NCBI RefSeq assembly: GCF_963677945.1
Contig: NZ_OY782578.1
Span: 3,191,258-3,255,257 of the forward strand
Reading direction: 5' to 3'
Origin: an uncultured Bacteroides sp.
GTDB lineage: Bacteria; Bacteroidota; Bacteroidia; Bacteroidales; Bacteroidaceae
Length of the DNA: 64,000 nt
Shown piece after piece: positions 1-64,000 of the stretch. A program made the position numbers and the translations under genes. The notes below the pieces were generated by a model that was given only the letters and a program-made list of their open reading frames with translations, ran no database searches and was not told the DNA's origin. Within the stretch, counting starts at the first letter, position 1. Each line of letters starts with the position of its first letter.

Positions 1-1136
1 GCAATCAAATTATCAGTAATCTTTGTTTTATCTGCAGCATTATATATTTTAAGTCCAGCCTCTCCATCGCAAACAAACAAAGTATTTCCTTCAATCCCCA
101 CTCCATAAGGTTTGGTCATATTAAATGAACCCACCAATTGATTGGTTTTATAATCGGACGAAAGCTTAACTACATCCAAACGGTTTATATCTCCATGGCA
201 AGTTTGTCCTCCGCGAAGAGTAATGTATGCATATCCATTTTGAATAACAACAGGATCGCAGCTTGTTGCATGAGAGAACATACTTACATAAGCCGGAACT
301 GTTGGAACATTAAGACTATAAACTAACATTCCGTTTGTAGTTCCAAAAAAGAGATGATCGTTATAAATAAACATCGTTTCTATACTCCATCCCACTGTTT
401 GCTTTCCAATATTTACCGGAGAACCAGGAGTTCCCACATCAAACATTGTTAGTTGACTATTATCAACGACATACAAATATTTATCATACAATCCAAAACG
501 TGCCATTGAGCCACCTTTTCCAAAACCACTCCCGGAAATACCACCTGCAGCAGCATTCAGCTCAGCATAACTATTTGAAGTATAATAAGTATCCCACATT
601 GGATAAATAGGAGTTTCATTGTATTCAAGTTCACGCTTTTCTGTTACCAATTCCCAGCCAATAACAACTCCTTTCTCTTTATCCACTTCTTTCACCCGAT
701 ATTTGTCATTTATCTGAGGAACAGTATAAGCTAAAGCATTCTTTACTCTGTTTACTTCTTTAATTTTGCTAATATCTGAAACATCAATTGCAACCAGATC
801 AACATAACTATCAGCAAACAAAATATTATTCTTTATTGCTAAGTCAATACATCCGGGGACCTCTATAAAACCGATATTCTTTGGATTTGCCGGAGTAGTG
901 AGATCAAGAATATGTATTCCTCTGAGCTTCTCCACTACAAACAAATAATTGTCCTTAAAATATATTTTCCCTGGATTTGACAAAGTTTGAGGTGAAGTTG
1001 ATTTTACAGCACTTCTTAATGTCTCATAACTCATATATATGGGAGAGTTTACAGTCGAAGTCTCAGTATATTTATCCATGCATGCAGTTAAAGAGAGCAT
1101 AGACAATAAAAGTAATATATAGTATTTGTTTTTCAT
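1..1136 (-). CDS. LVIVD-type beta-propeller lipoprotein (3' end outside window)
   Basis: The reading frame is open from an ATG at 1136 (minus strand) to the window edge, about 378 codons, so the C-terminus is missing. The N-terminus (MKNKYYILLLLSMLSLTAC) is a lipoprotein signal peptide with the lipobox Cys at residue 19. The body has repeating segments such as YLFVVEKLRGIHILDL, LYVVDNSQLTMFDV and LFFGTTNGMLVYSL, the pattern of LVIVD repeats, which form propeller-like surface proteins of unknown role. It starts 10 nt after the stop of the upstream barrel protein, so the two are probably cotranscribed. The function is unknown; surface or periplasmic localisation is inferred from the lipobox. 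Confidence 0.8.
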   Translation of the reverse strand, partial: MKNKYYILLLLSMLSLTACMDKYTETSTVNSPIYMSYETLRSAVKSTSPQTLSNPGKIYFKDNYLFVVEKLRGIHILDLTTPANPKNIGFIEVPGCIDLAIKNNILFADSYVDLVAIDVSDISKIKEVNRVKNALAYTVPQINDKYRVKEVDKEKGVVIGWELVTEKRELEYNETPIYPMWDTYYTSNSYAELNAAAGGISGSGFGKGGSMARFGLYDKYLYVVDNSQLTMFDVGTPGSPVNIGKQTVGWSIETMFIYNDHLFFGTTNGMLVYSLNVPTVPAYVSMFSHATSCDPVVIQNGYAYITLRGGQTCHGDINRLDVVKLSSDYKTNQLVGSFNMTKPYGVGIEGNTLFVCDGEAGLKIYNAADKTKITDNLI

Positions 1137-1146
1137 ATCATTAGAT

Positions 1147-1971
1147 TTAATAAATAGTGATACCTAGTTTTACTAACAAACGGTTGTAATCAATATCAAG
1201 CTTGTAATTATCAGAAGATGTATAATGCTGCCTGTGATACTGATATCCGACTGACATATTCAATCCGAACTGAGAATTCAGTTGAACAAGTAATCCCATT
1301 GACGGACTAAATAAAAATCCACCTTTTGGATCGAGTTTCTTATTTGCCGACCAATAATATGTATTATAGCTGATTACACTACTAGGAACAATATCATTAT
1401 ATGCTAATTGAGAATCATCAATCGGAATTTCATATCCCCCTTGAAGCATAATATAAGGAGAATACTTTTCATTTCTGAATTTATAAATAACATTAGCAGT
1501 AACAGGCATATATGTTTCATTCAGAAAATCAATACCAAGACCTAAGCCTGCAGCAAAATTTTTATTAATGTTATAATCAAAAGAAGTACGAAAAACAAGG
1601 GGAGCATCTTTCTTATTATCAGAGTTTCCAATAAGTAACCCCATTTCTGTTAAATTGAAAAATTTCTTTGCCGACGGAACAAAAGTTGATGAGCTCTTTT
1701 CCATTTTATCGTCATTCGTCACTTTTTTCGATTTAGAAATCATTTCAATTTCCGATACATCTATTACTCTTGAAACATTTCCAGATACGACTCTTATCTT
1801 ATCAAGATTAGAAGAATAAATGTATTTACCTTTAATAATCTCACCATTTTTAAGGTATACATACCCCTTCTCAAATTGGGGATAATTTACAACTTGTGCT
1901 TCCGTTTGAGCATAGGTAGATAATAGGCCTATCCATACAAACAAGCTGAATATCAATGTTCGTTTTATCAT
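1147..1971 (-). CDS. Outer-membrane beta-barrel protein of unknown function
   Basis: 274 residues with a Sec signal peptide ending near TYAQ (about residues 1-21). Residues ~35-75 form a small beta-rich segment (LKNGEIIKGKYIY and following), as seen in exported Bacteroidetes proteins that precede a barrel. From ~105 to the C-terminus, alternating hydrophobic and aromatic strands end in LLVKLGITIY, a terminal strand with aromatic last residue typical of outer-membrane barrels. It is the first gene of a two-gene unit with the LVIVD lipoprotein. The partner may be a surface protein displayed with this barrel; that is inference. No substrate can be named. Confidence 0.75.
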   Translation of the reverse strand: MIKRTLIFSLFVWIGLLSTYAQTEAQVVNYPQFEKGYVYLKNGEIIKGKYIYSSNLDKIRVVSGNVSRVIDVSEIEMISKSKKVTNDDKMEKSSSTFVPSAKKFFNLTEMGLLIGNSDNKKDAPLVFRTSFDYNINKNFAAGLGLGIDFLNETYMPVTANVIYKFRNEKYSPYIMLQGGYEIPIDDSQLAYNDIVPSSVISYNTYYWSANKKLDPKGGFLFSPSMGLLVQLNSQFGLNMSVGYQYHRQHYTSSDNYKLDIDYNRLLVKLGITIY

Positions 1972-2353
1972 ACAGCATGTATTTAAAGTTATATATCTTT
2001 TCTACTAAAATGAACATAATTAGAAAATACTGCATCAAAAAGAAATAAATTCTGATATTTCCAGAAAATTAAGATTAAATGGCTTATTCCTAATATGTAT
2101 TAAGTTATAATATAAAGGAATACAGCAAAGAAATTAGATAAGGGTGAACAATAGAGGTTATAAGAGTAACTTAGAATACAAAGAAATCTCCATTCCAGCA
2201 CATAACTATATTAATGATATGGATACAAATAACAGTCACAGTATTCAAGATAATAAGAAAAGTTCAAGTTATCAAAGGATGTGAAATCTGCTTAATTAGA
2301 AAAGCTCACGTTATTCGGAGAGAGAAGGTAGATCGATAAAAAGACGCATATAC
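1972..2353. other. Gene-free spacer
   Basis: This AT-rich spacer lies between the barrel gene and the rRNA terminator. I see no open frame, strong hairpin or repeat here apart from the terminator at its right-hand edge. It must hold the promoter of the barrel gene (minus strand), but no clean TAnnTTTG box stands out. Confidence 0.5.
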
Positions 2354-2394
2354 AAAAAAAAGAGTCCCATTCATTCTTCAATGAACAGGACTCT
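2354..2394 (-). terminator. rRNA operon terminator
   Basis: On the minus strand a hairpin with outer stem AGAGTCC/GGACTCT (2361-2367 with 2388-2394) and an inner paired TCATT/AATGA is followed by a run of eight U residues. It lies directly after the 5S rRNA in the direction of transcription, so it should end the rRNA operon. Confidence 0.85.
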
Positions 2395-2401
2395 TAGATA
2401 A

Positions 2402-2510
<109 letters not shown>

Positions 2511-2657
2511 AATATTTTTAATTTCTCTTTTATCTGATTTTATTTTGTTTCTTTCGTTTCCTTATTTCAGATTCTATTAAGATAAACACAATGTAAAAGC
2601 AATAAACAAGCTCTCTCTAGTATTTTAAGAGCCAAACTATCTAGCCAACCATATATG

Positions 2658-5540
<2,883 letters not shown>

Positions 5541-5686
5541 TCAAACACTGTAAACTATTCGTAGTTATACGTTTTCGTTTACCATATGGTTCGATATATA
5601 CTTTAGCTCTTTTTATCTCTAAAAATTACTTACTTTATTGCTTTTGTACATCATGTCAAAGATCGTTTCAAGCAGATGCTTGATCG

Positions 5687-5760
5687 TGGAGAATAACGGA
5701 TTCGAACCGTTGACCCCCTGCGTGCAAGGCAGGTGCTCTAGCCAGCTGAGCTAATCCCCC
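5687..5760 (-). tRNA. tRNA-Ala (UGC)
   Basis: 74 nt, complete cloverleaf: acceptor GGGGGAT with ATTCTCC, anticodon arm CTGCC-TTGCACG-CAG with anticodon TGC, T-arm GGTTCGAATCC. It sits in the 16S-23S spacer, the usual place for Ala and Ile tRNAs. CCA is not encoded. Confidence 0.96.
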
Positions 5761-5820
5761 GTGAAATTATAAGAAGCGATTTTACTGGATGGTTAATCCA
5801 TTATGCTCCTCTTTTTCGCG

Positions 5821-5894
5821 TAGTCCCAGGCAGAGTTGAACTGCCGACCTCTACATTATCAGTGTAGCGCTCTAACCAACTGAGCTATAGGACT
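5821..5894 (-). tRNA. tRNA-Ile (GAU)
   Basis: 74 nt, complete cloverleaf: acceptor AGTCCTA with TGGGACT, anticodon stem CTACA/TGTAG around loop CTGATAA (anticodon GAT), T-arm GTTCAACTC. It lies 60 nt upstream of tRNA-Ala in the 16S-23S spacer. CCA is not encoded. Confidence 0.96.
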
Positions 5895-6011
5895 GTCGTT
5901 CAAAACCTCTTACCTTTCGGCTCGGCTTCTTTCTAATCTCTTATTTTTTATATAGAATAAACAAAAACCAGTAGTACAATAAAAAGCGAACCAGATAAAA
6001 GGAATCACTCC

Positions 6012-7536
<1,525 letters not shown>

Positions 7537-7716
7537 AAGTTTCATTTAAATTCTGTCCAGGATTCCGTTTATCTTAATTGACGGTTCGCATTTTTATTTT
7601 TACCAAGTACATGTAACAATACACGCACTTAATGCTCTTGTACTACTTGTTTCGTTTATTTATAATCTTTTCAAAGAACGATTGCTTTTTGTTACGCTTG
7701 TTTTCGTAAGCGGATG

Positions 7717-7748
7717 CAAAGGTAGAACTTTTAATTTTAACCTCCAAA
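7717..7748 (-). promoter_or_regulatory. rRNA promoter P2 (proximal)
   Basis: Minus strand: TTTG (7745-7748), 20-nt spacer, TACCTTTG (7717-7724). This matches the primary Bacteroides promoter (TTTG, 19-21 nt, TAnnTTTG) at every defined position. It lies about 180 nt upstream of mature 16S. Confidence 0.88.
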
Positions 7749-7859
7749 TGTTTTTGAGAATATTTTTTAAATTCTTTTTCTCTAAAACCTCGATGAATGC
7801 ACCGGTTTCACTTACATTATGTCAACTGCGTAAGCTTTATCTCTCTTGCAAAGCGGGTG

Positions 7860-7891
7860 CAAAAGTAGACTTTTATTCCTACCAATCCAAA
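7860..7891 (-). promoter_or_regulatory. rRNA promoter P1 (distal)
   Basis: Minus strand: TTTG (7888-7891), 20-nt spacer, TACTTTTG (7860-7867). A second perfect Bacteroides-type promoter, 143 nt upstream of P2. The two promoter regions share extra similarity just outside the boxes (TTTGGA upstream; GCANCCGC downstream of the -7 box), so they look like a duplication. Confidence 0.88.
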
Positions 7892-8140
7892 TGTATCTAA
7901 CTCTTTTTTATATCTTTTTTTGCAATGAGTAGGTAACTCGCTGAATTACAACTGTGTTACAGAACATTTTTTTTCTTCTTTGCAAGGAACTTTGGGAAAG
8001 GTTACTGCTCTATATACATTATATATTTACGTGCGCGCGTAAGGGGTGCCGAAAAGTTTTGTGATTCACATTACGCAGGAAAAGCGTTAAAGTTACTTTT
8101 CGTTAGATTCTTACGAAAAAAAATAAAATGTACGCTTTGA

Positions 8141-8254
8141 TCTGCCACATCTACCACTAGACAGGTCTTACTAATTGTATTTCAGTTATTTAAATTGGTA
8201 GGAGATAAAAACTATCTACAAATCATCTGCCACCAAATGGTTGTATCTGCTACT
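8141..8254 (+). repeat. Interspersed element, family B, copy 1
   Basis: A set of related words: TCTGCCAC (8141), TCTACCAC (8150), inverted GGTAGGAGA (8197), TCTGCCACC (8226), TCTGCTACT (8246). Offsets from the first word are 0, 9, 56, 85 and 105. A second copy about 0.84 kb away, on the opposite strand, has offsets 0, 8, 55, 84 and 104. The sequence between words differs, so spacing is conserved more than sequence. Confidence 0.6.
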
Positions 8255-8349
8255 AAAGTAGCAACACTATTTATTTTGAAAAGCAGGCCGGGTATTTTTC
8301 AGGATCCCACGGGAGATTTTATTTCTTCCTATTAGATATTATTTATTCT

Positions 8350-8421
8350 TGTACAGAACATTGTTTTCTTCTGTACAAAAGAATATATTGTTCTGTACAA
8401 AAGATTGAATTCTTTTGTACA
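8350..8421. repeat. Four TGTACA words at exact 22-nt period
   Basis: The palindrome TGTACA occurs at 8350, 8372, 8394 and 8416, exactly 22 nt apart. Flanks follow a pattern: the middle two units read TTCTGTACAAAAGA, while the outer units read TTCTTGTACAGAAC and TTTTGTACAAGAA. Four units, then the pattern stops. Confidence 0.85.
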
Positions 8422-8980
8422 AGAATACATAAAAATGTATAGGAGGATTTTAAAAAGGTGGCGAGTGTTTGCTAAAAGGCCGGCCAGAATTGAAATATAT
8501 TAAACCGGTGGTGACTTTTTCTGGAATTGGCTTACAGATTTTGCTGTTATTACCAAGATTGGATTATTGTATTTTTGTTATACCTAAACAGACAATACAG
8601 AAAATGGAAGATAATACAATGAAATAGAGTCTGGCCATTGCAGCGATATAAAAGTGAATAGACTAAAGAAAAATAAGGAGGATGCTTCTAAAACCAATTT
8701 ATATATCCATAGATGAGAGTAAAACCTCCCAAATATAAAGGGGTTGTTTTTAATGGCACACTATTGTATCCATATAAAAGTGATTAAAACCTAGATAGAA
8801 CACGAAAAATATATTATAGCAAACACCCAGAAGATAGGCGTTTACTCGATTAATCTCTGGATACAACACAAAAATACACCGTGCGGTTAGTTTTTACGTA
8901 CGCTTACACTCTCGTTAGAACACTAAAAAGATATATATCAGCATTCTATTGCACTTATGATATAATGAGATTAAACCCGT

Positions 8981-9093
8981 GGTAGCAGATAGATGCGTTT
9001 AGTGGGAGATAAAATGTATCACATTTTTATCTCCCACTAAAATAAACACTTAAAAATCAATGTTATGAGTGCAATTTAGTAGCAGGTAGCAGA
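8981..9093 (-). repeat. Interspersed element, family B, copy 2
   Basis: On the minus strand: TCTGCTACC from 9093, a second TGCTACT word 8 nt on, AGTGGGAGA from 9038, TCTCCCACT from 9009, TCTGCTACC from 8989. The 13-bp inverted repeat formed by 9002-9014 and 9025-9037 makes a strong hairpin with a 10-nt loop. The word spacing mirrors copy 1 to within one base. Confidence 0.6.
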
Positions 9094-9200
9094 TGATGCT
9101 GCATTTTTTTATTATTTTTCAGGAGAAAAGTAATCCCTTACTTGTATAAGCCAATTTTCTCATATATAGATAGCCAGATACAAAGTATAAAATGTATAAC

Positions 9201-9644
9201 CTACTTTATTCTAGTATACTTTTCAATAGTATAATTGCTTTTATCTATTTGGCCGTTCTTATCAATAGGCCAAGTTTGAATAAGAGTATCCCCTCTTATA
9301 CCTAATAACATTTTTATAGTTTTACCTATATATTGTTTATTGACATGATACAGAATAGTTTCTTCATATTGATCACCATTCAATTTATAAGTACCAGCAG
9401 CATAGTTATCTTTGTAGACACTATCTTCCTTGAATCTGCCTACAGAAATAAAGTTTTTACCAGACCAAACTTTCACATCAGTTCCCGTAACATAACCTAC
9501 AATTTCAAATGCTACTGTATCTGATACAATTCTTTTAAAATATTGCAGCTGCCATGCCCCTACTTCCGGATGCTTGACCTCTTTACTGCCACAACTACTA
9601 ATGATTAATAAAATCATTAAGTAAAAAATATGATTAATTTTCAT
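9201..9644 (-). CDS. Small lipoprotein, lipocalin-like, paralogue of the upstream gene
   Basis: 147 residues. Lipoprotein signal MKINHIFYLMILLIISSC with the lipid-attached Cys at 18. The mature part begins GAWQLQYFKR and contains strands ending in QTWPIDKNGQIDKSNYTIEKY, resembling the small lipocalin-like proteins of Bacteroides (DUF4488 type); that family assignment is from memory of the pattern and is tentative. It is a tandem paralogue of the gene 36 nt upstream, sharing GAWQL, KYTRIK/KYVRIK and the QTWP(I/V)D(K/Q)NG segment. Membrane anchoring is expected; function is unknown. Confidence 0.75.
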   Translation of the reverse strand: MKINHIFYLMILLIISSCGSKEVKHPEVGAWQLQYFKRIVSDTVAFEIVGYVTGTDVKVWSGKNFISVGRFKEDSVYKDNYAAGTYKLNGDQYEETILYHVNKQYIGKTIKMLLGIRGDTLIQTWPIDKNGQIDKSNYTIEKYTRIK

Positions 9645-9680
9645 AACTATATGTTTAAGAAGTAAATAGATAACAATTCA

Positions 9681-10130
9681 TTATTTTATTCTTACATATT
9701 TTTCAATATAATAATTAGCTCTGATAATTTTGCCATTTTGATCAACGGGCCATGTTTGAGTAAGAGTATCATGTTTGATTTCTAATATCATATTAAATAT
9801 TTGATGTTCAGCCAGTTTATTAAAATGATATAGTACAGTTTCCTGATATTTATTATCTACTAATTTATAAGTACCTCCTCCATAAGTATCCTCAGTGACC
9901 GTATCAGGGAGAACTTTTCTACTACCTGCAAAAAAGAAGTTCTTTTCTGACCAAATCTTAATTTGGGCACCCTGAATATTGCCTGGGAATTCTGTTATAA
10001 CAGAATCGGCCGCCATATGTTTAGCATAAACCAATTGCCAGGCTCCTATAGGCAAATTTCTTTTAAATGGTTTACAACTACCTATCATCAATAAAATCAT
10101 TAAATAAAAAATAACTTTTATTGCTTTCAT
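9681..10130 (-). CDS. Small lipoprotein, lipocalin-like, first of tandem pair
   Basis: 149 residues, lipoprotein signal MKAIKVIFYLMILLMIGSC (Cys 19). The mature domain runs from GAWQLVYAKH to YIEKYVRIK and aligns over its full length with the downstream gene, although the middle strands differ considerably, so the duplication is not recent. The two genes are 36 nt apart and probably form one transcript. No catalytic motif is visible; a ligand-binding or structural barrel is the most that can be inferred. Confidence 0.75.
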   Translation of the reverse strand: MKAIKVIFYLMILLMIGSCKPFKRNLPIGAWQLVYAKHMAADSVITEFPGNIQGAQIKIWSEKNFFFAGSRKVLPDTVTEDTYGGGTYKLVDNKYQETVLYHFNKLAEHQIFNMILEIKHDTLTQTWPVDQNGKIIRANYYIEKYVRIK

Positions 10131-10535
10131 AATTTAATATTTTGTAGGTTAATAGTTTATTATACATAAAACGATCATTGAAATACTTTTAAAAGCAAAC
10201 TAATTCCATTTTTTAGATTTTCTTATTTATGCTAGTTTAACCAACTATTTATTTTTAAACAAATGTTTATTATCCATTGTTTATAACAATAAATAAGCTG
10301 ATATGGTTCATCAGAAATAACTCTTGAAATAACAAAAGCCAATTTAGTAATTGGGTAGTGACAAAAACCATTATTTAAATTACACAAAAAAAATAGATGA
10401 ATAATTTAGAGTCTTATGTCGTTATTAAAAAGAAATAGCACCACGATAAACATTTTTTTAGTCCGCATAAACGTCCAATTTATTAAATATACAGATTTTA
10501 CAAAAAGTATTATTTTATTCTCGAAAATATATAAA
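10131..10535. other. Gene-free AT-rich spacer
   Basis: Divergent spacer between the lipoprotein pair and the next plus-strand gene. It is extremely AT-rich and shows no frame, no strong hairpin and no periodic repeat that I can support. Confidence 0.5.
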
Positions 10536-10543
10536 TATATTTG
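10536..10543 (+). promoter_or_regulatory. -7 box of Bacteroides-type promoter
   Basis: TATATTTG fits TAnnTTTG and lies 43 nt upstream of the ATG at 10587. No clean TTTG is found at the expected distance upstream (TTTT at 10513-10516, 19-nt spacer), so the match is partial. Confidence 0.45.
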
Positions 10544-10586
10544 CCTTAAATAAAGTTAATAACCAATTGACTAAAAACTAAACAAT

Positions 10587-11054
10587 ATGAAAGATATAGA
10601 TGAATACAGACTTGGTAATCTTGTTATATTTGAAAATGAATCTACAAAAGCAATAATTGTAAAAGTAACACAAATAGAATATGTAAACAATACTATTTAT
10701 TCTTTGCAAATCAACAACTGTAATTGGATTTCCAGAAAGGAAATAAAACCTGTTCAACTATTTATTGATTCATTAGTCGATTTAAAATTCTATATAAATA
10801 GTGATTACAAAAAGGATAACTTAGGCAATATTGTTAAAGTCGATTACATAGAAGATATATATCATTACTCTAAAGGAAGTTTAGAGCTCAAAATACATAA
10901 ATCAGATGATACTATCTGGTATAAAAAAAAGCAGATTCACTATATCCATCAATTACAAAATTTATGTACTGATATAACAGGAGAACCTTTTACTATATCG
11001 GAATTTTATGAGAGTCACTTTACAAAATCCTTTTTTGAATACTCCAGTTTTTAA
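10587..11054 (+). CDS. Conserved Bacteroides protein of unknown function
   Basis: 155 residues, no signal peptide or membrane segment, so cytoplasmic. It begins MKDIDEYRLGNLVIFENES and ends with IHYIHQLQNLCTDITGEPFT. This two-part signature (an N-terminal xLRIGN(L/W)V-like segment and a C-terminal (Y/I)xHQLQNLYFALTGEEL-like segment) is common in small Bacteroides proteins, often linked to mobile DNA, with no known function. This copy is diverged (CTDITGEPF). It stands alone between long AT-rich spacers and its own base composition is very AT-rich, which would fit acquired DNA, but no mobile genes are nearby. Confidence 0.7.
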   Translation: MKDIDEYRLGNLVIFENESTKAIIVKVTQIEYVNNTIYSLQINNCNWISRKEIKPVQLFIDSLVDLKFYINSDYKKDNLGNIVKVDYIEDIYHYSKGSLELKIHKSDDTIWYKKKQIHYIHQLQNLCTDITGEPFTISEFYESHFTKSFFEYSSF

Positions 11055-11458
11055 TTTTTCAAAATTAATTACATTGCACCCTATGTAAACTTATTTAATT
11101 TACATTTAAGGGGATGTTGGAGCGATCATTAAAGCTTTCATTTTAAGAAAATTAGGTAAAATGTTAGATATTACAATGCCCTACTTAGCATTATAATATT
11201 AACAACAAGTATTATAATAACTTTATTTCATGACAATATAAATTCAGCTATTCCTTTTATTTCGGAACAGATAAAATAGTTGAATCTGCAATATTAATGG
11301 GATTTTTACAAATATTATAAGTTTAAATACCCTCTGACAGTTACAACTAGTTCTTATTGAAACATTTTTTAAGAAACCGGAAAAAATAAATGAACGTTAA
11401 TCTATTAGAATCAATTATTTTTATTAACTTTATTTTTCGCAGCTAAATGAGACACACT
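11055..11458. other. Gene-free AT-rich spacer
   Basis: About 400 nt without a credible frame. Just before the next gene there is TATTTTTC (11431-11438), one base off the TAnnTTTG box, which may be its promoter. An in-frame ATG at 11447 lies close to it. Confidence 0.45.
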
Positions 11459-12169
11459 ATGAAAACAGCGATCGTTATTGGTGGAACTGGATTGGTGGGA
11501 GCTCAACTGGTTGATTTACTATTAAACGACCAGGATTTTGAAAAGATCAAGGTGTTTGGACGTAGATCTTTAAACATCTCTAATTCAAAACTCGAAGAGC
11601 ATTTAATAAACTTCTCGAAACCTGAAGACTGGAGAGATCTGGTTAAAGGGGATGTGCTGTTTTCATGCATAGGAACTACAGTGTCAAAAGCAGAAAGTAA
11701 AGAAAAACAATATGAAGTAGACTTTACGTATCAATATAATTTCGCGAAAATCGCTTCAATGAACAGAGTTGGCGAATATGTTCTTATTTCATCTATCGGA
11801 GCCAATAGTAAATCCTTCTTTTTCTATCTTAGAATGAAAGGAGAATTAGAGCAGGCTATAAAAAAACTTTCTTTCAAAAAAATCATCATTGTAAGACCAG
11901 CTCAACTTTATGGAAACAGGCATGAAAAACGTGTGGGTGAAACAATGGGACTTGCGATAAGCAAAGCATTATGCAAAATAGGTTTATTCCATGAACATAG
12001 GCCTATTCATGCCAGAAGAGTTGCAGAAGCTATGATCGAATCTACTAGATATTACAATTCTACAACAACCATATCTTCATCGGAATTATTCGGTTTGTCT
12101 AAATTTTACAATAGAAATAAAGATATTTATTATACAAGAAACAGCTCCAGCAAATTATTTTCTTATTAA
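11459..12169 (+). CDS. NAD(P)H-binding oxidoreductase, atypical SDR (TIP30-like)
   Basis: About 236 residues. The N-terminal MKTAIVIGGTGLVGAQLVDLLL is a Rossmann nucleotide-binding motif (GGTGLVG), followed by the ISSIGANSKS and FFFYLRMKGELEQAI segments expected of atypical short-chain dehydrogenases of the HTATIP2/YwnB group; the Y-x3-K pair of classical SDRs is represented by YLRMK. Substrate unknown. An ATG 12 nt upstream (11447) would add MRHT; the start at 11459 puts the Rossmann strand at the true N-terminus, as is usual. It is monocistronic and followed by a terminator shared with the convergent DUF4301 gene. Confidence 0.8.
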   Translation: MKTAIVIGGTGLVGAQLVDLLLNDQDFEKIKVFGRRSLNISNSKLEEHLINFSKPEDWRDLVKGDVLFSCIGTTVSKAESKEKQYEVDFTYQYNFAKIASMNRVGEYVLISSIGANSKSFFFYLRMKGELEQAIKKLSFKKIIIVRPAQLYGNRHEKRVGETMGLAISKALCKIGLFHEHRPIHARRVAEAMIESTRYYNSTTTISSSELFGLSKFYNRNKDIYYTRNSSSKLFSY

Positions 12170-12270
12170 TATCTTAGCTTCAAACAGTTTCTATCAGACA
12201 CAATCTTATAGAAACTCCATCATCATAACAAATGAAAACAAAAAAAATAGATATAATATAACAAACAATT

Positions 12271-12330
12271 AAGGCTGTTCCAAAAGATACTTATACTTTA
12301 AAATATAAATATTTTTCAGAACAGCCTTTT
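12271..12330. terminator. Bidirectional terminator
   Basis: A perfect 10-bp stem AAGGCTGTTC/GAACAGCCTT (12271-12280 with 12319-12328) encloses a 38-nt AT-rich loop between two convergent genes. A short T run follows on the plus side (TTTTATTTCTT). Confidence 0.65.
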
Positions 12331-12348
12331 ATTTCTTATCTATTTCAA

Positions 12349-13875
12349 CTAACTATTTTGATGTTGAGGACGAAGCAAATCATTTACAGTTTTCACTGGA
12401 TTAAAAGTAGAAAGAGACACTTCTACAAAAACAGTACTCCAATCACTCATAGCCCCATTCCATAATCCTGGCAATTCTAAAGCTTTCAGATCTTTTCCAT
12501 TTTTTGATTTATTTGAAATAAAACCAGTTGCAGGATCTACAAAATTAGTAAGGTCAAATTTATGTCCTTTATAATCACGAACTGAACAAACTAAATCTAC
12601 AGGGTTGAAATGAGTTCCTTTCTCAAACATATCTTTTGATTTAGAATCGCTCATATCAATCTGAGAACTTTCCAATATTTGCAAAGAGACAGTTCCATCA
12701 GAGTTATATGCAAGGAAAGGACCGCCTCCTGGCTCTCCTACGTTTTTAACCATACCACAAACTCTCATCGGACGGTTTAGCTTGTTTTTCAGATAAAGAA
12801 CAAGATCTGCATCTTCCAAAACTTTTGTCTCCGGATTTTTGCAGAATATTTTTTTCTGTACAAACTGTATTATTTCTCTAATTTGTTCAGCTGTATATTT
12901 GCCACTATCTAAAAGTTCTAGATACTTAAATGCTTGAGATTGCAACGCAACCAAAACGCCCGCAATAAGTTTTTTATAAAGTATCGTATCTTCTTTTAGT
13001 TTATCCGGAACAACATTATCTATATTCTTTATAAACACAATGTCAGCATCTAAATCGTTCAAATTTTCAATCAGTGCACCATGACCTCCCGGACGAAACA
13101 GCAGACTTCCATCTTCATTACGGAAAGGCTTATTATCCTTGTCTGCAGCAACGGTATCTGTACTTGGTTTCTGTTCTGAAAACGAAACACAATATTCTAC
13201 ATTGAAATTCTTTGAATATTTCTCTTTTTTCTCCTCAACTAATACTTCAAAAAGCTTACGATGCTCTGTTGAAACAGTAAAGTGTACATTTACCTTGCCT
13301 GATTTGCCAGAAGCATACATTGCACCTTCTGCCAAATGCTCTTCCATAGGTGTTCTTGCACCATCTATGTATTTATGAAATTGCAATAAGCCTTTTGGAA
13401 GAGAACCGTAGTTTAATCCCGTTTCGTTAAGAAGATTTGCAACAACAGCTTTATAATTACCGGAATTAATTAACGATGGGATATCTTGCTTTTCATTTTT
13501 CAAGCAGACAGCATTCAAATCTTCATAAAAAGCAAAATAAGGAATATGAGCAAAAAAATCCTTCTCAAATGTTGTAACTGGCTCATTATAATTAGCTTCC
13601 AAAAACTCAAAAAGATTCTTAAACATTCTGCTTGCAGCTCCTGATGCAGGAACAAATTTCACAATGGTTTTATCTCCTGTTATGTACTTTTCCCATGCTG
13701 AAAGATATTCCTTTTGAGTTTCTGCATCTAATTCTAGAATTCCTTTTCCTATAGATGCTGCTGAATCTAGCTTCAAGTAAGGAAATCCTTTTGCGAAGCA
13801 TAAAAGTTGACTTTCTATCTGAATTTCAGAAATACCCTTTTTAGCGAGTAGCTCTTTGTCTTGATTTGTAATCAT
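12349..13875 (-). CDS. DUF4301 family protein
   Basis: 508 residues from the ATG at 13875. An upstream TTG at 13884 is less likely. It has no signal peptide or membrane segment. The segment VKFVPASGAASRMFKNLFEF near residue 75, the RPGGHGALIENLNDL segment near 260 and the GEPGGGPFLAYN segment near 380 identify the DUF4301 family, large Bacteroidetes proteins whose glycine-rich motifs resemble sugar-nucleotide pyrophosphorylase folds; function is not established to my knowledge. It is divergent from the RelA/SpoT gene (103 nt between starts). Confidence 0.88.
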   Translation of the reverse strand: MITNQDKELLAKKGISEIQIESQLLCFAKGFPYLKLDSAASIGKGILELDAETQKEYLSAWEKYITGDKTIVKFVPASGAASRMFKNLFEFLEANYNEPVTTFEKDFFAHIPYFAFYEDLNAVCLKNEKQDIPSLINSGNYKAVVANLLNETGLNYGSLPKGLLQFHKYIDGARTPMEEHLAEGAMYASGKSGKVNVHFTVSTEHRKLFEVLVEEKKEKYSKNFNVEYCVSFSEQKPSTDTVAADKDNKPFRNEDGSLLFRPGGHGALIENLNDLDADIVFIKNIDNVVPDKLKEDTILYKKLIAGVLVALQSQAFKYLELLDSGKYTAEQIREIIQFVQKKIFCKNPETKVLEDADLVLYLKNKLNRPMRVCGMVKNVGEPGGGPFLAYNSDGTVSLQILESSQIDMSDSKSKDMFEKGTHFNPVDLVCSVRDYKGHKFDLTNFVDPATGFISNKSKNGKDLKALELPGLWNGAMSDWSTVFVEVSLSTFNPVKTVNDLLRPQHQNS

Positions 13876-13978
13876 AAGTATCAAAGTATTAATTTCACTC
13901 CCAAAAGTACAAAAAGTTATTTATCATAACCCATAAAAGAAAGAAAAAAACTACTTTTACGACAGAAATTGAAAAGTT

Positions 13979-16195
13979 ATGGAAGATACCTCATTTTTCA
14001 CAGATAAAGAGATAGCAGATCTACGCTCTTTATATAGAAAATTACTGTATACGGCAGGAGACAGCATAAGCCGGGAAGATATACAGAAATTAAAGAAGCA
14101 CCTTTTGGAAGCTATTCAAGCCAATTGCATGCTACGAAACAGTTTTGAAATGAACCCTATAATAAGGGATATGCAGACAGCAATAATTGTTTCGGAAGAA
14201 ATTGGAATGAAAGGATCATGCCTTGTAGGGATTATGCTCCATGAAATGGTAAAAAGTAATTTTTGCACTATTGAATCTATACGTGAAATGTATGGAGAAG
14301 ATGTGACAGTTATTATAAAAGGTTTAGTTAAAACCAGCGAGCTTTATGCTAAAAGTCCAGCTATTGAATCAGAAAACTTTCGTAATCTTCTGATTTCATT
14401 TGCAGAAGACATGCGGGTTATACTAATTATGATAGCCGACAGGGTGAACATTATGCGTCAGATAAAAAATTCTCCTAATGCTGAAGACCGCCTTAAAGTA
14501 GCTAATGAAGCTGCATATCTATATGCTCCACTTGCTCATAAATTAGGACTTTACAAGTTAAAATCAGAATTAGAAGATCTTTCACTCAAATATATCCGTA
14601 AAGAGACTTATTATCAGATTAAAGACAAGCTTAATGAAACCAAAGCTTCTCGTGATAAATATATCCAGACGTTTATTGAGCCTATTAAAAAGAAACTTGA
14701 AGATGCCGGACTAACCTTTGATATTAAGGGACGAACAAAATCTATTCACTCCATCTGGAATAAGATGATGAAACAAAAAACTCCTTTTGAAGGAATTTAT
14801 GATTTGTTTGCTATCCGTATTATTATAGAGTCGGATTTTGATCGTGAAAAAGTAGATTGCTGGCAAGCGTATTCCATCATTACGGATATGTATCAACCTA
14901 ATCCAAAACGTTTGCGCGACTGGTTATCTATACCTAAAAGTAACGGATATGAATCACTTCATATAACAGTTATGGGCCCGGAAGGCAAATGGGTTGAAGT
15001 GCAGATAAGAACTCGCCGTATGGACGATATAGCTGAACGAGGACTAGCTGCCCACTGGAAGTATAAAGGAGTTAAAGGGGAAAGTGGACTAGACGAATGG
15101 CTTTCTTCTGTACGTGAGGCTTTAGAAAATGCCGATGACGACTCTATGAAAGTGATGGATCGGTTTAAACTTGACCTTTACGAAGACGAGGTTTTTGTCT
15201 TTACCCCAAAAGGAGATTTGTTTAAACTTCCTAAAGGAGCAACTGTACTTGATTTTGCATTTCACATCCATAGTAAACTAGGATGTAAATGTATTGGTGC
15301 CAGAGTTAATGGGAAAAATGTTCAATTGAGACAAACTCTCAGCAGTGGAGATCAAGTTGAAATAACAACATCTAATACACAATTTCCAAAGCAAGACTGG
15401 CTGAATATTGTAACAACCTCAAAGGCACGTAACAAAATTCGTCAGGAATTGAAGGAGATAGCAGGCAAACAAACTGAATTTGCAAAAGAGACTCTTCAAA
15501 GAAAGTTCAAGAATCGTAAGCTTGAATATGATGAAGCTGTAATGATGCGATTAATAAAAAAGTCTGGATTCAAAACCGTTACAGACTTTTATCTTAAGAT
15601 AGCCGACGAAACTCTAGACATCAACGACGTTCTCGAAAGATATAACGAAATGTTGAAGAAGGAAACAGAAAGTCATGAAGATGTTCCTTACAGAAGCGCA
15701 GAAACATATAATCTTCAAACTGTTGTTGATGAGAAAGCTGCAAAAGATGATGTATTAGTTATTGACCAAAATCTGAAGGGACTGGATTTTAAACTTGCTA
15801 AATGTTGTAATCCAATCTATGATGATGATGTATTTGGATTTGTTACTGTATCCGGAGGTATTAAAATACACCGTGCAGATTGTCCGAATGCTCCTCAGAT
15901 GATGGAACGTTTCGGTTATCGCATAGTTAAAGCTCGTTGGGCCGGAAAAGCAGTAGGTAAACAATATCCTATTACTCTTAGAGTTATTGGACACGATGAT
16001 ATTGGAATCGTAACTAATATTTCTTCTATAATTTCAAAAGAGAAGGATATTAATCTGAGATCCATAAATGTTAGTTCACACGATGGACTTTTCTCGGGAA
16101 CACTTTCCGTTACTATTGACGATACTTCCCGCCTGGATGCCCTAATTAAAAAACTTCAGGGTGTAAAGGGCGTTAAGCAAATAAGTCGTAATTAA
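13979..16195 (+). CDS. relA: RelA/SpoT family (p)ppGpp synthetase with degraded hydrolase site
   Basis: 738 residues in the long RSH order: HD-like domain (~45-190), synthetase (~235-360; SNGYESLH and VEVQIRTRRMDDIAERG), TGS (~395-460; VFVFTPKGDLFKLP), Cys motif (KCCNPIYDDDV), ACT (~665-735). The synthetase motifs look intact. The hydrolase motifs do not: LHDxxED is LHEMVKS (residues 87-93), and DRLHNMR is DRVNIMR (154-160), losing the metal-binding Asp and catalytic Asn. It should therefore behave like RelA, a ribosome-linked synthetase responding to amino-acid starvation, with a separate bifunctional RSH elsewhere in the genome (inference). A near-consensus box TACTTTTA lies at 13952-13959. 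The gene is 4 nt upstream of dgkA. Confidence 0.88.
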   Translation: MEDTSFFTDKEIADLRSLYRKLLYTAGDSISREDIQKLKKHLLEAIQANCMLRNSFEMNPIIRDMQTAIIVSEEIGMKGSCLVGIMLHEMVKSNFCTIESIREMYGEDVTVIIKGLVKTSELYAKSPAIESENFRNLLISFAEDMRVILIMIADRVNIMRQIKNSPNAEDRLKVANEAAYLYAPLAHKLGLYKLKSELEDLSLKYIRKETYYQIKDKLNETKASRDKYIQTFIEPIKKKLEDAGLTFDIKGRTKSIHSIWNKMMKQKTPFEGIYDLFAIRIIIESDFDREKVDCWQAYSIITDMYQPNPKRLRDWLSIPKSNGYESLHITVMGPEGKWVEVQIRTRRMDDIAERGLAAHWKYKGVKGESGLDEWLSSVREALENADDDSMKVMDRFKLDLYEDEVFVFTPKGDLFKLPKGATVLDFAFHIHSKLGCKCIGARVNGKNVQLRQTLSSGDQVEITTSNTQFPKQDWLNIVTTSKARNKIRQELKEIAGKQTEFAKETLQRKFKNRKLEYDEAVMMRLIKKSGFKTVTDFYLKIADETLDINDVLERYNEMLKKETESHEDVPYRSAETYNLQTVVDEKAAKDDVLVIDQNLKGLDFKLAKCCNPIYDDDVFGFVTVSGGIKIHRADCPNAPQMMERFGYRIVKARWAGKAVGKQYPITLRVIGHDDIGIVTNISSIISKEKDINLRSINVSSHDGLFSGTLSVTIDDTSRLDALIKKLQGVKGVKQISRN

Positions 16196-16199
16196 AGTT

Positions 16200-16580
16200 A
16201 TGGAGAATTTCAGCATAAAGAAAAGATTAAAAAGTTTCACCTATGCCTGGAAAGGCATAGGTAGCTTTCTTTTTAAAGAACATAATGCATGGATACATTC
16301 TTCTATAACCTTTGCTGTAATAATTTGCGGCATTATTTTTCAAATCAACACTTTTGAATGGATAAGTGTTATTCTTTGTATAGGTATTGTCTTTGCAGCA
16401 GAAGCATTTAATACTTCCATTGAGCGGTTGGTAAATTTAGTCTCTCCACAAGAAAACAAGATAGCAGGCGATGTAAAAGATATCGCCGCGGGTGCAGTTT
16501 TAATATGTGCTATTACAGCTGGCATAGTTGGACTTTTTATTTTTTTGCCCCATTTTATTGCTTGTTTTTGTAATATTTAG
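16200..16580 (+). CDS. dgkA: Diacylglycerol/undecaprenol kinase, DgkA family
   Basis: 126 residues, three hydrophobic helices, and the family signature AAEAFNTSIERLVNL plus KDIAAGAVL, including the catalytic Glu of the first segment and the AAGAVL helix. These small trimeric inner-membrane enzymes phosphorylate diacylglycerol or undecaprenol with ATP; which lipid is used here cannot be told from sequence, although undecaprenol is common outside Proteobacteria. It starts 4 nt after the relA stop, so translation is probably coupled. Confidence 0.9.
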   Translation: MENFSIKKRLKSFTYAWKGIGSFLFKEHNAWIHSSITFAVIICGIIFQINTFEWISVILCIGIVFAAEAFNTSIERLVNLVSPQENKIAGDVKDIAAGAVLICAITAGIVGLFIFLPHFIACFCNI

Positions 16581-16678
16581 AGTTCCAGATACTCTTGCTG
16601 TTATTCTAAAAAACTCTGATCGTTTAGCAGTGCTAAATACTAACAAATACAACAATCAACCTAAACTAACAACTTATT

Positions 16679-19186
16679 ATGAAAAAAGGATTCCCGAAAT
16701 TTTTGATTTTCTTTTTAGCATTATTTTCTACCACAAGCATTCCTGTTAATGCAAAGAAAAGTGGAGAGATTGCTGATCCAAACCTTCGGCTACATTATAA
16801 TAGTCCAGCTATACTATGGGAAGAAACACTGCCACTTGGCAACGGACGATTAGGCATGATGCCGGACGGAGGTATAGAAAAGGAACTTATTGTTCTCAAT
16901 GATATTACGATGTGGTCGGGTTCTGAAGCTAATTATAACAATCCGGAAGCTGCAACCTATTTACCTCAAATCAGAACCTTACTATTAGAAGGGAAAAATG
17001 AAGAAGCTCAAGATGTCATGTATAAGCACTTCGTTCCTGTAAAACCCGAAAAAGGAGGCACCTATGGTAGTTATCAGATGCTGGGAAACCTTGTAATTGA
17101 TTATACTTATAAGAAAGAAGCAAAAAAGAACTCGCCAGATTATAATAGGCCAGATTCTTACGAACGGGAACTAGATCTGAATAACGCTGTTGCCAAAACA
17201 CACTTTTATAAAAATGGAATTGAATATATACGAGAATATTTTGTATCCAGAACAAAAGATGTAATGGTTATCAGAATAAGCGCTCCCAATGTAATTGGTG
17301 CCGTTTCGTTCAAAGCAATGCTGAACCGCCCGGAACGAGCCAAAATAAGTGCAGAAAAGAATCAATTAGTAATGGAAGGGGTATTAGACAGTGGTGTAGA
17401 TGGAAAAGATGGAGTATCTTTTACTGCTAAACTCCGGGCAAAAACACACGGAGGTTCTGTTTCTGTAAAAGATGATGGGCTGGAAGTTAAGAATGCCAAC
17501 AGTGTTGAATTATACATCTCTGCATGTACTGATTTTAAAATTGAAGAACAACAATATAAATCATCAGTAGATTCATTAATGAATAAAGCTTTTGCTATTT
17601 CATTCAATAAAATTAAAAACGACCATATAGCTGATTATGCATCATATTTCAATCGTGTAAAAGTAAACATTGGTAATGTTAACTCTATGACGGCAAATTA
17701 CCAACATAAATTACAATTAACAACCGACGAACGTATTCGTTTATTCCAATTAGATGATGATCCTGCACTGGCAGCACTCTACATGCAATACGGACGTTAC
17801 CTGTTTATCAGCAGTACGCGCCCCGGTACTCTCCCACCCAACTTGCAGGGATTATGGGCTAATACCATAAGTACTCCATGGAATGGTGATTATCATCTGA
17901 ACATCAATATACAGATGAATTATTGGTTAATGGAACCAGGAAATTTATCTGATTTATACCAACCTCTTCTGAGCCTGACAAACAATCTGACAGATTCTGG
18001 CGAGAAATCAGCAAAAGCTTTCTATGGAGATAAAGCAAACGGATGGGTTGCACATATGATGACTAACGTGTGGAACTATACTGCCCCTGGCGAACATCCA
18101 TCCTGGGGAGCAACCAACACTGGTGGTGCATGGCTTTGTGCTCATTTGTGGGACCATTATGAGTTTTTGGGAGATAACAAAACGGAAGATGGCCAATCTT
18201 ATTTGAAACAAATTTATCCAATATTAAAAGGTGCATCAGAATTTTTCTTCTCTACCATGATTGAAGAACCAACTCATGGTTGGCTAGTTACCGCTCCCAG
18301 CTCATCACCGGAAAACAGTTTTTATACAAAAGAAGGCTCAGAACCGGTAAGCATTTGTATGGGACCTACAATGGACAACGAACTAGTTAGGGAACTTTTC
18401 TCAAATGTAATAAAAGCATCTCAAATTCTAGGATGCGATGAAGAATATCGCAAGCAGCTTAGTATTGCTTCACTTAAGCTACCTCCTTTCCAGATCAGTA
18501 AAGATGGTTATCTGATGGAATGGCTTGAAGATTATAAAGAAACAGATGTTCACCACCGTCATGTGTCACACCTTTACGGTTTACATCCCGGGAATCAAAT
18601 AACACTTAGCAAAACTCCGGAACTGGCAGAGGCATGTAAAGTTACACTTAACCGAAGAGGTGACGAGGCAACAGGATGGTCGCGTGCATGGAAAATGAAT
18701 TTCTGGTCGAGACTAGGTGACGGTAATCGTGCTTATAAATTATTTAAAAGCCTGCTTACTCCAAGTTATCAACCAGAAACACCAAGTAAAAGAGGCGGAG
18801 GAACATTTCCTAACTTATTCTGTGCACATCCTCCTTTCCAGATTGACGGGAACTTTGGCGGTGCAGCCGGAATAATGGAAATGTTACTTCAAAGTCACGA
18901 AGGATTTATCAATCTTTTACCAGCTATTCCAACTAGTTGGGATGAAGGAACTTTCAACGGCTTAAAAGTGCGTGGAGGAGCTACTGTTGATGTTTCCTGG
19001 AAAAATGGAAAGCCCACATTTGCTACTATTAAATCGGCCTATGGAGGAACTTATAAGCTAAAAGTTCCGGAAAGTGTAACAACTGTACAAGTTAAAGGAA
19101 AAGGGATTAATAAAAAATTCAGCAAAGAAAAATTTATAGAAATCCCGATATACAAAGGAGCTAGTGTAGAGGTCAGTTTTAAGTAA
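16679..19186 (+). CDS. Glycoside hydrolase family 95, alpha-L-fucosidase
   Basis: 835 residues with a signal peptide (to about VNAKK, residue 27). The N-terminal beta domain starts LRLHYNSPAILWEETLPLGN; the (alpha/alpha)6 catalytic barrel carries GDYHLNINIQMNYWLMEPG (the Asn pair that activates water in GH95), SSSPENSF (general-acid Glu) and QIDGNFGGAAGI (Asp). All named GH95 catalytic positions are therefore present. GH95 enzymes remove terminal alpha-1,2-fucose by inversion, with some members acting on alpha-L-galactose. The signal peptide places it in the periplasm or at the surface. No SusC/SusD pair is nearby, so it is an isolated glycan gene. A terminator follows. Confidence 0.92.
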   Translation: MKKGFPKFLIFFLALFSTTSIPVNAKKSGEIADPNLRLHYNSPAILWEETLPLGNGRLGMMPDGGIEKELIVLNDITMWSGSEANYNNPEAATYLPQIRTLLLEGKNEEAQDVMYKHFVPVKPEKGGTYGSYQMLGNLVIDYTYKKEAKKNSPDYNRPDSYERELDLNNAVAKTHFYKNGIEYIREYFVSRTKDVMVIRISAPNVIGAVSFKAMLNRPERAKISAEKNQLVMEGVLDSGVDGKDGVSFTAKLRAKTHGGSVSVKDDGLEVKNANSVELYISACTDFKIEEQQYKSSVDSLMNKAFAISFNKIKNDHIADYASYFNRVKVNIGNVNSMTANYQHKLQLTTDERIRLFQLDDDPALAALYMQYGRYLFISSTRPGTLPPNLQGLWANTISTPWNGDYHLNINIQMNYWLMEPGNLSDLYQPLLSLTNNLTDSGEKSAKAFYGDKANGWVAHMMTNVWNYTAPGEHPSWGATNTGGAWLCAHLWDHYEFLGDNKTEDGQSYLKQIYPILKGASEFFFSTMIEEPTHGWLVTAPSSSPENSFYTKEGSEPVSICMGPTMDNELVRELFSNVIKASQILGCDEEYRKQLSIASLKLPPFQISKDGYLMEWLEDYKETDVHHRHVSHLYGLHPGNQITLSKTPELAEACKVTLNRRGDEATGWSRAWKMNFWSRLGDGNRAYKLFKSLLTPSYQPETPSKRGGGTFPNLFCAHPPFQIDGNFGGAAGIMEMLLQSHEGFINLLPAIPTSWDEGTFNGLKVRGGATVDVSWKNGKPTFATIKSAYGGTYKLKVPESVTTVQVKGKGINKKFSKEKFIEIPIYKGASVEVSFK

Positions 19187-19207
19187 TAAAATCAATTTTA
19201 ATTATAC

Positions 19208-19243
19208 AAAGGGAATGTTCTGTTTATGAATATTCCCTTTTAC
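19208..19243 (+). terminator. Terminator after GH95 gene
   Basis: Stem AAAGGGAAT/ATTCCCTTT (19208-19216 with 19232-19240), 15-nt loop, followed by T residues. Confidence 0.75.
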
Positions 19244-19363
19244 TATTTATATTTTTGAGATTAATCCCCGAAAACAAAAAGTAATCTATTTTGTAAAATA
19301 GTATTAATATTTTATACAATGGATAGTTATTTAGAATTTAAATTGTTTAAATACGCTTTTAGT

Positions 19364-19395
19364 ATTGAATGCTTAAGAATTTATTCCTATTTTTG
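19364..19395 (+). promoter_or_regulatory. Promoter of DedA gene
   Basis: ATTG (19364-19367), 20-nt spacer, TATTTTTG (19388-19395): a full TAnnTTTG box and one mismatch in the upstream TTTG. The ATG follows 27 nt downstream. Confidence 0.6.
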
Positions 19396-19421
19396 TACCA
19401 GAATCACTTAAAATTATATCA

Positions 19422-20075
19422 ATGGAATATTTTCAGTTTATTTTAGACTTTGTTCTTCATATAGATGATCAATTACCCCTACTAATAGAGCAATACGGCA
19501 CTTGGATTTATGCAATTCTTTTTTTCCTTATTTTTCTTGAAACAGGATTTGTTGTAACTCCTTTTTTACCTGGTGACTCTTTATTATTTGTTGCAGGAAC
19601 ATTAGCTACAGTATCAACCAACCACATGAACATACATTTACTGGTTCTTATGCTAATTATTGCAGCTGTATTGGGAGATGCATCCAACTACGTTATAGGC
19701 CGATATTTTGGGACCAGGCTTTTCAGTAACCCAAATTCTAAGATTTTTAAACAAAAATATTTAGAACAGACTCATGCTTTTTATGAAAAACATGGTGGTA
19801 AAACAATTATTTTAGCTAGATTTGTTCCAATAGTACGCACATTTGCTCCATTTGTTGCAGGTATGGGACACATGAGTTATCGTCATTTTGCTCATTATAA
19901 CATTGTTGGAGGAGTTGTTTGGGTTACATTAATAACCTATATTGGCTATTTTCTAGGAAGCCTGGAAATCGTTCAAAAGAACTTAGAGATTATGATCATT
20001 TCGATTGTAATTATCTCTATACTTCCTGCTATTATTGAGATTTGGAAAAGCAAACGCAAAAATAAAGCGGCTTAA
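19422..20075 (+). CDS. DedA family membrane protein
   Basis: 217 residues with about five to six membrane segments. DedA landmarks are present: [25 protein letters not shown] (cut here in two parts by the re-entrant region), YVIGRYFG, and [18 protein letters not shown] with the conserved Arg and Pro. DedA proteins are inner-membrane lipid transporters/flippases; members in other bacteria move undecaprenyl phosphate or phosphatidylethanolamine. The substrate here is not known. It has its own promoter and is followed by a 130-nt gap. Confidence 0.9.
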
Positions 20076-20204
20076 CAGACACTATAAATCGTGCAGATGT
20101 AATACGCATCCTTAATAGCATAATATGAAGTCCGGGAAGGATAATTCTTTTTCTTTTTTGAATCTGTTTTAATAATTAAGATAAATCTACTGTTATTAAA
20201 TACT

Positions 20205-22124
20205 ATGAATAGAAGAGAACCTTCATTTATTAACAATCTCTTATTTAGAGATTATCGTTTTATATTTCTAGTATGGATTATTACATCTATAGTATGCGGA
20301 GTTTTAAAATATACAAGAGGATCTTATAATAACTTCAGTATATTTAAAAATCTGTTTTGGCATGCTATTCATCAATTGCCTCTTTACGAACATTACCCCA
20401 AAGAATACTCTGATGTTACTCATTATGGAGTATTTTTCAGCTCTGTAATTTTCCCTTTTGCTCTCGTACCAGATATAATAGGTGTTATTTTATGGGTAAC
20501 ACTTAGTACCTGGTTTTTATTTTATGCAATAAAAAGGTTACCACTTAGCAGGAATGAGCATTTATTCGTATATCTTTTCTGTATTATGGAGCTATTTAAC
20601 TCTTTGGCTTCACAGCAGTTCAATGTTGGAATAGCTGCTATTCTTATTTTCTCTTTTTTTCTGATAGAGCACAAAACGGATTTCTGGGCAGCATTTTTTA
20701 TTATGCTGGGGACTTTTACCAAATTATATGGAATTATGGGACTAGCTTTTATTCCATTCTCCAGGAATAAAAAAAGATTTCTGTCTTCTTGCCTATTTTG
20801 GAGTGTAATTATGTTCTTTTTCCCAATGCTTTATACTTCACCAGATTATGTACTGACGCAATATCATTCATGGATAATTGATCTCATAGAAAAGAATAGT
20901 CTGAACCAGTTCGCATATTATCAAAATATATCATTACTGGGTATGGTTAGAAAAATAAGCGGTTGTAGTACTTACTCTGACCTTTGGCTGATTATTCCAG
21001 GTATTATACTATTCTGTTTGCCATTCTTACGAGTAAAACAATACCGTTCTCAGAGTTTTAAATTAATGATATTAGCTTCAACATTACTTTTTGTTGTATT
21101 GTTTAGTACTGCAAGTGAATCTGGCACGTACATTATTGCTATGATAGGAATAGCACTTTGGTACGTAAAAACACCTTCACAATCAACGTCATTAAATCTA
21201 ACTCTTTTAATCTTTGCTTTTTTCCTGACAGGACTTTCAAGCAGCGACTTATTCCCTGTTGAAGTAAGAAAAACATTCATTTTTCCATTTGCTCTAAAGT
21301 CTTTACCTTGTTTCATCATTTGGCTTAAGATTACCTACGAGCTATGTTTTCTTAATTTCTGTCTGAAAGAAGGAATTCCAAGAGCCGAAGAAGATCGTAT
21401 GTTAGTTCCAAATGATAATAATGAGATAGATATTGTATTGCCTTGTTATAACCCACCAACAAATTGGCAAGAAACGCTGCATGAGAACATTAAGCAAGTA
21501 TTTAAATATTTTCCGGATAAGGTTTTTCATATTATTGTAGTCAATGATGGCTCATCTATAAATATGGACGAAGCGGAAATAGAAAAGTTCAAAACTATCA
21601 TGCCTAAAGCTCAGTTAATCAGTTATCCCGAACATAGAGGAAAAGGTTATGCCGTTAGAAAGGGAGCTGAATACGCCTGTTCTTCTCTGATGATATATAT
21701 TGACTGGGATTTTCCGTATGACAAAGAAAGCATGAGGGCTGTTTTCGAAAAGCTTGAAGAGGGATATGATATTACTGTAGCTACAAGAACCAACAGTTAT
21801 TTTCCGAATACTGATCTAAATACGATACGTACCTACATTTCTGTCTTAACAAGAATATTAAACTGGATAGTTTTGGGAATAAGATATAGCGATGTACGAA
21901 GAGGATTCAAAGGAATGAATCGTAAAGGTAAAGATCTTCTTTTAAAAACTCAGATTAATCATTTTCTTTTTGATACAGAGTTTGTCTATTTGGCATCAAG
22001 GAAACGATATATGCACATCTGCAGTACCAAAGCAAAATTAAGAGAGAATGCAGGTTTTACCTTTATGAATATAACTGCTTTTGGTAGAGAGATAACCAAC
22101 TTTATTCGAATTGCAGTGAAATAA
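20205..22124 (+). CDS. Two-domain glycosyltransferase: GT87-like membrane domain fused to GT2
   Basis: 639 residues. Residues 1-~385 contain about ten membrane helices with the DUF2029/GT87 pattern (FNVGIAAILIFSFFL, GTFTKLYGIMGLAFIPF), a lipid-sugar dependent mannosyltransferase fold. Residues ~400-639 are a cytosolic GT2 domain: EIDIVLPCYNPP, VFHIIVVNDGSS, YPEHRGKGYAVRKGAE, YIDWDFPYD (in place of DxD), and DVRRGFKGMNR, resembling polyprenyl-phosphate glycosyltransferases. One chain could thus make a polyprenyl-phosphate sugar with GT2 and use it with GT87; that coupling is inference. The gene appears monocistronic. Confidence 0.82.
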   Translation: MNRREPSFINNLLFRDYRFIFLVWIITSIVCGVLKYTRGSYNNFSIFKNLFWHAIHQLPLYEHYPKEYSDVTHYGVFFSSVIFPFALVPDIIGVILWVTLSTWFLFYAIKRLPLSRNEHLFVYLFCIMELFNSLASQQFNVGIAAILIFSFFLIEHKTDFWAAFFIMLGTFTKLYGIMGLAFIPFSRNKKRFLSSCLFWSVIMFFFPMLYTSPDYVLTQYHSWIIDLIEKNSLNQFAYYQNISLLGMVRKISGCSTYSDLWLIIPGIILFCLPFLRVKQYRSQSFKLMILASTLLFVVLFSTASESGTYIIAMIGIALWYVKTPSQSTSLNLTLLIFAFFLTGLSSSDLFPVEVRKTFIFPFALKSLPCFIIWLKITYELCFLNFCLKEGIPRAEEDRMLVPNDNNEIDIVLPCYNPPTNWQETLHENIKQVFKYFPDKVFHIIVVNDGSSINMDEAEIEKFKTIMPKAQLISYPEHRGKGYAVRKGAEYACSSLMIYIDWDFPYDKESMRAVFEKLEEGYDITVATRTNSYFPNTDLNTIRTYISVLTRILNWIVLGIRYSDVRRGFKGMNRKGKDLLLKTQINHFLFDTEFVYLASRKRYMHICSTKAKLRENAGFTFMNITAFGREITNFIRIAVK

Positions 22125-22197
22125 TTTAAATACTCTTCTGCACACTCATATATTAAAGATTACATTTAGCCGGCAATGAAATGCCGATTATATATAT

Positions 22198-22205
22198 TAT
22201 CTTTG
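22198..22205 (+). promoter_or_regulatory. -7 box upstream of dinB
   Basis: TATCTTTG fits TAnnTTTG and ends 8 nt before the ATG at 22214. The in-frame ATG at 22181 lies upstream of this box, so the box decides in favour of the 22214 start and suggests a very short leader. Confidence 0.55.
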
Positions 22206-22213
22206 TTCATAGA

Positions 22214-23296
22214 ATGACAATAGAAGAGCGAAAAATAATCCATATTGACATGGATGCCTTTTATGCCTCAGTTGAGCAAAGGGATCATCCTGAGTGGAGG
22301 GGCAGACCTCTTGCTGTGGGCCATGAAGAAGAACGTGGTGTTGTAGCTACAGCTAGTTATGAAGCTCGTCGTTATGGTATTCATTCTGCAATGTCATCCG
22401 TAAAGGCTAAAAAGCTTTGCTCCGAACTAATATTTGCTCCATTGCGCATGACTGTTTACAAGTCTGTTTCTGCACAAATACATCAGATTTTTCACGAATA
22501 CACAGACATCATAGAACCTATCTCGCTCGATGAAGCATTTCTGGACGTGACTGAAAACAAAAAAGGTATTGATTTGGCCATCGATATTGCCAAAGAAATT
22601 AAGCAACGCATAAAAGAAGAAACAGGCCTTACAGCATCAGCGGGAGTTTCTTACAATAAATTTCTGGCAAAAGTAGCATCAGAACATCGTAAACCAGATG
22701 GTCTGTGCACCATTCATCCTCATAAAGCACAAGAATTTATAGACAAACTGCCAATAGAATCCTTCTGGGGAGTTGGTAAAGTGACAGCAAAGAAAATGCA
22801 TGCATTAGGCATTCATAATGGTGCACTGCTTCGAATGAGTACTCCGGATTTTCTGACCTTACAATTTGGGAAAGCAGGAATGCTCTATTATAATTTTGCA
22901 CATGGCATAGACCAGCGTGCTGTAGAATCAGAAAGAGAACGCAAATCGGTGGGATGTGAAACAACTTTCGAACACGATTTAGAAATAAATAGTTCTATTA
23001 TAATAGAGTTATATCACGTTGCTCAAGAGCTTATACAAAGATTAGAAAAATCAGGTTTTAAAGGTTACACTCTTACATTGAAAATAAAATTTAATGATTT
23101 TACTCAGAAAACGCGTAGCATTAGCGAAGACCATCCACTCACAACATTAAAAGAAATTCTACCTTTAGCCAAAGAACTACTTAAAGGTGTAGATCTAGCC
23201 AATCACCCTATCCGCTTGTTGGGACTGAGTGTATCTAATCCTTGGGAAGAAATAGACTCTCGAGGATACAAGCAATTATTGTTTAAATTCAAATAG
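22214..23296 (+). CDS. dinB: DNA polymerase IV (Y family)
   Basis: 360 residues from the ATG at 22214 (MTIEERKIIHIDMDAFYASVE). Motifs in order: HIDMDAFYASVEQRDHP (first catalytic Asp), YEARRYGIHSAM, SLDEAFLDVT (catalytic Asp-Glu), SAGVSYNKFLAKVASEHRKP, and the helix-hairpin-helix WGVGKVTAKKMHALGI; the little-finger domain occupies the last ~110 residues. It performs error-prone translesion synthesis. The C-terminal LLFKFK may be a weak clamp-binding tail; that is uncertain. An earlier in-frame ATG at 22181 would add an odd hydrophobic leader and lies upstream of the promoter box. Confidence 0.94.
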   Translation: MTIEERKIIHIDMDAFYASVEQRDHPEWRGRPLAVGHEEERGVVATASYEARRYGIHSAMSSVKAKKLCSELIFAPLRMTVYKSVSAQIHQIFHEYTDIIEPISLDEAFLDVTENKKGIDLAIDIAKEIKQRIKEETGLTASAGVSYNKFLAKVASEHRKPDGLCTIHPHKAQEFIDKLPIESFWGVGKVTAKKMHALGIHNGALLRMSTPDFLTLQFGKAGMLYYNFAHGIDQRAVESERERKSVGCETTFEHDLEINSSIIIELYHVAQELIQRLEKSGFKGYTLTLKIKFNDFTQKTRSISEDHPLTTLKEILPLAKELLKGVDLANHPIRLLGLSVSNPWEEIDSRGYKQLLFKFK

Positions 23297-23403
23297 AATA
23301 TTCAGATTTAAATAAACAAACAAAAGATTATCCCATTATCAATTTAATATCTATATTTATAGCCATATATCAACAAAAAGTCTAAATAATAACATTTTAG
23401 ATC

Positions 23404-24321
23404 ATGGCTATCCCAACATCGAGAACTAAAGAACGTGGCCAAATAATAATAAACAAAGACCTTTGCAATGGCTGCGGACTATGTGTTTCTGTTTGCAAAG
23501 ATTTTAGTCTGACAATTGAAAACGGAAAAGTAAAGCAGTCAGATAATCCATTATTCGGCTGTTTAGCTTGTGGACATTGCATGATGATATGTCCACAACA
23601 AGCAATCACCATTGAAGGAAGATGTACGTCAACCGATGATTTAATAGAAATGCCTTCCAAAGAAGAAGCTGCATCTTATAAATCAATGCTGAATTTACTG
23701 TACCGTCGCCGGAGTATCCGTGAGTTTAAAGATGTACCCGTTGAAAGTGAATTAATAGATCAAATATTAGAAGCTGCACAAACAGCACCAATGGGCTTAC
23801 CACCCTCGGACGTGCATGTGTTAGTATTCGACAGCAAAGAAAAAGTTTCAGCATTTGCAAAAGACTTCTGTCATTATCTGGAAAATATGAAATGGTTTGT
23901 TTCCAAATGGTTTCTCATGCTAATGAGGCCAATCTGGGGAAAAGCAAACACAGAACTATTTAAAGGATTTGTTCGTCCTTGTGTTTACGCTTATACCGAT
24001 TACATGATGAAAGGCGAAAACATTGTAAATTATGATGCACCGGTTGCACTATATTTTTACGCGACTCCCTATAGCGATCCGGCTGATCCGCTCATAGCTG
24101 CAACATACGCCATGCTTGCTGCCGAGTCATTGGGTTTGGGTACCTGCTTTAACGGTGCGGTACACCCATTTATCCAAAACGGAAAAGCAGCCAGACTATT
24201 TAGAGAAAAATATGGAATTAAACACAAAAGTCGTGAAGGTATATTCCTTCTTATTGGTTACCCGAAAGTAAAATACACATCAAGCATAAAACGAACATTC
24301 GCTTCAATCGATAGAATTTAG
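23404..24321 (+). CDS. Ferredoxin-nitroreductase fusion protein
   Basis: 305 residues. The N-terminal ~85 residues hold two [4Fe-4S] ferredoxin motifs (CNGCGLCVSVC and CLACGHCMMIC, each followed by a further Cys-Pro-type residue context). Residues ~95-305 are an FMN nitroreductase-family domain (YRRRSIREFKDVPV, AAQTAPMGLPPS, AESLGLGTCFNG). Such fusions are common in anaerobes and reduce unknown flavin or nitro substrates using ferredoxin-level electrons. No neighbour suggests its substrate. A strong terminator lies 140 nt downstream, with a four-unit repeat cluster in between. Confidence 0.88.
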   Translation: MAIPTSRTKERGQIIINKDLCNGCGLCVSVCKDFSLTIENGKVKQSDNPLFGCLACGHCMMICPQQAITIEGRCTSTDDLIEMPSKEEAASYKSMLNLLYRRRSIREFKDVPVESELIDQILEAAQTAPMGLPPSDVHVLVFDSKEKVSAFAKDFCHYLENMKWFVSKWFLMLMRPIWGKANTELFKGFVRPCVYAYTDYMMKGENIVNYDAPVALYFYATPYSDPADPLIAATYAMLAAESLGLGTCFNGAVHPFIQNGKAARLFREKYGIKHKSREGIFLLIGYPKVKYTSSIKRTFASIDRI

Positions 24322-24347
24322 CTTATAGTCGTCAGGATATTTATTGG

Positions 24348-24420
24348 CCAATGGTTTAAATTCTTTAGTCAATAAATTAAAATCATAGACCAATAAAGTC
24401 CAGTTATTCACCAATAATTT
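24348..24420. repeat. Four CCAAT words at exact 21-nt period (cluster 2)
   Basis: CCAATGGTT (24348), TCAATAAAT (24369), CCAATAAAG (24390) and CCAATAATT (24411) are exactly 21 nt apart. The consensus (nCCAATAAAT, then AAA-rich) is shared with the cluster at 34450. It lies between the nitroreductase stop and its terminator, so it is probably in the transcript's 3' UTR. Confidence 0.85.
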
Positions 24421-24463
24421 TGAATTATATTCTGAATGTCAGATGAGGCATTAAAGATAAAAT

Positions 24464-24509
24464 CCCCTGCAATGCTTATTCATTATAACATTGCAGGGGC
24501 AGTTTTTTT
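24464..24509 (+). terminator. Terminator after nitroreductase gene
   Basis: Perfect 11-bp stem CCCCTGCAATG/CATTGCAGGGG (24464-24474 with 24489-24499), followed by CAG and seven T residues. Confidence 0.88.
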
Positions 24510-24562
24510 CAACGATTTAGATAACTTCTTTACAAGCAAAGGCTTGTATACAATATTTTATA

Positions 24563-25201
24563 TTAGAATTTATAGCCAGCAGTTATTCCAAAGTTAATAT
24601 TCTTTGGAGCATTATCAGCATCTCCTAATTTTGTTAATCCAAGCTGACTTTCAAGTCCAATAATAACTTTATTAAATTCTAATGACACTCCAAAACCTAA
24701 TCCGGCATCAAATCTTTTGAGGCCATCACTACCGAATGTATCAGTATCATCCGATTTACTTTGACCATTTACACTAACCTTACCTGTTGTTTTTCCACCT
24801 ACACCGTATGCAAAATATGGACCGGCTGCAATTACAAAATTAGTATTGTTAGAAATTGGCATTCTTGCTTGTAGATTAACCGGTAATTCAAGATACATTT
24901 GGTTAATAGTTATTTTAGCGCTGTATCCTTCAATTTCTCCTGTTCCCTTTGTTCCTTTTGAAGTTAAGAACAAAGATGGCTGCAAAGACCATGTATTATC
25001 TAACGCATATTCCATGCCAACGCCAAGTTTAAAACCAATTTTTGCATCTAATTCATCAGTACCTTCACCTGTCCAGTTACTAATATTCAGACCAGCCTTT
25101 GCGTTCCATGAAACAGGAGTTGCATTTGTTTGAGAACTTTGTGCATTTATCAGGGAATTACATCCTAATAAAATAGCCGCTAATAAAAACAGTTTTTTCA
25201 T
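24563..25201 (-). CDS. Outer-membrane beta-barrel protein (PorT-like fold)
   Basis: 212 residues with signal peptide MKKLFLLAAILLGCNSLINAQ. The mature part starts SWNAKAGLNISNWTG and has the eight-strand pattern of small Bacteroidetes barrels (KAGLNIS; KLGVGMEYAL; LELPVNLQAR; AAGPYFAYGVGG; DAGLGFGVSLEF), ending in FGITAGYKF with aromatic C-terminal residue. Family members are generally of unknown function. A 5' region with a possible CCCCA/TGGGG stem lies just upstream on the minus strand (25224-25258), which may be a leader structure. Confidence 0.82.
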   Translation of the reverse strand: MKKLFLLAAILLGCNSLINAQSSQTNATPVSWNAKAGLNISNWTGEGTDELDAKIGFKLGVGMEYALDNTWSLQPSLFLTSKGTKGTGEIEGYSAKITINQMYLELPVNLQARMPISNNTNFVIAAGPYFAYGVGGKTTGKVSVNGQSKSDDTDTFGSDGLKRFDAGLGFGVSLEFNKVIIGLESQLGLTKLGDADNAPKNINFGITAGYKF

Positions 25202-25599
25202 ATAAAATAGTTTATGCCTTTAGTCCCCAATCAGGCGTTTCTTATTTTAAGCGTGGGGATAAAATTATTTATCACAATCAATTGCTATATAAACAATCAT
25301 ATTCAGCAATATGAATTAAATAACCTTTAACGCTATATAAAAAAAGACGTTACAAATATATTCATCTTTTTCATACAAAACAATAATTATTACAACTTAT
25401 TTTCAGTCTTTATTATATAGTAACTTCTAAAATATTAATGTCTAGATATTTATACTTTTATATTTAAACAGATTTATCGAATAACAGTTCAGATATTTCC
25501 TTCATAATAAGCCAATATTATGTAATACAATTCAAACCATTTCTATTATGACTTGTTTTTAATTAGAGAGAAGGAATAATCGTCTTTAATTCAGGAGTT
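25202..25599. other. Divergent gene-free spacer
   Basis: Between the barrel gene (minus) and the LRR gene (plus). Very AT-rich. Only a weak inverted repeat near the barrel gene start is visible; no consensus promoter box can be assigned with confidence. Confidence 0.45.
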
Positions 25600-26316
25600 A
25601 TGAAAGCAAGTGTTATTTCTAAAATCATATTAGTTGTAATATTTCTGTTATCATACTTTAAAGTAGAAGCGCAGAATATTGTATCTGATACTATAAAAGT
25701 TTCTGCCGGAAATTTAAATTCACTTCTTGGAGATAAAAAAGATCTCATTACAAACTTAACTCTCAAAGGGAAAATAAACGGAACAGATATTACAACAATT
25801 CGAAGTATGGCAAAATTAACTGTACTCGATATGTCAAAAGCAAGTATAGTAAAAGGAGGCGTTTTTATAAGTTCTTTATATGATGATAAAATCGATGTAT
25901 CAAATGACGAAATTCCTGAAGAAGCCTTCTATGCCAAAGATAATCTAAAAACAATAACCCTTCCTGAAAACATAACAGCAATCGGTCTTAAAGCATTTTC
26001 AGATTGCACAGTCCTCACTGCAATAATAATTCCCGAAGGGGTTACTTCTATTGGTACTAATGCATTTTATGGTTGCTTAAAACTAACAATCCTTTCTCTT
26101 CCGGCCAGTATTACTCTTATTGATTATGGTGCCTTTCAGGAATGTTCAGGATTAAAAGAAATACATTGTAAAGCTACTACTCCACCCAAGATCACCCCTT
26201 TTACATTCTACGGAGTACCTAAAAGTACCTGCAAATTATATGTTCCAACTGGAATTTCAGCACAAGCCAAAACTGTTGCAGGTTGGAATGAATTTAAAAT
26301 CATCCTTGAAGAATAA
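25600..26316 (+). CDS. Exported BspA-type leucine-rich repeat protein
   Basis: 238 residues, signal peptide MKASVISKIILVVIFLLSYFKVEAQ. After a ~70-residue N-terminal part (NLTLKGKINGTDITTIRSMAKLTVLDMS, itself an LRR-like start typical of this family), residues ~110-195 carry three to four LRR_5 repeats (LKTITLPENITAIGLKAFSDC, LTAIIIPEGVTSIGTNAFYGC, LTILSLPASITLIDYGAFQEC). The C-terminal CKLYVPTGISAQAK...GWNEFKII is the usual closing module. It is short for the family and lacks a sorting domain. Role unknown; family members often bind host or matrix proteins. Confidence 0.85.
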   Translation: MKASVISKIILVVIFLLSYFKVEAQNIVSDTIKVSAGNLNSLLGDKKDLITNLTLKGKINGTDITTIRSMAKLTVLDMSKASIVKGGVFISSLYDDKIDVSNDEIPEEAFYAKDNLKTITLPENITAIGLKAFSDCTVLTAIIIPEGVTSIGTNAFYGCLKLTILSLPASITLIDYGAFQECSGLKEIHCKATTPPKITPFTFYGVPKSTCKLYVPTGISAQAKTVAGWNEFKIILEE

Positions 26317-26358
26317 TTGAAATTGAGAAAATCTTTTTAATCAATTATTACTGATTAT

Positions 26359-27150
26359 CTATCTCATATTATATGTATGAATACTTGTTCCTTGTGCTGA
26401 TGGTAAATAATTAATTCCATACCAACACATCTGCAACAACACGAAAGACATAAGAAGTATAACAAGCGCTTTTCGATATTCATTCCTTTTATGAAGACGA
26501 AAATGAATGTAGCATAAATAACTTAACCATGTAGCGGCCGCCCACGTTTCTTTGGGATCCCAACTCCAGTAGTGCCCCCATGCTTCTTTTGCCCACAAGG
26601 CTCCGGATAGTAAACCAAGAGTTAAGAATGATAATCCAACATTAGCCAGATTATCACACAAATCCATCTCCATAGGCGATATTTTTTGTTTCTTCTTCCA
26701 AAGAAGGTAAATAGCCATTACTGCGGCAGCACCCAACATTGCGTAAGCAAACATATATACGATAACATGTGGTGCAAACCAAGGGCTTTGTAATGCAGGC
26801 ATCAATGTTTTATTGTGTATCTCGGGCTTTAGTATATTGATGCAAATAAATACTAATGACAGAATAGTACTAAAACTAAGAATCCATTTATATTTCCATC
26901 GGCTATATGTAATAATACCCACTAGCGGAAGGAAGAATGAATACCACAAACGAGTTTCGCCCATAGTCCGCATAGGAGGACGTTCAAGTGAAATCCACAT
27001 TCCTAAGATAAATATAAAGAAGACTGTTAATCCAACTATTGTAAATCCGTGAACAAATACGGGCCTTTTCTCTCTCCAGGCAGCATACGCACCAAAAATC
27101 CAGAAGCAAAGAGACACTATGGCAAACAACGAAAAATATTCCCAACTCAT
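26359..27150 (-). CDS. ccsA: Cytochrome c biogenesis protein CcsA (heme handling)
   Basis: 263 residues, about eight membrane helices, with the tryptophan-rich WGHYWSWDPKETWAAATW heme-handling motif near residue 195 and flanking His residues (AWFAPH-type segment near 130 and YIHFRLH). Together with ResB it forms the System II synthase that exports heme and attaches it to CxxCH motifs outside the membrane. Its start overlaps the resB stop by 4 nt (27147-27150), so translation is coupled. It is the last gene of the nrfHA-resB-ccsA operon and serves the nine hemes of NrfHA. Confidence 0.92.
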   Translation of the reverse strand: MSWEYFSLFAIVSLCFWIFGAYAAWREKRPVFVHGFTIVGLTVFFIFILGMWISLERPPMRTMGETRLWYSFFLPLVGIITYSRWKYKWILSFSTILSLVFICINILKPEIHNKTLMPALQSPWFAPHVIVYMFAYAMLGAAAVMAIYLLWKKKQKISPMEMDLCDNLANVGLSFLTLGLLSGALWAKEAWGHYWSWDPKETWAAATWLSYLCYIHFRLHKRNEYRKALVILLMSFVLLQMCWYGINYLPSAQGTSIHTYNMR

Positions 27151-28385
27151 ACTTTATCCTCCTTATTCTTTTTAGCCATAGTAAACATACATATTGCCCC
27201 AACTACCATCATTAATATACCTGTATACACTACTGGTAACCATGGATCTTTTACTAACTGGAACACACTAACCTCACTCCACCTGCCTTTTGATTCATCA
27301 TAACTTAATTGATAAATTTTCCATCCATCAATTTCAAAAGGCTTATTCACCTCAATTGTTGCATCTTTAACTTTCTTGGATTCTAAATATACTGTTACAT
27401 TCGAATAAAAACGTTGTGGTTCCAGTTCAGGCATTACCAGACTCACTTTATCATCCAACTTTATTGCATTGTAAGGAAACATAAAGTTTCCGCAACTCAC
27501 CCACCCTTCACGAGATATGCCTGTTTTATGATTTATTGCTTTCACATAAAGAGCTTTTGTTGCTCCAAAAGAATGAAACTCAACATACCGAAGTGTATCT
27601 ACTGATGGCACACTTGCAGCATATGTAAGATACTTTTTTACTGAGATAGTCCAGTCAAGCAGCTGACCGGCTCCAAGGCCAGGCTCTACTAAAAACGTGG
27701 CAGACTTTCCTTGAGGAAGAGATGCGCCTGTTTCGTTGTCGATCAGCATTAATTTAGGTGGATACTCTTTAATTGAAAATTTATGCAATTCAATAGCTAA
27801 AGGCAATTCAACAACTTCCTTTCGTTCATTTAAAGCACGCCATTCAGGTCTGCCGGCCATTGTAGTCATTTCGAGTTTTTGAATATCTGCACTTCCTAAA
27901 ATAGAACCAACCAGCGCCAACAATAAACCGATATGATTCAACATAAAAGATATATCACTCCACTTAAAATGGTTCAATCTTCTTATTATTGTCATTGATA
28001 AAATAATAATCATCCAAAGAAATAATAGTGCGAAAGACCATGCTGAAAGCATCTGAGAGAATCCAATGAAGTTACCTTCCATCGTAATATAACCGGGAGC
28101 CTGCTTGATTAGTCCCATCAAAACAATCATAAATACCATAGATGACATGGAAGATATGGCAGCCTGATAACTACTAAGCCAGCTAACTATATAAGATGAT
28201 TTCTTGTATTTAAGATATAATACCGTTAGCAATAAAAAATATCCAATTCCTGAAATCAGATTAACAGGATATGCAAGAGCATCAAGATTTAATTTTCCAA
28301 TTGAGATCTGGAGCATTGTGCCCGTAATAAATAATCCGATACAGATTGAATATCCTTCTTTAAATCCCCAAGGTTGTTTCCACAT
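27147..28385 (-). CDS. resB: Cytochrome c biogenesis protein ResB/CcsB
   Basis: 412 residues from the ATG at 28385 (MWKQPWGFKEG); a TTG at 28403 would add six residues. Four N-terminal membrane helices, a periplasmic domain of ~200 residues (LEMTTMAGRPEWRA ... GWKIYQLSYDESKGRWSEVSVFQLVKDPWLPVVYTG) and a final membrane helix match ResB. The YQLSYDESKG(R)WS segment and the following VKDPW are family landmarks. It holds reduced apocytochrome for heme ligation by CcsA. It lies between nrfA and ccsA on the same strand. Confidence 0.9.
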   Translation of the reverse strand: MWKQPWGFKEGYSICIGLFITGTMLQISIGKLNLDALAYPVNLISGIGYFLLLTVLYLKYKKSSYIVSWLSSYQAAISSMSSMVFMIVLMGLIKQAPGYITMEGNFIGFSQMLSAWSFALLFLWMIIILSMTIIRRLNHFKWSDISFMLNHIGLLLALVGSILGSADIQKLEMTTMAGRPEWRALNERKEVVELPLAIELHKFSIKEYPPKLMLIDNETGASLPQGKSATFLVEPGLGAGQLLDWTISVKKYLTYAASVPSVDTLRYVEFHSFGATKALYVKAINHKTGISREGWVSCGNFMFPYNAIKLDDKVSLVMPELEPQRFYSNVTVYLESKKVKDATIEVNKPFEIDGWKIYQLSYDESKGRWSEVSVFQLVKDPWLPVVYTGILMMVVGAICMFTMAKKNKEDKV

Positions 28386-28482
28386 ATAATAATATTTGTT
28401 CAATTCTTACACAAAGATAACCACTATCAACATTTAATGATGATAGTGGTTACTTTAATTTCATTCAACTTTAATCTTTATA

Positions 28483-29964
28483 TTAAATCTTTGCAAAACG
28501 TCCGTTAGCTTTTGCTTTCTCAATCCAGCGTGGAACAATCGTTTTAAGAAATTCATTTTTTGCTTTTTGTTCTTTTGGTATATCCAAACCAATATATTTC
28601 TGAGCTTTAGCTTTTGTAGAAATGTCAGGAATTGGCACATCTGCAGTGTAACCATTCTTTGCCAAAACTTTAGCAATAGCCAAACGAGCTTGCAATGCTC
28701 TGTCTATTCCATGACTCAACATGCGCTGAACTTCCTGAGGAGCATGAAATGCAGCTCCATGAGATGCAACAGAAAAGTCCCATCTCCATTGAGCCTGACG
28801 AATCAAATTCAAAGCCTCTTTCATCTGCACTTCAGTAGCTCCTTTATCCCATGCAAATTTAGCTTCTATGTGTGCTTTGGCTAGTTCTTTTTCCAGACGA
28901 GTGCGTATTTCATTGCATTTTCTTTGTCTTTCATACACATTATTGCGAAGCGTTTCTTCAGTTTCGCGGTGACAAACCTGACAGGTTCTGTCTATAGATG
29001 CTAAAGGACTTTGAATATGATGATCGCTATATTTTATTCCTCCTTCATTTTCATACGGCATATGACAGTCGGCACAAGAAACACCTCTCTGTCCATGAAT
29101 ACCTAATTGGAATATTTCAAAATCAGGATGCTGAGCTTTTAGTATAGGAGCTCTGCTTAAAGCATTCTTGTAATCAGAGTGGTTAACTTTATCGTAATAT
29201 TCTTCAATTTTTTCTACAGTCATTCCTTTATCCCAAGGAAATGTAAGATAATTGCCATCTTTTTTGAAATAATACTCAACGTGACATTGAGCACAAACCA
29301 ACGATCTCATTTCTTGGGGAGTTGCTTTATCAATATCCCTTCCCTGACGAGCAAAAGCCTCACGCAAAGCAGGACGACTTATATGCAGATTCATTGTTTT
29401 TGATTCATGGCAATCAGAACAACCTATTGGATTAACAATCTCGCTGCCAAAAGCAGACCATTTATTATTATAGAACGCATTTACTCCTATTGATTCCATC
29501 ATACGAGGAACATCCGGACTTTTACATGTCCAGCAAGTTGAAGGCTGAGGACCATCTTTATCCGTTTTAGGCGCTCCGGTTCTGAGAGTTTCACTGATAT
29601 CTTCAATAGCATGCATATGTCCTCTCGGCGTTTTATATTCTTTTGAAAAAGCATATCCGGCCCAAAGAATTACCATTTCGGGGCGTTGTTCTAACACATC
29701 CACAGCCTGATTGCCATTAAATTCACTTTTAAAACTCGTATCTGCCGTCTCTGACCAAGTTTGATACTCTCGCGGATAGTTATCTCTGAAGATTTCATTC
29801 CTGGCCTCGATGCCCTTTATATCTACTTTTCTGTTGTTATAGATACTAACCACTTCTGCTCTGTGTTCCATTAAGGATGCAACTATCAATCCTAACACAA
29901 AAACAATGACCATTGTTCCTCCAAACAACAACCATCCTTGCCATGCTTTCAGTTTCTTTTCCAT
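28483..29964 (-). CDS. nrfA: Ammonia-forming cytochrome c nitrite reductase NrfA
   Basis: 493 residues, N-terminal membrane/signal segment (WLLFGGTMVIVFVLGLIVAS). Five heme motifs: the catalytic CWTCK (residues 144-148, Lys-ligated) and four CxxCH (CSDCH, CAQCH, CADCH, CQVCH). The catalytic His is expected in the HPDFEIFQLGIHGQRGVSCADCHMPY region. It reduces nitrite to ammonium with six electrons at the periplasmic face and can also reduce NO and hydroxylamine. It follows nrfH by 25 nt and precedes resB by ~80 nt. Length and motifs are normal. Confidence 0.96.
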   Translation of the reverse strand: MEKKLKAWQGWLLFGGTMVIVFVLGLIVASLMEHRAEVVSIYNNRKVDIKGIEARNEIFRDNYPREYQTWSETADTSFKSEFNGNQAVDVLEQRPEMVILWAGYAFSKEYKTPRGHMHAIEDISETLRTGAPKTDKDGPQPSTCWTCKSPDVPRMMESIGVNAFYNNKWSAFGSEIVNPIGCSDCHESKTMNLHISRPALREAFARQGRDIDKATPQEMRSLVCAQCHVEYYFKKDGNYLTFPWDKGMTVEKIEEYYDKVNHSDYKNALSRAPILKAQHPDFEIFQLGIHGQRGVSCADCHMPYENEGGIKYSDHHIQSPLASIDRTCQVCHRETEETLRNNVYERQRKCNEIRTRLEKELAKAHIEAKFAWDKGATEVQMKEALNLIRQAQWRWDFSVASHGAAFHAPQEVQRMLSHGIDRALQARLAIAKVLAKNGYTADVPIPDISTKAKAQKYIGLDIPKEQKAKNEFLKTIVPRWIEKAKANGRFAKI

Positions 29965-29989
29965 ATCCTATATCTTTATATTTTTCTGA

Positions 29990-30556
29990 CTATTTAATTA
30001 TATTCTTCAACCATTCGGGTACAGGCGATTTCGGATAAGGAACCATTGCGTAAGGAGTTGAAGAGAGACTGTTAGTTCCTCCATGGGTAACTTGTCGATG
30101 ACAATCCCAACAAGCTTTACCTTCTCCAACCTGGGTCATCATGTAATCCACTCTACCGGTTTTTACAAATTCAGTATTTAATTGAGTGTGGCAACGGATA
30201 CAGTTATTCATTATAACTTCTGCACTTGACGGAATTGCCTGAATAGTTTGCCTCTCACTGTTGGTTAAAAACTTATATGTGTGTCTGAGGCCATCATTTG
30301 CCTTGAAGAAATATTTTTTTGCAATATTTTCGTGAGGAACGTGGCAATCATTACAGGTAGTCCCCCTATTGTGAGAACTATGTTGCCAGGTAGCATAATA
30401 TGGCCCCATTACATGACAATTGACACAAGCTGCCGGACTATCTCCCAGGTAATCTTGCACTCTTAGCAAGTAAAGAAACAGACATCCACTACCCGCAATC
30501 ACTCCTAGAAGAATGATTAATATTAGCTTGTGAGAGTATCTGATTCTTATATCCAT
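29990..30556 (-). CDS. nrfH: Nitrite reductase small subunit NrfH (quinol-oxidising tetraheme cytochrome)
   Basis: 188 residues: one N-terminal membrane helix (LILIILLGVIAGSGCLFLYLL) and four CxxCH heme motifs (CVNCH, CNDCH, CIRCH, CWDCH), as in the NapC/NrfH family. It takes electrons from menaquinol and passes them to NrfA; NrfA2H2-type complexes are known. It is the first gene of the operon. Upstream on the minus strand I could not find a convincing TAnnTTTG box, which may mean an activator-dependent promoter. Confidence 0.94.
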   Translation of the reverse strand: MDIRIRYSHKLILIILLGVIAGSGCLFLYLLRVQDYLGDSPAACVNCHVMGPYYATWQHSSHNRGTTCNDCHVPHENIAKKYFFKANDGLRHTYKFLTNSERQTIQAIPSSAEVIMNNCIRCHTQLNTEFVKTGRVDYMMTQVGEGKACWDCHRQVTHGGTNSLSSTPYAMVPYPKSPVPEWLKNIIK

Positions 30557-30919
30557 AATTATTAATGCTGAAAAAAAGATTCAATATATATTAAATCAGA
30601 AAATAATCAAAGAATAAAGGAACAGTTGAGTTCGTGATAAACTCCGTACATAAAATTAACAGCTAAATATACATATAATGCATGAAAAATAAAAATATTT
30701 AAGAGAAAAACAGAATAAAATCTAAACACATATAAACAGACATATAATATAACAATATTAATAAAATAGAAATGCAATGTGTTTGATAATAAGCATTTTA
30801 TATATAGCAGATAACTTATCCACAATTTTGATGTTCGATAACATACAATAAATATAAAATTAACATCTTTAAAAAATTAAGCAAAACACTATAAATCAAA
30901 GCATTAAATATAAAACACT
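30557..30919. other. Divergent gene-free spacer
   Basis: Lies between nrfH (minus) and the LacI-type regulator (plus). Very AT-rich; the nrf promoter must be in its left part. The right end holds the palindromic operator listed next. No credible gene is present. Confidence 0.5.
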
Positions 30920-30945
30920 AATATGTGTGTTCGAACACACATATT
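30920..30945. promoter_or_regulatory. Perfect 26-bp palindrome, likely operator of the hexuronate operon
   Basis: AATATGTGTG-TTCGAA-CACACATATT is self-complementary over all 26 positions, with central TTCGAA. Its right end touches the ATTG at 30943-30946 that is the -33 element of the promoter, so a bound repressor would block RNA polymerase. The first gene downstream is a LacI-type regulator, whose family binds such palindromes. Confidence 0.75.
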
Positions 30946-30974
30946 GCATATTCAAATCTTTAATCTTAAATTTG
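30943..30974 (+). promoter_or_regulatory. Promoter of the hexuronate operon
   Basis: ATTG (30943-30946), 20-nt spacer, TAAATTTG (30967-30974). The -7 box is perfect and the -33 box has one mismatch. It lies 38 nt upstream of the ATG at 31012 and overlaps the palindrome. Confidence 0.7.
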
Positions 30975-31011
30975 CATCGACAACATCAATAAGCCATTGC
31001 TATCAACAACA

Positions 31012-32076
31012 ATGATAAACGATACAGAAAATATAAGAATTAAAGATATAGCCAAAATGGCTGGAGTTTCTGCCGGGACTGTCGACAGAGTACTTCATAA
31101 CCGCGGACGCGTTTCTGAGGAGAATCTTAAGAAAGTAAACGCTGTACTTAAGATGGTTAATTATCAGCCAAACTTGATAGCAAGATTTTTAGCTTCAAAA
31201 AAACAATATAAAATAATAGCCATAATTCCCTCTTTCAAGAAAGGAGAATATTGGGAAAGTATTTCTAAAGGGATTGATAAGGCTGGCAATGAGTTTGAAG
31301 ATTATGGGGTGCATATTCAAAAACTATATTTTGATCAATACGACAATAACTCTTTGAAGAAAACTGTAGATGAGCTTTTTCAAAGAAGTTTTGATGCAGT
31401 TCTAATTGCTTCACTTTTTGCAAATTCTGTAATTAGTATTTCTGAAAAACTAGACGAATTGAATATTCCCTATAGTTATATTGACTCAAATATTTCAGGG
31501 CAAAACCAGCTTGCATATTTTGGTACCAATTCCTTTGACAGTGGTGTTATAGGTGCAAAGATATTGCTAAATTCAATTGGTAAAGACGCAAATATACTGG
31601 TATCAAGGATGATTCACAGCGGAGATCAGAATTCCAATCAAAGTATTAACAGAGAAGCCGGATTTAATAGCTATCTAAATACTGTGGGCTACACAGGAAA
31701 AGTTCATTATGTGGATTTAAAGATAGGCAGTTCTGTATTCAACTTCAGTGTACTTGATGCGTTCTTTGAGAGTCAAAACAATATAAAAGGAATAATAGTT
31801 TTCAACTCTACATGTCACAAGTTGGCTAATTACATAAAAATAAGAGACATCCGTAACCTGGTAGTTGTAGGATATGATGTAATTGAAGAAAATGCAAATG
31901 CATTAAGAGAAGGCTATATAACCGCACTAATAGCTCAAAGACCGCAGCTTCAGGGTTATAACGGAATTAAATCTTTATGCGAATATTTAATACTCAAAAA
32001 AAGACCGCAAAAAGAGAATTTTATGCCTATTGATATCCTGATGAAGGAAAACGTAGATTATTATAATGAACAATAG
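31012..32076 (+). CDS. LacI-family transcriptional regulator of hexuronate genes
   Basis: 354 residues from the ATG at 31012 (MINDTENIRIKDIAKMAGV); a TTG at 30997 is the only earlier option. The N-terminal HTH IKDIAKMAGVSAGTVDRVLHNRGRVSEE is typical of the Bacteroides LacI subgroup, followed by hinge YQPNLIARFLASKK and a periplasmic-binding-type effector domain (IIAIIPSF ... YGTNSFDSG-like FGTNSFDSGVIGAKIL). Position at the head of the uxu-type operon and behind a perfect palindrome implies autoregulation and control by a hexuronate or its intermediate; effector is inferred, not seen. Confidence 0.88.
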   Translation: MINDTENIRIKDIAKMAGVSAGTVDRVLHNRGRVSEENLKKVNAVLKMVNYQPNLIARFLASKKQYKIIAIIPSFKKGEYWESISKGIDKAGNEFEDYGVHIQKLYFDQYDNNSLKKTVDELFQRSFDAVLIASLFANSVISISEKLDELNIPYSYIDSNISGQNQLAYFGTNSFDSGVIGAKILLNSIGKDANILVSRMIHSGDQNSNQSINREAGFNSYLNTVGYTGKVHYVDLKIGSSVFNFSVLDAFFESQNNIKGIIVFNSTCHKLANYIKIRDIRNLVVVGYDVIEENANALREGYITALIAQRPQLQGYNGIKSLCEYLILKKRPQKENFMPIDILMKENVDYYNEQ

Positions 32077-32107
32077 CAATTTATATACAACTTTTAAAAA
32101 CAAAAAG

Positions 32108-32920
32108 ATGGAAAATTTATTTAACATTTCTGGCAAAGTAATCATCATCACAGGTGGATATGGTGTTTTAGGTAGAGGTATATCTATGTACCTAGCTCAG
32201 CAAGGAGCTAAAATCGTGATTATTGGCAGAAGCCATGAAGAAGGCGATTCACTGGTTAGCGAAATAAAGAAGCAAGGCGGACAAGCAATGTTTGCACAGG
32301 CTGATGTTACAGATAAAGCAATGTTAGAAGATTGCAAAAAACTGGTTCTAAAGAATTATGGTAAAATTGATATTTTAATAAATGCAGCCGGAGGTAATAT
32401 GCCGGGCGCCACAATTGCACCAAGCCAAACTATTTTCGATCTTAATATCGATGCAATGAAAACAGTAGTAGACCTTAATCTGTTTGGTACTGTATTGCCT
32501 ACTATGGTATTTGCAGACGAGATGGCAAAGCAAAAAGAAGGAGTAATCCTGAACTTCTCTTCAGAATCTTCACTGCGTCCACTTACAAGAGTTGCCGGAT
32601 ATGGTGTAGCAAAAGCTGCTGTAAACAACTTTACTCAGTATATGGCCGGAGAACTTGCTATTAAATTTGGAAACGGAATCCGTATGAATGCTGTAGCTCC
32701 TGGCTTTTTCCTAACCAACCAAAACAGAGCTTTGATGCTTAATCCTGATGGAACTCTTTCTGATCGTGCTAAAAGCGTAATGGCACATACTCCTTTCAAC
32801 CGCTTTGGCGAACCGGAAGATTTATTCGGAACTGTACACTACCTTATCAGTGATGCTTCTAAATTCGTAACCGGAACAGTAGCTGTTGTTGACGGTGGAT
32901 TCAATGCTTTTACCATCTAA
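32108..32920 (+). CDS. SDR-type D-mannonate oxidoreductase (fructuronate reductase)
   Basis: 270 residues from the ATG at 32108 (MENLFNISGKVIIITGG). An earlier in-frame ATG at 32066 lies inside the regulator gene and is less likely. Classical SDR: TGGYGVLGRG cofactor site, NAAGG, catalytic Ser in NFSSESSL and YGVAKAA (Tyr-x3-Lys). In Bacteroides and some other lineages this SDR replaces UxuB, reducing fructuronate to mannonate with NAD(P)H. Its place directly before uxuA, 28 nt apart, supports that role. Confidence 0.87.
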   Translation: MENLFNISGKVIIITGGYGVLGRGISMYLAQQGAKIVIIGRSHEEGDSLVSEIKKQGGQAMFAQADVTDKAMLEDCKKLVLKNYGKIDILINAAGGNMPGATIAPSQTIFDLNIDAMKTVVDLNLFGTVLPTMVFADEMAKQKEGVILNFSSESSLRPLTRVAGYGVAKAAVNNFTQYMAGELAIKFGNGIRMNAVAPGFFLTNQNRALMLNPDGTLSDRAKSVMAHTPFNRFGEPEDLFGTVHYLISDASKFVTGTVAVVDGGFNAFTI

Positions 32921-32948
32921 TATAATTTAAACTTAAAATACTGAAATT

Positions 32949-34121
32949 ATGTATTTATGCGAACAAACATGGCGTTGGTACGGTCCTAACGATCCAGTTT
33001 CCCTTTGGGATATCAAACAGGCCGGTGCTACCGGAATAGTGAACGCCTTACACCATATACCTAACGGAGAAGTATGGACTGTAGAGGAAATTATGAAGCG
33101 TAAGGAACTTATTGAATCTGTAGGTCTTACATGGTCTGTTGTTGAAAGTGTTCCTGTGCACGAACACATAAAAACACAGACTGGAGATTTTCAGAAATAC
33201 ATTGATAATTATAAAGAGTCTCTTCGCAACTTAGGCAAGTGTGGAATTAATATTGTAACTTACAATTTCATGCCGGTACTCGACTGGACTCGTACCGATT
33301 TGGCTTACACCATGCCCGATGGTTCTAAAGCACTTCGTTTTGAAAGAGCTGCTTTTGTTGCTTTCGACTTGTTCCTTTTGAAACGTCCCGGCGCTGAAAA
33401 TGAATATTCTGCAGAAGAAAAAGCAAAAGCTAAAGCACGTTTCGAAGAAATGACCGACGAAGACAAGCATACATTGGAACGCAATATTATAGCTGGTTTA
33501 CCGGGTTCTGAAGAGAGCTTTACACTTGTACAATTCCAGGAAGCACTCGACCGTTATAATGACATCGATGCAGAGAAACTTCGTGAGAACTTAATCTATT
33601 TCCTAAGAGAAATTACTCCTGTTGCAGATGAAGCTGGTGTGTATCTGGTTATTCACCCGGATGATCCACCTCAGTCTATTCTTGGTTTACCTCGTATCCT
33701 CAGTACAGGAGATGATTTCCAGAAGCTGATTGATGCCGTTCCGAACAAATCAAACGGCCTATGTTTATGTACCGGTTCTTTTGGTGTGGCTGCTCATAAT
33801 GATTTAGTTGGAATTATGAGACGTTTCGGAGATCGTGTAAACTTTGTGCATTTCCGTAGCACTCAGCGCGATGAAGAAGGAAACTTCTATGAAGCAAACC
33901 ATCTAGAGGGTAATGTAGACATGTATCACGTAATGAAGGCATTACTCGAACTTGAACAAGAACGTAAGGTTTCTATCGCAATGAGACCGGATCATGGACA
34001 TCAGATGATTGATGACTTGAAAAAGAAAACTAATCCGGGATATTCTTGTATCGGTCGCCTTAGAGGATTGGCAGAATTACGTGGACTTGAAATGGGTATT
34101 GCTAAATCTCTATTCGAATAG
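32949..34121 (+). CDS. uxuA: Mannonate dehydratase
   Basis: 390 residues, normal family length. It begins [19 protein letters not shown], a UxuA landmark (RWYGPxDPV), with TIM-barrel segments [40 protein letters not shown] and [13 protein letters not shown] providing the metal-binding His, Cys and Asp residues. It converts D-mannonate to 2-keto-3-deoxygluconate in hexuronate catabolism. Last gene of the operon; a strong terminator follows. UxaC and KDG kinase/aldolase are not in this window. Confidence 0.95.
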
Positions 34122-34216
34122 ATAAGAATCAAACTCAATTTATACATTGCAAATACATATCGCATTTTATAAATATAAAACCTAACCAGTTAAATTTTCA
34201 ATTTGTATTGTGATGG

Positions 34217-34253
34217 CCGACCGGAATGTTTCTGCATTACCGGTCGGTTTTTT
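34217..34253 (+). terminator. Terminator of the hexuronate operon
   Basis: Stem CCGACCGG/CCGGTCGG (34217-34224 with 34240-34247) followed by six T residues. Confidence 0.9.
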
Positions 34254-34290
34254 ATGTATAATCACCACTACAATATATTAAAATACAAAA

Positions 34291-34408
34291 TATATCTAGC
34301 AGTCTAGCACCAATCATTTAACACTTTGTGAATGAATCGAATACAGGCGCTAGACTTTTGCAAAGAAGTCTAGCGGTAGTCTAGTAGTCTAGCACTTTGT
34401 CTCGTCCT
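34291..34408 (+). repeat. Interspersed element, family A (CTAG words), copy 1
   Basis: Six CTAG words at 34296, 34304, 34350, 34370, 34381 and 34389 (gaps 8, 46, 20, 11, 8), within a longer matching stretch ending TAGTCTAGCACTTTGTCTCGT. The second copy at 60279-60400 lies in the opposite orientation and has the mirror-image gaps 8, 11, 20, 46, 8. The words GCTAGACTT/AAGTCTAGC form a 9-bp hairpin. Located after the hexuronate terminator. Confidence 0.85.
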
Positions 34409-34449
34409 GATTTAAGCAATAGCCTAAGCATATCTTACTTTTTTATTGA

Positions 34450-34520
34450 CCAATAAATAAAAATCATTGGCCAATAAATTCAAATGAATGACCAATAAAA
34501 TAAAACCATTGGTGAATAAT
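34450..34520. repeat. Four CCAAT-like words at exact 21-nt period (cluster 3)
   Basis: CCAATAAAT (34450), CCAATAAAT (34471), CCAATAAAA (34492) and TGAATAAT (34513) are exactly 21 nt apart. The same word, number and period occur at 24348-24420, 10.1 kb away. With the family A copy just upstream it fills the spacer between uxuA and the next gene; nothing else is seen in that 516-nt gap apart from the terminator and the promoter. Confidence 0.85.
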
Positions 34521-34625
34521 CTGGGAGATTATATAAGTCGATGAAAATTGTATAAAATAAACTAAAGGGCTAATTACTATTCATAAATAACTTACACTAA
34601 GTATCTGTAGTAGCTCTTTTTTAAT

Positions 34626-34633
34626 TAGTTTTG
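34626..34633 (+). promoter_or_regulatory. -7 box directly before the small His/Cys protein
   Basis: TAGTTTTG fits TAnnTTTG and ends only 4 nt before the ATG at 34638, so the message would be leaderless or nearly so. No TTTG is found at the expected distance upstream. Upstream, AAAGGGCTA and TAGCTCTTT could pair as a long-loop hairpin. Confidence 0.45.
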
Positions 34634-34637
34634 CAAT

Positions 34638-34946
34638 ATGAAATTGTATCTGAGAAGACAAGCAATCATTGCATGGCTGTTACTTTTCACAATAGCCCCA
34701 ATGGGAATTGTGAAGAGTTTCCATACTCATGAAAAGGGAGAAATCAACGCTGCCCATCATTGCAGCGATTCCTCCTGCGATTGTGCTATCTGCCAGTTTC
34801 ATATTCTGCCCTTTATTGAGACATCTGTTTTTCATCTTACGGTTCATCAGATTGTTCGTCCGTGCGAAACTGTAGCCAGAATCTTTAAGGTTAGAAAAGT
34901 AGCCCTCTACTCCTACTCTTTACGGGCACCGCCATACTTATTTTAA
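34638..34946 (+). CDS. Small exported His/Cys-rich protein, likely metal-binding
   Basis: 102 residues. A hydrophobic N-terminal segment (AIIAWLLLFTIAPMGIVKSF) is a signal peptide or anchor. It is followed by HTH (29-31) and a dense cluster of possible ligands: His40, His41, Cys42, Cys47, Cys49, Cys52 and His55 (HHCSDSSCDCAICQFH). The CxxC(Q)F-type ending recalls small DUF2946-like proteins that accompany metal-linked TonB receptors. It precedes a TonB receptor by 74 nt. A role in capture of, or response to, a transition metal is inferred; the metal is unknown. Confidence 0.72.
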   Translation: MKLYLRRQAIIAWLLLFTIAPMGIVKSFHTHEKGEINAAHHCSDSSCDCAICQFHILPFIETSVFHLTVHQIVRPCETVARIFKVRKVALYSYSLRAPPYLF

Positions 34947-35020
34947 AATAGAAACAAATTATGCACACCCATTCAAGGTGTGCTACTCTCATTTTGTACA
35001 TTTTAAAATAAGAAATTATA

Positions 35021-37321
35021 ATGAAAAGATATCTATTATTAATTTCCTGTTTTATCTGTACCCTACTGCCATGTATGGGTATGGAGCCTACAGGAACGCC
35101 TACTGATGCAAGCATCTTTGGGCATATCACTGATGCAAAAACAAGCGAACACATACCATATATAAATATATCAATAAAAGGTACTACAATAGGAACAATA
35201 TCCGATGTTTCAGGTCATTTTCTCCTGGAGAATTTACCCGAAGGCAATTGGGTACTCGAGTTTAAATCGGTTGGTTATCGAACCTTTAGCAAAGAAGTAT
35301 CCGTAGTTAGAAAAAAAACGATAGAAATGGACGTTGCATTGACACAAGATTTAATATCATTGGATGAAATAGTGGTAAGTAGCAATAGAAATGAAACAAC
35401 TAAGCGTCTGGCTCCTTCACTAGTCAATATACTTGATACAAAATTGTTTGAAGATACTCATTCGTCTTGCCTAGCTCAGGGATTAAGTTTTCAATCGGGT
35501 GTACGCGTAGAGAACAATTGTCATACTTGTGGTTCAGAGCAGGTTAGAATCAATGGTATGGAGGGGTCTTATACACAAATATTGATCGACTCGCGACCTA
35601 TTTACAGTTCATTGGCCGGGGTATACGGACTGGAACAGATTCCTCAGAATATGATAGAACGTGTTGAAGTATCTAAAGGAGGTGGATCTGCACTTTTTGG
35701 TTCATCAGCTATAGCCGGAACAATAAATATTATCACGAAAGAACCTACTCGAAATTCAGCAGAGTTTTCTCATGATTTCACATCTATTGGTGGAACAAAT
35801 GCATTCGATAATAACACAAGTCTGAATGCATCATTGGTTACCGATGATCATAAAGCTGGTTTATATATCTTTGGACAAAGCAGGTATCGCGACGGATATG
35901 ATCACGATGGCGATGGTTTTACTGATCTTACCGAGATGAGTAATAAAACGATCGGCATGCGTACGTATCTTAAAACAAGCAACTATTCAAAATTGTCGTT
36001 GGAATATCATAACATTACTGATCATAGACGAGGGGGAGACAATCTTGATCTTCAGCCTCACGAAGCCGAAGTTGCAGAAATGGCCAAGCACTCAATAAAT
36101 GGTGGTGGCATTAATTATGATTTATTTTCACCCAACTACAAACATAAGCTGAACATTTACACTTCCATGCAAAGCATTATCAGAACAAGTTATTCGGGAA
36201 CTGGTAAAGATTTGCGGGGATATGGCAATACGAATGATCTTACTTACATGGCTGGTGGACAATATACCTATAACTGGGAAAAATGTTTGTTTATGCCCGC
36301 ACAATTCACTGGAGGAACAGAATACACATATGACAAACTGCATGACGAGATTCTTGGATACAATCGCAATATAAAACAAACGGTACATACTGAAAGCCTC
36401 TTTATGCAGAATGAATGGAAGGATGATATGTGGAGTTTCCTAATTGGCGGACGATTTGACAAGCACAACTTGATAAATAATGCCATCTTCAGTCCACGCG
36501 CTACTTTGAGATACAATCCGGCAAAAGAGATAAATTTCCGTTTAAGTTACTCAACCGGATTCCGAGCCCCACAAATTTATGATGAAGATTTACATGTTTC
36601 AGCTGTTGGCGGTGAGATATCTGTTATAAGCTCAAATCCTGATTTGAGACCGGAAAAGTCACAAAGCTTAAGCGCTTCAATGGATTTGTATCACACATTC
36701 GGAGAAACTCCTGTAAACTTCAGAATTGAAGGATTCTATACAAATCTAAAAAACGTTTTTGTTCTCAATGATATAGGAACAAATGAGGAAGGAACAATCC
36801 TGAAAGAAAGAACTAATGGAGAGGGAGCTAAAGTGATGGGATTTACTGCAGAAGGTGAACTTGCTTTGTCATCCTTACTTCAAGTAGAAGCAAGTGCTAC
36901 ATTTCAGAGAAGCAGATACAAAGAAGTGGAAAACTGGAGTGCAACAGAGGATTTAGGCTCAAAAAAAATGCTCCGCACTCCCGATATTTATGGTTACTTC
37001 ACGGCAAAATTTACTCCAATAAAAAGATTTGAAATGGCACTTTCTGGTACTTATACAGGAAGTATGCTGGTACCTCATGCTGCCGGATATATAGAAAAAG
37101 ATATAAATGTTTCTACGCCCGATTTCTTTGATATGAACATCAAGTTTAGTTATACATTCCCGGTTTATCAGCAGATAGCACTTCAGGTTAATGCAGGTGT
37201 ACAAAATATTTTCGATGCATACCAATCCGACCAAGATAAAGGAAAAAATCGTGATTCTGATTTTGTGTACGGCCCCATCTTGCCAAGAAGCTATTTTGTT
37301 GGCGCAAAATTAAGCTTCTGA
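35021..37321 (+). CDS. TonB-dependent outer-membrane receptor
   Basis: 766 residues: signal peptide (~1-22), carboxypeptidase-regulatory-like domain (~32-115, SIFGHITDAKTSEHIPYINI), plug (~120-240; RINGMEGSYTQILIDSRPI, IERVEVSKGGGSALFGSSAIAGTINIITKEP) and a 22-strand barrel ending YFVGAKLSF. The plug has three Cys (150, 167, 170), including NNCHTCG, unusual for a surface receptor and shared by a Bacteroidetes subgroup. No SusD partner follows, so it is a solute or metal/cofactor receptor rather than a glycan SusC. The adjacent His/Cys-rich protein suggests a metal or metal complex (inference). Confidence 0.88.
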   Translation: MKRYLLLISCFICTLLPCMGMEPTGTPTDASIFGHITDAKTSEHIPYINISIKGTTIGTISDVSGHFLLENLPEGNWVLEFKSVGYRTFSKEVSVVRKKTIEMDVALTQDLISLDEIVVSSNRNETTKRLAPSLVNILDTKLFEDTHSSCLAQGLSFQSGVRVENNCHTCGSEQVRINGMEGSYTQILIDSRPIYSSLAGVYGLEQIPQNMIERVEVSKGGGSALFGSSAIAGTINIITKEPTRNSAEFSHDFTSIGGTNAFDNNTSLNASLVTDDHKAGLYIFGQSRYRDGYDHDGDGFTDLTEMSNKTIGMRTYLKTSNYSKLSLEYHNITDHRRGGDNLDLQPHEAEVAEMAKHSINGGGINYDLFSPNYKHKLNIYTSMQSIIRTSYSGTGKDLRGYGNTNDLTYMAGGQYTYNWEKCLFMPAQFTGGTEYTYDKLHDEILGYNRNIKQTVHTESLFMQNEWKDDMWSFLIGGRFDKHNLINNAIFSPRATLRYNPAKEINFRLSYSTGFRAPQIYDEDLHVSAVGGEISVISSNPDLRPEKSQSLSASMDLYHTFGETPVNFRIEGFYTNLKNVFVLNDIGTNEEGTILKERTNGEGAKVMGFTAEGELALSSLLQVEASATFQRSRYKEVENWSATEDLGSKKMLRTPDIYGYFTAKFTPIKRFEMALSGTYTGSMLVPHAAGYIEKDINVSTPDFFDMNIKFSYTFPVYQQIALQVNAGVQNIFDAYQSDQDKGKNRDSDFVYGPILPRSYFVGAKLSF

Positions 37322-37375
37322 TTTTTTTGTAAAGAATCAAACTTAACAAACAGATAAGCTCAGATAAAATTACTA

Positions 37376-37438
37376 AGGGATTACTCTTAAGATTAAGTCA
37401 AATAAAGAACTTATATCTAACAAACTAGAGTAATCCCT
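37376..37438. repeat. 12-bp inverted repeat after TonB receptor gene
   Basis: AGGGATTACTCT (37376-37387) and AGAGTAATCCCT (37427-37438) are perfectly complementary with a 39-nt loop. There is no U run after it on the plus strand, so a terminator role is uncertain. Confidence 0.55.
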
Positions 37439-37532
37439 AAAGCAAAAAACATAAAATTTGAAAAAATAATAGTGAAAATAGTTATTCATAAGTACGATCT
37501 GCTTATCTTAGTTCCCAAATTAAAATTGACCT

Positions 37533-38168
37533 ATGAAATTTTTTCCAAATTTAAAAAAATCGAAAGAAGAACAAACAGAACTTGTTCAGTCTAGAATTGA
37601 ATACTATTTTACACTTATTCGTGTGTATTATCAGTCAACAATGGCTATCAATCTGGGAATTACCAATATCAATGCATTACCAGATATGGCTATGTTTAAA
37701 CGAACATTAAAAATTCAGACACAAAACGGACGTCTGGGAGTTGCAGAAAGATCACAATCCCGTAAAATGTTAATGCAGGGATATGGTTTAAGTGAGCAAT
37801 TCTTTAAAGAAATTGATGTATCTTTGAAAGCTAACTGTAAAAAACAAAATGATGCACAATCATTTCTTTTCACATTCCAGGGTTTTTCAAACGACTTGTT
37901 AGTGGTAATCAGTGATCAGATGAAATTTAAGATTGCAATGCCTAATTTCCTTAGAAAAGCACTTTATACAGTAACACAGCAAACCATTCACAAGATTCTT
38001 ACTAAGGATGACTGGAAAAAGGATGAAGTTTACAATGCATGTAGAAGCGTTAGAAAGTACAGAGATAAACTTGGATATTCAGAATTATGGATGGCAGAAT
38101 ATGTATTCCCTGTTCTTCTGATATCAAAAAGCGGAAAGAAAAAGAATCCTGATTTCTCAAAAAGATAG
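37533..38168 (+). CDS. Conserved hypothetical protein
   Basis: 211 residues, no signal peptide or membrane span, strongly basic (many Lys and Arg, including a KSGKKKNPDFSKR tail), so probably cytoplasmic and perhaps nucleic-acid associated. It is largely helical in appearance (KKSKEEQTELVQSRIEYYFTLIRVYYQ). I recognise no domain. Similar proteins exist in Bacteroides as far as I recall, but no function is known to me. It is monocistronic and ends in a very strong shared terminator with the convergent flavodiiron gene. Confidence 0.7.
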   Translation: MKFFPNLKKSKEEQTELVQSRIEYYFTLIRVYYQSTMAINLGITNINALPDMAMFKRTLKIQTQNGRLGVAERSQSRKMLMQGYGLSEQFFKEIDVSLKANCKKQNDAQSFLFTFQGFSNDLLVVISDQMKFKIAMPNFLRKALYTVTQQTIHKILTKDDWKKDEVYNACRSVRKYRDKLGYSELWMAEYVFPVLLISKSGKKKNPDFSKR

Positions 38169-38194
38169 AGTAAATTAGGAGGTAATACTAATAA

Positions 38195-38263
38195 AAACAA
38201 GTCCGTCTTAAGAATAAAATGTCATCTGCCTGATAGCATTTTATTCTTAAGACGGACTTGTTT
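38195..38263. terminator. Bidirectional terminator with perfect 27-bp stem
   Basis: 38195-38221 and 38237-38263 are exactly complementary over 27 bp with a 15-nt loop. The arms begin and end with A/T runs (AAACAAG...CTTGTTT), giving a T run on both strands between two convergent genes. Confidence 0.85.
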
Positions 38264-38278
38264 ATTTCATAATCTGAT

Positions 38279-39481
38279 TTATTCAAATCTACTTAATAAA
38301 TCCCAATAAAGCCAGCCGTAATTTCTGCTTGCTTCTAATGCCTCCTCAGTAAGAGACCATTTAAAGTTTATCGGATCCATAATGGTTTCAAAGCCTGCCT
38401 CTTTTAATTTACTATCTATAATTTTAATAGAAGATCCTTTCAAACCGTAACAACCAAAAGCTGCTGCCTTTTTATTCTTAAATTTTAGACCTTTCATTTC
38501 ATCAAGGAATCCTGATACTGATGGAAGAATACCGTTGTTAAGACAAGGAGAACCTATCAATATTCCCTTAGAACGGAATACTTCAGTAACCAAATCACAT
38601 CTGTTATTTATTGAAGCATTAAATAATTTAACATTCACATACGTATCAGCAGAATAGATTCCTTCTGCAATCTTTTCTGCCACAGATCTTGTGGCGTTAT
38701 ACATCGTATCATAAATAATCGTTATCTGGTTTTCACTATAGCTATTTGCCCACATCAAGTATTTTGTAACTATCTGCAAAGGATTATCTCTCCAAATAAT
38801 ACCATGACTTGGACAAATCATTTCAAGAGGAATATTTTTTCTTATATAGTCATTAATCTTAGATGTAATCACTTTACTAAATGGCGTAAGTGTATTTGCG
38901 AAGAATTTAATTGTCTCGAAGTTCAATTCACATTGATCTACCAAATCATTAAACAAAACTTCCGAACTAAAATGTTGTCCAAACAAACCACTACTAAAAA
39001 GTATATGATCTTTGGTCAGATAGCAAAACATGGTATCAGGGTAAGAAGAAACAGGAAAATCAACAAAAAGCAACTCTTTTCCATTACCAATAGGTAAGCT
39101 GTCCCCTGTTTTGACAGTTACAAAATTCCAATCCTGAAAATAATGACCTACAAGTGCATCTTTTCCATTCTGAGTGCAATAAATAGGAGTATTAGGAATT
39201 AGCTTCATTAATTCAGGTAGTGCACCACTATGATCACCTTCCGCTTGAGTACAAACAATATAATCTATAGACGCCAAATCTATTTCTTTTGCCAGATTAT
39301 TGATAAACTCACTGCTATAAGACATTATTACAGTATCTATTAAAACAGTTTTTTCTTCCTTTATTAAAAATGAGTTATATCTTGTTCCTCTGTACGTAGA
39401 GTACTCGTAACCTGGATACTTACGCATTTCCCAATCATTTTTGCCAACCCAATAGACATTGTTTTTGACTGTTTTCTTCAT
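38279..39481 (-). CDS. Flavodiiron-like protein (FprA family) lacking three diiron ligands
   Basis: 400 residues: metallo-beta-lactamase-like domain (~1-250) and flavodoxin domain (~252-400, FMN loop YDTMYNATRSVAEKIAEG). In canonical flavodiiron proteins the diiron ligands are His79, Glu81, Asp83, His84, His146, Asp165 and His226. Here, with the same numbering, residue 79 is Gln (TQAEGDHSG), 146 is Ser (PVSSYPD) and 165 is Gly (LFSSGLFGQH); Glu81, Asp83, His84 and His226 remain. Both His ligands of one iron and the bridging Asp are gone, so normal O2/NO reduction is unlikely. It is downstream of a hemerythrin gene (61 nt) and probably cotranscribed. Confidence 0.88.
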   Translation of the reverse strand: MKKTVKNNVYWVGKNDWEMRKYPGYEYSTYRGTRYNSFLIKEEKTVLIDTVIMSYSSEFINNLAKEIDLASIDYIVCTQAEGDHSGALPELMKLIPNTPIYCTQNGKDALVGHYFQDWNFVTVKTGDSLPIGNGKELLFVDFPVSSYPDTMFCYLTKDHILFSSGLFGQHFSSEVLFNDLVDQCELNFETIKFFANTLTPFSKVITSKINDYIRKNIPLEMICPSHGIIWRDNPLQIVTKYLMWANSYSENQITIIYDTMYNATRSVAEKIAEGIYSADTYVNVKLFNASINNRCDLVTEVFRSKGILIGSPCLNNGILPSVSGFLDEMKGLKFKNKKAAAFGCYGLKGSSIKIIDSKLKEAGFETIMDPINFKWSLTEEALEASRNYGWLYWDLLSRFE

Positions 39482-39542
39482 AATAATAATTTAAAAGTTA
39501 TAAGATTGAATTAGATGTTTCGATTAAAATTTGCCAATAAAT

Positions 39543-40097
39543 TCAGGTTAAGTATTTATTCTCCAGGTGATGTAATAAGTCATGATAAAATCTGTGAGCA
39601 TCTTGACCAAATAGTTTTCCTTCCATAAAAACAAAATCCTTGTATAGAAAGGTTTGTTTTACAGAAGGTATCAACTTATCGCCCATTGGAAAAAGAATAT
39701 TATTTTCCTTTTGAATCTGATTTTCCATTAATGTTACGTAATTCTCTACAGATTCTATAAACTTGTTCACAGCTGACTCATCACCACTTTTCATCAATTC
39801 AATTGCTGCAGCAATGTCTTTAATATATCCTCTGCCAACTTCATGTTCAAATCGCATAACTGCTACCGGACTATTTTCATTAGACATGCCTTCTTCTACA
39901 AGAGCTGGGAAATAAATAGTTTCTTCTTTTCCATGATGAAATTTATCGGCAAATAATCGAAGGAAGTCTATGATTTTATCTAAATCATCTAATTCAGGCT
40001 TATGAGCAGTCTTTGCTCTATCAGATATTTTTGTTAAAATTCTAAGAATAGTCCCAATTGCCTGATGGTCATGTTTCAAATCCTCTGTAGATTTCAT
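39543..40097 (-). CDS. Hemerythrin HHE domain protein
   Basis: 184 residues, all helical. Iron ligands of the hemerythrin pattern are visible: KHDHQAI (His-rich first helix), FHHGKEETIYFPAL (HxxxE), RFEHEVGRG, and KENNILFPM (ExxxLFP). Such proteins bind O2 or NO at a non-heme diiron site and act in oxygen or nitrosative defence, including iron-sulfur cluster repair proteins. It is the first gene of a pair with the flavodiiron-like gene. A minus-strand box TATTTTTG (40148-40155) lies ~50 nt upstream and fits TAnnTTTG. Confidence 0.87.
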   Translation of the reverse strand: MKSTEDLKHDHQAIGTILRILTKISDRAKTAHKPELDDLDKIIDFLRLFADKFHHGKEETIYFPALVEEGMSNENSPVAVMRFEHEVGRGYIKDIAAAIELMKSGDESAVNKFIESVENYVTLMENQIQKENNILFPMGDKLIPSVKQTFLYKDFVFMEGKLFGQDAHRFYHDLLHHLENKYLT

Positions 40098-40147
40098 TTC
40101 TTTGCTTTTTATTTAAAATTGTTAAAAAACAAAAGATTTAAGTTTAT

Positions 40148-40155
40148 CAAAAATA
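40148..40155 (-). promoter_or_regulatory. -7 box of hemerythrin gene
   Basis: Minus strand TATTTTTG matches TAnnTTTG, about 50 nt before the ATG. The spacer beyond it is AT-rich, with a repeated AATTTTAGTTAT word (near 40214 and 40250); nothing else is seen. Confidence 0.5.
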
Positions 40156-40389
40156 CAAGTTTAGTTAATACATAAAGAGAGCACTACAACTTATTGATAA
40201 ACAAAAAAATATCAATTTTAGTTATAATTTAAAAGTATTTATCTAAATAATAATTTTAGTTATTACTATTCATAACAATTACTGAGAACAAATGTATGTT
40301 AAATATTTTAATACTTATAAGCAAAATATCTTAATTTAGCATTTATTAACCTTCAAGTGAATAAACATTCAATTTTAATCATTTTTTAC

Positions 40390-41526
40390 CTATTCTACAA
40401 TAAAGTGATAAATACAATGGCTTCTATATTTCTGGCCAGGACGAAGCAGTGTAGTTGGGAATTGAGGTTTATTAGGACTATCTGCAAAATGAAGTGTTTC
40501 CAGGCAGATTGAACTTCTACTTTGATAAGCTATACTCCCTTTACCAACAAGTTTTCCTTTTAACCCATTGGCAGTATACACATGTAATCCCGGCTCGTCT
40601 GTATAGACTTCGAGCCCTCTCCCACTTTGAGGATCTTTTAATTTTGCAGCAAGGCGAGTATCTTTACCCTGAGTATTAAGTACAAAGGTATGATCGTATC
40701 CACCGGTTACTTGAAGTTGAGAGTTGTTTGCATTAATATGCTCACCTATAAAATGTGGAGAAGTAAAGTCAAATGGAGTACCAGCAACAGGAGCAATTTC
40801 CCCTGTAACACATTTCAGAGAATCATAAGGAGTGTAAGCATCTGCATTAACATAAAGTAGTTGCTTTTCGACAGTAGTATTCAGATTACCGGAAATATTG
40901 AAAAAAGAATGATGGGTAAGATTCACAACTGTAGGACTACCGGTAACTGTTGCAGTATAATCAATATCAAGTTCGTTATTATTAGTCAGGGTATAAATGA
41001 CTGTAACATTAAGGTTTCCGGGAAAACCATTTTCACCGTTTGCAGACAGATATTTAAGACGAAGCACATTACCAACAAGTTGTTCTGCCTGCCAGATTTT
41101 TGCAGCAAAGCCAGGATCACCACCATGAGCAGAATGAATGCCGGTATTTGGTTTTAATTTGTATTCTATTGAATCAATTTTGAAAGTAGAATTAAGAATG
41201 CGGCCTGCATAACGACCAATAGTTGCTCCAAAATTTTGTTTCTGAGAAATATAGTCTTTGATGTTTGAGAAACCACATACCACGTCTTCCATTTTCCCGT
41301 TCCGATCTGGAGCCATGATAGAAACAACTCTTGCACCGTAATTAGTGATACACACTTCCATACCATTAGTGTTTTTTAAAACATACAGTTTCGTAATCTG
41401 TCCGTTTACGTTTGCATCGAAATCTTTGTACTTAAGTCCCGAAAGTGACAACTCCTGACGACATTTGCAAGCTGTAAGAAGTGTAAAAGCTGCAAGCAAG
41501 GAAAGTATTATTTTTTTGTATACCAC
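40390..41526 (-). CDS. galM: Aldose 1-epimerase (mutarotase), lipoprotein form
   Basis: 378 residues. The start codon appears to be GTG at 41526, because no ATG fits. A lipoprotein signal (IILSLLAAFTLLTAC, Cys ~20) anchors it outside the cytoplasm. Mutarotase landmarks: NYGARVVSIMAPDRNG, IGRYAGRI, HSAHGG (catalytic His region), NLTHHSFFNISG, and SICLETLHFADSPN with the catalytic Glu. It interconverts alpha and beta anomers of galactose, glucose or related sugars, likely released by periplasmic glycan breakdown. It is divergent from the DUF1573 gene. Confidence 0.92.
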   Translation of the reverse strand: MVYKKIILSLLAAFTLLTACKCRQELSLSGLKYKDFDANVNGQITKLYVLKNTNGMEVCITNYGARVVSIMAPDRNGKMEDVVCGFSNIKDYISQKQNFGATIGRYAGRILNSTFKIDSIEYKLKPNTGIHSAHGGDPGFAAKIWQAEQLVGNVLRLKYLSANGENGFPGNLNVTVIYTLTNNNELDIDYTATVTGSPTVVNLTHHSFFNISGNLNTTVEKQLLYVNADAYTPYDSLKCVTGEIAPVAGTPFDFTSPHFIGEHINANNSQLQVTGGYDHTFVLNTQGKDTRLAAKLKDPQSGRGLEVYTDEPGLHVYTANGLKGKLVGKGSIAYQSRSSICLETLHFADSPNKPQFPTTLLRPGQKYRSHCIYHFIVE

Positions 41527-41623
41527 TGCTATATAGTTTTTAAGTTTGTTAATTCATGTACAAACATAGTAATTATTGATGAATAACTATTAAATTTGCA
41601 TGTCATAAAAATGAAATTCAAGG

Positions 41624-42031
41624 ATGAAAAAGACATTATTTTTACTGATGCTCCTATTTGTAGGGGTTACGTATGCTTCTGCTCAAAAGCAGGCAGAGAT
41701 TACGTTCGACAAAACAACTCATGATTTCGGTACATTCTCTGAAGACAGTCCGAAAGTAAGATGCGAATTCTTCTTCACAAACACAGGAGATGCACCATTA
41801 GTTATCAACCAGGCTGTAGCTTCATGCGGATGTACAATCCCTGATTACACCAAGGAACCAATTATGCCGGGCAAAAAAGGTACTATTCTGGTAACTTATA
41901 ACGGCGCAGGTAAATACCCTGGCGAATTCAGGAAAAGTATTACAGTAAGAAGTAACGCCAAAGTTGAGTTAGTAAGACTATACATCAAAGGCGAAATGAC
42001 TCCTAAAACAACAAAAACCGCGAAGAATTAA
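41624..42031 (+). CDS. DUF1573 domain protein, exported
   Basis: 135 residues, signal peptide MKKTLFLLMLLFVGVTYASAQ. The DUF1573 (ASH-like immunoglobulin fold) signature is clear: FDKTTHDFGTFSEDSPKVRCEFFFTNTGDAPLVI and VASCGCTIPDYTKEPIMPGKKG. The paired Cys of SCGC is characteristic. Function is not established; such proteins are abundant in Bacteroidetes envelopes. A box TAAATTTG at 41591-41598 fits TAnnTTTG. The stop codon lies within the terminator hairpin loop. Confidence 0.88.
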   Translation: MKKTLFLLMLLFVGVTYASAQKQAEITFDKTTHDFGTFSEDSPKVRCEFFFTNTGDAPLVINQAVASCGCTIPDYTKEPIMPGKKGTILVTYNGAGKYPGEFRKSITVRSNAKVELVRLYIKGEMTPKTTKTAKN

Positions 42032-42047
42032 CTCCGCGGTTTTTTTA
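42013..42047 (+). terminator. Terminator overlapping the DUF1573 stop
   Basis: Stem AAAAACCGCG/CGCGGTTTTT (42013-42022 with 42035-42044) followed by T residues. The coding sequence ends inside the loop. It may also serve the convergent MFS gene. Confidence 0.82.
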
Positions 42048-42103
42048 TTTATCTTTTTATAGTTCTATTCCTAACTTATATTTCTTATACGTATTCTTTA
42101 TAA

Positions 42104-43285
42104 TTATCTCTTCTTATTTTTTACAAAGTGTTTTGTTGTAAATAGCAAGAAGTATAATAAAGCAATTACAGCAAAGATTATTCCTACCTGAAATACAATC
42201 ATATAAGAGCCTGATTCTACCAGATTGCATCCTAAGGCAACTCCTATACCTACGCCAACTTCCCAGGCCAGCAGATAATTTGTATTCGCAGTTCCACGCT
42301 GACAATGCTCGGACAAATTCACGAACAATACCAGAAAGTCTGAAGCAGCCAAACCAAATCCCAATCCAATCAATACACCTGAAGTTATCAGAGATATCTC
42401 ATTATAATAAGTAATCAGCAATAACAATGATAGAATTATCAGAATCAGCCCACTTACTATCCTTGCACGAAAATCGGCCTCAACGAAGACAACCCGGTTG
42501 GCTATCATTGCCAGAATAAAGCCAAAACCTATTGCACCGAAGAAACGAATAGTAACGTACTGCAGATTAATAGAAGCAGCATACACATTAATTGTAGATA
42601 TCAGCATTCCAAAGATTATAGAAATCAGAACCAGATTGCCAGATGTTACCCATCCACGGGAAAGAAGAAAACGATCTGTAGAAAAAGCTTTAGCTCCTAT
42701 CGGTGCACGAAACGGAACTTTTATTATTGCCATACAAAGAAATCCGGCAAAACCAGCAGCTATAGATGCATAAAGAACTGTTTGCAAATCAGAAAAACTA
42801 AAAAGTAACAATCCAATCATAGGGCCAAAAGCCATTCCCAGGCGTCCGGCCCAATTGAAATGAATGTTTCCCTCACTTCTACGGGTTGTTGAAGTGATAT
42901 CAATAGCAACAGTACTGCTTGTTGCAGTTGTTATACCAAATAAAGCTCCCTGTATAATTCTTAGTACAGCCATCCAGAAAAGACAGCCTATCAATGAATA
43001 ACCTCCAACAATGGCAATTACAGTCAGAAAAGAAAACATACAAACATCTTTGCGCTTATATGTATCTATTATATAACTATAAAAGGGACCGACAAGAAAC
43101 ATTGCTCCGGCAAAAAGAGCCAGCACAATTCCGGCCTCGCCCAAGGTTGTAGAAGGAAACTTTGCCACCATATACATGGGAAGTATAGGCAGAAACATGT
43201 AGAGGGATACGAAAAGCAGGAAATTACTGATGTAAGCCCACACAAAATTTGATGTCCACAACTTTGCAGTAGAAACTGTATACAT
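42104..43285 (-). CDS. MFS transporter
   Basis: 393 residues with 12 predicted membrane helices. The early SFLTVIAIVGGYSLIGCLFWMAVLRIIQGALFGITTATSSTVAID segment contains the R-x2-QG motif of drug:H+ antiporter-type MFS proteins, and the central loop (KVPFRAPIGAKAFSTDRF) is typical. Substrate cannot be named. It starts 13 nt after panB on the same strand, a very tight spacing that suggests cotranscription; a link to pantoate or another small acid is only inference. Confidence 0.85.
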   Translation of the reverse strand: MYTVSTAKLWTSNFVWAYISNFLLFVSLYMFLPILPMYMVAKFPSTTLGEAGIVLALFAGAMFLVGPFYSYIIDTYKRKDVCMFSFLTVIAIVGGYSLIGCLFWMAVLRIIQGALFGITTATSSTVAIDITSTTRRSEGNIHFNWAGRLGMAFGPMIGLLLFSFSDLQTVLYASIAAGFAGFLCMAIIKVPFRAPIGAKAFSTDRFLLSRGWVTSGNLVLISIIFGMLISTINVYAASINLQYVTIRFFGAIGFGFILAMIANRVVFVEADFRARIVSGLILIILSLLLLITYYNEISLITSGVLIGLGFGLAASDFLVLFVNLSEHCQRGTANTNYLLAWEVGVGIGVALGCNLVESGSYMIVFQVGIIFAVIALLYFLLFTTKHFVKNKKR

Positions 43286-43298
43286 ACGAAAAGGAATT

Positions 43299-44120
43299 TT
43301 AGTATTGTTCTTTTTCGTTAGGGAAATCAGTGCTCTTTACGTCTGCCACGTATTGTCCGATAGCATCGGTCATTATTGTATGAAGATCGGCATAGCGACG
43401 AAGGAACTTAGGACTGAATCCTTTGCTCATTCCCAGCATATCCTGAATTACAAGTACCTGACCATCAACTTTACCACCGGCACCGATACCTATTACAGGA
43501 ATAGTCAGTTCCTTAGCTACTCGTTCTGCCAGTGTAGCAGGAATCTTTTCAAGAACCAAAGCGAAGCATCCGGCTTCTTCCAGTAAGTGAGCATCACGAA
43601 CCAGTTTTTCGGCTTCGAAATCATCCTTGGCACGAACTGTATATGTACCGTATTTATTAATGGATTGAGGCATCAATCCCAAGTGTCCCATAATAGGAAT
43701 ACCAGCAGAAAGGATTTTTTGTACAGATTCAAGAATTTCTTCACCACCTTCAAGCTTTAAAGCATCGGCATGAGACTCTTTCATTATACGAATTGCCGAA
43801 GCAAGTCCTTCAAAAGAGTTACCTTGATAAGAGCCAAAAGGCATATCGACAACAACCATAGCACGTTTTACGCCACGAACCACTGATTTACCATGGTATA
43901 TCATCTGATCTAATGTAATAGGTAAAGTGGTTACATTACCGGCCATAGTATTTGAAGCGGAGTCTCCAACCAAAATTACATCCATTCCTGCACCGTCAAC
44001 AATCTGAGCCATAGTGTAGTCATAAGCAGTAAGCATTGAAATTTTCTCTCCTTTTTGCTTCATTTCAATCAGACGGTGAGTTGTCACCTTTCTGGTATCT
44101 TCATTAATATATCCAGCCAT
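43299..44120 (-). CDS. panB: 3-methyl-2-oxobutanoate hydroxymethyltransferase
   Basis: 273 residues, normal length. PanB landmarks: [29 protein letters not shown] (metal-binding Asp), [49 protein letters not shown], and [22 protein letters not shown]. It makes ketopantoate from alpha-ketoisovalerate and methylenetetrahydrofolate, the first step toward pantothenate and CoA, in the cytoplasm. panC and panD are not adjacent. It is followed closely by an MFS gene. Confidence 0.95.
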
Positions 44121-44353
44121 AATTATAAATTTTTAAAAAATTGCTGCAAATGTACAGCTAAAAGTTAAGAGAGAAAAGAAATCTATTAAAATAAACCATT
44201 TATCACATTAAAAGTTCATTTTATAAAAAAGGAAGTAAGAATCAAAGCAGTTACAAGCTGAATTTTTATTTAATCGGGCATTTAACAATGTTACGTGCTA
44301 CAATAATAAAATATAAAGGGAGAGATTTTTATTTACCGGTGAAATGTTTTTCG
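44121..44353. other. Gene-free spacer before four-unit repeat
   Basis: Between panB and the downstream end of the HAD gene. It holds the panB upstream region and, at its right side, the four-unit repeat listed next. No credible gene is seen. Confidence 0.5.
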
Positions 44354-44439
44354 TTTGATGTACATCTAAAGAAATATTTGATGTATATCTAAGCATACGT
44401 TTGATATATATCAAACATACCTTTAGATATACATCAAAC
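44354..44439. repeat. Four palindromic TTTGATnTAnATC words at exact 23-nt period
   Basis: Units TTTGATGTACATCTAAAG (44354), TTTGATGTATATCTAAGC (44377), TTTGATATATATCAAACA (44400) and TTTAGATATACATCAAAC (44422); their central six bases start at 44359, 44382, 44405 and 44428, exactly 23 nt apart. Units 1 and 2 are direct, unit 3 is palindromic, unit 4 is inverted. Located just past the 3' end of the HAD gene. Confidence 0.88.
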
Positions 44440-44487
44440 GCACCTTTATATGGGGGTCTAAAAAAGAATATGATTCTTTTGAATAAA

Positions 44488-45138
44488 TTATCCTCTTACG
44501 GACATTAATTTATCGAAGGTGAAACCTTTAAAATCATCAATTACATAATCGGCTTTATCCTGAATTGCCTCACGAGGATTTGTAGTTGCAAGTCCGATAA
44601 CTGTTGATCCGGCAGCATTTCCTGCCTGAAGGCCATGGAAAGAATCCTCGAACACAAAACTGTTATCGGGAGTAGATCCTAAAATCTCGGCACCTAAAAG
44701 GAAACATTCGGGATTTGGTTTGGATTGTTTAAAGAGATCTGCAGTAACTATTGAATCGAAAATATCCAAAACTTCAGGATGAGCACGATACACATTCTCC
44801 ATCTTCTTGATATCCGAACTGGTTACAACTGCCATCTTAACATCATTCTTCTTCAGATCTTCAATAAAATCGAGTACTCCGGGAATATAGTCGTATACCA
44901 TGTTTTCTTCAAAAAGCAACAAGTCTTTGCTTATCTGTTCCTTTTCTTTCTCCATGCCTTCGAAATACTTATCATAAATCTGAACCAATGTTTGTCCTTT
45001 AATGATTCGATCGAAGTTAGGAAGATCCGGACGATATTTACGTCCCTGCTCACCCCAGAATATACTATACTGAGTTTCTGTGTCCATTACTACACCATCA
45101 AAATCAAAAAGAGCTGCAATCGTTTTACTTTCTTTCAT
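44488..45138 (-). CDS. HAD-superfamily phosphatase/phosphoglucomutase-like
   Basis: 216 residues. HAD motifs: LFDFDGVVMDTE (motif I, nucleophile Asp), VVTSSD (motif II), KPNPECFLLGAE (motif III Lys) and FEDSFHGLQAGNAAG (motif IV acid). The helical cap between motifs I and II places it in the beta-phosphoglucomutase/GPH-like subgroup, whose members act on sugar phosphates. Substrate unknown. It is divergent from the MATE gene. Confidence 0.87.
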   Translation of the reverse strand: MKESKTIAALFDFDGVVMDTETQYSIFWGEQGRKYRPDLPNFDRIIKGQTLVQIYDKYFEGMEKEKEQISKDLLLFEENMVYDYIPGVLDFIEDLKKNDVKMAVVTSSDIKKMENVYRAHPEVLDIFDSIVTADLFKQSKPNPECFLLGAEILGSTPDNSFVFEDSFHGLQAGNAAGSTVIGLATTNPREAIQDKADYVIDDFKGFTFDKLMSVRG

Positions 45139-45237
45139 TATCTATATATAATTTTTGCGTTGCAAAGGTCCGAATAATAGTTGAATGCGGCAAATAATTC
45201 GTACCTTTGCGGCACTTAAAAAAATGTAAAGTCGTTT

Positions 45238-46599
45238 ATGTCTGTTAAGAACAACCCTCACATTCTCGGAACCGAGAGCATTGGTAAATTATTGCTTCAG
45301 TATTCAATCCCCGCTATTATAGGGATGACGGTAACTTCATTGTATAACATTATAGATAGTATATTCATTGGCCACGGCGTGGGTGCAATAGCTATCTCAG
45401 GGCTTGCCATATCCTTCCCGCTGATGAACCTTGTTATTGCGTTCTGTACGTTAGTGGGAACCGGAGGAGCAACCATCTCTTCCATTCGTCTTGGGCAGAA
45501 AGATCTTGCCGGAGCCACAGAGGTACTGGGAACTGTACTTATGCTTTGCATTATTAACTCCGTTCTTTTCGGCGGACTGTTCCTTTTATTCCTGGACCCA
45601 ATTCTTATCTTCTTCGGGGCAAGTGCAACGACACTGCCTTATGCGCGTGACTTTATGCAGGTAATCCTCTGGGGTACACCAATATCATACACAATGATAA
45701 GTCTGAATAACGTAATGCGCGCCACCGGTTATCCAAAGAAAGCCATGCTTTCGTCCATGATTACCGTTGTTGCTAATATAATCATAGCTCCCATCTTTAT
45801 TTTCCATTTCCAATGGGGAATTCGTGGTGCTGCTTTGGCCACCATCATCTCGCAAACCATCGGTATGGTATGGGTGCTTCACCATTTTATGAACAAAGAA
45901 AACTATGTTCACTTCCAGAAAGGCTTTCACATAGTAAGAATCCGGATTGTGAAGAATATCTTTTCCATTGGTATGGCTCCGTTCCTGATGAATGTATGCG
46001 CATGCGGAATAGTTATCGTGATAAATAATATCCTGCAAAAAAGTGGCGGCGATATGGCAATTGGTGCGTATGGCATTATAAACCGCGTACTTATGCTTTT
46101 CGTGATGATTATTATGGGACTCACCATGGGTATGCAACCAATCGTTGGATATAATTATGGAGCCAATCTACAAAATAGAGTAACACGTACATTAAAGTTG
46201 GGCATTATTTCGGGAGTATCCATCAATATGATAGGTTTCATCGCCTGTGTATTCTTCCCCAACACCATATCTTCCATGTTTACAAGCGAACAGACACTGA
46301 TACATATTGCTGCAATCGGTTTGCGTATCTCTGTACTGGCATTCCCATTCGTGGGAAGTCAGATTGTAATATCCAACTTTTTCCAGAGTATAGGACAGGC
46401 AAAAATAAGCATATTTATGTCGCTTTCAAGACAACTCCTTTACTTGCTTCCCTGTCTGCTGTTTTTTCCTCAGCTGTTTGGAACTACCGGAGTGTGGTGG
46501 AGTATGGTAACATCAGATTTTCTGGCATTCGTTACAGCCATATTTATATTGTTTTATCATTTCAGGAGAGTAGCAAAAAATCAGCAGCCCGTAGTCTAG
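45238..46599 (+). CDS. MATE family efflux transporter
   Basis: 453 residues, 12 membrane helices, two homologous halves (LGTESIGKLLLQYSIPAIIGMTVTSLYNIIDSIFIGHGVG opens the first; the second begins near SIGMAPFLMNVCACGIVIVI). MATE proteins export drugs or metabolites using Na+ or H+. It is the DinF/NorM-like type common in Bacteroidetes. It stands alone, divergent from the HAD gene, and ends 110 nt before the Crp/Fnr regulator. Start ATG at 45238 is the first in frame. Confidence 0.9.
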   Translation: MSVKNNPHILGTESIGKLLLQYSIPAIIGMTVTSLYNIIDSIFIGHGVGAIAISGLAISFPLMNLVIAFCTLVGTGGATISSIRLGQKDLAGATEVLGTVLMLCIINSVLFGGLFLLFLDPILIFFGASATTLPYARDFMQVILWGTPISYTMISLNNVMRATGYPKKAMLSSMITVVANIIIAPIFIFHFQWGIRGAALATIISQTIGMVWVLHHFMNKENYVHFQKGFHIVRIRIVKNIFSIGMAPFLMNVCACGIVIVINNILQKSGGDMAIGAYGIINRVLMLFVMIIMGLTMGMQPIVGYNYGANLQNRVTRTLKLGIISGVSINMIGFIACVFFPNTISSMFTSEQTLIHIAAIGLRISVLAFPFVGSQIVISNFFQSIGQAKISIFMSLSRQLLYLLPCLLFFPQLFGTTGVWWSMVTSDFLAFVTAIFILFYHFRRVAKNQQPVV

Positions 46600-46657
46600 T
46601 AATTTAAGACAAAAGAGAAAAATAGTTGGGTTAAGGTACAACTAACCGTAATATTTG

Positions 46658-46665
46658 TATATTTG
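46658..46665 (+). promoter_or_regulatory. -7 box of the Crp/Fnr regulator gene
   Basis: TATATTTG fits TAnnTTTG, 44 nt before the ATG. No TTTG lies at the expected upstream distance; instead GGTTA/TAACC (46629-46633 and 46643-46647) form a short inverted repeat near that position. Confidence 0.5.
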
Positions 46666-46709
46666 CGGGAAAGTTCTTTGTTCAGAGAACTATTATTATA
46701 AAAGAACAA

Positions 46710-47375
46710 ATGATCAGCATCCTGTTAGAAAATCCGCTCTTTAGGGGAACTACTCCCGATGAACTCTCCCGAAATTTCGAGGGAGTGAATTATCAGATAA
46801 AGAGTTTCAGGAAAGGAGACATACTCGCCTTTCAGGGTGATGTGTGCAATAAGCTGGTCATTCTTCTGAAAGGAAGTGTACGCGGAGAGATGATTGATTA
46901 CTCGGGTAAGCTGATAAAGATAGAAGATATCTCCGCCCCTCGTGCCCTTGCTCCTCTTTTTCTTTTCGGTACCGAAAATAAGTTTCCCGTGGAGGTTACT
47001 GCCAATGAAGAGGTAGAGGCTTTGTTTATTCCTAAAGAAAGTGTATTGTTGCTATTCCAACGCAACAAGCGTTTTCTGGAAAACTATATGAACACCTCGG
47101 CAAACTATGCCAAGACTCTTTCCGACAAGCTTTTCTTTCTATCCTTTAAGAACATAAAGCAAAAACTAGCATCTTATATTCTTCGTCTATCTGCTACCGC
47201 CGACGATAAAGTCGTTATGGACCGTTCACAACAGGAGATGGCCGATTACTTTGGTGTGTCTCGTCCGTCACTTGCCCGCGAACTTTCGCACATGCAAGAT
47301 GAAGGACTTATATCCGTAGACCGAAAACATATCCGTATTCTTAAAAAGGAAAAACTGAAAGAGCTGATCCGATAA
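46710..47375 (+). CDS. Crp/Fnr-family regulator, likely nitrosative-stress type (HcpR-like)
   Basis: 221 residues: N-terminal cyclic-nucleotide-type beta roll (~10-115; FRKGDILAFQGDVCNKLVILLKGSVRGEM), dimer helix (~118-140) and C-terminal HTH (RSQQEMADYFGVSRPSLARELSHMQDEGLI). The four Cys of Fnr's iron-sulfur site are absent. Two genes downstream lies hcp, with a TGTAAC-N4-GTTACA site at the position for class II activation. HcpR proteins of anaerobes bind heme and sense NO and control hcp; identity as HcpR is inferred from family and context. Confidence 0.83.
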   Translation: MISILLENPLFRGTTPDELSRNFEGVNYQIKSFRKGDILAFQGDVCNKLVILLKGSVRGEMIDYSGKLIKIEDISAPRALAPLFLFGTENKFPVEVTANEEVEALFIPKESVLLLFQRNKRFLENYMNTSANYAKTLSDKLFFLSFKNIKQKLASYILRLSATADDKVVMDRSQQEMADYFGVSRPSLARELSHMQDEGLISVDRKHIRILKKEKLKELIR

Positions 47376-47490
47376 TATTTCTTCGCATAGGCAGGAACTC
47401 TACTTGCTACAAAAGCATTTCCGTATCATCGTTTTTATTTTATTCAGAGACAATTCTTTTATTATCAAACTCTATTCAATAAACACATTT

Positions 47491-47958
47491 ATGGATTTTA
47501 CATCAACAACTACAGGCATTACTCAGGTTCTTAAGGAATGGGAACCGACATTAGAGAAATTATCTACAGAGGTTATTACTAAAAGAAGAAACAGACAAAA
47601 CAGAAACATTAAACAAATATTAGGTCATCTCATAGATTCCGCCTCCAATAACCACCAGCGCATGGTACGACTTCAATACCACAAAGAGCTTGTTTTCCCT
47701 GACTACAGGCAGGACAATGACCTATGGATCGCCATTCAGAATTACGAGAAATCAGATTGGAAGAATCTTATTCAGCTATGGAAATTCTACAATCTGCATA
47801 TAATTCAGGTGATAAACGAAGCTGATTCTTCGGCATTGCAGAACTTCTGGACAGATTTCGAAGGAACCAAAGTAACATTAGAGGATATGATATCAGGTTA
47901 TCTTGATCATCTGCACCTGCATATGAATGAAATTGACGAATTAATTAAATCAAAATAA
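47491..47958 (+). CDS. DinB/YfiT-like four-helix protein
   Basis: 155 residues from the ATG at 47491 (MDFTSTTTGITQVLKEWEPTL). An earlier start would give an unlikely 29-residue hydrophobic leader. Metal-binding His residues typical of the DinB-like (putative metal-dependent hydrolase) fold are present: LGHLIDSASNNHQRM in the second helix and YLDHLHLHMNEIDEL in the last. Members include thiol transferases and hydrolases, but none can be assigned here. It lies between the Crp/Fnr regulator (115 nt) and hcp (160 nt). Confidence 0.8.
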   Translation: MDFTSTTTGITQVLKEWEPTLEKLSTEVITKRRNRQNRNIKQILGHLIDSASNNHQRMVRLQYHKELVFPDYRQDNDLWIAIQNYEKSDWKNLIQLWKFYNLHIIQVINEADSSALQNFWTDFEGTKVTLEDMISGYLDHLHLHMNEIDELIKSK

Positions 47959-48028
47959 AAACATTTAAGAGTTGTTCTTCAGGATATAAGAAACAAATTC
48001 TGAAAAACAACTCAATTATTTTCACTGT

Positions 48029-48044
48029 TGTAACATTGGTTACA
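48029..48044. promoter_or_regulatory. Crp/Fnr-type binding site upstream of hcp
   Basis: TGTAAC-ATTG-GTTACA is a perfect 6-bp inverted repeat with 4-nt spacer, the layout of Crp/Fnr family sites. Its centre (48036.5) is ~41.5 nt upstream of the start point predicted from the -7 box at 48067, the standard class II activator position. Confidence 0.75.
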
Positions 48045-48066
48045 GAATTCGCTCTATACTACCTCA

Positions 48067-48074
48067 TATCTTTG
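48067..48074 (+). promoter_or_regulatory. -7 box of hcp, no -33 element
   Basis: TATCTTTG fits TAnnTTTG. The expected TTTG near 48043-48047 is absent (CAGA is found), and the Crp/Fnr-type palindrome ends there instead, as expected for an activator-dependent promoter. Confidence 0.7.
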
Positions 48075-48117
48075 TCACATCAAAAATTAGTAATTAACTT
48101 CTAAAAGTAATAAGATT

Positions 48118-49749
48118 ATGAGTATGTTCTGTTTTCAATGTCAGGAAGCTTCAAAAGGTACCGGGTGTACTTTGAGTGGTGTTTGTGGAAAAACTCCCGA
48201 AGTAGCTAATATGCAAGACCTTCTTTTGTTTGTAGTACGTGGTGTTGCGGTTTACAATCAGGAATTGCGCAAGGCTGGCACTCCGTCTTCTGAAGCTGAT
48301 AAGTTTGTATTCGACGGATTGTTTATGACCATTACCAATGCAAACTTCGACAAGCAGGCTATTATAGAAAAAATAAAGAGCGGACTTGCTTTAAAGAAAG
48401 AGCTTGCTAAGCAGGTTTCTCTTCCAAATCCTCCGGATGAATGTACATGGGATGGTAACGAAAGTGAATTCGAAGAAAAATCTAAGACTGTAGGTGTACT
48501 TCGTAATCAGGATGAAGACATCCGTTCTCTGAAAGAACTTGTACATTATGGTATTAAAGGTATGGCTGCTTACGTGGAACATGCCTGGAATCTGGACAAT
48601 GAAAATGCAGACCTCTTTGCATTTATGCAACACGCCCTTGCAGAAATCACAAGAAACGACATCAGCGCAAACGAGTTAATCGCATTAACTCTGGAAACAG
48701 GTAAATATGGTGTTAGCGCTATGGCACAACTTGATGCAGCCAACACCGGCCATTACGGAAATCCGGAATTATCTGAAGTAAACATCGGCGTAGGCAAAAA
48801 TCCTGGTATCCTTATCAGCGGACACGACCTCAAAGATCTTGAAGAACTTCTTCAACAAACTGAAGGAACTGGTATTGATGTGTACACTCACAGCGAAATG
48901 CTTCCTGCACACTACTATCCTGAATTGAAGAAATACAAGCACCTTGTAGGTAACTATGGTAATGCATGGTGGAAACAAAAAGAAGAATTCGAAACATTTA
49001 ACGGTCCGGTACTCTTTACAACTAACTGTATTGTACCTCCTACTAAGAATGCTACATACAAAGACCGTATCTACACAACAGGAGCCAGCGGCCTTGAAGG
49101 AGCTACTCACATTCCGGCACGTGTAAATGGTCAGCCAAAAGATTTCTCTGCAATTATTGCACACGCTAAAACTTGTCAGCCACCTACAGAAATTGAGAGT
49201 GGAAAAATTGTGGGCGGATTTGCACACGCTCAGGTTCTTGCTTTGGCAGATAAAGTTGTGGATGCCGTTAAGAGTGGAGCTATCAGCAAATTCTTTGTAA
49301 TGGCAGGTTGCGACGGAAGAATGAAGAGCCGCAGCTACTATACTGAGTTTGCAGAAAAATTGCCTAAAGATACAGTGATACTTACTGCCGGTTGTGCTAA
49401 GTATCGTTATAATAAACTTCCTTTGGGTGATATCAACGGAATTCCTCGCGTACTAGATGCCGGACAATGTAACGACAGTTACTCATTGGCTGTAATCGCA
49501 CTGAAACTGAAAGAAGTATTTGAACTTGAAGATATAAATGATCTTCCTATCATCTACAACATCGCATGGTACGAACAGAAGGCAGTTATCGTATTGCTTG
49601 CACTGCTTCATTTGGGAGTGAAAAAGATTCACCTTGGTCCTACTCTTCCTGCATTCCTTTCTCCAAACGTAACAAAAGTATTGGTAGAAAACTTTGGAAT
49701 AGGTGGAATAAGCACTGCTGATGAAGATATCGCAGCATTCCTTGCATAA
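48118..49749 (+). CDS. hcp: Hydroxylamine reductase / hybrid cluster protein
   Basis: 543 residues. The N-terminal Cys pattern CFQC-x8-C-x5-C (Cys 5, 8, 17, 23) is the strict-anaerobe class I form that binds a [4Fe-4S] cluster. Hybrid-cluster ligands lie in [33 protein letters not shown] and [10 protein letters not shown]. Hcp acts in NO and hydroxylamine detoxification and S-nitrosylation. Regulation by the nearby Crp/Fnr protein is suggested by its upstream site. A strong terminator follows. It complements NrfHA encoded 18 kb away. Confidence 0.95.
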
Positions 49750-49799
49750 AAATTCTTTTTTATTATATAAAACAATTTTATCCCCTAACCAGTTTTTGT

Positions 49800-49834
49800 A
49801 TATCCCGATGCTTAAAAAAGCATCGGGATATTTG
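49800..49834 (+). terminator. Terminator after hcp
   Basis: Perfect 14-bp stem (49800-49813 with 49818-49831, ATATCCCGATGCTT/AAGCATCGGGATAT) with a 4-nt A loop. The T run after it is short and overlaps the -33 box of the next promoter. Confidence 0.8.
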
Positions 49835-49861
49835 TTCTAAGACTTTATATATTTACTTTTG
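49831..49861 (+). promoter_or_regulatory. Promoter of Nim-like gene
   Basis: TTTG (49831-49834), 19-nt spacer, TACTTTTG (49854-49861): full match to the Bacteroides consensus, 21 nt before the ATG. The -33 box touches the hcp terminator. Confidence 0.8.
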
Positions 49862-49882
49862 TCAAACTAAAAACGAAAAAAG

Positions 49883-50347
49883 ATGTTTGCAGAAATAAGA
49901 AGAAAAGAAAGAGAAATGGATTCTCAACAAGCTAAAGAAGTTCTTGAAAGTGGATCATACGGTATTTTATCTATGTGCGGGCAAAACAATTACGGTTATG
50001 GCGTACCACTAAACTATGTTTTTGAAGAAAACCACATTTATTTCCATTGTGCCACAGAAGGAGAAAAACTTCGTAGCCTAAAAGAAAATAATAAAGTAAG
50101 CTTTTGTGTAGTTCAGAATGCCGAAGTTGTTGCTGAGAAATTCACTACAAATTACAAAAGCAGCATGGCATTTGGTAAAGCAAGCTTTGTAAGCTCAGAA
50201 GAAGAAATTCGTTACGCAATGATGTTATTATTGAAAAAATACTCTCCAGAGCACATGGAAACCGGGGAAAAATATATCAATCAGGCAATTACACGAATTC
50301 AGGTGATAAAGATAGATATAGAACATATATCCGGTAAGTTTCATTGA
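49883..50347 (+). CDS. Pyridoxamine 5'-phosphate oxidase-like flavoprotein (NimA-type)
   Basis: 154 residues, split-barrel FMN-binding fold. It starts MFAEIRRKEREMDSQQAKEVL and continues YGILSMCGQNNYGYGVPLNYVFEENHIYFHCATEGEKL, NNKVSFCVVQNAEVV and a final KIDIEHISGKFH, the order seen in Nim-like nitroimidazole-reductase relatives. Whether it confers nitroimidazole resistance cannot be judged; most chromosomal relatives are housekeeping reductases of unknown substrate. It has its own consensus promoter directly after hcp's terminator, so it is a separate unit. Confidence 0.83.
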   Translation: MFAEIRRKEREMDSQQAKEVLESGSYGILSMCGQNNYGYGVPLNYVFEENHIYFHCATEGEKLRSLKENNKVSFCVVQNAEVVAEKFTTNYKSSMAFGKASFVSSEEEIRYAMMLLLKKYSPEHMETGEKYINQAITRIQVIKIDIEHISGKFH

Positions 50348-50413
50348 GTTTCTTATTCTCGTTAATTTACCCTAAAACTTATTAGTTTTTTTCCTTATAA
50401 AGGCTCTGCTGCT

Positions 50414-50421
50414 TACATTTG
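50414..50421 (+). promoter_or_regulatory. -7 box of acyl-CoA ligase gene
   Basis: TACATTTG fits TAnnTTTG, 33 nt before the ATG at 50454. The upstream element is only a T-rich stretch, so the match is partial. Confidence 0.5.
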
Positions 50422-50453
50422 CACAGAAACCAATCATTTGTGCAGCTAGATTT

Positions 50454-52118
50454 ATGAAACAACAAGACTGCTTTATAAAATATATAGAGCAAAGCATTAT
50501 AAAAAACTGGGATTCAAATGCCCTGACTGACTATAACGGAGAGACTTTTCAATATAAAGACGTAGCAAGAAAAATAGCAAAAATTCATCTTCTATTTGAA
50601 GAAGCTGGTATAAAAAAGGGAGATAAAGTTGCCGTATGCGGTAGAAACAGTTCCTTTTGGGCTGTGGCCGTACTGGCAACAATTACTTATGGAGCTGTAG
50701 CCGTACCAGTTCTTCACGAATTCAAAGCAGACAATATACACAATATAGTTAACCATTCCGAAGCTCGCTTTATGTTTGTGGGAGATCAGGTATGGGAAAA
50801 CCTGAATGAGGAGCTTATGCCTAATCTGGAAGGTATTATCGTGCTCAACACATTTGAACTTGTTGTTTCACGCTCTGAGAAGTTAAGCTATGCTCACGAA
50901 CATCTTAATGCCCTTTACGGCAAAAAATACCCGTGCAATTTCCGTCCACACGATATATCTTATCGAAAAGACAGTCCCGAAGAGCTTGCTGTAATCAATT
51001 ATACATCAGGTACTACGGGTTTCTCTAAGGGAGTAATGCTGCCATATCGTAGTCTTACCTCAAACGTGGAGTATTGCTGGGAAAAGCACCCGATTGGTCC
51101 GGGAGATAATTTGGTAGGAATTCTGCCAATGGGACATATTTTCGGAATGGTATACGATTTCCTGTATGGTATTTGTGCCGGAGCGCACGTTTACTACCTT
51201 ACCCGCATGCCTTCACCTAAGATTATTGCACAATCATTCTCGGAAATAAAACCAAAACTAATTTCCTGTGTACCACTTATCGTAGAAAAGATCATAAAGA
51301 AAAACATTCTTCCAAGATTTGATAACAGAGTAAACAAAATCCTGCTTCAGGTGCCTATCGTAAATGAGAAGCTAAAAGCATCCATCAGACAGGAAGCTAT
51401 GGATGCCTTTGGCGGTAACTTTGACGAAATAATCATTGGCGGTGCACCATTGAACGGAGGAATTGAATCTTTACTGAGAACAATTAATTTCCCATATACC
51501 ATTGCATACGGTATGACGGAATGCGCTCCAATCATAGCATCCAGTCACTGGTCTGAATTAAAGCAAAAGTGTTGCGGAAAAGCTGCTTCGCGTATGGAAG
51601 TTGCCGTTGCATCGGAAAATCCGGAAAGCACTCCCGGCGAACTTATCTGCAAAGGTGAGAATATGATGCTGGGATATTATAAAAATGAAGAGGCTACAAA
51701 AGGTGTTATCGACGAGAACGGTTGGTTACACACAGGTGATATGGCTGTGATGGACAAAGAAGGAAACATTAGTATTAAGGGACGCTGCAAGAATCTACTT
51801 ATGAATGCTTCCGGACAAAATATCTATCCTGAAGAAATTGAATCTGTACTTAATAATATGCCGTATGTTTCAGAATCAATTATTGTGATGCAAAATGAAA
51901 AGCTCGTGGCATTAATATATCCTGATTATGATGATGCTTTTGCCAACGGACTAAGCAACGAAGATATTGAAAAAGCGATGGAAACCAATCGTGCTTCATT
52001 GAATCAGCAGTTACCGAGTTATTCTCAGATAAGCAAAGTAAAATTGCATCCCGAAGAGTTTGAAAAAACAGCAAAGAAGAGCATCAAACGATTTATGTAT
52101 CAGGATATTCAGGGATAA
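50454..52118 (+). CDS. AMP-dependent long-chain acyl-CoA synthetase/ligase
   Basis: 554 residues, ANL superfamily. Motifs: INYTSGTTGFSKGVMLPY (P-loop, ~185), AYGMTECAPI (~345), WLHTGDMAVMDKEGNISIKGRCKNLLMNASGQNIYPEEIE (ATP-binding Asp and hinge, ~420-455) and a C-terminal catalytic Lys region (KTAKKSIKRF). It activates a fatty or other carboxylic acid to its CoA thioester via an acyl-adenylate. Chain-length preference cannot be read. Probably monocistronic, followed by a strong terminator. Confidence 0.9.
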   Translation: MKQQDCFIKYIEQSIIKNWDSNALTDYNGETFQYKDVARKIAKIHLLFEEAGIKKGDKVAVCGRNSSFWAVAVLATITYGAVAVPVLHEFKADNIHNIVNHSEARFMFVGDQVWENLNEELMPNLEGIIVLNTFELVVSRSEKLSYAHEHLNALYGKKYPCNFRPHDISYRKDSPEELAVINYTSGTTGFSKGVMLPYRSLTSNVEYCWEKHPIGPGDNLVGILPMGHIFGMVYDFLYGICAGAHVYYLTRMPSPKIIAQSFSEIKPKLISCVPLIVEKIIKKNILPRFDNRVNKILLQVPIVNEKLKASIRQEAMDAFGGNFDEIIIGGAPLNGGIESLLRTINFPYTIAYGMTECAPIIASSHWSELKQKCCGKAASRMEVAVASENPESTPGELICKGENMMLGYYKNEEATKGVIDENGWLHTGDMAVMDKEGNISIKGRCKNLLMNASGQNIYPEEIESVLNNMPYVSESIIVMQNEKLVALIYPDYDDAFANGLSNEDIEKAMETNRASLNQQLPSYSQISKVKLHPEEFEKTAKKSIKRFMYQDIQG

Positions 52119-52131
52119 GTAACATTAAAAT

Positions 52132-52230
52132 CTCTAAAAAACATTTTAGAGGTTAAAAGATATATTCTTAATCTTTCGAAGGATTTTAACCAGATAAAAC
52201 AAAGGTCTGGTTAAAATCCTTCTTTCTTTT
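52132..52230 (+). terminator. Double hairpin terminator after acyl-CoA ligase
   Basis: A small hairpin CTCTAAAA/TTTTAGAG (52132-52139, 52144-52151) is followed by a perfect 17-bp stem (52178-52194 with 52206-52222, GAAGGATTTTAACCAGA/TCTGGTTAAAATCCTTC) with an 11-nt loop and a T-rich tail. Confidence 0.82.
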
Positions 52231-52333
52231 TCAGTGAACTCATCTTCATTGATCGGATTTTACTATTCAAATCATACGAATAGTACCATAACATCTTACA
52301 AGTACTCTCAATATTACTCAATTCTAATGTTAC

Positions 52334-52460
52334 ACTAAATTAGAACACTTATATTTATTATAGCATTATATATCAAACATTTAAATATTTCAGTGTTCTA
52401 ATTTAGTCGTATTTATTCTTATTTTTAATAGCATTTATTCTATTTTAGTCGTATTTTTGT
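52334..52460. repeat. 16-bp inverted repeat and TTTA-word series upstream of addA
   Basis: ACTAAATTAGAACACT (52334-52349) and AGTGTTCTAATTTAGT (52392-52407) are perfectly complementary. From 52380 a TTTA-led word recurs at 52380, 52402, 52424 and 52444 (steps 22, 22, 20), twice as TTTAGTCGTATTT. This resembles the four-unit clusters but the last step is shorter and the DNA is very AT-rich. It occupies the 393-nt gap before addA; no gene is seen there. Confidence 0.55.
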
Positions 52461-52511
52461 TGTTAAATGCTGCACTATTTTTTAATATTTGCATAAACAA
52501 AAACATTTACA

Positions 52512-55500
52512 ATGAGTGTTTCACCAGAACTACTAGTATATAAAGCCTCTGCCGGATCAGGGAAAACGTTTACCCTGGCGGTAGAATACATTAAATTGCT
52601 GATACAAAATCCAAGGGCTTATCAGCAGATTCTTGCAGTTACATTTACCAATAAGGCTACTTCTGAAATGAAAGAACGTATCCTTAGCCAGCTTTACGGA
52701 ATATGGACTGCCGATAAAGATTCTGCAGCTTACCTTGATAAGGTTTGCACAGAACTTGATCTACCGGAAGCTGAAGTGAGAAAAGCAGCAGGTACGGCGC
52801 TTAACTATATGATTCACGACTATAGTAGGTTCAGGGTTGAGACTATCGACTCATTTTTCCAGTCGGTTATGCGCAATCTGGCACGGGAGCTGGAACTTAG
52901 CCCGAATCTGAATATTGAACTAAACAATACAGAAGTGCTTAGCGACGCTGTTAATTCAATGATTGAAAAGCTGAAACCAACTTCGGAAGTGCTGGCGTGG
53001 TTGCTTGATTATATTGATGAGCGTATAAAAGACGATAAGCGTTGGAATGTTTCGGGCGAAGTAAAGAACTTCGGTCGAAATATTTTCGATGAAGGATATA
53101 TTGAAAAAGGAAGTGGTCTGCGAGCCAAACTAAAGGATCCGAATTATATAGGGAATTACAAAAAAGAGCTTCAGGCTATAAAAGAGGAGGCTTTGGATCA
53201 GATGAAAGGATTTGCCGATCAATTTGAGAGCATTCTCGAAGAAAACGGACTTACTCCCATCGATCTGAAGGGCGGAGCCAGAGGGATTGGCAGTTATTTC
53301 AAAAAGATTTTTAACGGTGAACTTAGCAATAATGTTCGTAACATCACTCTTGAAAACTGTCTGGAAAGTGAAACAAACTGGGCAACTAAAACATCGCCAA
53401 GCAAAGATCTTATTATTGAACTGGCTCAGGAAGAGCTTATTCCTCTATTACAGGCAGCAGAAGAGTATCGCGTAAAGAATAGTACCATTGTAAACTCTTG
53501 CCGCCTCTCCTTGCAACACGTAAATAAAGTGCGACTTCTGGCAAACATTGACGAGGAAGTGCGTTCTCTTAATAAGGAAAATAACCGTTTCCTGCTATCG
53601 GATACAAATGCATTGCTTCATCGGTTGGTACAGGACGGCGACTCATCTTTCGTTTTCGAGAAAATCGGGACAAGCATTCGCAATGTGATGATTGACGAAT
53701 TCCAGGATACTTCGCGTATGCAGTGGGATAATTTCAAGTTATTGTTGCTCGAAGGTCTTTCTCAAGGATCAGACAGCCTCATCGTGGGAGATGTTAAGCA
53801 GTCCATTTACCGCTGGCGTAACGGCGACTGGGGTATCCTGAACGGATTGCGTGATAAGATGGATAGTTTCCCGGTTCGCGTGAAGACACTGACAACCAAT
53901 CGCCGCAGTGAAGCGAACATAATCCGGTTCAACAATAGTCTGTTTACCGCAGCATGTAACTATCTGTGCGATGTTTATTATGAACAGCAGAACGAAGAAT
54001 GCTTCAGTCTGAAGGATGCATATTGCGACGTTAAGCAGGAATCTCCCAAGAAAGAAGATAAGGGCTACGTAAAAATCTCGTTCCTTGCCGGTGATGATAA
54101 AGATACTCCACCAGAGGAGAGGAAAGATTACGTGCAATACACCATGGAATCTCTTGCCGAAGAGGTGAACGACCTCATTCAGCAAGGTGTGAAACTAAAT
54201 GATATTACCATCCTTGTGCGAAAGAACAAGACTATCCCTCAGATAGCAAGCTTCTTCGAGGAGAATCTCCCCTATCGCATTGTGTCCGATGAGGCTTTCC
54301 GACTGGATGCTTCGCTGGCTATATGCATGATACTTGATGCGCTACGCTATCTTTCCAATCCGGAGAATACCATCGCGAAAGCACAGCTGGCGGCTTCTTA
54401 TCAGAATGAGGTTTTGAAACAAGGAGTAGATCTGAATACTTTGCTGCTTAGCGAGATAGACAATTATCTGCCTGCGGAATTCGTTTCCGGAAGAGAAGCA
54501 TTGCCTTTGATGCCTCTTTACGAACTGATTGAAGAGCTGTTCCGCATTTTCGAGATGGAAAAGATAGAGAATCAGGATGCTTACCTATTCTCGTTCTACG
54601 ATGCGGTAGTGGAATACCTGCAAAACAACTCGTCCGACCCCGATTCTTTCATTACTTTCTGGGAAGAACGCCTGTGCGGCAAGACTATTCCGTCAGGCGA
54701 AATTGAAGGGATAAGAATCATGTCTATCCATAAATCCAAAGGATTGGAGTTTCACACCGTGTTGCTTCCGTTCTGCGACTGGAAACTGGAGAACGAAACG
54801 AATAATCAGCTGGTGTGGTGCTCACCCACCGTACCGCCATTCAATGAACTCGATCTGGTTCCGGTGAACTATTCTTCGGCTATGGCGGAATCTATTTATA
54901 AAGATGATTATCTGAACGAACGCCTTCAGCTTTGGGTAGATAACCTGAACCTGCTTTATGTAGCCTTTACCCGCGCGGAGACGAATCTGATTGTATGGGG
55001 AAAGAAAGATCTGAAGAATACCGTGTCCGAATTGCTGGGCAGAGCATTACGATCGGTCGCAGTAGCAGAATCCATTGAGTGGGACGAGGACTCACCTTAC
55101 GAATTCGGCACACTTTGTCCGTCGGAAGTCAAGGAGCAGAAAGCTACCACCAACAAGCTTACTACTCCCCCCAGCAGTGTTCCGGTACAGATTGAGTCGC
55201 ACTTGCACAATATTGAGTTCCGGCAGTCGAACCGATCGGCAGACTTCATCAAAGGAGACGATACGGGCGAGGGCGATAGCAAATACATCAACCAGGGGCA
55301 ACTGCTCCACACGCTGTTCTCGGCTATTGAAACAAAGGAAGATGTGCAACCAGCCATTGAGCGACTGCTCTTTGAAGGAGTAATACCCGACAGCAAAACG
55401 GAGAAAGAGATTCGCAAAACAGCAGAGAAGGCTCTCTCTCACCCCATGGTTCAGGAATGGTATTCGGGAGCTTACCGATTGTTCAACGAATGCGCCATCA

Positions 55501-55718
55501 TCTACAAAGAAAAAGGCACGCTCGAAGTCCGCCGTCCCGACCGTGTTATGATGAATGACAGTGAAGTAGTGGTGGTAGATTTCAAATTTGGTAAGAAGAA
55601 CAAGAAATATAATGAACAGGTGCAGGGATATATCTCCTTACTCGCCGAGATGGGTTATAAGAACATCATCGGATACCTATGGTATGTGTATGATGGGGAA
55701 CTGGAAAAAATTGGGTAA
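52512..55718 (+). CDS. addA: AddA-like helicase-nuclease (UvrD family)
   Basis: 1068 residues. Helicase motifs: ASAGSGKTFTLAVEYIKLL (Walker A, ~11), FTNKATSEMKER (Ia), DEFQDTSRMQWDNF (II, ~395), GDVKQSIYRWRNGD (III), IMSIHKSKGLEFHTVLLP (V) and LYVAFTRAETNLIVWG (VI). A C-terminal RecB-type nuclease domain has RPDRVMMN and VVVVDFKFGKKNKKYNEQVQGY (DxK). With AddB it would resect double-strand ends for RecA-dependent repair. The partner addB begins 267 nt downstream, separated by a tRNA-like remnant and a repeat cluster. Confidence 0.88.
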   Translation: MSVSPELLVYKASAGSGKTFTLAVEYIKLLIQNPRAYQQILAVTFTNKATSEMKERILSQLYGIWTADKDSAAYLDKVCTELDLPEAEVRKAAGTALNYMIHDYSRFRVETIDSFFQSVMRNLARELELSPNLNIELNNTEVLSDAVNSMIEKLKPTSEVLAWLLDYIDERIKDDKRWNVSGEVKNFGRNIFDEGYIEKGSGLRAKLKDPNYIGNYKKELQAIKEEALDQMKGFADQFESILEENGLTPIDLKGGARGIGSYFKKIFNGELSNNVRNITLENCLESETNWATKTSPSKDLIIELAQEELIPLLQAAEEYRVKNSTIVNSCRLSLQHVNKVRLLANIDEEVRSLNKENNRFLLSDTNALLHRLVQDGDSSFVFEKIGTSIRNVMIDEFQDTSRMQWDNFKLLLLEGLSQGSDSLIVGDVKQSIYRWRNGDWGILNGLRDKMDSFPVRVKTLTTNRRSEANIIRFNNSLFTAACNYLCDVYYEQQNEECFSLKDAYCDVKQESPKKEDKGYVKISFLAGDDKDTPPEERKDYVQYTMESLAEEVNDLIQQGVKLNDITILVRKNKTIPQIASFFEENLPYRIVSDEAFRLDASLAICMILDALRYLSNPENTIAKAQLAASYQNEVLKQGVDLNTLLLSEIDNYLPAEFVSGREALPLMPLYELIEELFRIFEMEKIENQDAYLFSFYDAVVEYLQNNSSDPDSFITFWEERLCGKTIPSGEIEGIRIMSIHKSKGLEFHTVLLPFCDWKLENETNNQLVWCSPTVPPFNELDLVPVNYSSAMAESIYKDDYLNERLQLWVDNLNLLYVAFTRAETNLIVWGKKDLKNTVSELLGRALRSVAVAESIEWDEDSPYEFGTLCPSEVKEQKATTNKLTTPPSSVPVQIESHLHNIEFRQSNRSADFIKGDDTGEGDSKYINQGQLLHTLFSAIETKEDVQPAIERLLFEGVIPDSKTEKEIRKTAEKALSHPMVQEWYSGAYRLFNECAIIYKEKGTLEVRRPDRVMMNDSEVVVVDFKFGKKNKKYNEQVQGYISLLAEMGYKNIIGYLWYVYDGELEKIG

Positions 55719-55741
55719 ATCTTAATGGAACTGTGATAAAA

Positions 55742-55805
55742 GCGGGCTAAAAATCCGCACTGTTCACGAACAGTTTTCTGGGGTTCGAATCCCCCAGCTT
55801 CCGCA
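55742..55805 (+). other. tRNA-like remnant (class II, 5' part missing)
   Basis: Three arms in the right order for a Leu/Ser-type tRNA: anticodon-like stem GCGGG-CTAAAAA-TCCGC (55742-55758), long variable arm CTGTTC-ACG-GAACAG (55760-55773), T-arm TGGGG-TTCGAAT-CCCCC (55779-55795), then AGCTTCCGCA. The T-loop is canonical. There is no D-arm and no proper 5' acceptor strand upstream, where the addA stop lies; the anticodon position reads AAA, which does not fit Leu or Ser. It is therefore probably non-functional, perhaps a relic of a tRNA or of an integration event. Confidence 0.6.
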
Positions 55806-55892
55806 GAAGAGCATTATAAGCATTATTAAAGCGGGAGCTAAGGTAAAGACCGGTGAGAGTTAAGCAAAGATTACACCAGATATTTACAATTA

Positions 55893-55968
55893 ACAGTAGA
55901 GTAAAAATAAATAAGGTGTACACCTTATAACAAAATAGCCTACACTTTATATAAGAATAGTGTAGGTC
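55893..55968. repeat. Four TA-centred words at 22-nt period before addB
   Basis: Units GGTGTACACC, CCTACACT and AGTGTAGG have their central TA at 55919, 55941 and 55963; a weaker CAGTAGAG at 55897 extends the series to four, all 22 nt apart. CCTACACT/AGTGTAGG are inverted partners. Located 17-90 nt upstream of the addB start. Confidence 0.65.
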
Positions 55969-55985
55969 AAACAAAGAAGCAAACA

Positions 55986-58856
55986 ATGGAAACATTCTTA
56001 AGCATCGTCGCAAAAGACTTATATAAAAGGCATGGAGCAGATCTCTCCCGCGTAGCTGTTATTTTCCCTAACAAGCGCGCCGGATTATTTTTCAATGAAC
56101 ACCTCGCCGAAGAGGCAAACCGTCCCATTTGGTCGCCGGCTTATTTCAGTATCAGCGAACTGTTTCAGCAGTTATCGGCACAAAGAAGCAAGAACCCTTT
56201 GAAGCTTGGCGACTCCATTAAGCTTGTTTGCGAACTTTATAAAATATTCCGCGAGGAAACTAAAAGCGAGGAAACACTGGATGATTTCTATTTCTGGGGA
56301 GAACTGCTTATTAGCGACTTTGACGATGCCGATAAGAATCTGGTGGATGCTGATAAGTTATTCAGCAACCTGCAGGACTTAAAGAACATAATGGACGATT
56401 TCGATTTTCTTAATGAAGATCAGGAAGCAGCCATCCGTCAGTTTTTCCAGAACTTCTCCATCGAGAAGCGTACTGCCTTGAAAGAGAAATTTATCTCTTT
56501 GTGGGACGTGCTCGGAAATATCTACCACCGATACAAAGAAGAACTGGCTAATCAGAATATTGCCTACGAAGGAATGCTCTACCGTTCGGTAATTGAGCAG
56601 CTTGATGCGTCGCAAATGAAATATGATACTTATGTGTTTGTGGGATTCAACGTGTTGAATAAGGTAGAGACAAAGTTCTTCCAGTTACTTCGCGATGCCG
56701 GCAAAGCTCTTTTCTATTGGGATTACGATGAATTCTACACCAATGAGAAGAATCATGAAGCGGGAGAATTCATCCGTCGTAACCTAAAAGAGTTTCCTTC
56801 TGCCCTTAGCGGAGTGACTTTCAACAAGATGATTCAGCCAAAGAAGGTGCGCTTTGTAGCATCCTCTACCGAAAACGCGCAGGCGCGCTTCCTGCCGGAA
56901 TGGATACACGGTAATGTTACCGGAAAAGAATCGGAAAGTGCTGTGGTTCTTTGCAACGAAGCACTACTACTCCCCGTGCTACATTCCATACCTGACAGCG
57001 TGCAGCATGTAAATATAACCATGGGATTTCCTTTGGCTCAGACTCCCGTGCACAGTTTCATCACCGCTCTGCTGGAACTACAGACCGAAGGTTTCCGAAC
57101 CGACACCGGAAGATATGCCTACGCTACCGTTCAGGCCGTACTGAAACACCCATATACTCGCCAGCTATCGTCCAAAGCCAATGAGCTGGAAAAGGATCTT
57201 ACTGAAAAGAATCGTTTTTATCCTCTTCCTTCCGAGTTAAAGCAGGACGATTTTCTGGGATTGCTTTTCACTCCACAACTAAGTAATATGGATTTGTGCC
57301 GTTATCTTTCCGATGCGCTCAAAGAAGTTGCTACCATATATAACAAGGAAAAAGAGAGCGATGATGTATTTAATCAGCTTTACCGTGAATCACTCTTTAA
57401 AGCATATACCCTAATCAACCGCCTTGGCAGTATGATCGACAAAGGCGACCTGGTTGTTCAGACAGGAACCTTTAAGCGTTTGCTGAACAAGGTTTTGTCT
57501 GCCTCAAACATCCCCTTCCACGGAGAACCGGCCATCGGTATGCAGGTAATGGGTGTGCTCGAAACCCGTAACCTCGACTTTAAAAATCTGGTGATGATGT
57601 CGCTTAATGAAGGACAACTGCCTAAGGGTAGCGGAGATTCGTCATTCATCCCATATAATCTGCGCAAGGCATTCGGGATGACCACCATTGAACACAAAAA
57701 TGCGGTATATGCATACTATTTCTATCGACTGATGCAACGTGCCGAAAACATAACATTAATGTACAATACAGCATCAGACGGACTAAACCGCGGCGAGTGG
57801 TCGCGCTTCATGCTGCAATTCCTTATTGAATGGCCACACGAAATTGCCCGCGAATATCTGGAAGCGGGACAATCTCCGCAAACTGCCAAAGAAATTATCA
57901 TCGAAAAAACACCGGAGGTAATGAAACGTTTGCAGAACTTTTATGATGTGCGATGCAACAAGAGGGCACAATTCTCTCCTTCTGCTCTAAACACTTATAT
58001 GGACTGCCAGCTTAAATTCTACTATACATACGTTGCCAAACTGAAACCGAAACCAGAGGTAAGCTCGGAAATAGATTCAGCCATGTTCGGAACTATCTTC
58101 CATCGTTCGGCAGAACTTATATATGGTGATTTCAAAGCGCACGGTAATGTGGTAAACAAAGAACAGATAGAGCAATTACTCCACAACGATGTGAAGCTTC
58201 AGGGATATGTAGACAGGGCATTCAAAGAGGAATTCTTCCAGGTTCAGCTTGACGAGAAGCCGGAATACAACGGCGTGCAGTTGGTTAACTCTAAAGTTAT
58301 AGCTTCATATATTCGTCAGCTGCTACGCAATGACAAAGAGTACACTCCATTTACCCTGGTAGATATGGAGAAAAAGGTGAGTGAAGATATCACAATTCCA
58401 ACAGCCAAGGGAGAGATCCTTTCAAGAATAGGAGGAACCATTGACCGTATGGACAGCAAAGACGGCACTCTAAGAATTGTAGATTACAAAACCGGTGGTT
58501 TTCCGAAAGCCGCTGCAGATATTGCAGCATTATTCACTCCGGCAGAGAATCGTCCCAACTATATTTTCCAGACATTTCTCTACGCTGCCATAATGACTCG
58601 CCAGCAGAAACAGAAAGTAGCTCCTTCTCTACTCTATATTCATCAGGCAGCATCGGCAGATTACAAACCATACATAGAAATTGGTCTGCGGAACAATAAA
58701 ACTTTTGTGGAAGATTTTACTCCATACGAAGAAGAGTTCAGAGAATTGCTAACCCAATTGCTATCGGATATATTCAATTCCGAACAGCCATTCAACCAGA
58801 CCAAGTTCGTAAACAAATGCGAGTTTTGCGACTTTAAAGCACTGTGCAAGAAGTAA
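55986..58856 (+). CDS. addB: AddB-like nuclease subunit with iron-sulfur cluster motif
   Basis: 956 residues. N-terminal helicase-like domain without a working Walker A (RVAVIFPNKRAGLFFNEHL in its place), and a C-terminal PD-(D/E)XK nuclease: SRIGGTIDRMD and RIVDYKTGG (DxK). Cys in YMDCQLKFYY plus CEFCDFKALC at the extreme C-terminus give the four-Cys cluster that stabilises AddB nuclease domains with a [4Fe-4S]. AddB in other bacteria recognises the Chi site. It should act with the upstream AddA-like protein; the gene pair order matches a functional unit. Confidence 0.87.
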   Translation: METFLSIVAKDLYKRHGADLSRVAVIFPNKRAGLFFNEHLAEEANRPIWSPAYFSISELFQQLSAQRSKNPLKLGDSIKLVCELYKIFREETKSEETLDDFYFWGELLISDFDDADKNLVDADKLFSNLQDLKNIMDDFDFLNEDQEAAIRQFFQNFSIEKRTALKEKFISLWDVLGNIYHRYKEELANQNIAYEGMLYRSVIEQLDASQMKYDTYVFVGFNVLNKVETKFFQLLRDAGKALFYWDYDEFYTNEKNHEAGEFIRRNLKEFPSALSGVTFNKMIQPKKVRFVASSTENAQARFLPEWIHGNVTGKESESAVVLCNEALLLPVLHSIPDSVQHVNITMGFPLAQTPVHSFITALLELQTEGFRTDTGRYAYATVQAVLKHPYTRQLSSKANELEKDLTEKNRFYPLPSELKQDDFLGLLFTPQLSNMDLCRYLSDALKEVATIYNKEKESDDVFNQLYRESLFKAYTLINRLGSMIDKGDLVVQTGTFKRLLNKVLSASNIPFHGEPAIGMQVMGVLETRNLDFKNLVMMSLNEGQLPKGSGDSSFIPYNLRKAFGMTTIEHKNAVYAYYFYRLMQRAENITLMYNTASDGLNRGEWSRFMLQFLIEWPHEIAREYLEAGQSPQTAKEIIIEKTPEVMKRLQNFYDVRCNKRAQFSPSALNTYMDCQLKFYYTYVAKLKPKPEVSSEIDSAMFGTIFHRSAELIYGDFKAHGNVVNKEQIEQLLHNDVKLQGYVDRAFKEEFFQVQLDEKPEYNGVQLVNSKVIASYIRQLLRNDKEYTPFTLVDMEKKVSEDITIPTAKGEILSRIGGTIDRMDSKDGTLRIVDYKTGGFPKAAADIAALFTPAENRPNYIFQTFLYAAIMTRQQKQKVAPSLLYIHQAASADYKPYIEIGLRNNKTFVEDFTPYEEEFRELLTQLLSDIFNSEQPFNQTKFVNKCEFCDFKALCKK

Positions 58857-59006
58857 ATAAAGTTTTGATAATTATTTTGTTTTTTAAGAATTAATCCTAT
58901 TTTTGCAATAATTAAAAAGCTGTGAATAGATGTTAAGTTAATTAAATATAACTTCAATAGACATTAGGCTTAAATGTGTAATTCTTAACTAAACAAATTT
59001 ATTTTT

Positions 59007-59783
59007 ATGAAAACCTTAAAAATTTTCGTGCTAATGCTGGCAGCTGCAGGACTCTCGCTTTCCTCGTGCCAAAAAAATGATTCAGAGATTATGACTGAAA
59101 GTGTAAGCAAATCACTTGGAGTTCAGCTTCAGGCAGTAAACAACACTTATTCATTCGGAATTGGTACCAAAGCTTTGAAAACAGCTACCTTAAAATGGGA
59201 CACTTGCCAGATGTATGTTTCCAGAGTTCATCTTACAGCAACAAAAGAGCAAGGTGATACATTGGCTACAGAATTCAACCTGGATCTGAAATTTAAAAAC
59301 TCAAAATTAGCTGATTTGTTCAGTGCAAATTCATTGCTTGGTGACGTAACTCTTCCGGCTGGACTATACGACAAAATATCTATTCAGATTCAATCTGACA
59401 AAAAAGATGCCGGCACTGCTCCAGTATTCTATCTTGCAGGTAATTATACCAATGCTTCAGGAATTGTAACTCCTATTGCTTTTGTTGTAAACAAAGACTT
59501 GAAGTTTAAAGCTTCTGCAAAAGACAGCGTTCAGCTAAACACTGCAGCAGATTACACTGCATTATTCCAGTTAGACTTGTCTAATGCAATAAGCAATGGC
59601 AAAATCACAGAAGCCGACCTTGATAAAGCTTCACTTACTAATGGCAAGATTATTATTAGCGAGAATTCAAATAAAGAAGTTTATGAGAAATTCTTTAAAA
59701 GAGTTCTGAATCTTGATGCATTCCAACACAAAGCATTTAAGAAGGCAAATGAAAAGGATAATGATGAAAACGATGAGGACTAA
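59007..59783 (+). CDS. Lipoprotein of unknown function, acidic tail
   Basis: 258 residues, lipoprotein signal MKTLKIFVLMLAAAGLSLSSC (Cys 21). The mature part is beta-rich (TATLKWDTCQMYVSRVHLTA, LKFKNSKLADLFSANSLLGDVTLPAGLYDKISIQI) in a pattern like the DUF4382-type adhesin-like domain, but I would not assign it firmly. The C-terminus is strongly charged (KKANEKDNDENDED). Flanked by a terminator and long spacers, so monocistronic. Confidence 0.8.
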   Translation: MKTLKIFVLMLAAAGLSLSSCQKNDSEIMTESVSKSLGVQLQAVNNTYSFGIGTKALKTATLKWDTCQMYVSRVHLTATKEQGDTLATEFNLDLKFKNSKLADLFSANSLLGDVTLPAGLYDKISIQIQSDKKDAGTAPVFYLAGNYTNASGIVTPIAFVVNKDLKFKASAKDSVQLNTAADYTALFQLDLSNAISNGKITEADLDKASLTNGKIIISENSNKEVYEKFFKRVLNLDAFQHKAFKKANEKDNDENDED

Positions 59784-59811
59784 TAGCTAACCAAGCAAAA
59801 ATTAATATAAG

Positions 59812-59852
59812 CAGGTTATTCCTAAATTATTATTGGAATAACCTGTTTTTTT
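59812..59852 (+). terminator. Terminator after lipoprotein gene
   Basis: Perfect 11-bp stem CAGGTTATTCC/GGAATAACCTG (59812-59822 with 59835-59845) followed by seven T residues. Confidence 0.9.
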
Positions 59853-60089
59853 ATATGCCTCCACAATAAACGGCCGAATTAAAAGAAATCTAAGAAATTA
59901 GACTATATGAAGATATATATAGGACTCAAAAAATGATTTTTTTTCTTAGGCATAAAACAGAGAAACAATAAGCAGCTAACTAATTTATTGACAGCTATTT
60001 TAGACTTCATTTAGCCTTAATTATTGCTGGAATATCGATCAAACCTAAAAAAAATAATGCATCTTAAACAAAAAAAGTGTCTAAAACCT
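59853..60089. other. Gene-free spacer
   Basis: AT-rich DNA between the lipoprotein terminator and the tRNA-Arg promoter. No frame, hairpin or periodic repeat is evident. Confidence 0.5.
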
Positions 60090-60119
60090 TTTGATATTTC
60101 ACAAAAAGCCTTACCTTTG
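60090..60119 (+). promoter_or_regulatory. Promoter of tRNA-Arg
   Basis: TTTG (60090-60093), 18-nt spacer (one short of the usual 19-21), TACCTTTG (60112-60119), 16 nt upstream of the mature tRNA. Confidence 0.7.
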
Positions 60120-60135
60120 CAGCGCAATTAAGGAT

Positions 60136-60209
<74 letters not shown>

Positions 60210-60217
60210 CAAAGCAG

Positions 60218-60260
60218 AATCGCAAATAGCTTATTATTAGTTATTTGCGATTTTTATTTT
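60218..60260 (+). terminator. Terminator of tRNA-Arg
   Basis: Stem AATCGCAAATA/TATTTGCGATT (60218-60228 with 60242-60252) followed by a T-rich run. Confidence 0.85.
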
Positions 60261-60278
60261 TATTCAATCGTCCCCATT

Positions 60279-60400
60279 CTGGAACGAGACAAAGTGCTAG
60301 ACTGCTAGACTATCGCTAGACTTTATCGGGTATATCTAGCGCCTATATAGCACTAACAGTCAGCAGGTTAAATACTCCCCGCTAGACTGCTAGACTATTT
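60279..60400 (-). repeat. Interspersed element, family A (CTAG words), copy 2
   Basis: CTAG words at 60297, 60305, 60316, 60336, 60382 and 60390 (gaps 8, 11, 20, 46, 8), the mirror of copy 1 at 34291. On the minus strand it reads TAGTCTAGCAGTCTAGC at its left end and GTCTAGCACTTTGTCTCGTT at its right end, nearly identical to copy 1, while the middle has diverged. Located just after the tRNA-Arg terminator. Confidence 0.85.
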
Positions 60401-60439
60401 TGAGATTTTTAATTTTTATGAGAGATGTGATATTTCGTC

Positions 60440-63400
60440 TTACTCATCAGACGGACAGGTTTCTAACAAATAAATAGCATCCAAACTCCATGTAGCGACT
60501 TCATTAGTACTCACAAATGGAATCTCATCAATTGGAGCAGGCACTTCCGGAGGCAAAATGCGGGAAGTTTTAAGGGGCGGTAATGTTTTGTTCTTTCCCC
60601 AACGCAATAAATCATTCCAGGCCTCTTTACCCATTTCCGGTTTCTGCATATTATAAGCAGCATAACCTAACAATCGGGAAATACGGAAGTGATTATTACT
60701 AATCTCTGCAGCTTTTTTCTTATAATTTTCAGCATGATCCAGCCATACCTTATTCCATTCCGGAACATTTACCATTCTTTGCAATTCATTCATAATTTCA
60801 AAGCCACCCATTATAGTCATCAGATGATTTGTATTTTGCATTGCCGAGTCACCTTCATAGGTTATCATTCCTGTAGCAGGATCAAATCCTAAAGCTTTCG
60901 GTCCGCTAAACAGTCCATGTTTTAAAGATGCAATACTTTTCATTCCGGTAAGAATCTTATCCCGATAAGTAGTATTGCGCGTACGCTCCCACTCTGTCAT
61001 CCAATTGCCAGCATACGCCAACCAATCCGGACCAATTCGCAAACGAGCCGGAGCAGTACAAGGATAAAGACTGCGAGGTTCTGCCAAACGCATAGGGTCA
61101 AGTGTATAAAGTTTCTGCTCAGCATCTTTAACTTCTTTCATCAAATCACCGCAACGTTCGTCGGTTGTCAGATAATAATAAAAGCGATTCCAGGCAGCCT
61201 GACTTATACGTGCTTCTTTCGCACCACATCCCCAGTGGCTTACATTATGACGACTTCCTAATCCTGCGTTTTCTCCTATATGATAAACATCAACCTCGGC
61301 AGTATGCCGGGTCATTGCTTTAGCCATCTTCCAGATATCAGCACGTCCGGTACGCAGGAAATTATACCATAACCACATATTTGAGCCTAATTCAGTATTA
61401 TCCCAGGCAAATCCTCCTACATCATACCGCCATTCATGCCGAACAGGATCGTAAGCATGCATTACATCTCCGTAATTCCAGAAGCCATACCATTTATTCT
61501 GTTCTATAGTTTTTTGGTAAAAATCAATATACCCATTCAATCTATCTTCAATCTTAGCACGGAAAGGAGTACTATTATCGGGTAAACTCCATACTCCAAA
61601 AGCTTCTTGTCGTTGCAAGTACTCAGGAGAACACATTAAAGGTGAATCGGCCGATAGAGCTTTTGCTATTTTTGCAATACCTGCTTTACCGGGATATGCA
61701 GGTTGAGGAACAATTGTCAGTGTATGTGTACGTGCAATACCATAAGGCGTACTTAGTCCTTCCTGCACATCTTCATAACTCGCATTCAAATCATGAGCTA
61801 CTTTATCGTAATGACGCAAGTCCATAGCTTCTGCTTCAGGACTCCATAACCACATTGTGATTGCTGCAGTATCTTTCCGTGCATTATCTACCTCGAGAGA
61901 AGATGGATAAGACTGCCAGAAATCGTGCAGACAAATTCCTAGTCCACCACTGACATCTCCAGCAAATACATATCCATTGGAACGAGTTCCAGAGAAAGTC
62001 CCTATCCAGGGATTATCATCTGTAGCACGTTTACGGATACTAAAAGCATCAGCATTTAATTGAGACAAGCGAAAGCCGTCCCATGATGCCCACTTATCAA
62101 GCAAATCGCGGTTCTCAGCATCAAACTTTTCATATTCAGGGATACGTTTGCCTTCCATCTGTTGTTGCTGAAGAGTATTATCTTCATTTAAAGTCAGAAC
62201 ACGTCTTCCTACCAAAGGTTGTACCGGTTCACTCCATACTCCGCCATCTGCCCCCGAGAATGCTATATGACGATTATACACGGCTTCACGCATAGGTACT
62301 TCAATGCGTATTCCAAGAGAGTGAATATAATCTTTATTCTGATCACCATTATAAACAAAGGTATGTACCATCTTTATCTGATCACTGCCTTTATATAGAT
62401 AAAAACGGATAGTAAAAGGCAATAACTCACGACCATTAGTTTTATGCACTCCTTCTATCTTCACAACTATGCGTACAGCACCATTCTGTTCAATTTCAAC
62501 CTTCTTTATTTCACTCTTATAGTTGGTAAAATGAATCTGATCTGTATTTTCGGCCAAAGGTTTATCCTGTGTCTGGCAAATCAAATAAGCTCTACCTCCT
62601 ACCTTAACATCGCCATACCAAAGACCTTCTAATAAATATTCACCAGATTTGGGAAATACAGCCTTAATTATACCTGTATTTACCTCAAAAGCATTGTTTT
62701 TACTAACAACAGGCATTAACTCAGCCTTTTTCTTTGATGCTTCATTAATCTGCAGCTTTAACTGATTAGTTGAAGCAGGTATTACAGCCGATACCCCACC
62801 CCATTTTACTGAACCATCAGGCCAATAAGCCAATGGCCACATATCTGTAGAGAGCTGTTTTCCATCAGCAGAAAAAAGAGCGACAGTTTTATTATGAGTA
62901 AGGCTACCTTGGGTAAATGGAACTCCAAAGCTTACTGGAGTATTAATTGACGGTACATCGCCTATCCATCTCAGACTGACAGGTTCCTTTTCGACATTAT
63001 TGCAAGTATACTGGAAATTTGTAATACGAGTACGGGATAAAGTTGTACGGAAACCAAACCAGCCGGAGGTAAGAGGATTAGTATCACGAAAGTCAACCAA
63101 ACGTTTGCCATTCATATAATAGCTCACCTTATTACCTTTGCTCATAATTTTAATATGATACCATTTATTAGGTTTAAGCAAATGTTCGCTATCAGTATAT
63201 TCACGCAAAATGGCCGGTTGAAAAGCTTTATCCTTTATACCCCGTTCATCTCCATTATACCGGCGGAAACGTGTTGTTGAATTACTATTTCCCCCATATC
63301 CCAAATAGTAGAGCTGCAAAGAATAACAATTCATAAAGATACCATTACGCCAGTTCTTTCTTTTCAGGATATCATTCGGGCATTTAGGATCAGACGCCAT

Positions 63401-63700
63401 CCAGAAACAATTCAGGTCGCTCAACCGATCCCCTTTTTTACCTTTATCCATAACACATGCGTCATATTCTATGGTAGTTTCACCATTCATCTTTTCCTTG
63501 CGCCACAGAGTAAGTCCTTTCGGTGAAAGAATTTCCACAGTATCGCCCAAGAAAGTTATTTTATAATCAGGTGACTCCGATTCCACACTCCAGAATTTAT
63601 TAAATTGCCTGGCATTTAAAGCCGACAACTGTTTAGTTTGAGCTGATGAAATAAAAGGGACCAAACAAAAGCTGAAAATCCAAAATAATCTATTTTTCAT
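60440..63700 (-). CDS. PL26-like rhamnogalacturonan exolyase (PcRGLX/YetA type) with N-terminal DUF6250-like domain
   Basis: 1086 residues, signal peptide MKNRLFWIFSFCLVPFISSAQ. Residues ~30-235 form a concanavalin-like beta domain (WHYIKIMSKGNKVSYYMNGK-type lectin strands; here KWYHIKIMSKGNKVSYYMNG). From ~245 the PcRGLX/YetA signature SINTPVSFGVPFTQGSL and LAYWPDGSVKW opens the main part, followed by a helical toroid (KHGLFSGPKALGF; NNHFRISRLLGYAAY). PL26 enzymes release unsaturated galacturonosyl-rhamnose from rhamnogalacturonan I ends. The gene sits 18 nt downstream of a PL11 gene on the same strand, supporting pectin use. Confidence 0.82.
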   Translation of the reverse strand: MKNRLFWIFSFCLVPFISSAQTKQLSALNARQFNKFWSVESESPDYKITFLGDTVEILSPKGLTLWRKEKMNGETTIEYDACVMDKGKKGDRLSDLNCFWMASDPKCPNDILKRKNWRNGIFMNCYSLQLYYLGYGGNSNSTTRFRRYNGDERGIKDKAFQPAILREYTDSEHLLKPNKWYHIKIMSKGNKVSYYMNGKRLVDFRDTNPLTSGWFGFRTTLSRTRITNFQYTCNNVEKEPVSLRWIGDVPSINTPVSFGVPFTQGSLTHNKTVALFSADGKQLSTDMWPLAYWPDGSVKWGGVSAVIPASTNQLKLQINEASKKKAELMPVVSKNNAFEVNTGIIKAVFPKSGEYLLEGLWYGDVKVGGRAYLICQTQDKPLAENTDQIHFTNYKSEIKKVEIEQNGAVRIVVKIEGVHKTNGRELLPFTIRFYLYKGSDQIKMVHTFVYNGDQNKDYIHSLGIRIEVPMREAVYNRHIAFSGADGGVWSEPVQPLVGRRVLTLNEDNTLQQQQMEGKRIPEYEKFDAENRDLLDKWASWDGFRLSQLNADAFSIRKRATDDNPWIGTFSGTRSNGYVFAGDVSGGLGICLHDFWQSYPSSLEVDNARKDTAAITMWLWSPEAEAMDLRHYDKVAHDLNASYEDVQEGLSTPYGIARTHTLTIVPQPAYPGKAGIAKIAKALSADSPLMCSPEYLQRQEAFGVWSLPDNSTPFRAKIEDRLNGYIDFYQKTIEQNKWYGFWNYGDVMHAYDPVRHEWRYDVGGFAWDNTELGSNMWLWYNFLRTGRADIWKMAKAMTRHTAEVDVYHIGENAGLGSRHNVSHWGCGAKEARISQAAWNRFYYYLTTDERCGDLMKEVKDAEQKLYTLDPMRLAEPRSLYPCTAPARLRIGPDWLAYAGNWMTEWERTRNTTYRDKILTGMKSIASLKHGLFSGPKALGFDPATGMITYEGDSAMQNTNHLMTIMGGFEIMNELQRMVNVPEWNKVWLDHAENYKKKAAEISNNHFRISRLLGYAAYNMQKPEMGKEAWNDLLRWGKNKTLPPLKTSRILPPEVPAPIDEIPFVSTNEVATWSLDAIYLLETCPSDE

Positions 63701-63718
63701 TGTAAAGTAACCGTTAAA

Positions 63719-64000
63719 CTATTCACCTAAATAATATGAAGGTACAGGTGCTTGCGGATAACCCATAGAGCGGTGAGCAACATAACTACGGTAAACACCA
63801 TCCTGCATCAAAGTAATTCTACGATCTTTTGCCGGTATATTAGTTGTATATATACGAAGCTCGCCCGGTAATGAGGTAACGACCTCTTCACGCCAGTCAC
63901 CATATAAATCTCCAATCAGTTGAATATCGCCTTCTATACCTTCAGTAAGAGTTTTGCCTTTCCATTCTGTAACACTTAAAGATTTGCCATTAGAAGACGA
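63719..64000 (-). CDS. Rhamnogalacturonan lyase family 11, C-terminal part
   Basis: Only the last 93 codons lie in the window; the 5' part is beyond 64000. The residues GDLYGDWREEVV, GELRIYTT, RRITLMQDGVYRSYVAHRSMGYPQAP and SYYLGE match the end of the PL11 eight-bladed propeller (YesW/YesX group), which cuts rhamnogalacturonan I by beta-elimination. It is the first visible gene of a minus-strand unit with the PL26-like gene, 18 nt apart. Confidence 0.85.
   Translation of the reverse strand, partial: SSSNGKSLSVTEWKGKTLTEGIEGDIQLIGDLYGDWREEVVTSLPGELRIYTTNIPAKDRRITLMQDGVYRSYVAHRSMGYPQAPVPSYYLGE

Follow-up and report, generated by a model that had tools for sequence, protein, structure and literature searches.

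Two arrays of CTAG words with the same spacing raise the question of which kind of element they mark, and which genes might be connected with it. They lie in a window of 64,000 nucleotides, the whole stretch of DNA analysed here, from an uncultured Bacteroides sp. Six CTAG words start at positions 34296, 34304, 34350, 34370, 34381 and 34389 with steps of 8-46-20-11-8, and on the opposite strand six words start at 60390, 60382, 60336, 60316, 60305 and 60297 with identical steps. Both arrays (34296-34392 and, mirrored, 60297-60393) had been described in the initial annotation and are confirmed here. The same holds for the rarity of the word, which occurs 70 times in the window vs 188 times expected from shuffles. 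The two arrays belong to units 1 and 2, which contain 12 of these 70 CTAGs.

Structure of the repeat unit

The element had been estimated at about 120 nt. It is a repeat, but a longer one: the gap-free alignment of 13 copies of the genome, brought to one strand, gives about 139 nt (Table 1). The whole unit is made up of six words of about 8 nt and a hairpin. Its head carries two direct words (TCTAGCRRTCTAGC), that is TCTAGC-RR-TCTAGC, preceded by an A/T-rich stretch which often opens with CTCTCA-AAAA. The middle is variable but contains an invariant TAA and a motif resembling TTGA-AAT, and is followed by the hairpin with the consensus GCTAGAYTT-8 nt-AAGTCTAGC. The tail repeats TCTAGC-RR-TCTAGC at a distance of exactly 85 nt from the head pair. 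Single units thus begin and end in direct repeats; inverted repeats are found only in paired forms. Two versions of the word occur in the family, AGTCTAGC and GATCTAGC, and the words of one unit tend to change jointly, both in the hairpin and outside of it.

Table 1. Location of the repeat units and adjacent features in the window
Feature	Position	Strand	Evidence
Unit 1, 139 nt, head to tail	34265..34403	+	R1 138.2 bits, E 1.4e-29; 13-copy gap-free alignment
Unit 1, head word pair TCTAGC-AG-TCTAGC	34295..34308	+	sequence; columns 31-44 of alignment A3 nearly invariant
Unit 1, hairpin GCTAGACTT - 8 nt - AAGTCTAGC	34349..34374	+	sequence; pairing over 13 copies
Unit 1, tail word pair TCTAGT-AG-TCTAGC	34380..34393	+	sequence; 85 nt past head pair, spacing also in other copies
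Unit 2, 139 nt	60286..60424	-	R1 139 bits, E 8.8e-30
Unit 2, hairpin	60315..60340	-	sequence
Terminator-like stem CCGACCGG/CCGGTCGG and T run, 3' of uxuA-type gene	34217..34253	+	sequence
D-mannonate dehydratase (UxuA) gene, head side of unit 1	32949..34121	+	Pfam PF03786, E 6.3e-135
PcRGLX-like gene, 3' end 16 nt from unit 2 head	60440..63700	-	Pfam; ORF list

Over the 13 copies, 93.2% of the hairpin cells are paired vs 29-35% in slid controls. Eight cells are changed on both sides, a number reached in none of 500 shuffles; the number of pairs with such changes is three, which is reached in 61 of 500 shuffles. A search of the window against Rfam at gathering score detected rRNA and tRNA only, and no match for the repeat units.

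Copy number and genomic setting

A search of the 4.57-Mb chromosome with the spaced CTAG pattern, in which the middle gap was allowed to vary from 36 to 48, detected 13 sites, all of them spanning 97 nt. The reversed pattern, used as a control on the same chromosome, gave no match. With the covariance model R1, 28 full copies were found at E<1e-5 in the source genome (G000), and R1 matches were present in nine of the 158 Bacteroides genomes, with at most 20 candidates scored per genome. The proposal of an interspersed repeat under strict spacing is therefore borne out. An explanation by one recent inverted duplication fails because far more than two copies exist, and the window copies, which had been taken for an inverted pair, belong to the family as dispersed copies without a special relation to each other. 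In three solo forms of 54-62 nt (E 6.5e-4, 0.013 and 0.47), the part separating the direct word pairs is missing, a loss of exactly 85 nt between the direct repeats.

Several units form inward-facing pairs. Pairs of about 388 bp occur twice in G000 and twice in the genome G003, in addition to shorter or decayed ones. A further inward-facing pair of G000 spans 3,024 bp and surrounds an HU-HIG and a VapE-type gene; unit 2 shows 93% identity to one of its two units. The 388-bp pairs at L091 and L092 (near 309782 and 4559094 in G000) share a conserved centre of about 110 nt. Homology continues for about 350 bp beyond one of their sides (86.7% over 743 nt), which indicates that a longer form of about 735 bp exists.

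With respect to predicted ORFs, all 28 copies of G000 are intergenic (overlap at most 7 nt). For 20 of the 28 units, the gene on the head side is oriented with its 3' end toward the unit (two-sided p 0.036); the count is 20 of 24 once L059, L060, L063 and L067, the inner members of inverted pairs, are excluded. The tail side shows no orientation bias (15/28). Such a position, together with the covariation of the hairpin arms, would fit a cis-acting RNA of the 3'-UTR or a transcription element under selection, so that the link to VapE would be incidental. However, words beyond the hairpin change in concert with its arms, which RNA pairing does not demand, the count of three both-side-changed pairs is reached in 61 of 500 shuffles, and the RNA z-scores of eight folded units are modest (-1.1 to -4.0). 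Moreover, unit 1 begins 11 nt beyond the terminator-like stem and T run of the uxuA-type gene. This stem and T run are also present in G163 and B. luti DSM 26991 (G063), where the unit is found, and in three relatives whose orthologous gene has no unit (G003, G165 and G166). We regard this RNA or transcription element as very improbable.

Turnover of units at shared sites

For 14 of the 28 units of G000, a counterpart with both flanks matched was found in B. luti, the flanks being 90-96% alike; this sample leans toward intact units, since most B. luti loci were picked by the word pattern. Identity of the units themselves was 0.96-0.98 at four sites, 0.79-0.86 at three and 0.64-0.72 at seven. 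At all seven low-identity sites the G000 unit is nearer to a paralogue in its own genome (0.78-0.93) than to its orthologue. Units thus turn over in place, as they are either about 97% identical or wholly replaced (64-72%) between flanks of 91-96% identity. The replacements between the sister species break at or near words. In L045/L145 the agreement ends a base or two before the first word, in L053/L112 it holds from the last word onward with a partly changed A/T-rich head, and in L062/L116 it breaks at an inner word, which results in a mosaic unit. At the site of unit 1, a GATC version of the word is found in G163 and B. luti and an AGTC version in G000, and the unit of G082 carries the word AGTCACGC. 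At the unit-less orthologous sites in G003, G165 and G166 the flanks are too diverged to be read as empty sites or for target-site duplications.

Replacement in place could also be explained by ordinary gene conversion. According to this explanation, the units would be passive repeats homogenised solely by RecA-dependent gene conversion, with no dedicated machinery today. The mosaic unit and the loss of exactly 85 nt in the solo forms fit recombination between copies. Gene conversion would, however, be inefficient between copies of about 100 nt which are only 65-75% alike, and it leaves two observations described below unexplained, namely the units flanking VapE genes and the co-divergence of the words. 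We therefore consider it quite unlikely as the sole process.

HU-HIG and VapE-type genes between the units

The 3,024-bp pair of G000 contains a gene for a 132-aa HU-HIG protein and a gene for a 693-aa protein with BT4734-like_N, VapE-like (PF05272, E 1.1e-28) and DUF3874 domains. One unit lies 2 nt from the stop codon of the VapE gene. This bracket was found in all six genomes with at least 10 R1 units (G000, G003, G163, G165, G166 and G063). All nine genomes with R1 matches encode a VapE protein at least 66% identical to that of G000. Three genomes without R1 match (G089, G090 and G055) encode one of 63-67% identity, and the remaining VapE matches among those listed reach at most 52%; this co-occurrence of VapE and repeat is confounded by relatedness. 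VapE-like genes as such were matched in 123 of 158 Bacteroides genomes. A further VapE paralogue of G000 (L268, G000:C1:1663609-1665678) has an in-frame TAG, and no adjoining unit was found there.

The Walker motifs of the VapE protein are intact, with KST and DE invariant in 38 of 38 sequences. Motif II of AEP primases has a histidine. The catalytic AEP residues (motif hhhDhD/E sought) are conserved in none of the 38 sequences: motif I reads E/Q/S/T-[VI]-[NGK], and a K stands at the position expected for motif II in all of them. Priming by this protein is therefore unlikely. The G000 protein matches the structure of PriRep1 (7pds) by fold and weakly by sequence (E 7e-12). PriRep1 is a Rep protein of SaPIs, which are phage satellites.

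The HU-HIG gene adjoins VapE in 37 of 49 loci (34 of 46 distinct ones). At the 15 loci with two units (L165-L170, L181-L183, L226-L228, L230, L231 and L235) it is always situated between the units. VapE lies inside in nine and just outside in six, which makes HU-HIG as good a candidate for the word reader as VapE. HU-HIG, and not VapE, may be the real partner. To our knowledge, no role has been assigned to this gene pair. Among the titles and openings of abstracts listed, mostly of papers outside subscription journals, neither VapE nor HU-HIG was linked to interspersed repeats.

Other words in the same architecture

Other Bacteroides VapE loci (L181-L185) are accompanied by inverted units of about 140 nt with the word CTATCAT. 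A model of these units, R2, gave matches in 11 of 158 genomes, including inward-facing pairs of about 605 bp away from VapE. We also applied a word-independent scan, whose criteria are two words in tandem, a hairpin and one word at the tail. In the 64-kb window it detected exactly units 1 and 2, and nothing in three shuffles; it recovers 24 of 30 R1 loci of G000. Units were found at 32 of 49 VapE loci (31 of 46 without three loci counted twice), while a few additional hits at VapE loci are visibly false positives; control DNA gave one hit in 12 loci, and six non-CTAG hits in 300 kb of partly overlapping sequence. At 17 of 49 VapE loci (15 of 46 distinct) the scan found no unit within 1.5 kb. 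The words at VapE loci include AGTCACGC, AGTCCCAC, TCTTCCA, TTCTCAT, CTATCACC and CTGCTAC-like forms. Across the order, a VapE-like match was present in 20 of 119 genomes, and 11 of 29 examined loci, some of which overlap and five of which belong to Bacteroides itself, have such units, e.g., with the words TTACTAC or TTACCAC.

The words specific to a lineage are shared by the units flanking VapE and the dispersed ones. In dispersed units, the word agrees with that of the VapE locus in the same genome: this holds at four of four loci read in G092 (one of them mixed with AGTCCCGC, and a fifth match standing outside this count), in three of three units read in G082 and in the one read in G115. 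The units that flank the second VapE paralogue of G000 have ATCCCTCAC as their word. Hairpins built from it were found 17 times, in six of six related genomes and at least once per genome away from the paralogue (control: 0); 15 of 16 examined sites are units according to the word-agnostic scan. A deletion of VapE and HU in G009, G044 and G145 has left a CTATCAT unit behind, while TTCTCAT is the word at the VapE locus that is still intact in these genomes. Some word changes are not matched by changes in the protein, since HU and VapE proteins that are nearly identical occur with both AGTC- and GATC-type words.

The initial annotation had suggested a link to transposase or reverse-transcriptase families. 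This link was not borne out: the bracketed and co-occurring genes are of the VapE and HU-HIG types, and the transposase family searched for, Y1 (PF01797), was unmatched in G000 and G003, with matches in 2 of 11 genomes overall and in 5 of 14 controls. The units might still be MITE-like ends of a non-autonomous transposon, with a conventional transposase encoded elsewhere and HU-HIG and VapE as passengers. The inverted pairs of 388 bp, about 605 bp and 3.0 kb do resemble MITEs and a transposon with 139-nt ends, and a segment of about 6 kb in a soil MAG has units at both ends and a different cargo. For a MITE of a DDE transposon, however, terminal inverted repeats are expected on the mobile unit, and the single units have none but end in direct repeats. 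Within the L089 and L181 brackets, the annotated genes are HU-HIG and VapE, plus a Bro-N protein in L181. Each VapE lineage would also have to be captured independently, in a similar arrangement, by a different repeat family. A transposon of this type seems rather unlikely to us.

Proposed function of the unit

The partnership of the units with the HU-HIG and VapE genes is well supported. The unit itself is probably (about 55%) an origin-like site, composed of iterons and a hairpin, which the HU-HIG/VapE proteins would recognise and copy. We infer this mechanism from two groups of observations: position, architecture and word co-divergence suggest that the proteins bind the units, and dispersal, inverted pairs and replacement in place suggest that they copy them. 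A putative copying process would disperse the units. The VapE loci without a unit, the loci with VapE outside the bracket, and the units of G009, G044 and G145 whose word differs from that of the intact VapE locus speak against this explanation, as do the word versions that differ beside nearly identical proteins. VapE, as a helicase of the replication-initiator type with intact Walker motifs and a degenerate primase active site, would bind the word array, which HU-HIG may bend or mark. The unit would be opened or copied and could then anneal at words elsewhere, by strand exchange or template switching. By this annealing, old units would be overwritten and new ones seeded. The inward-facing pairs (388 bp and 3.02 kb) could be larger replicating or moving forms, and the single units and 54-nt solo forms products or remnants.

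More tentatively, a class of interspersed repeats extending over the Bacteroidales might be driven by a dead-primase helicase of the initiator type and HU-HIG, and not by a transposase. The pair would read the word of the lineage, copy the unit and overwrite resident units at word boundaries. Word and partner would co-evolve like origin and initiator, and orthogonal systems would coexist in one genome. A link to word-specific hairpin repeats would give the HU-HIG/VapE pair a substrate and would offer a REPIN-like system with a replication-type partner. It would also supply a testable hypothesis on orphan repeats like PINSR. The drifting word, which changes coherently over six sites per unit and in many units per genome, is a natural experiment in the co-evolution of protein and DNA.

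Comparison with known systems

REP/REPIN sequences and RAYT genes (REPtrons) comprise dispersed extragenic hairpin repeats, present as singles and inverted dimers, and a repeat-flanked partner gene; coexisting repeat families have repeat-specific partners (PMC3733652). The Bacteroides units likewise provide a repeat-flanked partner gene and dispersed inverted dimers (the 388- and 605-bp pairs). In contrast, the partner of REPtrons is a Y1 HUH transposase, and their repeat is a palindrome of 20-40 bp with a GTAG or CGTC tag. Here, HU-HIG and a VapE-type helicase go along with a 139-nt unit of six CTAG-type words, and the word varies by lineage.

SaPI origins consist of an array of short iterons directly 3' of the initiator-helicase gene (PMC7581432). 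The minimal replicon of pRN1, of about 3.1 kb, combines genes for a small repressor and a replication protein, and needs a stem-loop immediately 3' of them (PMC4234260). Iterons or a stem-loop beside a primase-helicase gene are thus found in both, as are words and a hairpin beside VapE here, whereas the catalytic AEP motifs are absent from the Bacteroides protein. The two-gene module of about 3 kb with an adjoining stem-loop also resembles the Bacteroides bracket. However, SaPIs have an origin of their own, and the Bacteroides units are scattered over the chromosome, with a degenerate AEP active site and a replication role that is only proposed. pRN1 is an archaeal plasmid with a single stem-loop, and no dispersed copies are described in the abstract.

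PINSR is a 188-bp repeat of Prevotella intermedia with about 180 copies, the source of which was left open by its authors (PMC4755523). It is similar to the units in being intergenic, non-coding, without terminal inverted repeats and restricted to a lineage. REP/RAYT, the SaPI and pRN1 origins and PINSR each share parts with the Bacteroides system, and none of those compared has all of its features.

Additional repeats and variants

Immediately 3' of unit 1, at 34439-34522 of the window, lies a second dispersed repeat (TTGACCAATAAATAAAAATCATTGGCCAATAAATTC and kin). The matches listed for related genomes number in the dozens, with many in G165. Near several units (flanks of L100, L114, L049 and L091) there are palindromic arrays built from TGTACAAAA/TTGTACAGAAG words, and L172/L175 contain CACCCGGGTG arrays; these are additional repeat families of the genomes. 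Deletions were observed at L195, L196, L198 and L194/L207: in G145, G009 and G044 HU-HIG and VapE are lost with one unit left, and in G062 VapE apparently has an internal deletion between the two units. The soil MAG segment (L103, 1198-7892, contig JAFNAQ010000040.1) encodes a D12 adenine methyltransferase, a metallophosphatase, an ORC-CDC6-like ATPase and a protein matching PADLOC CARF6 models, possibly a defence-like cargo between the units.
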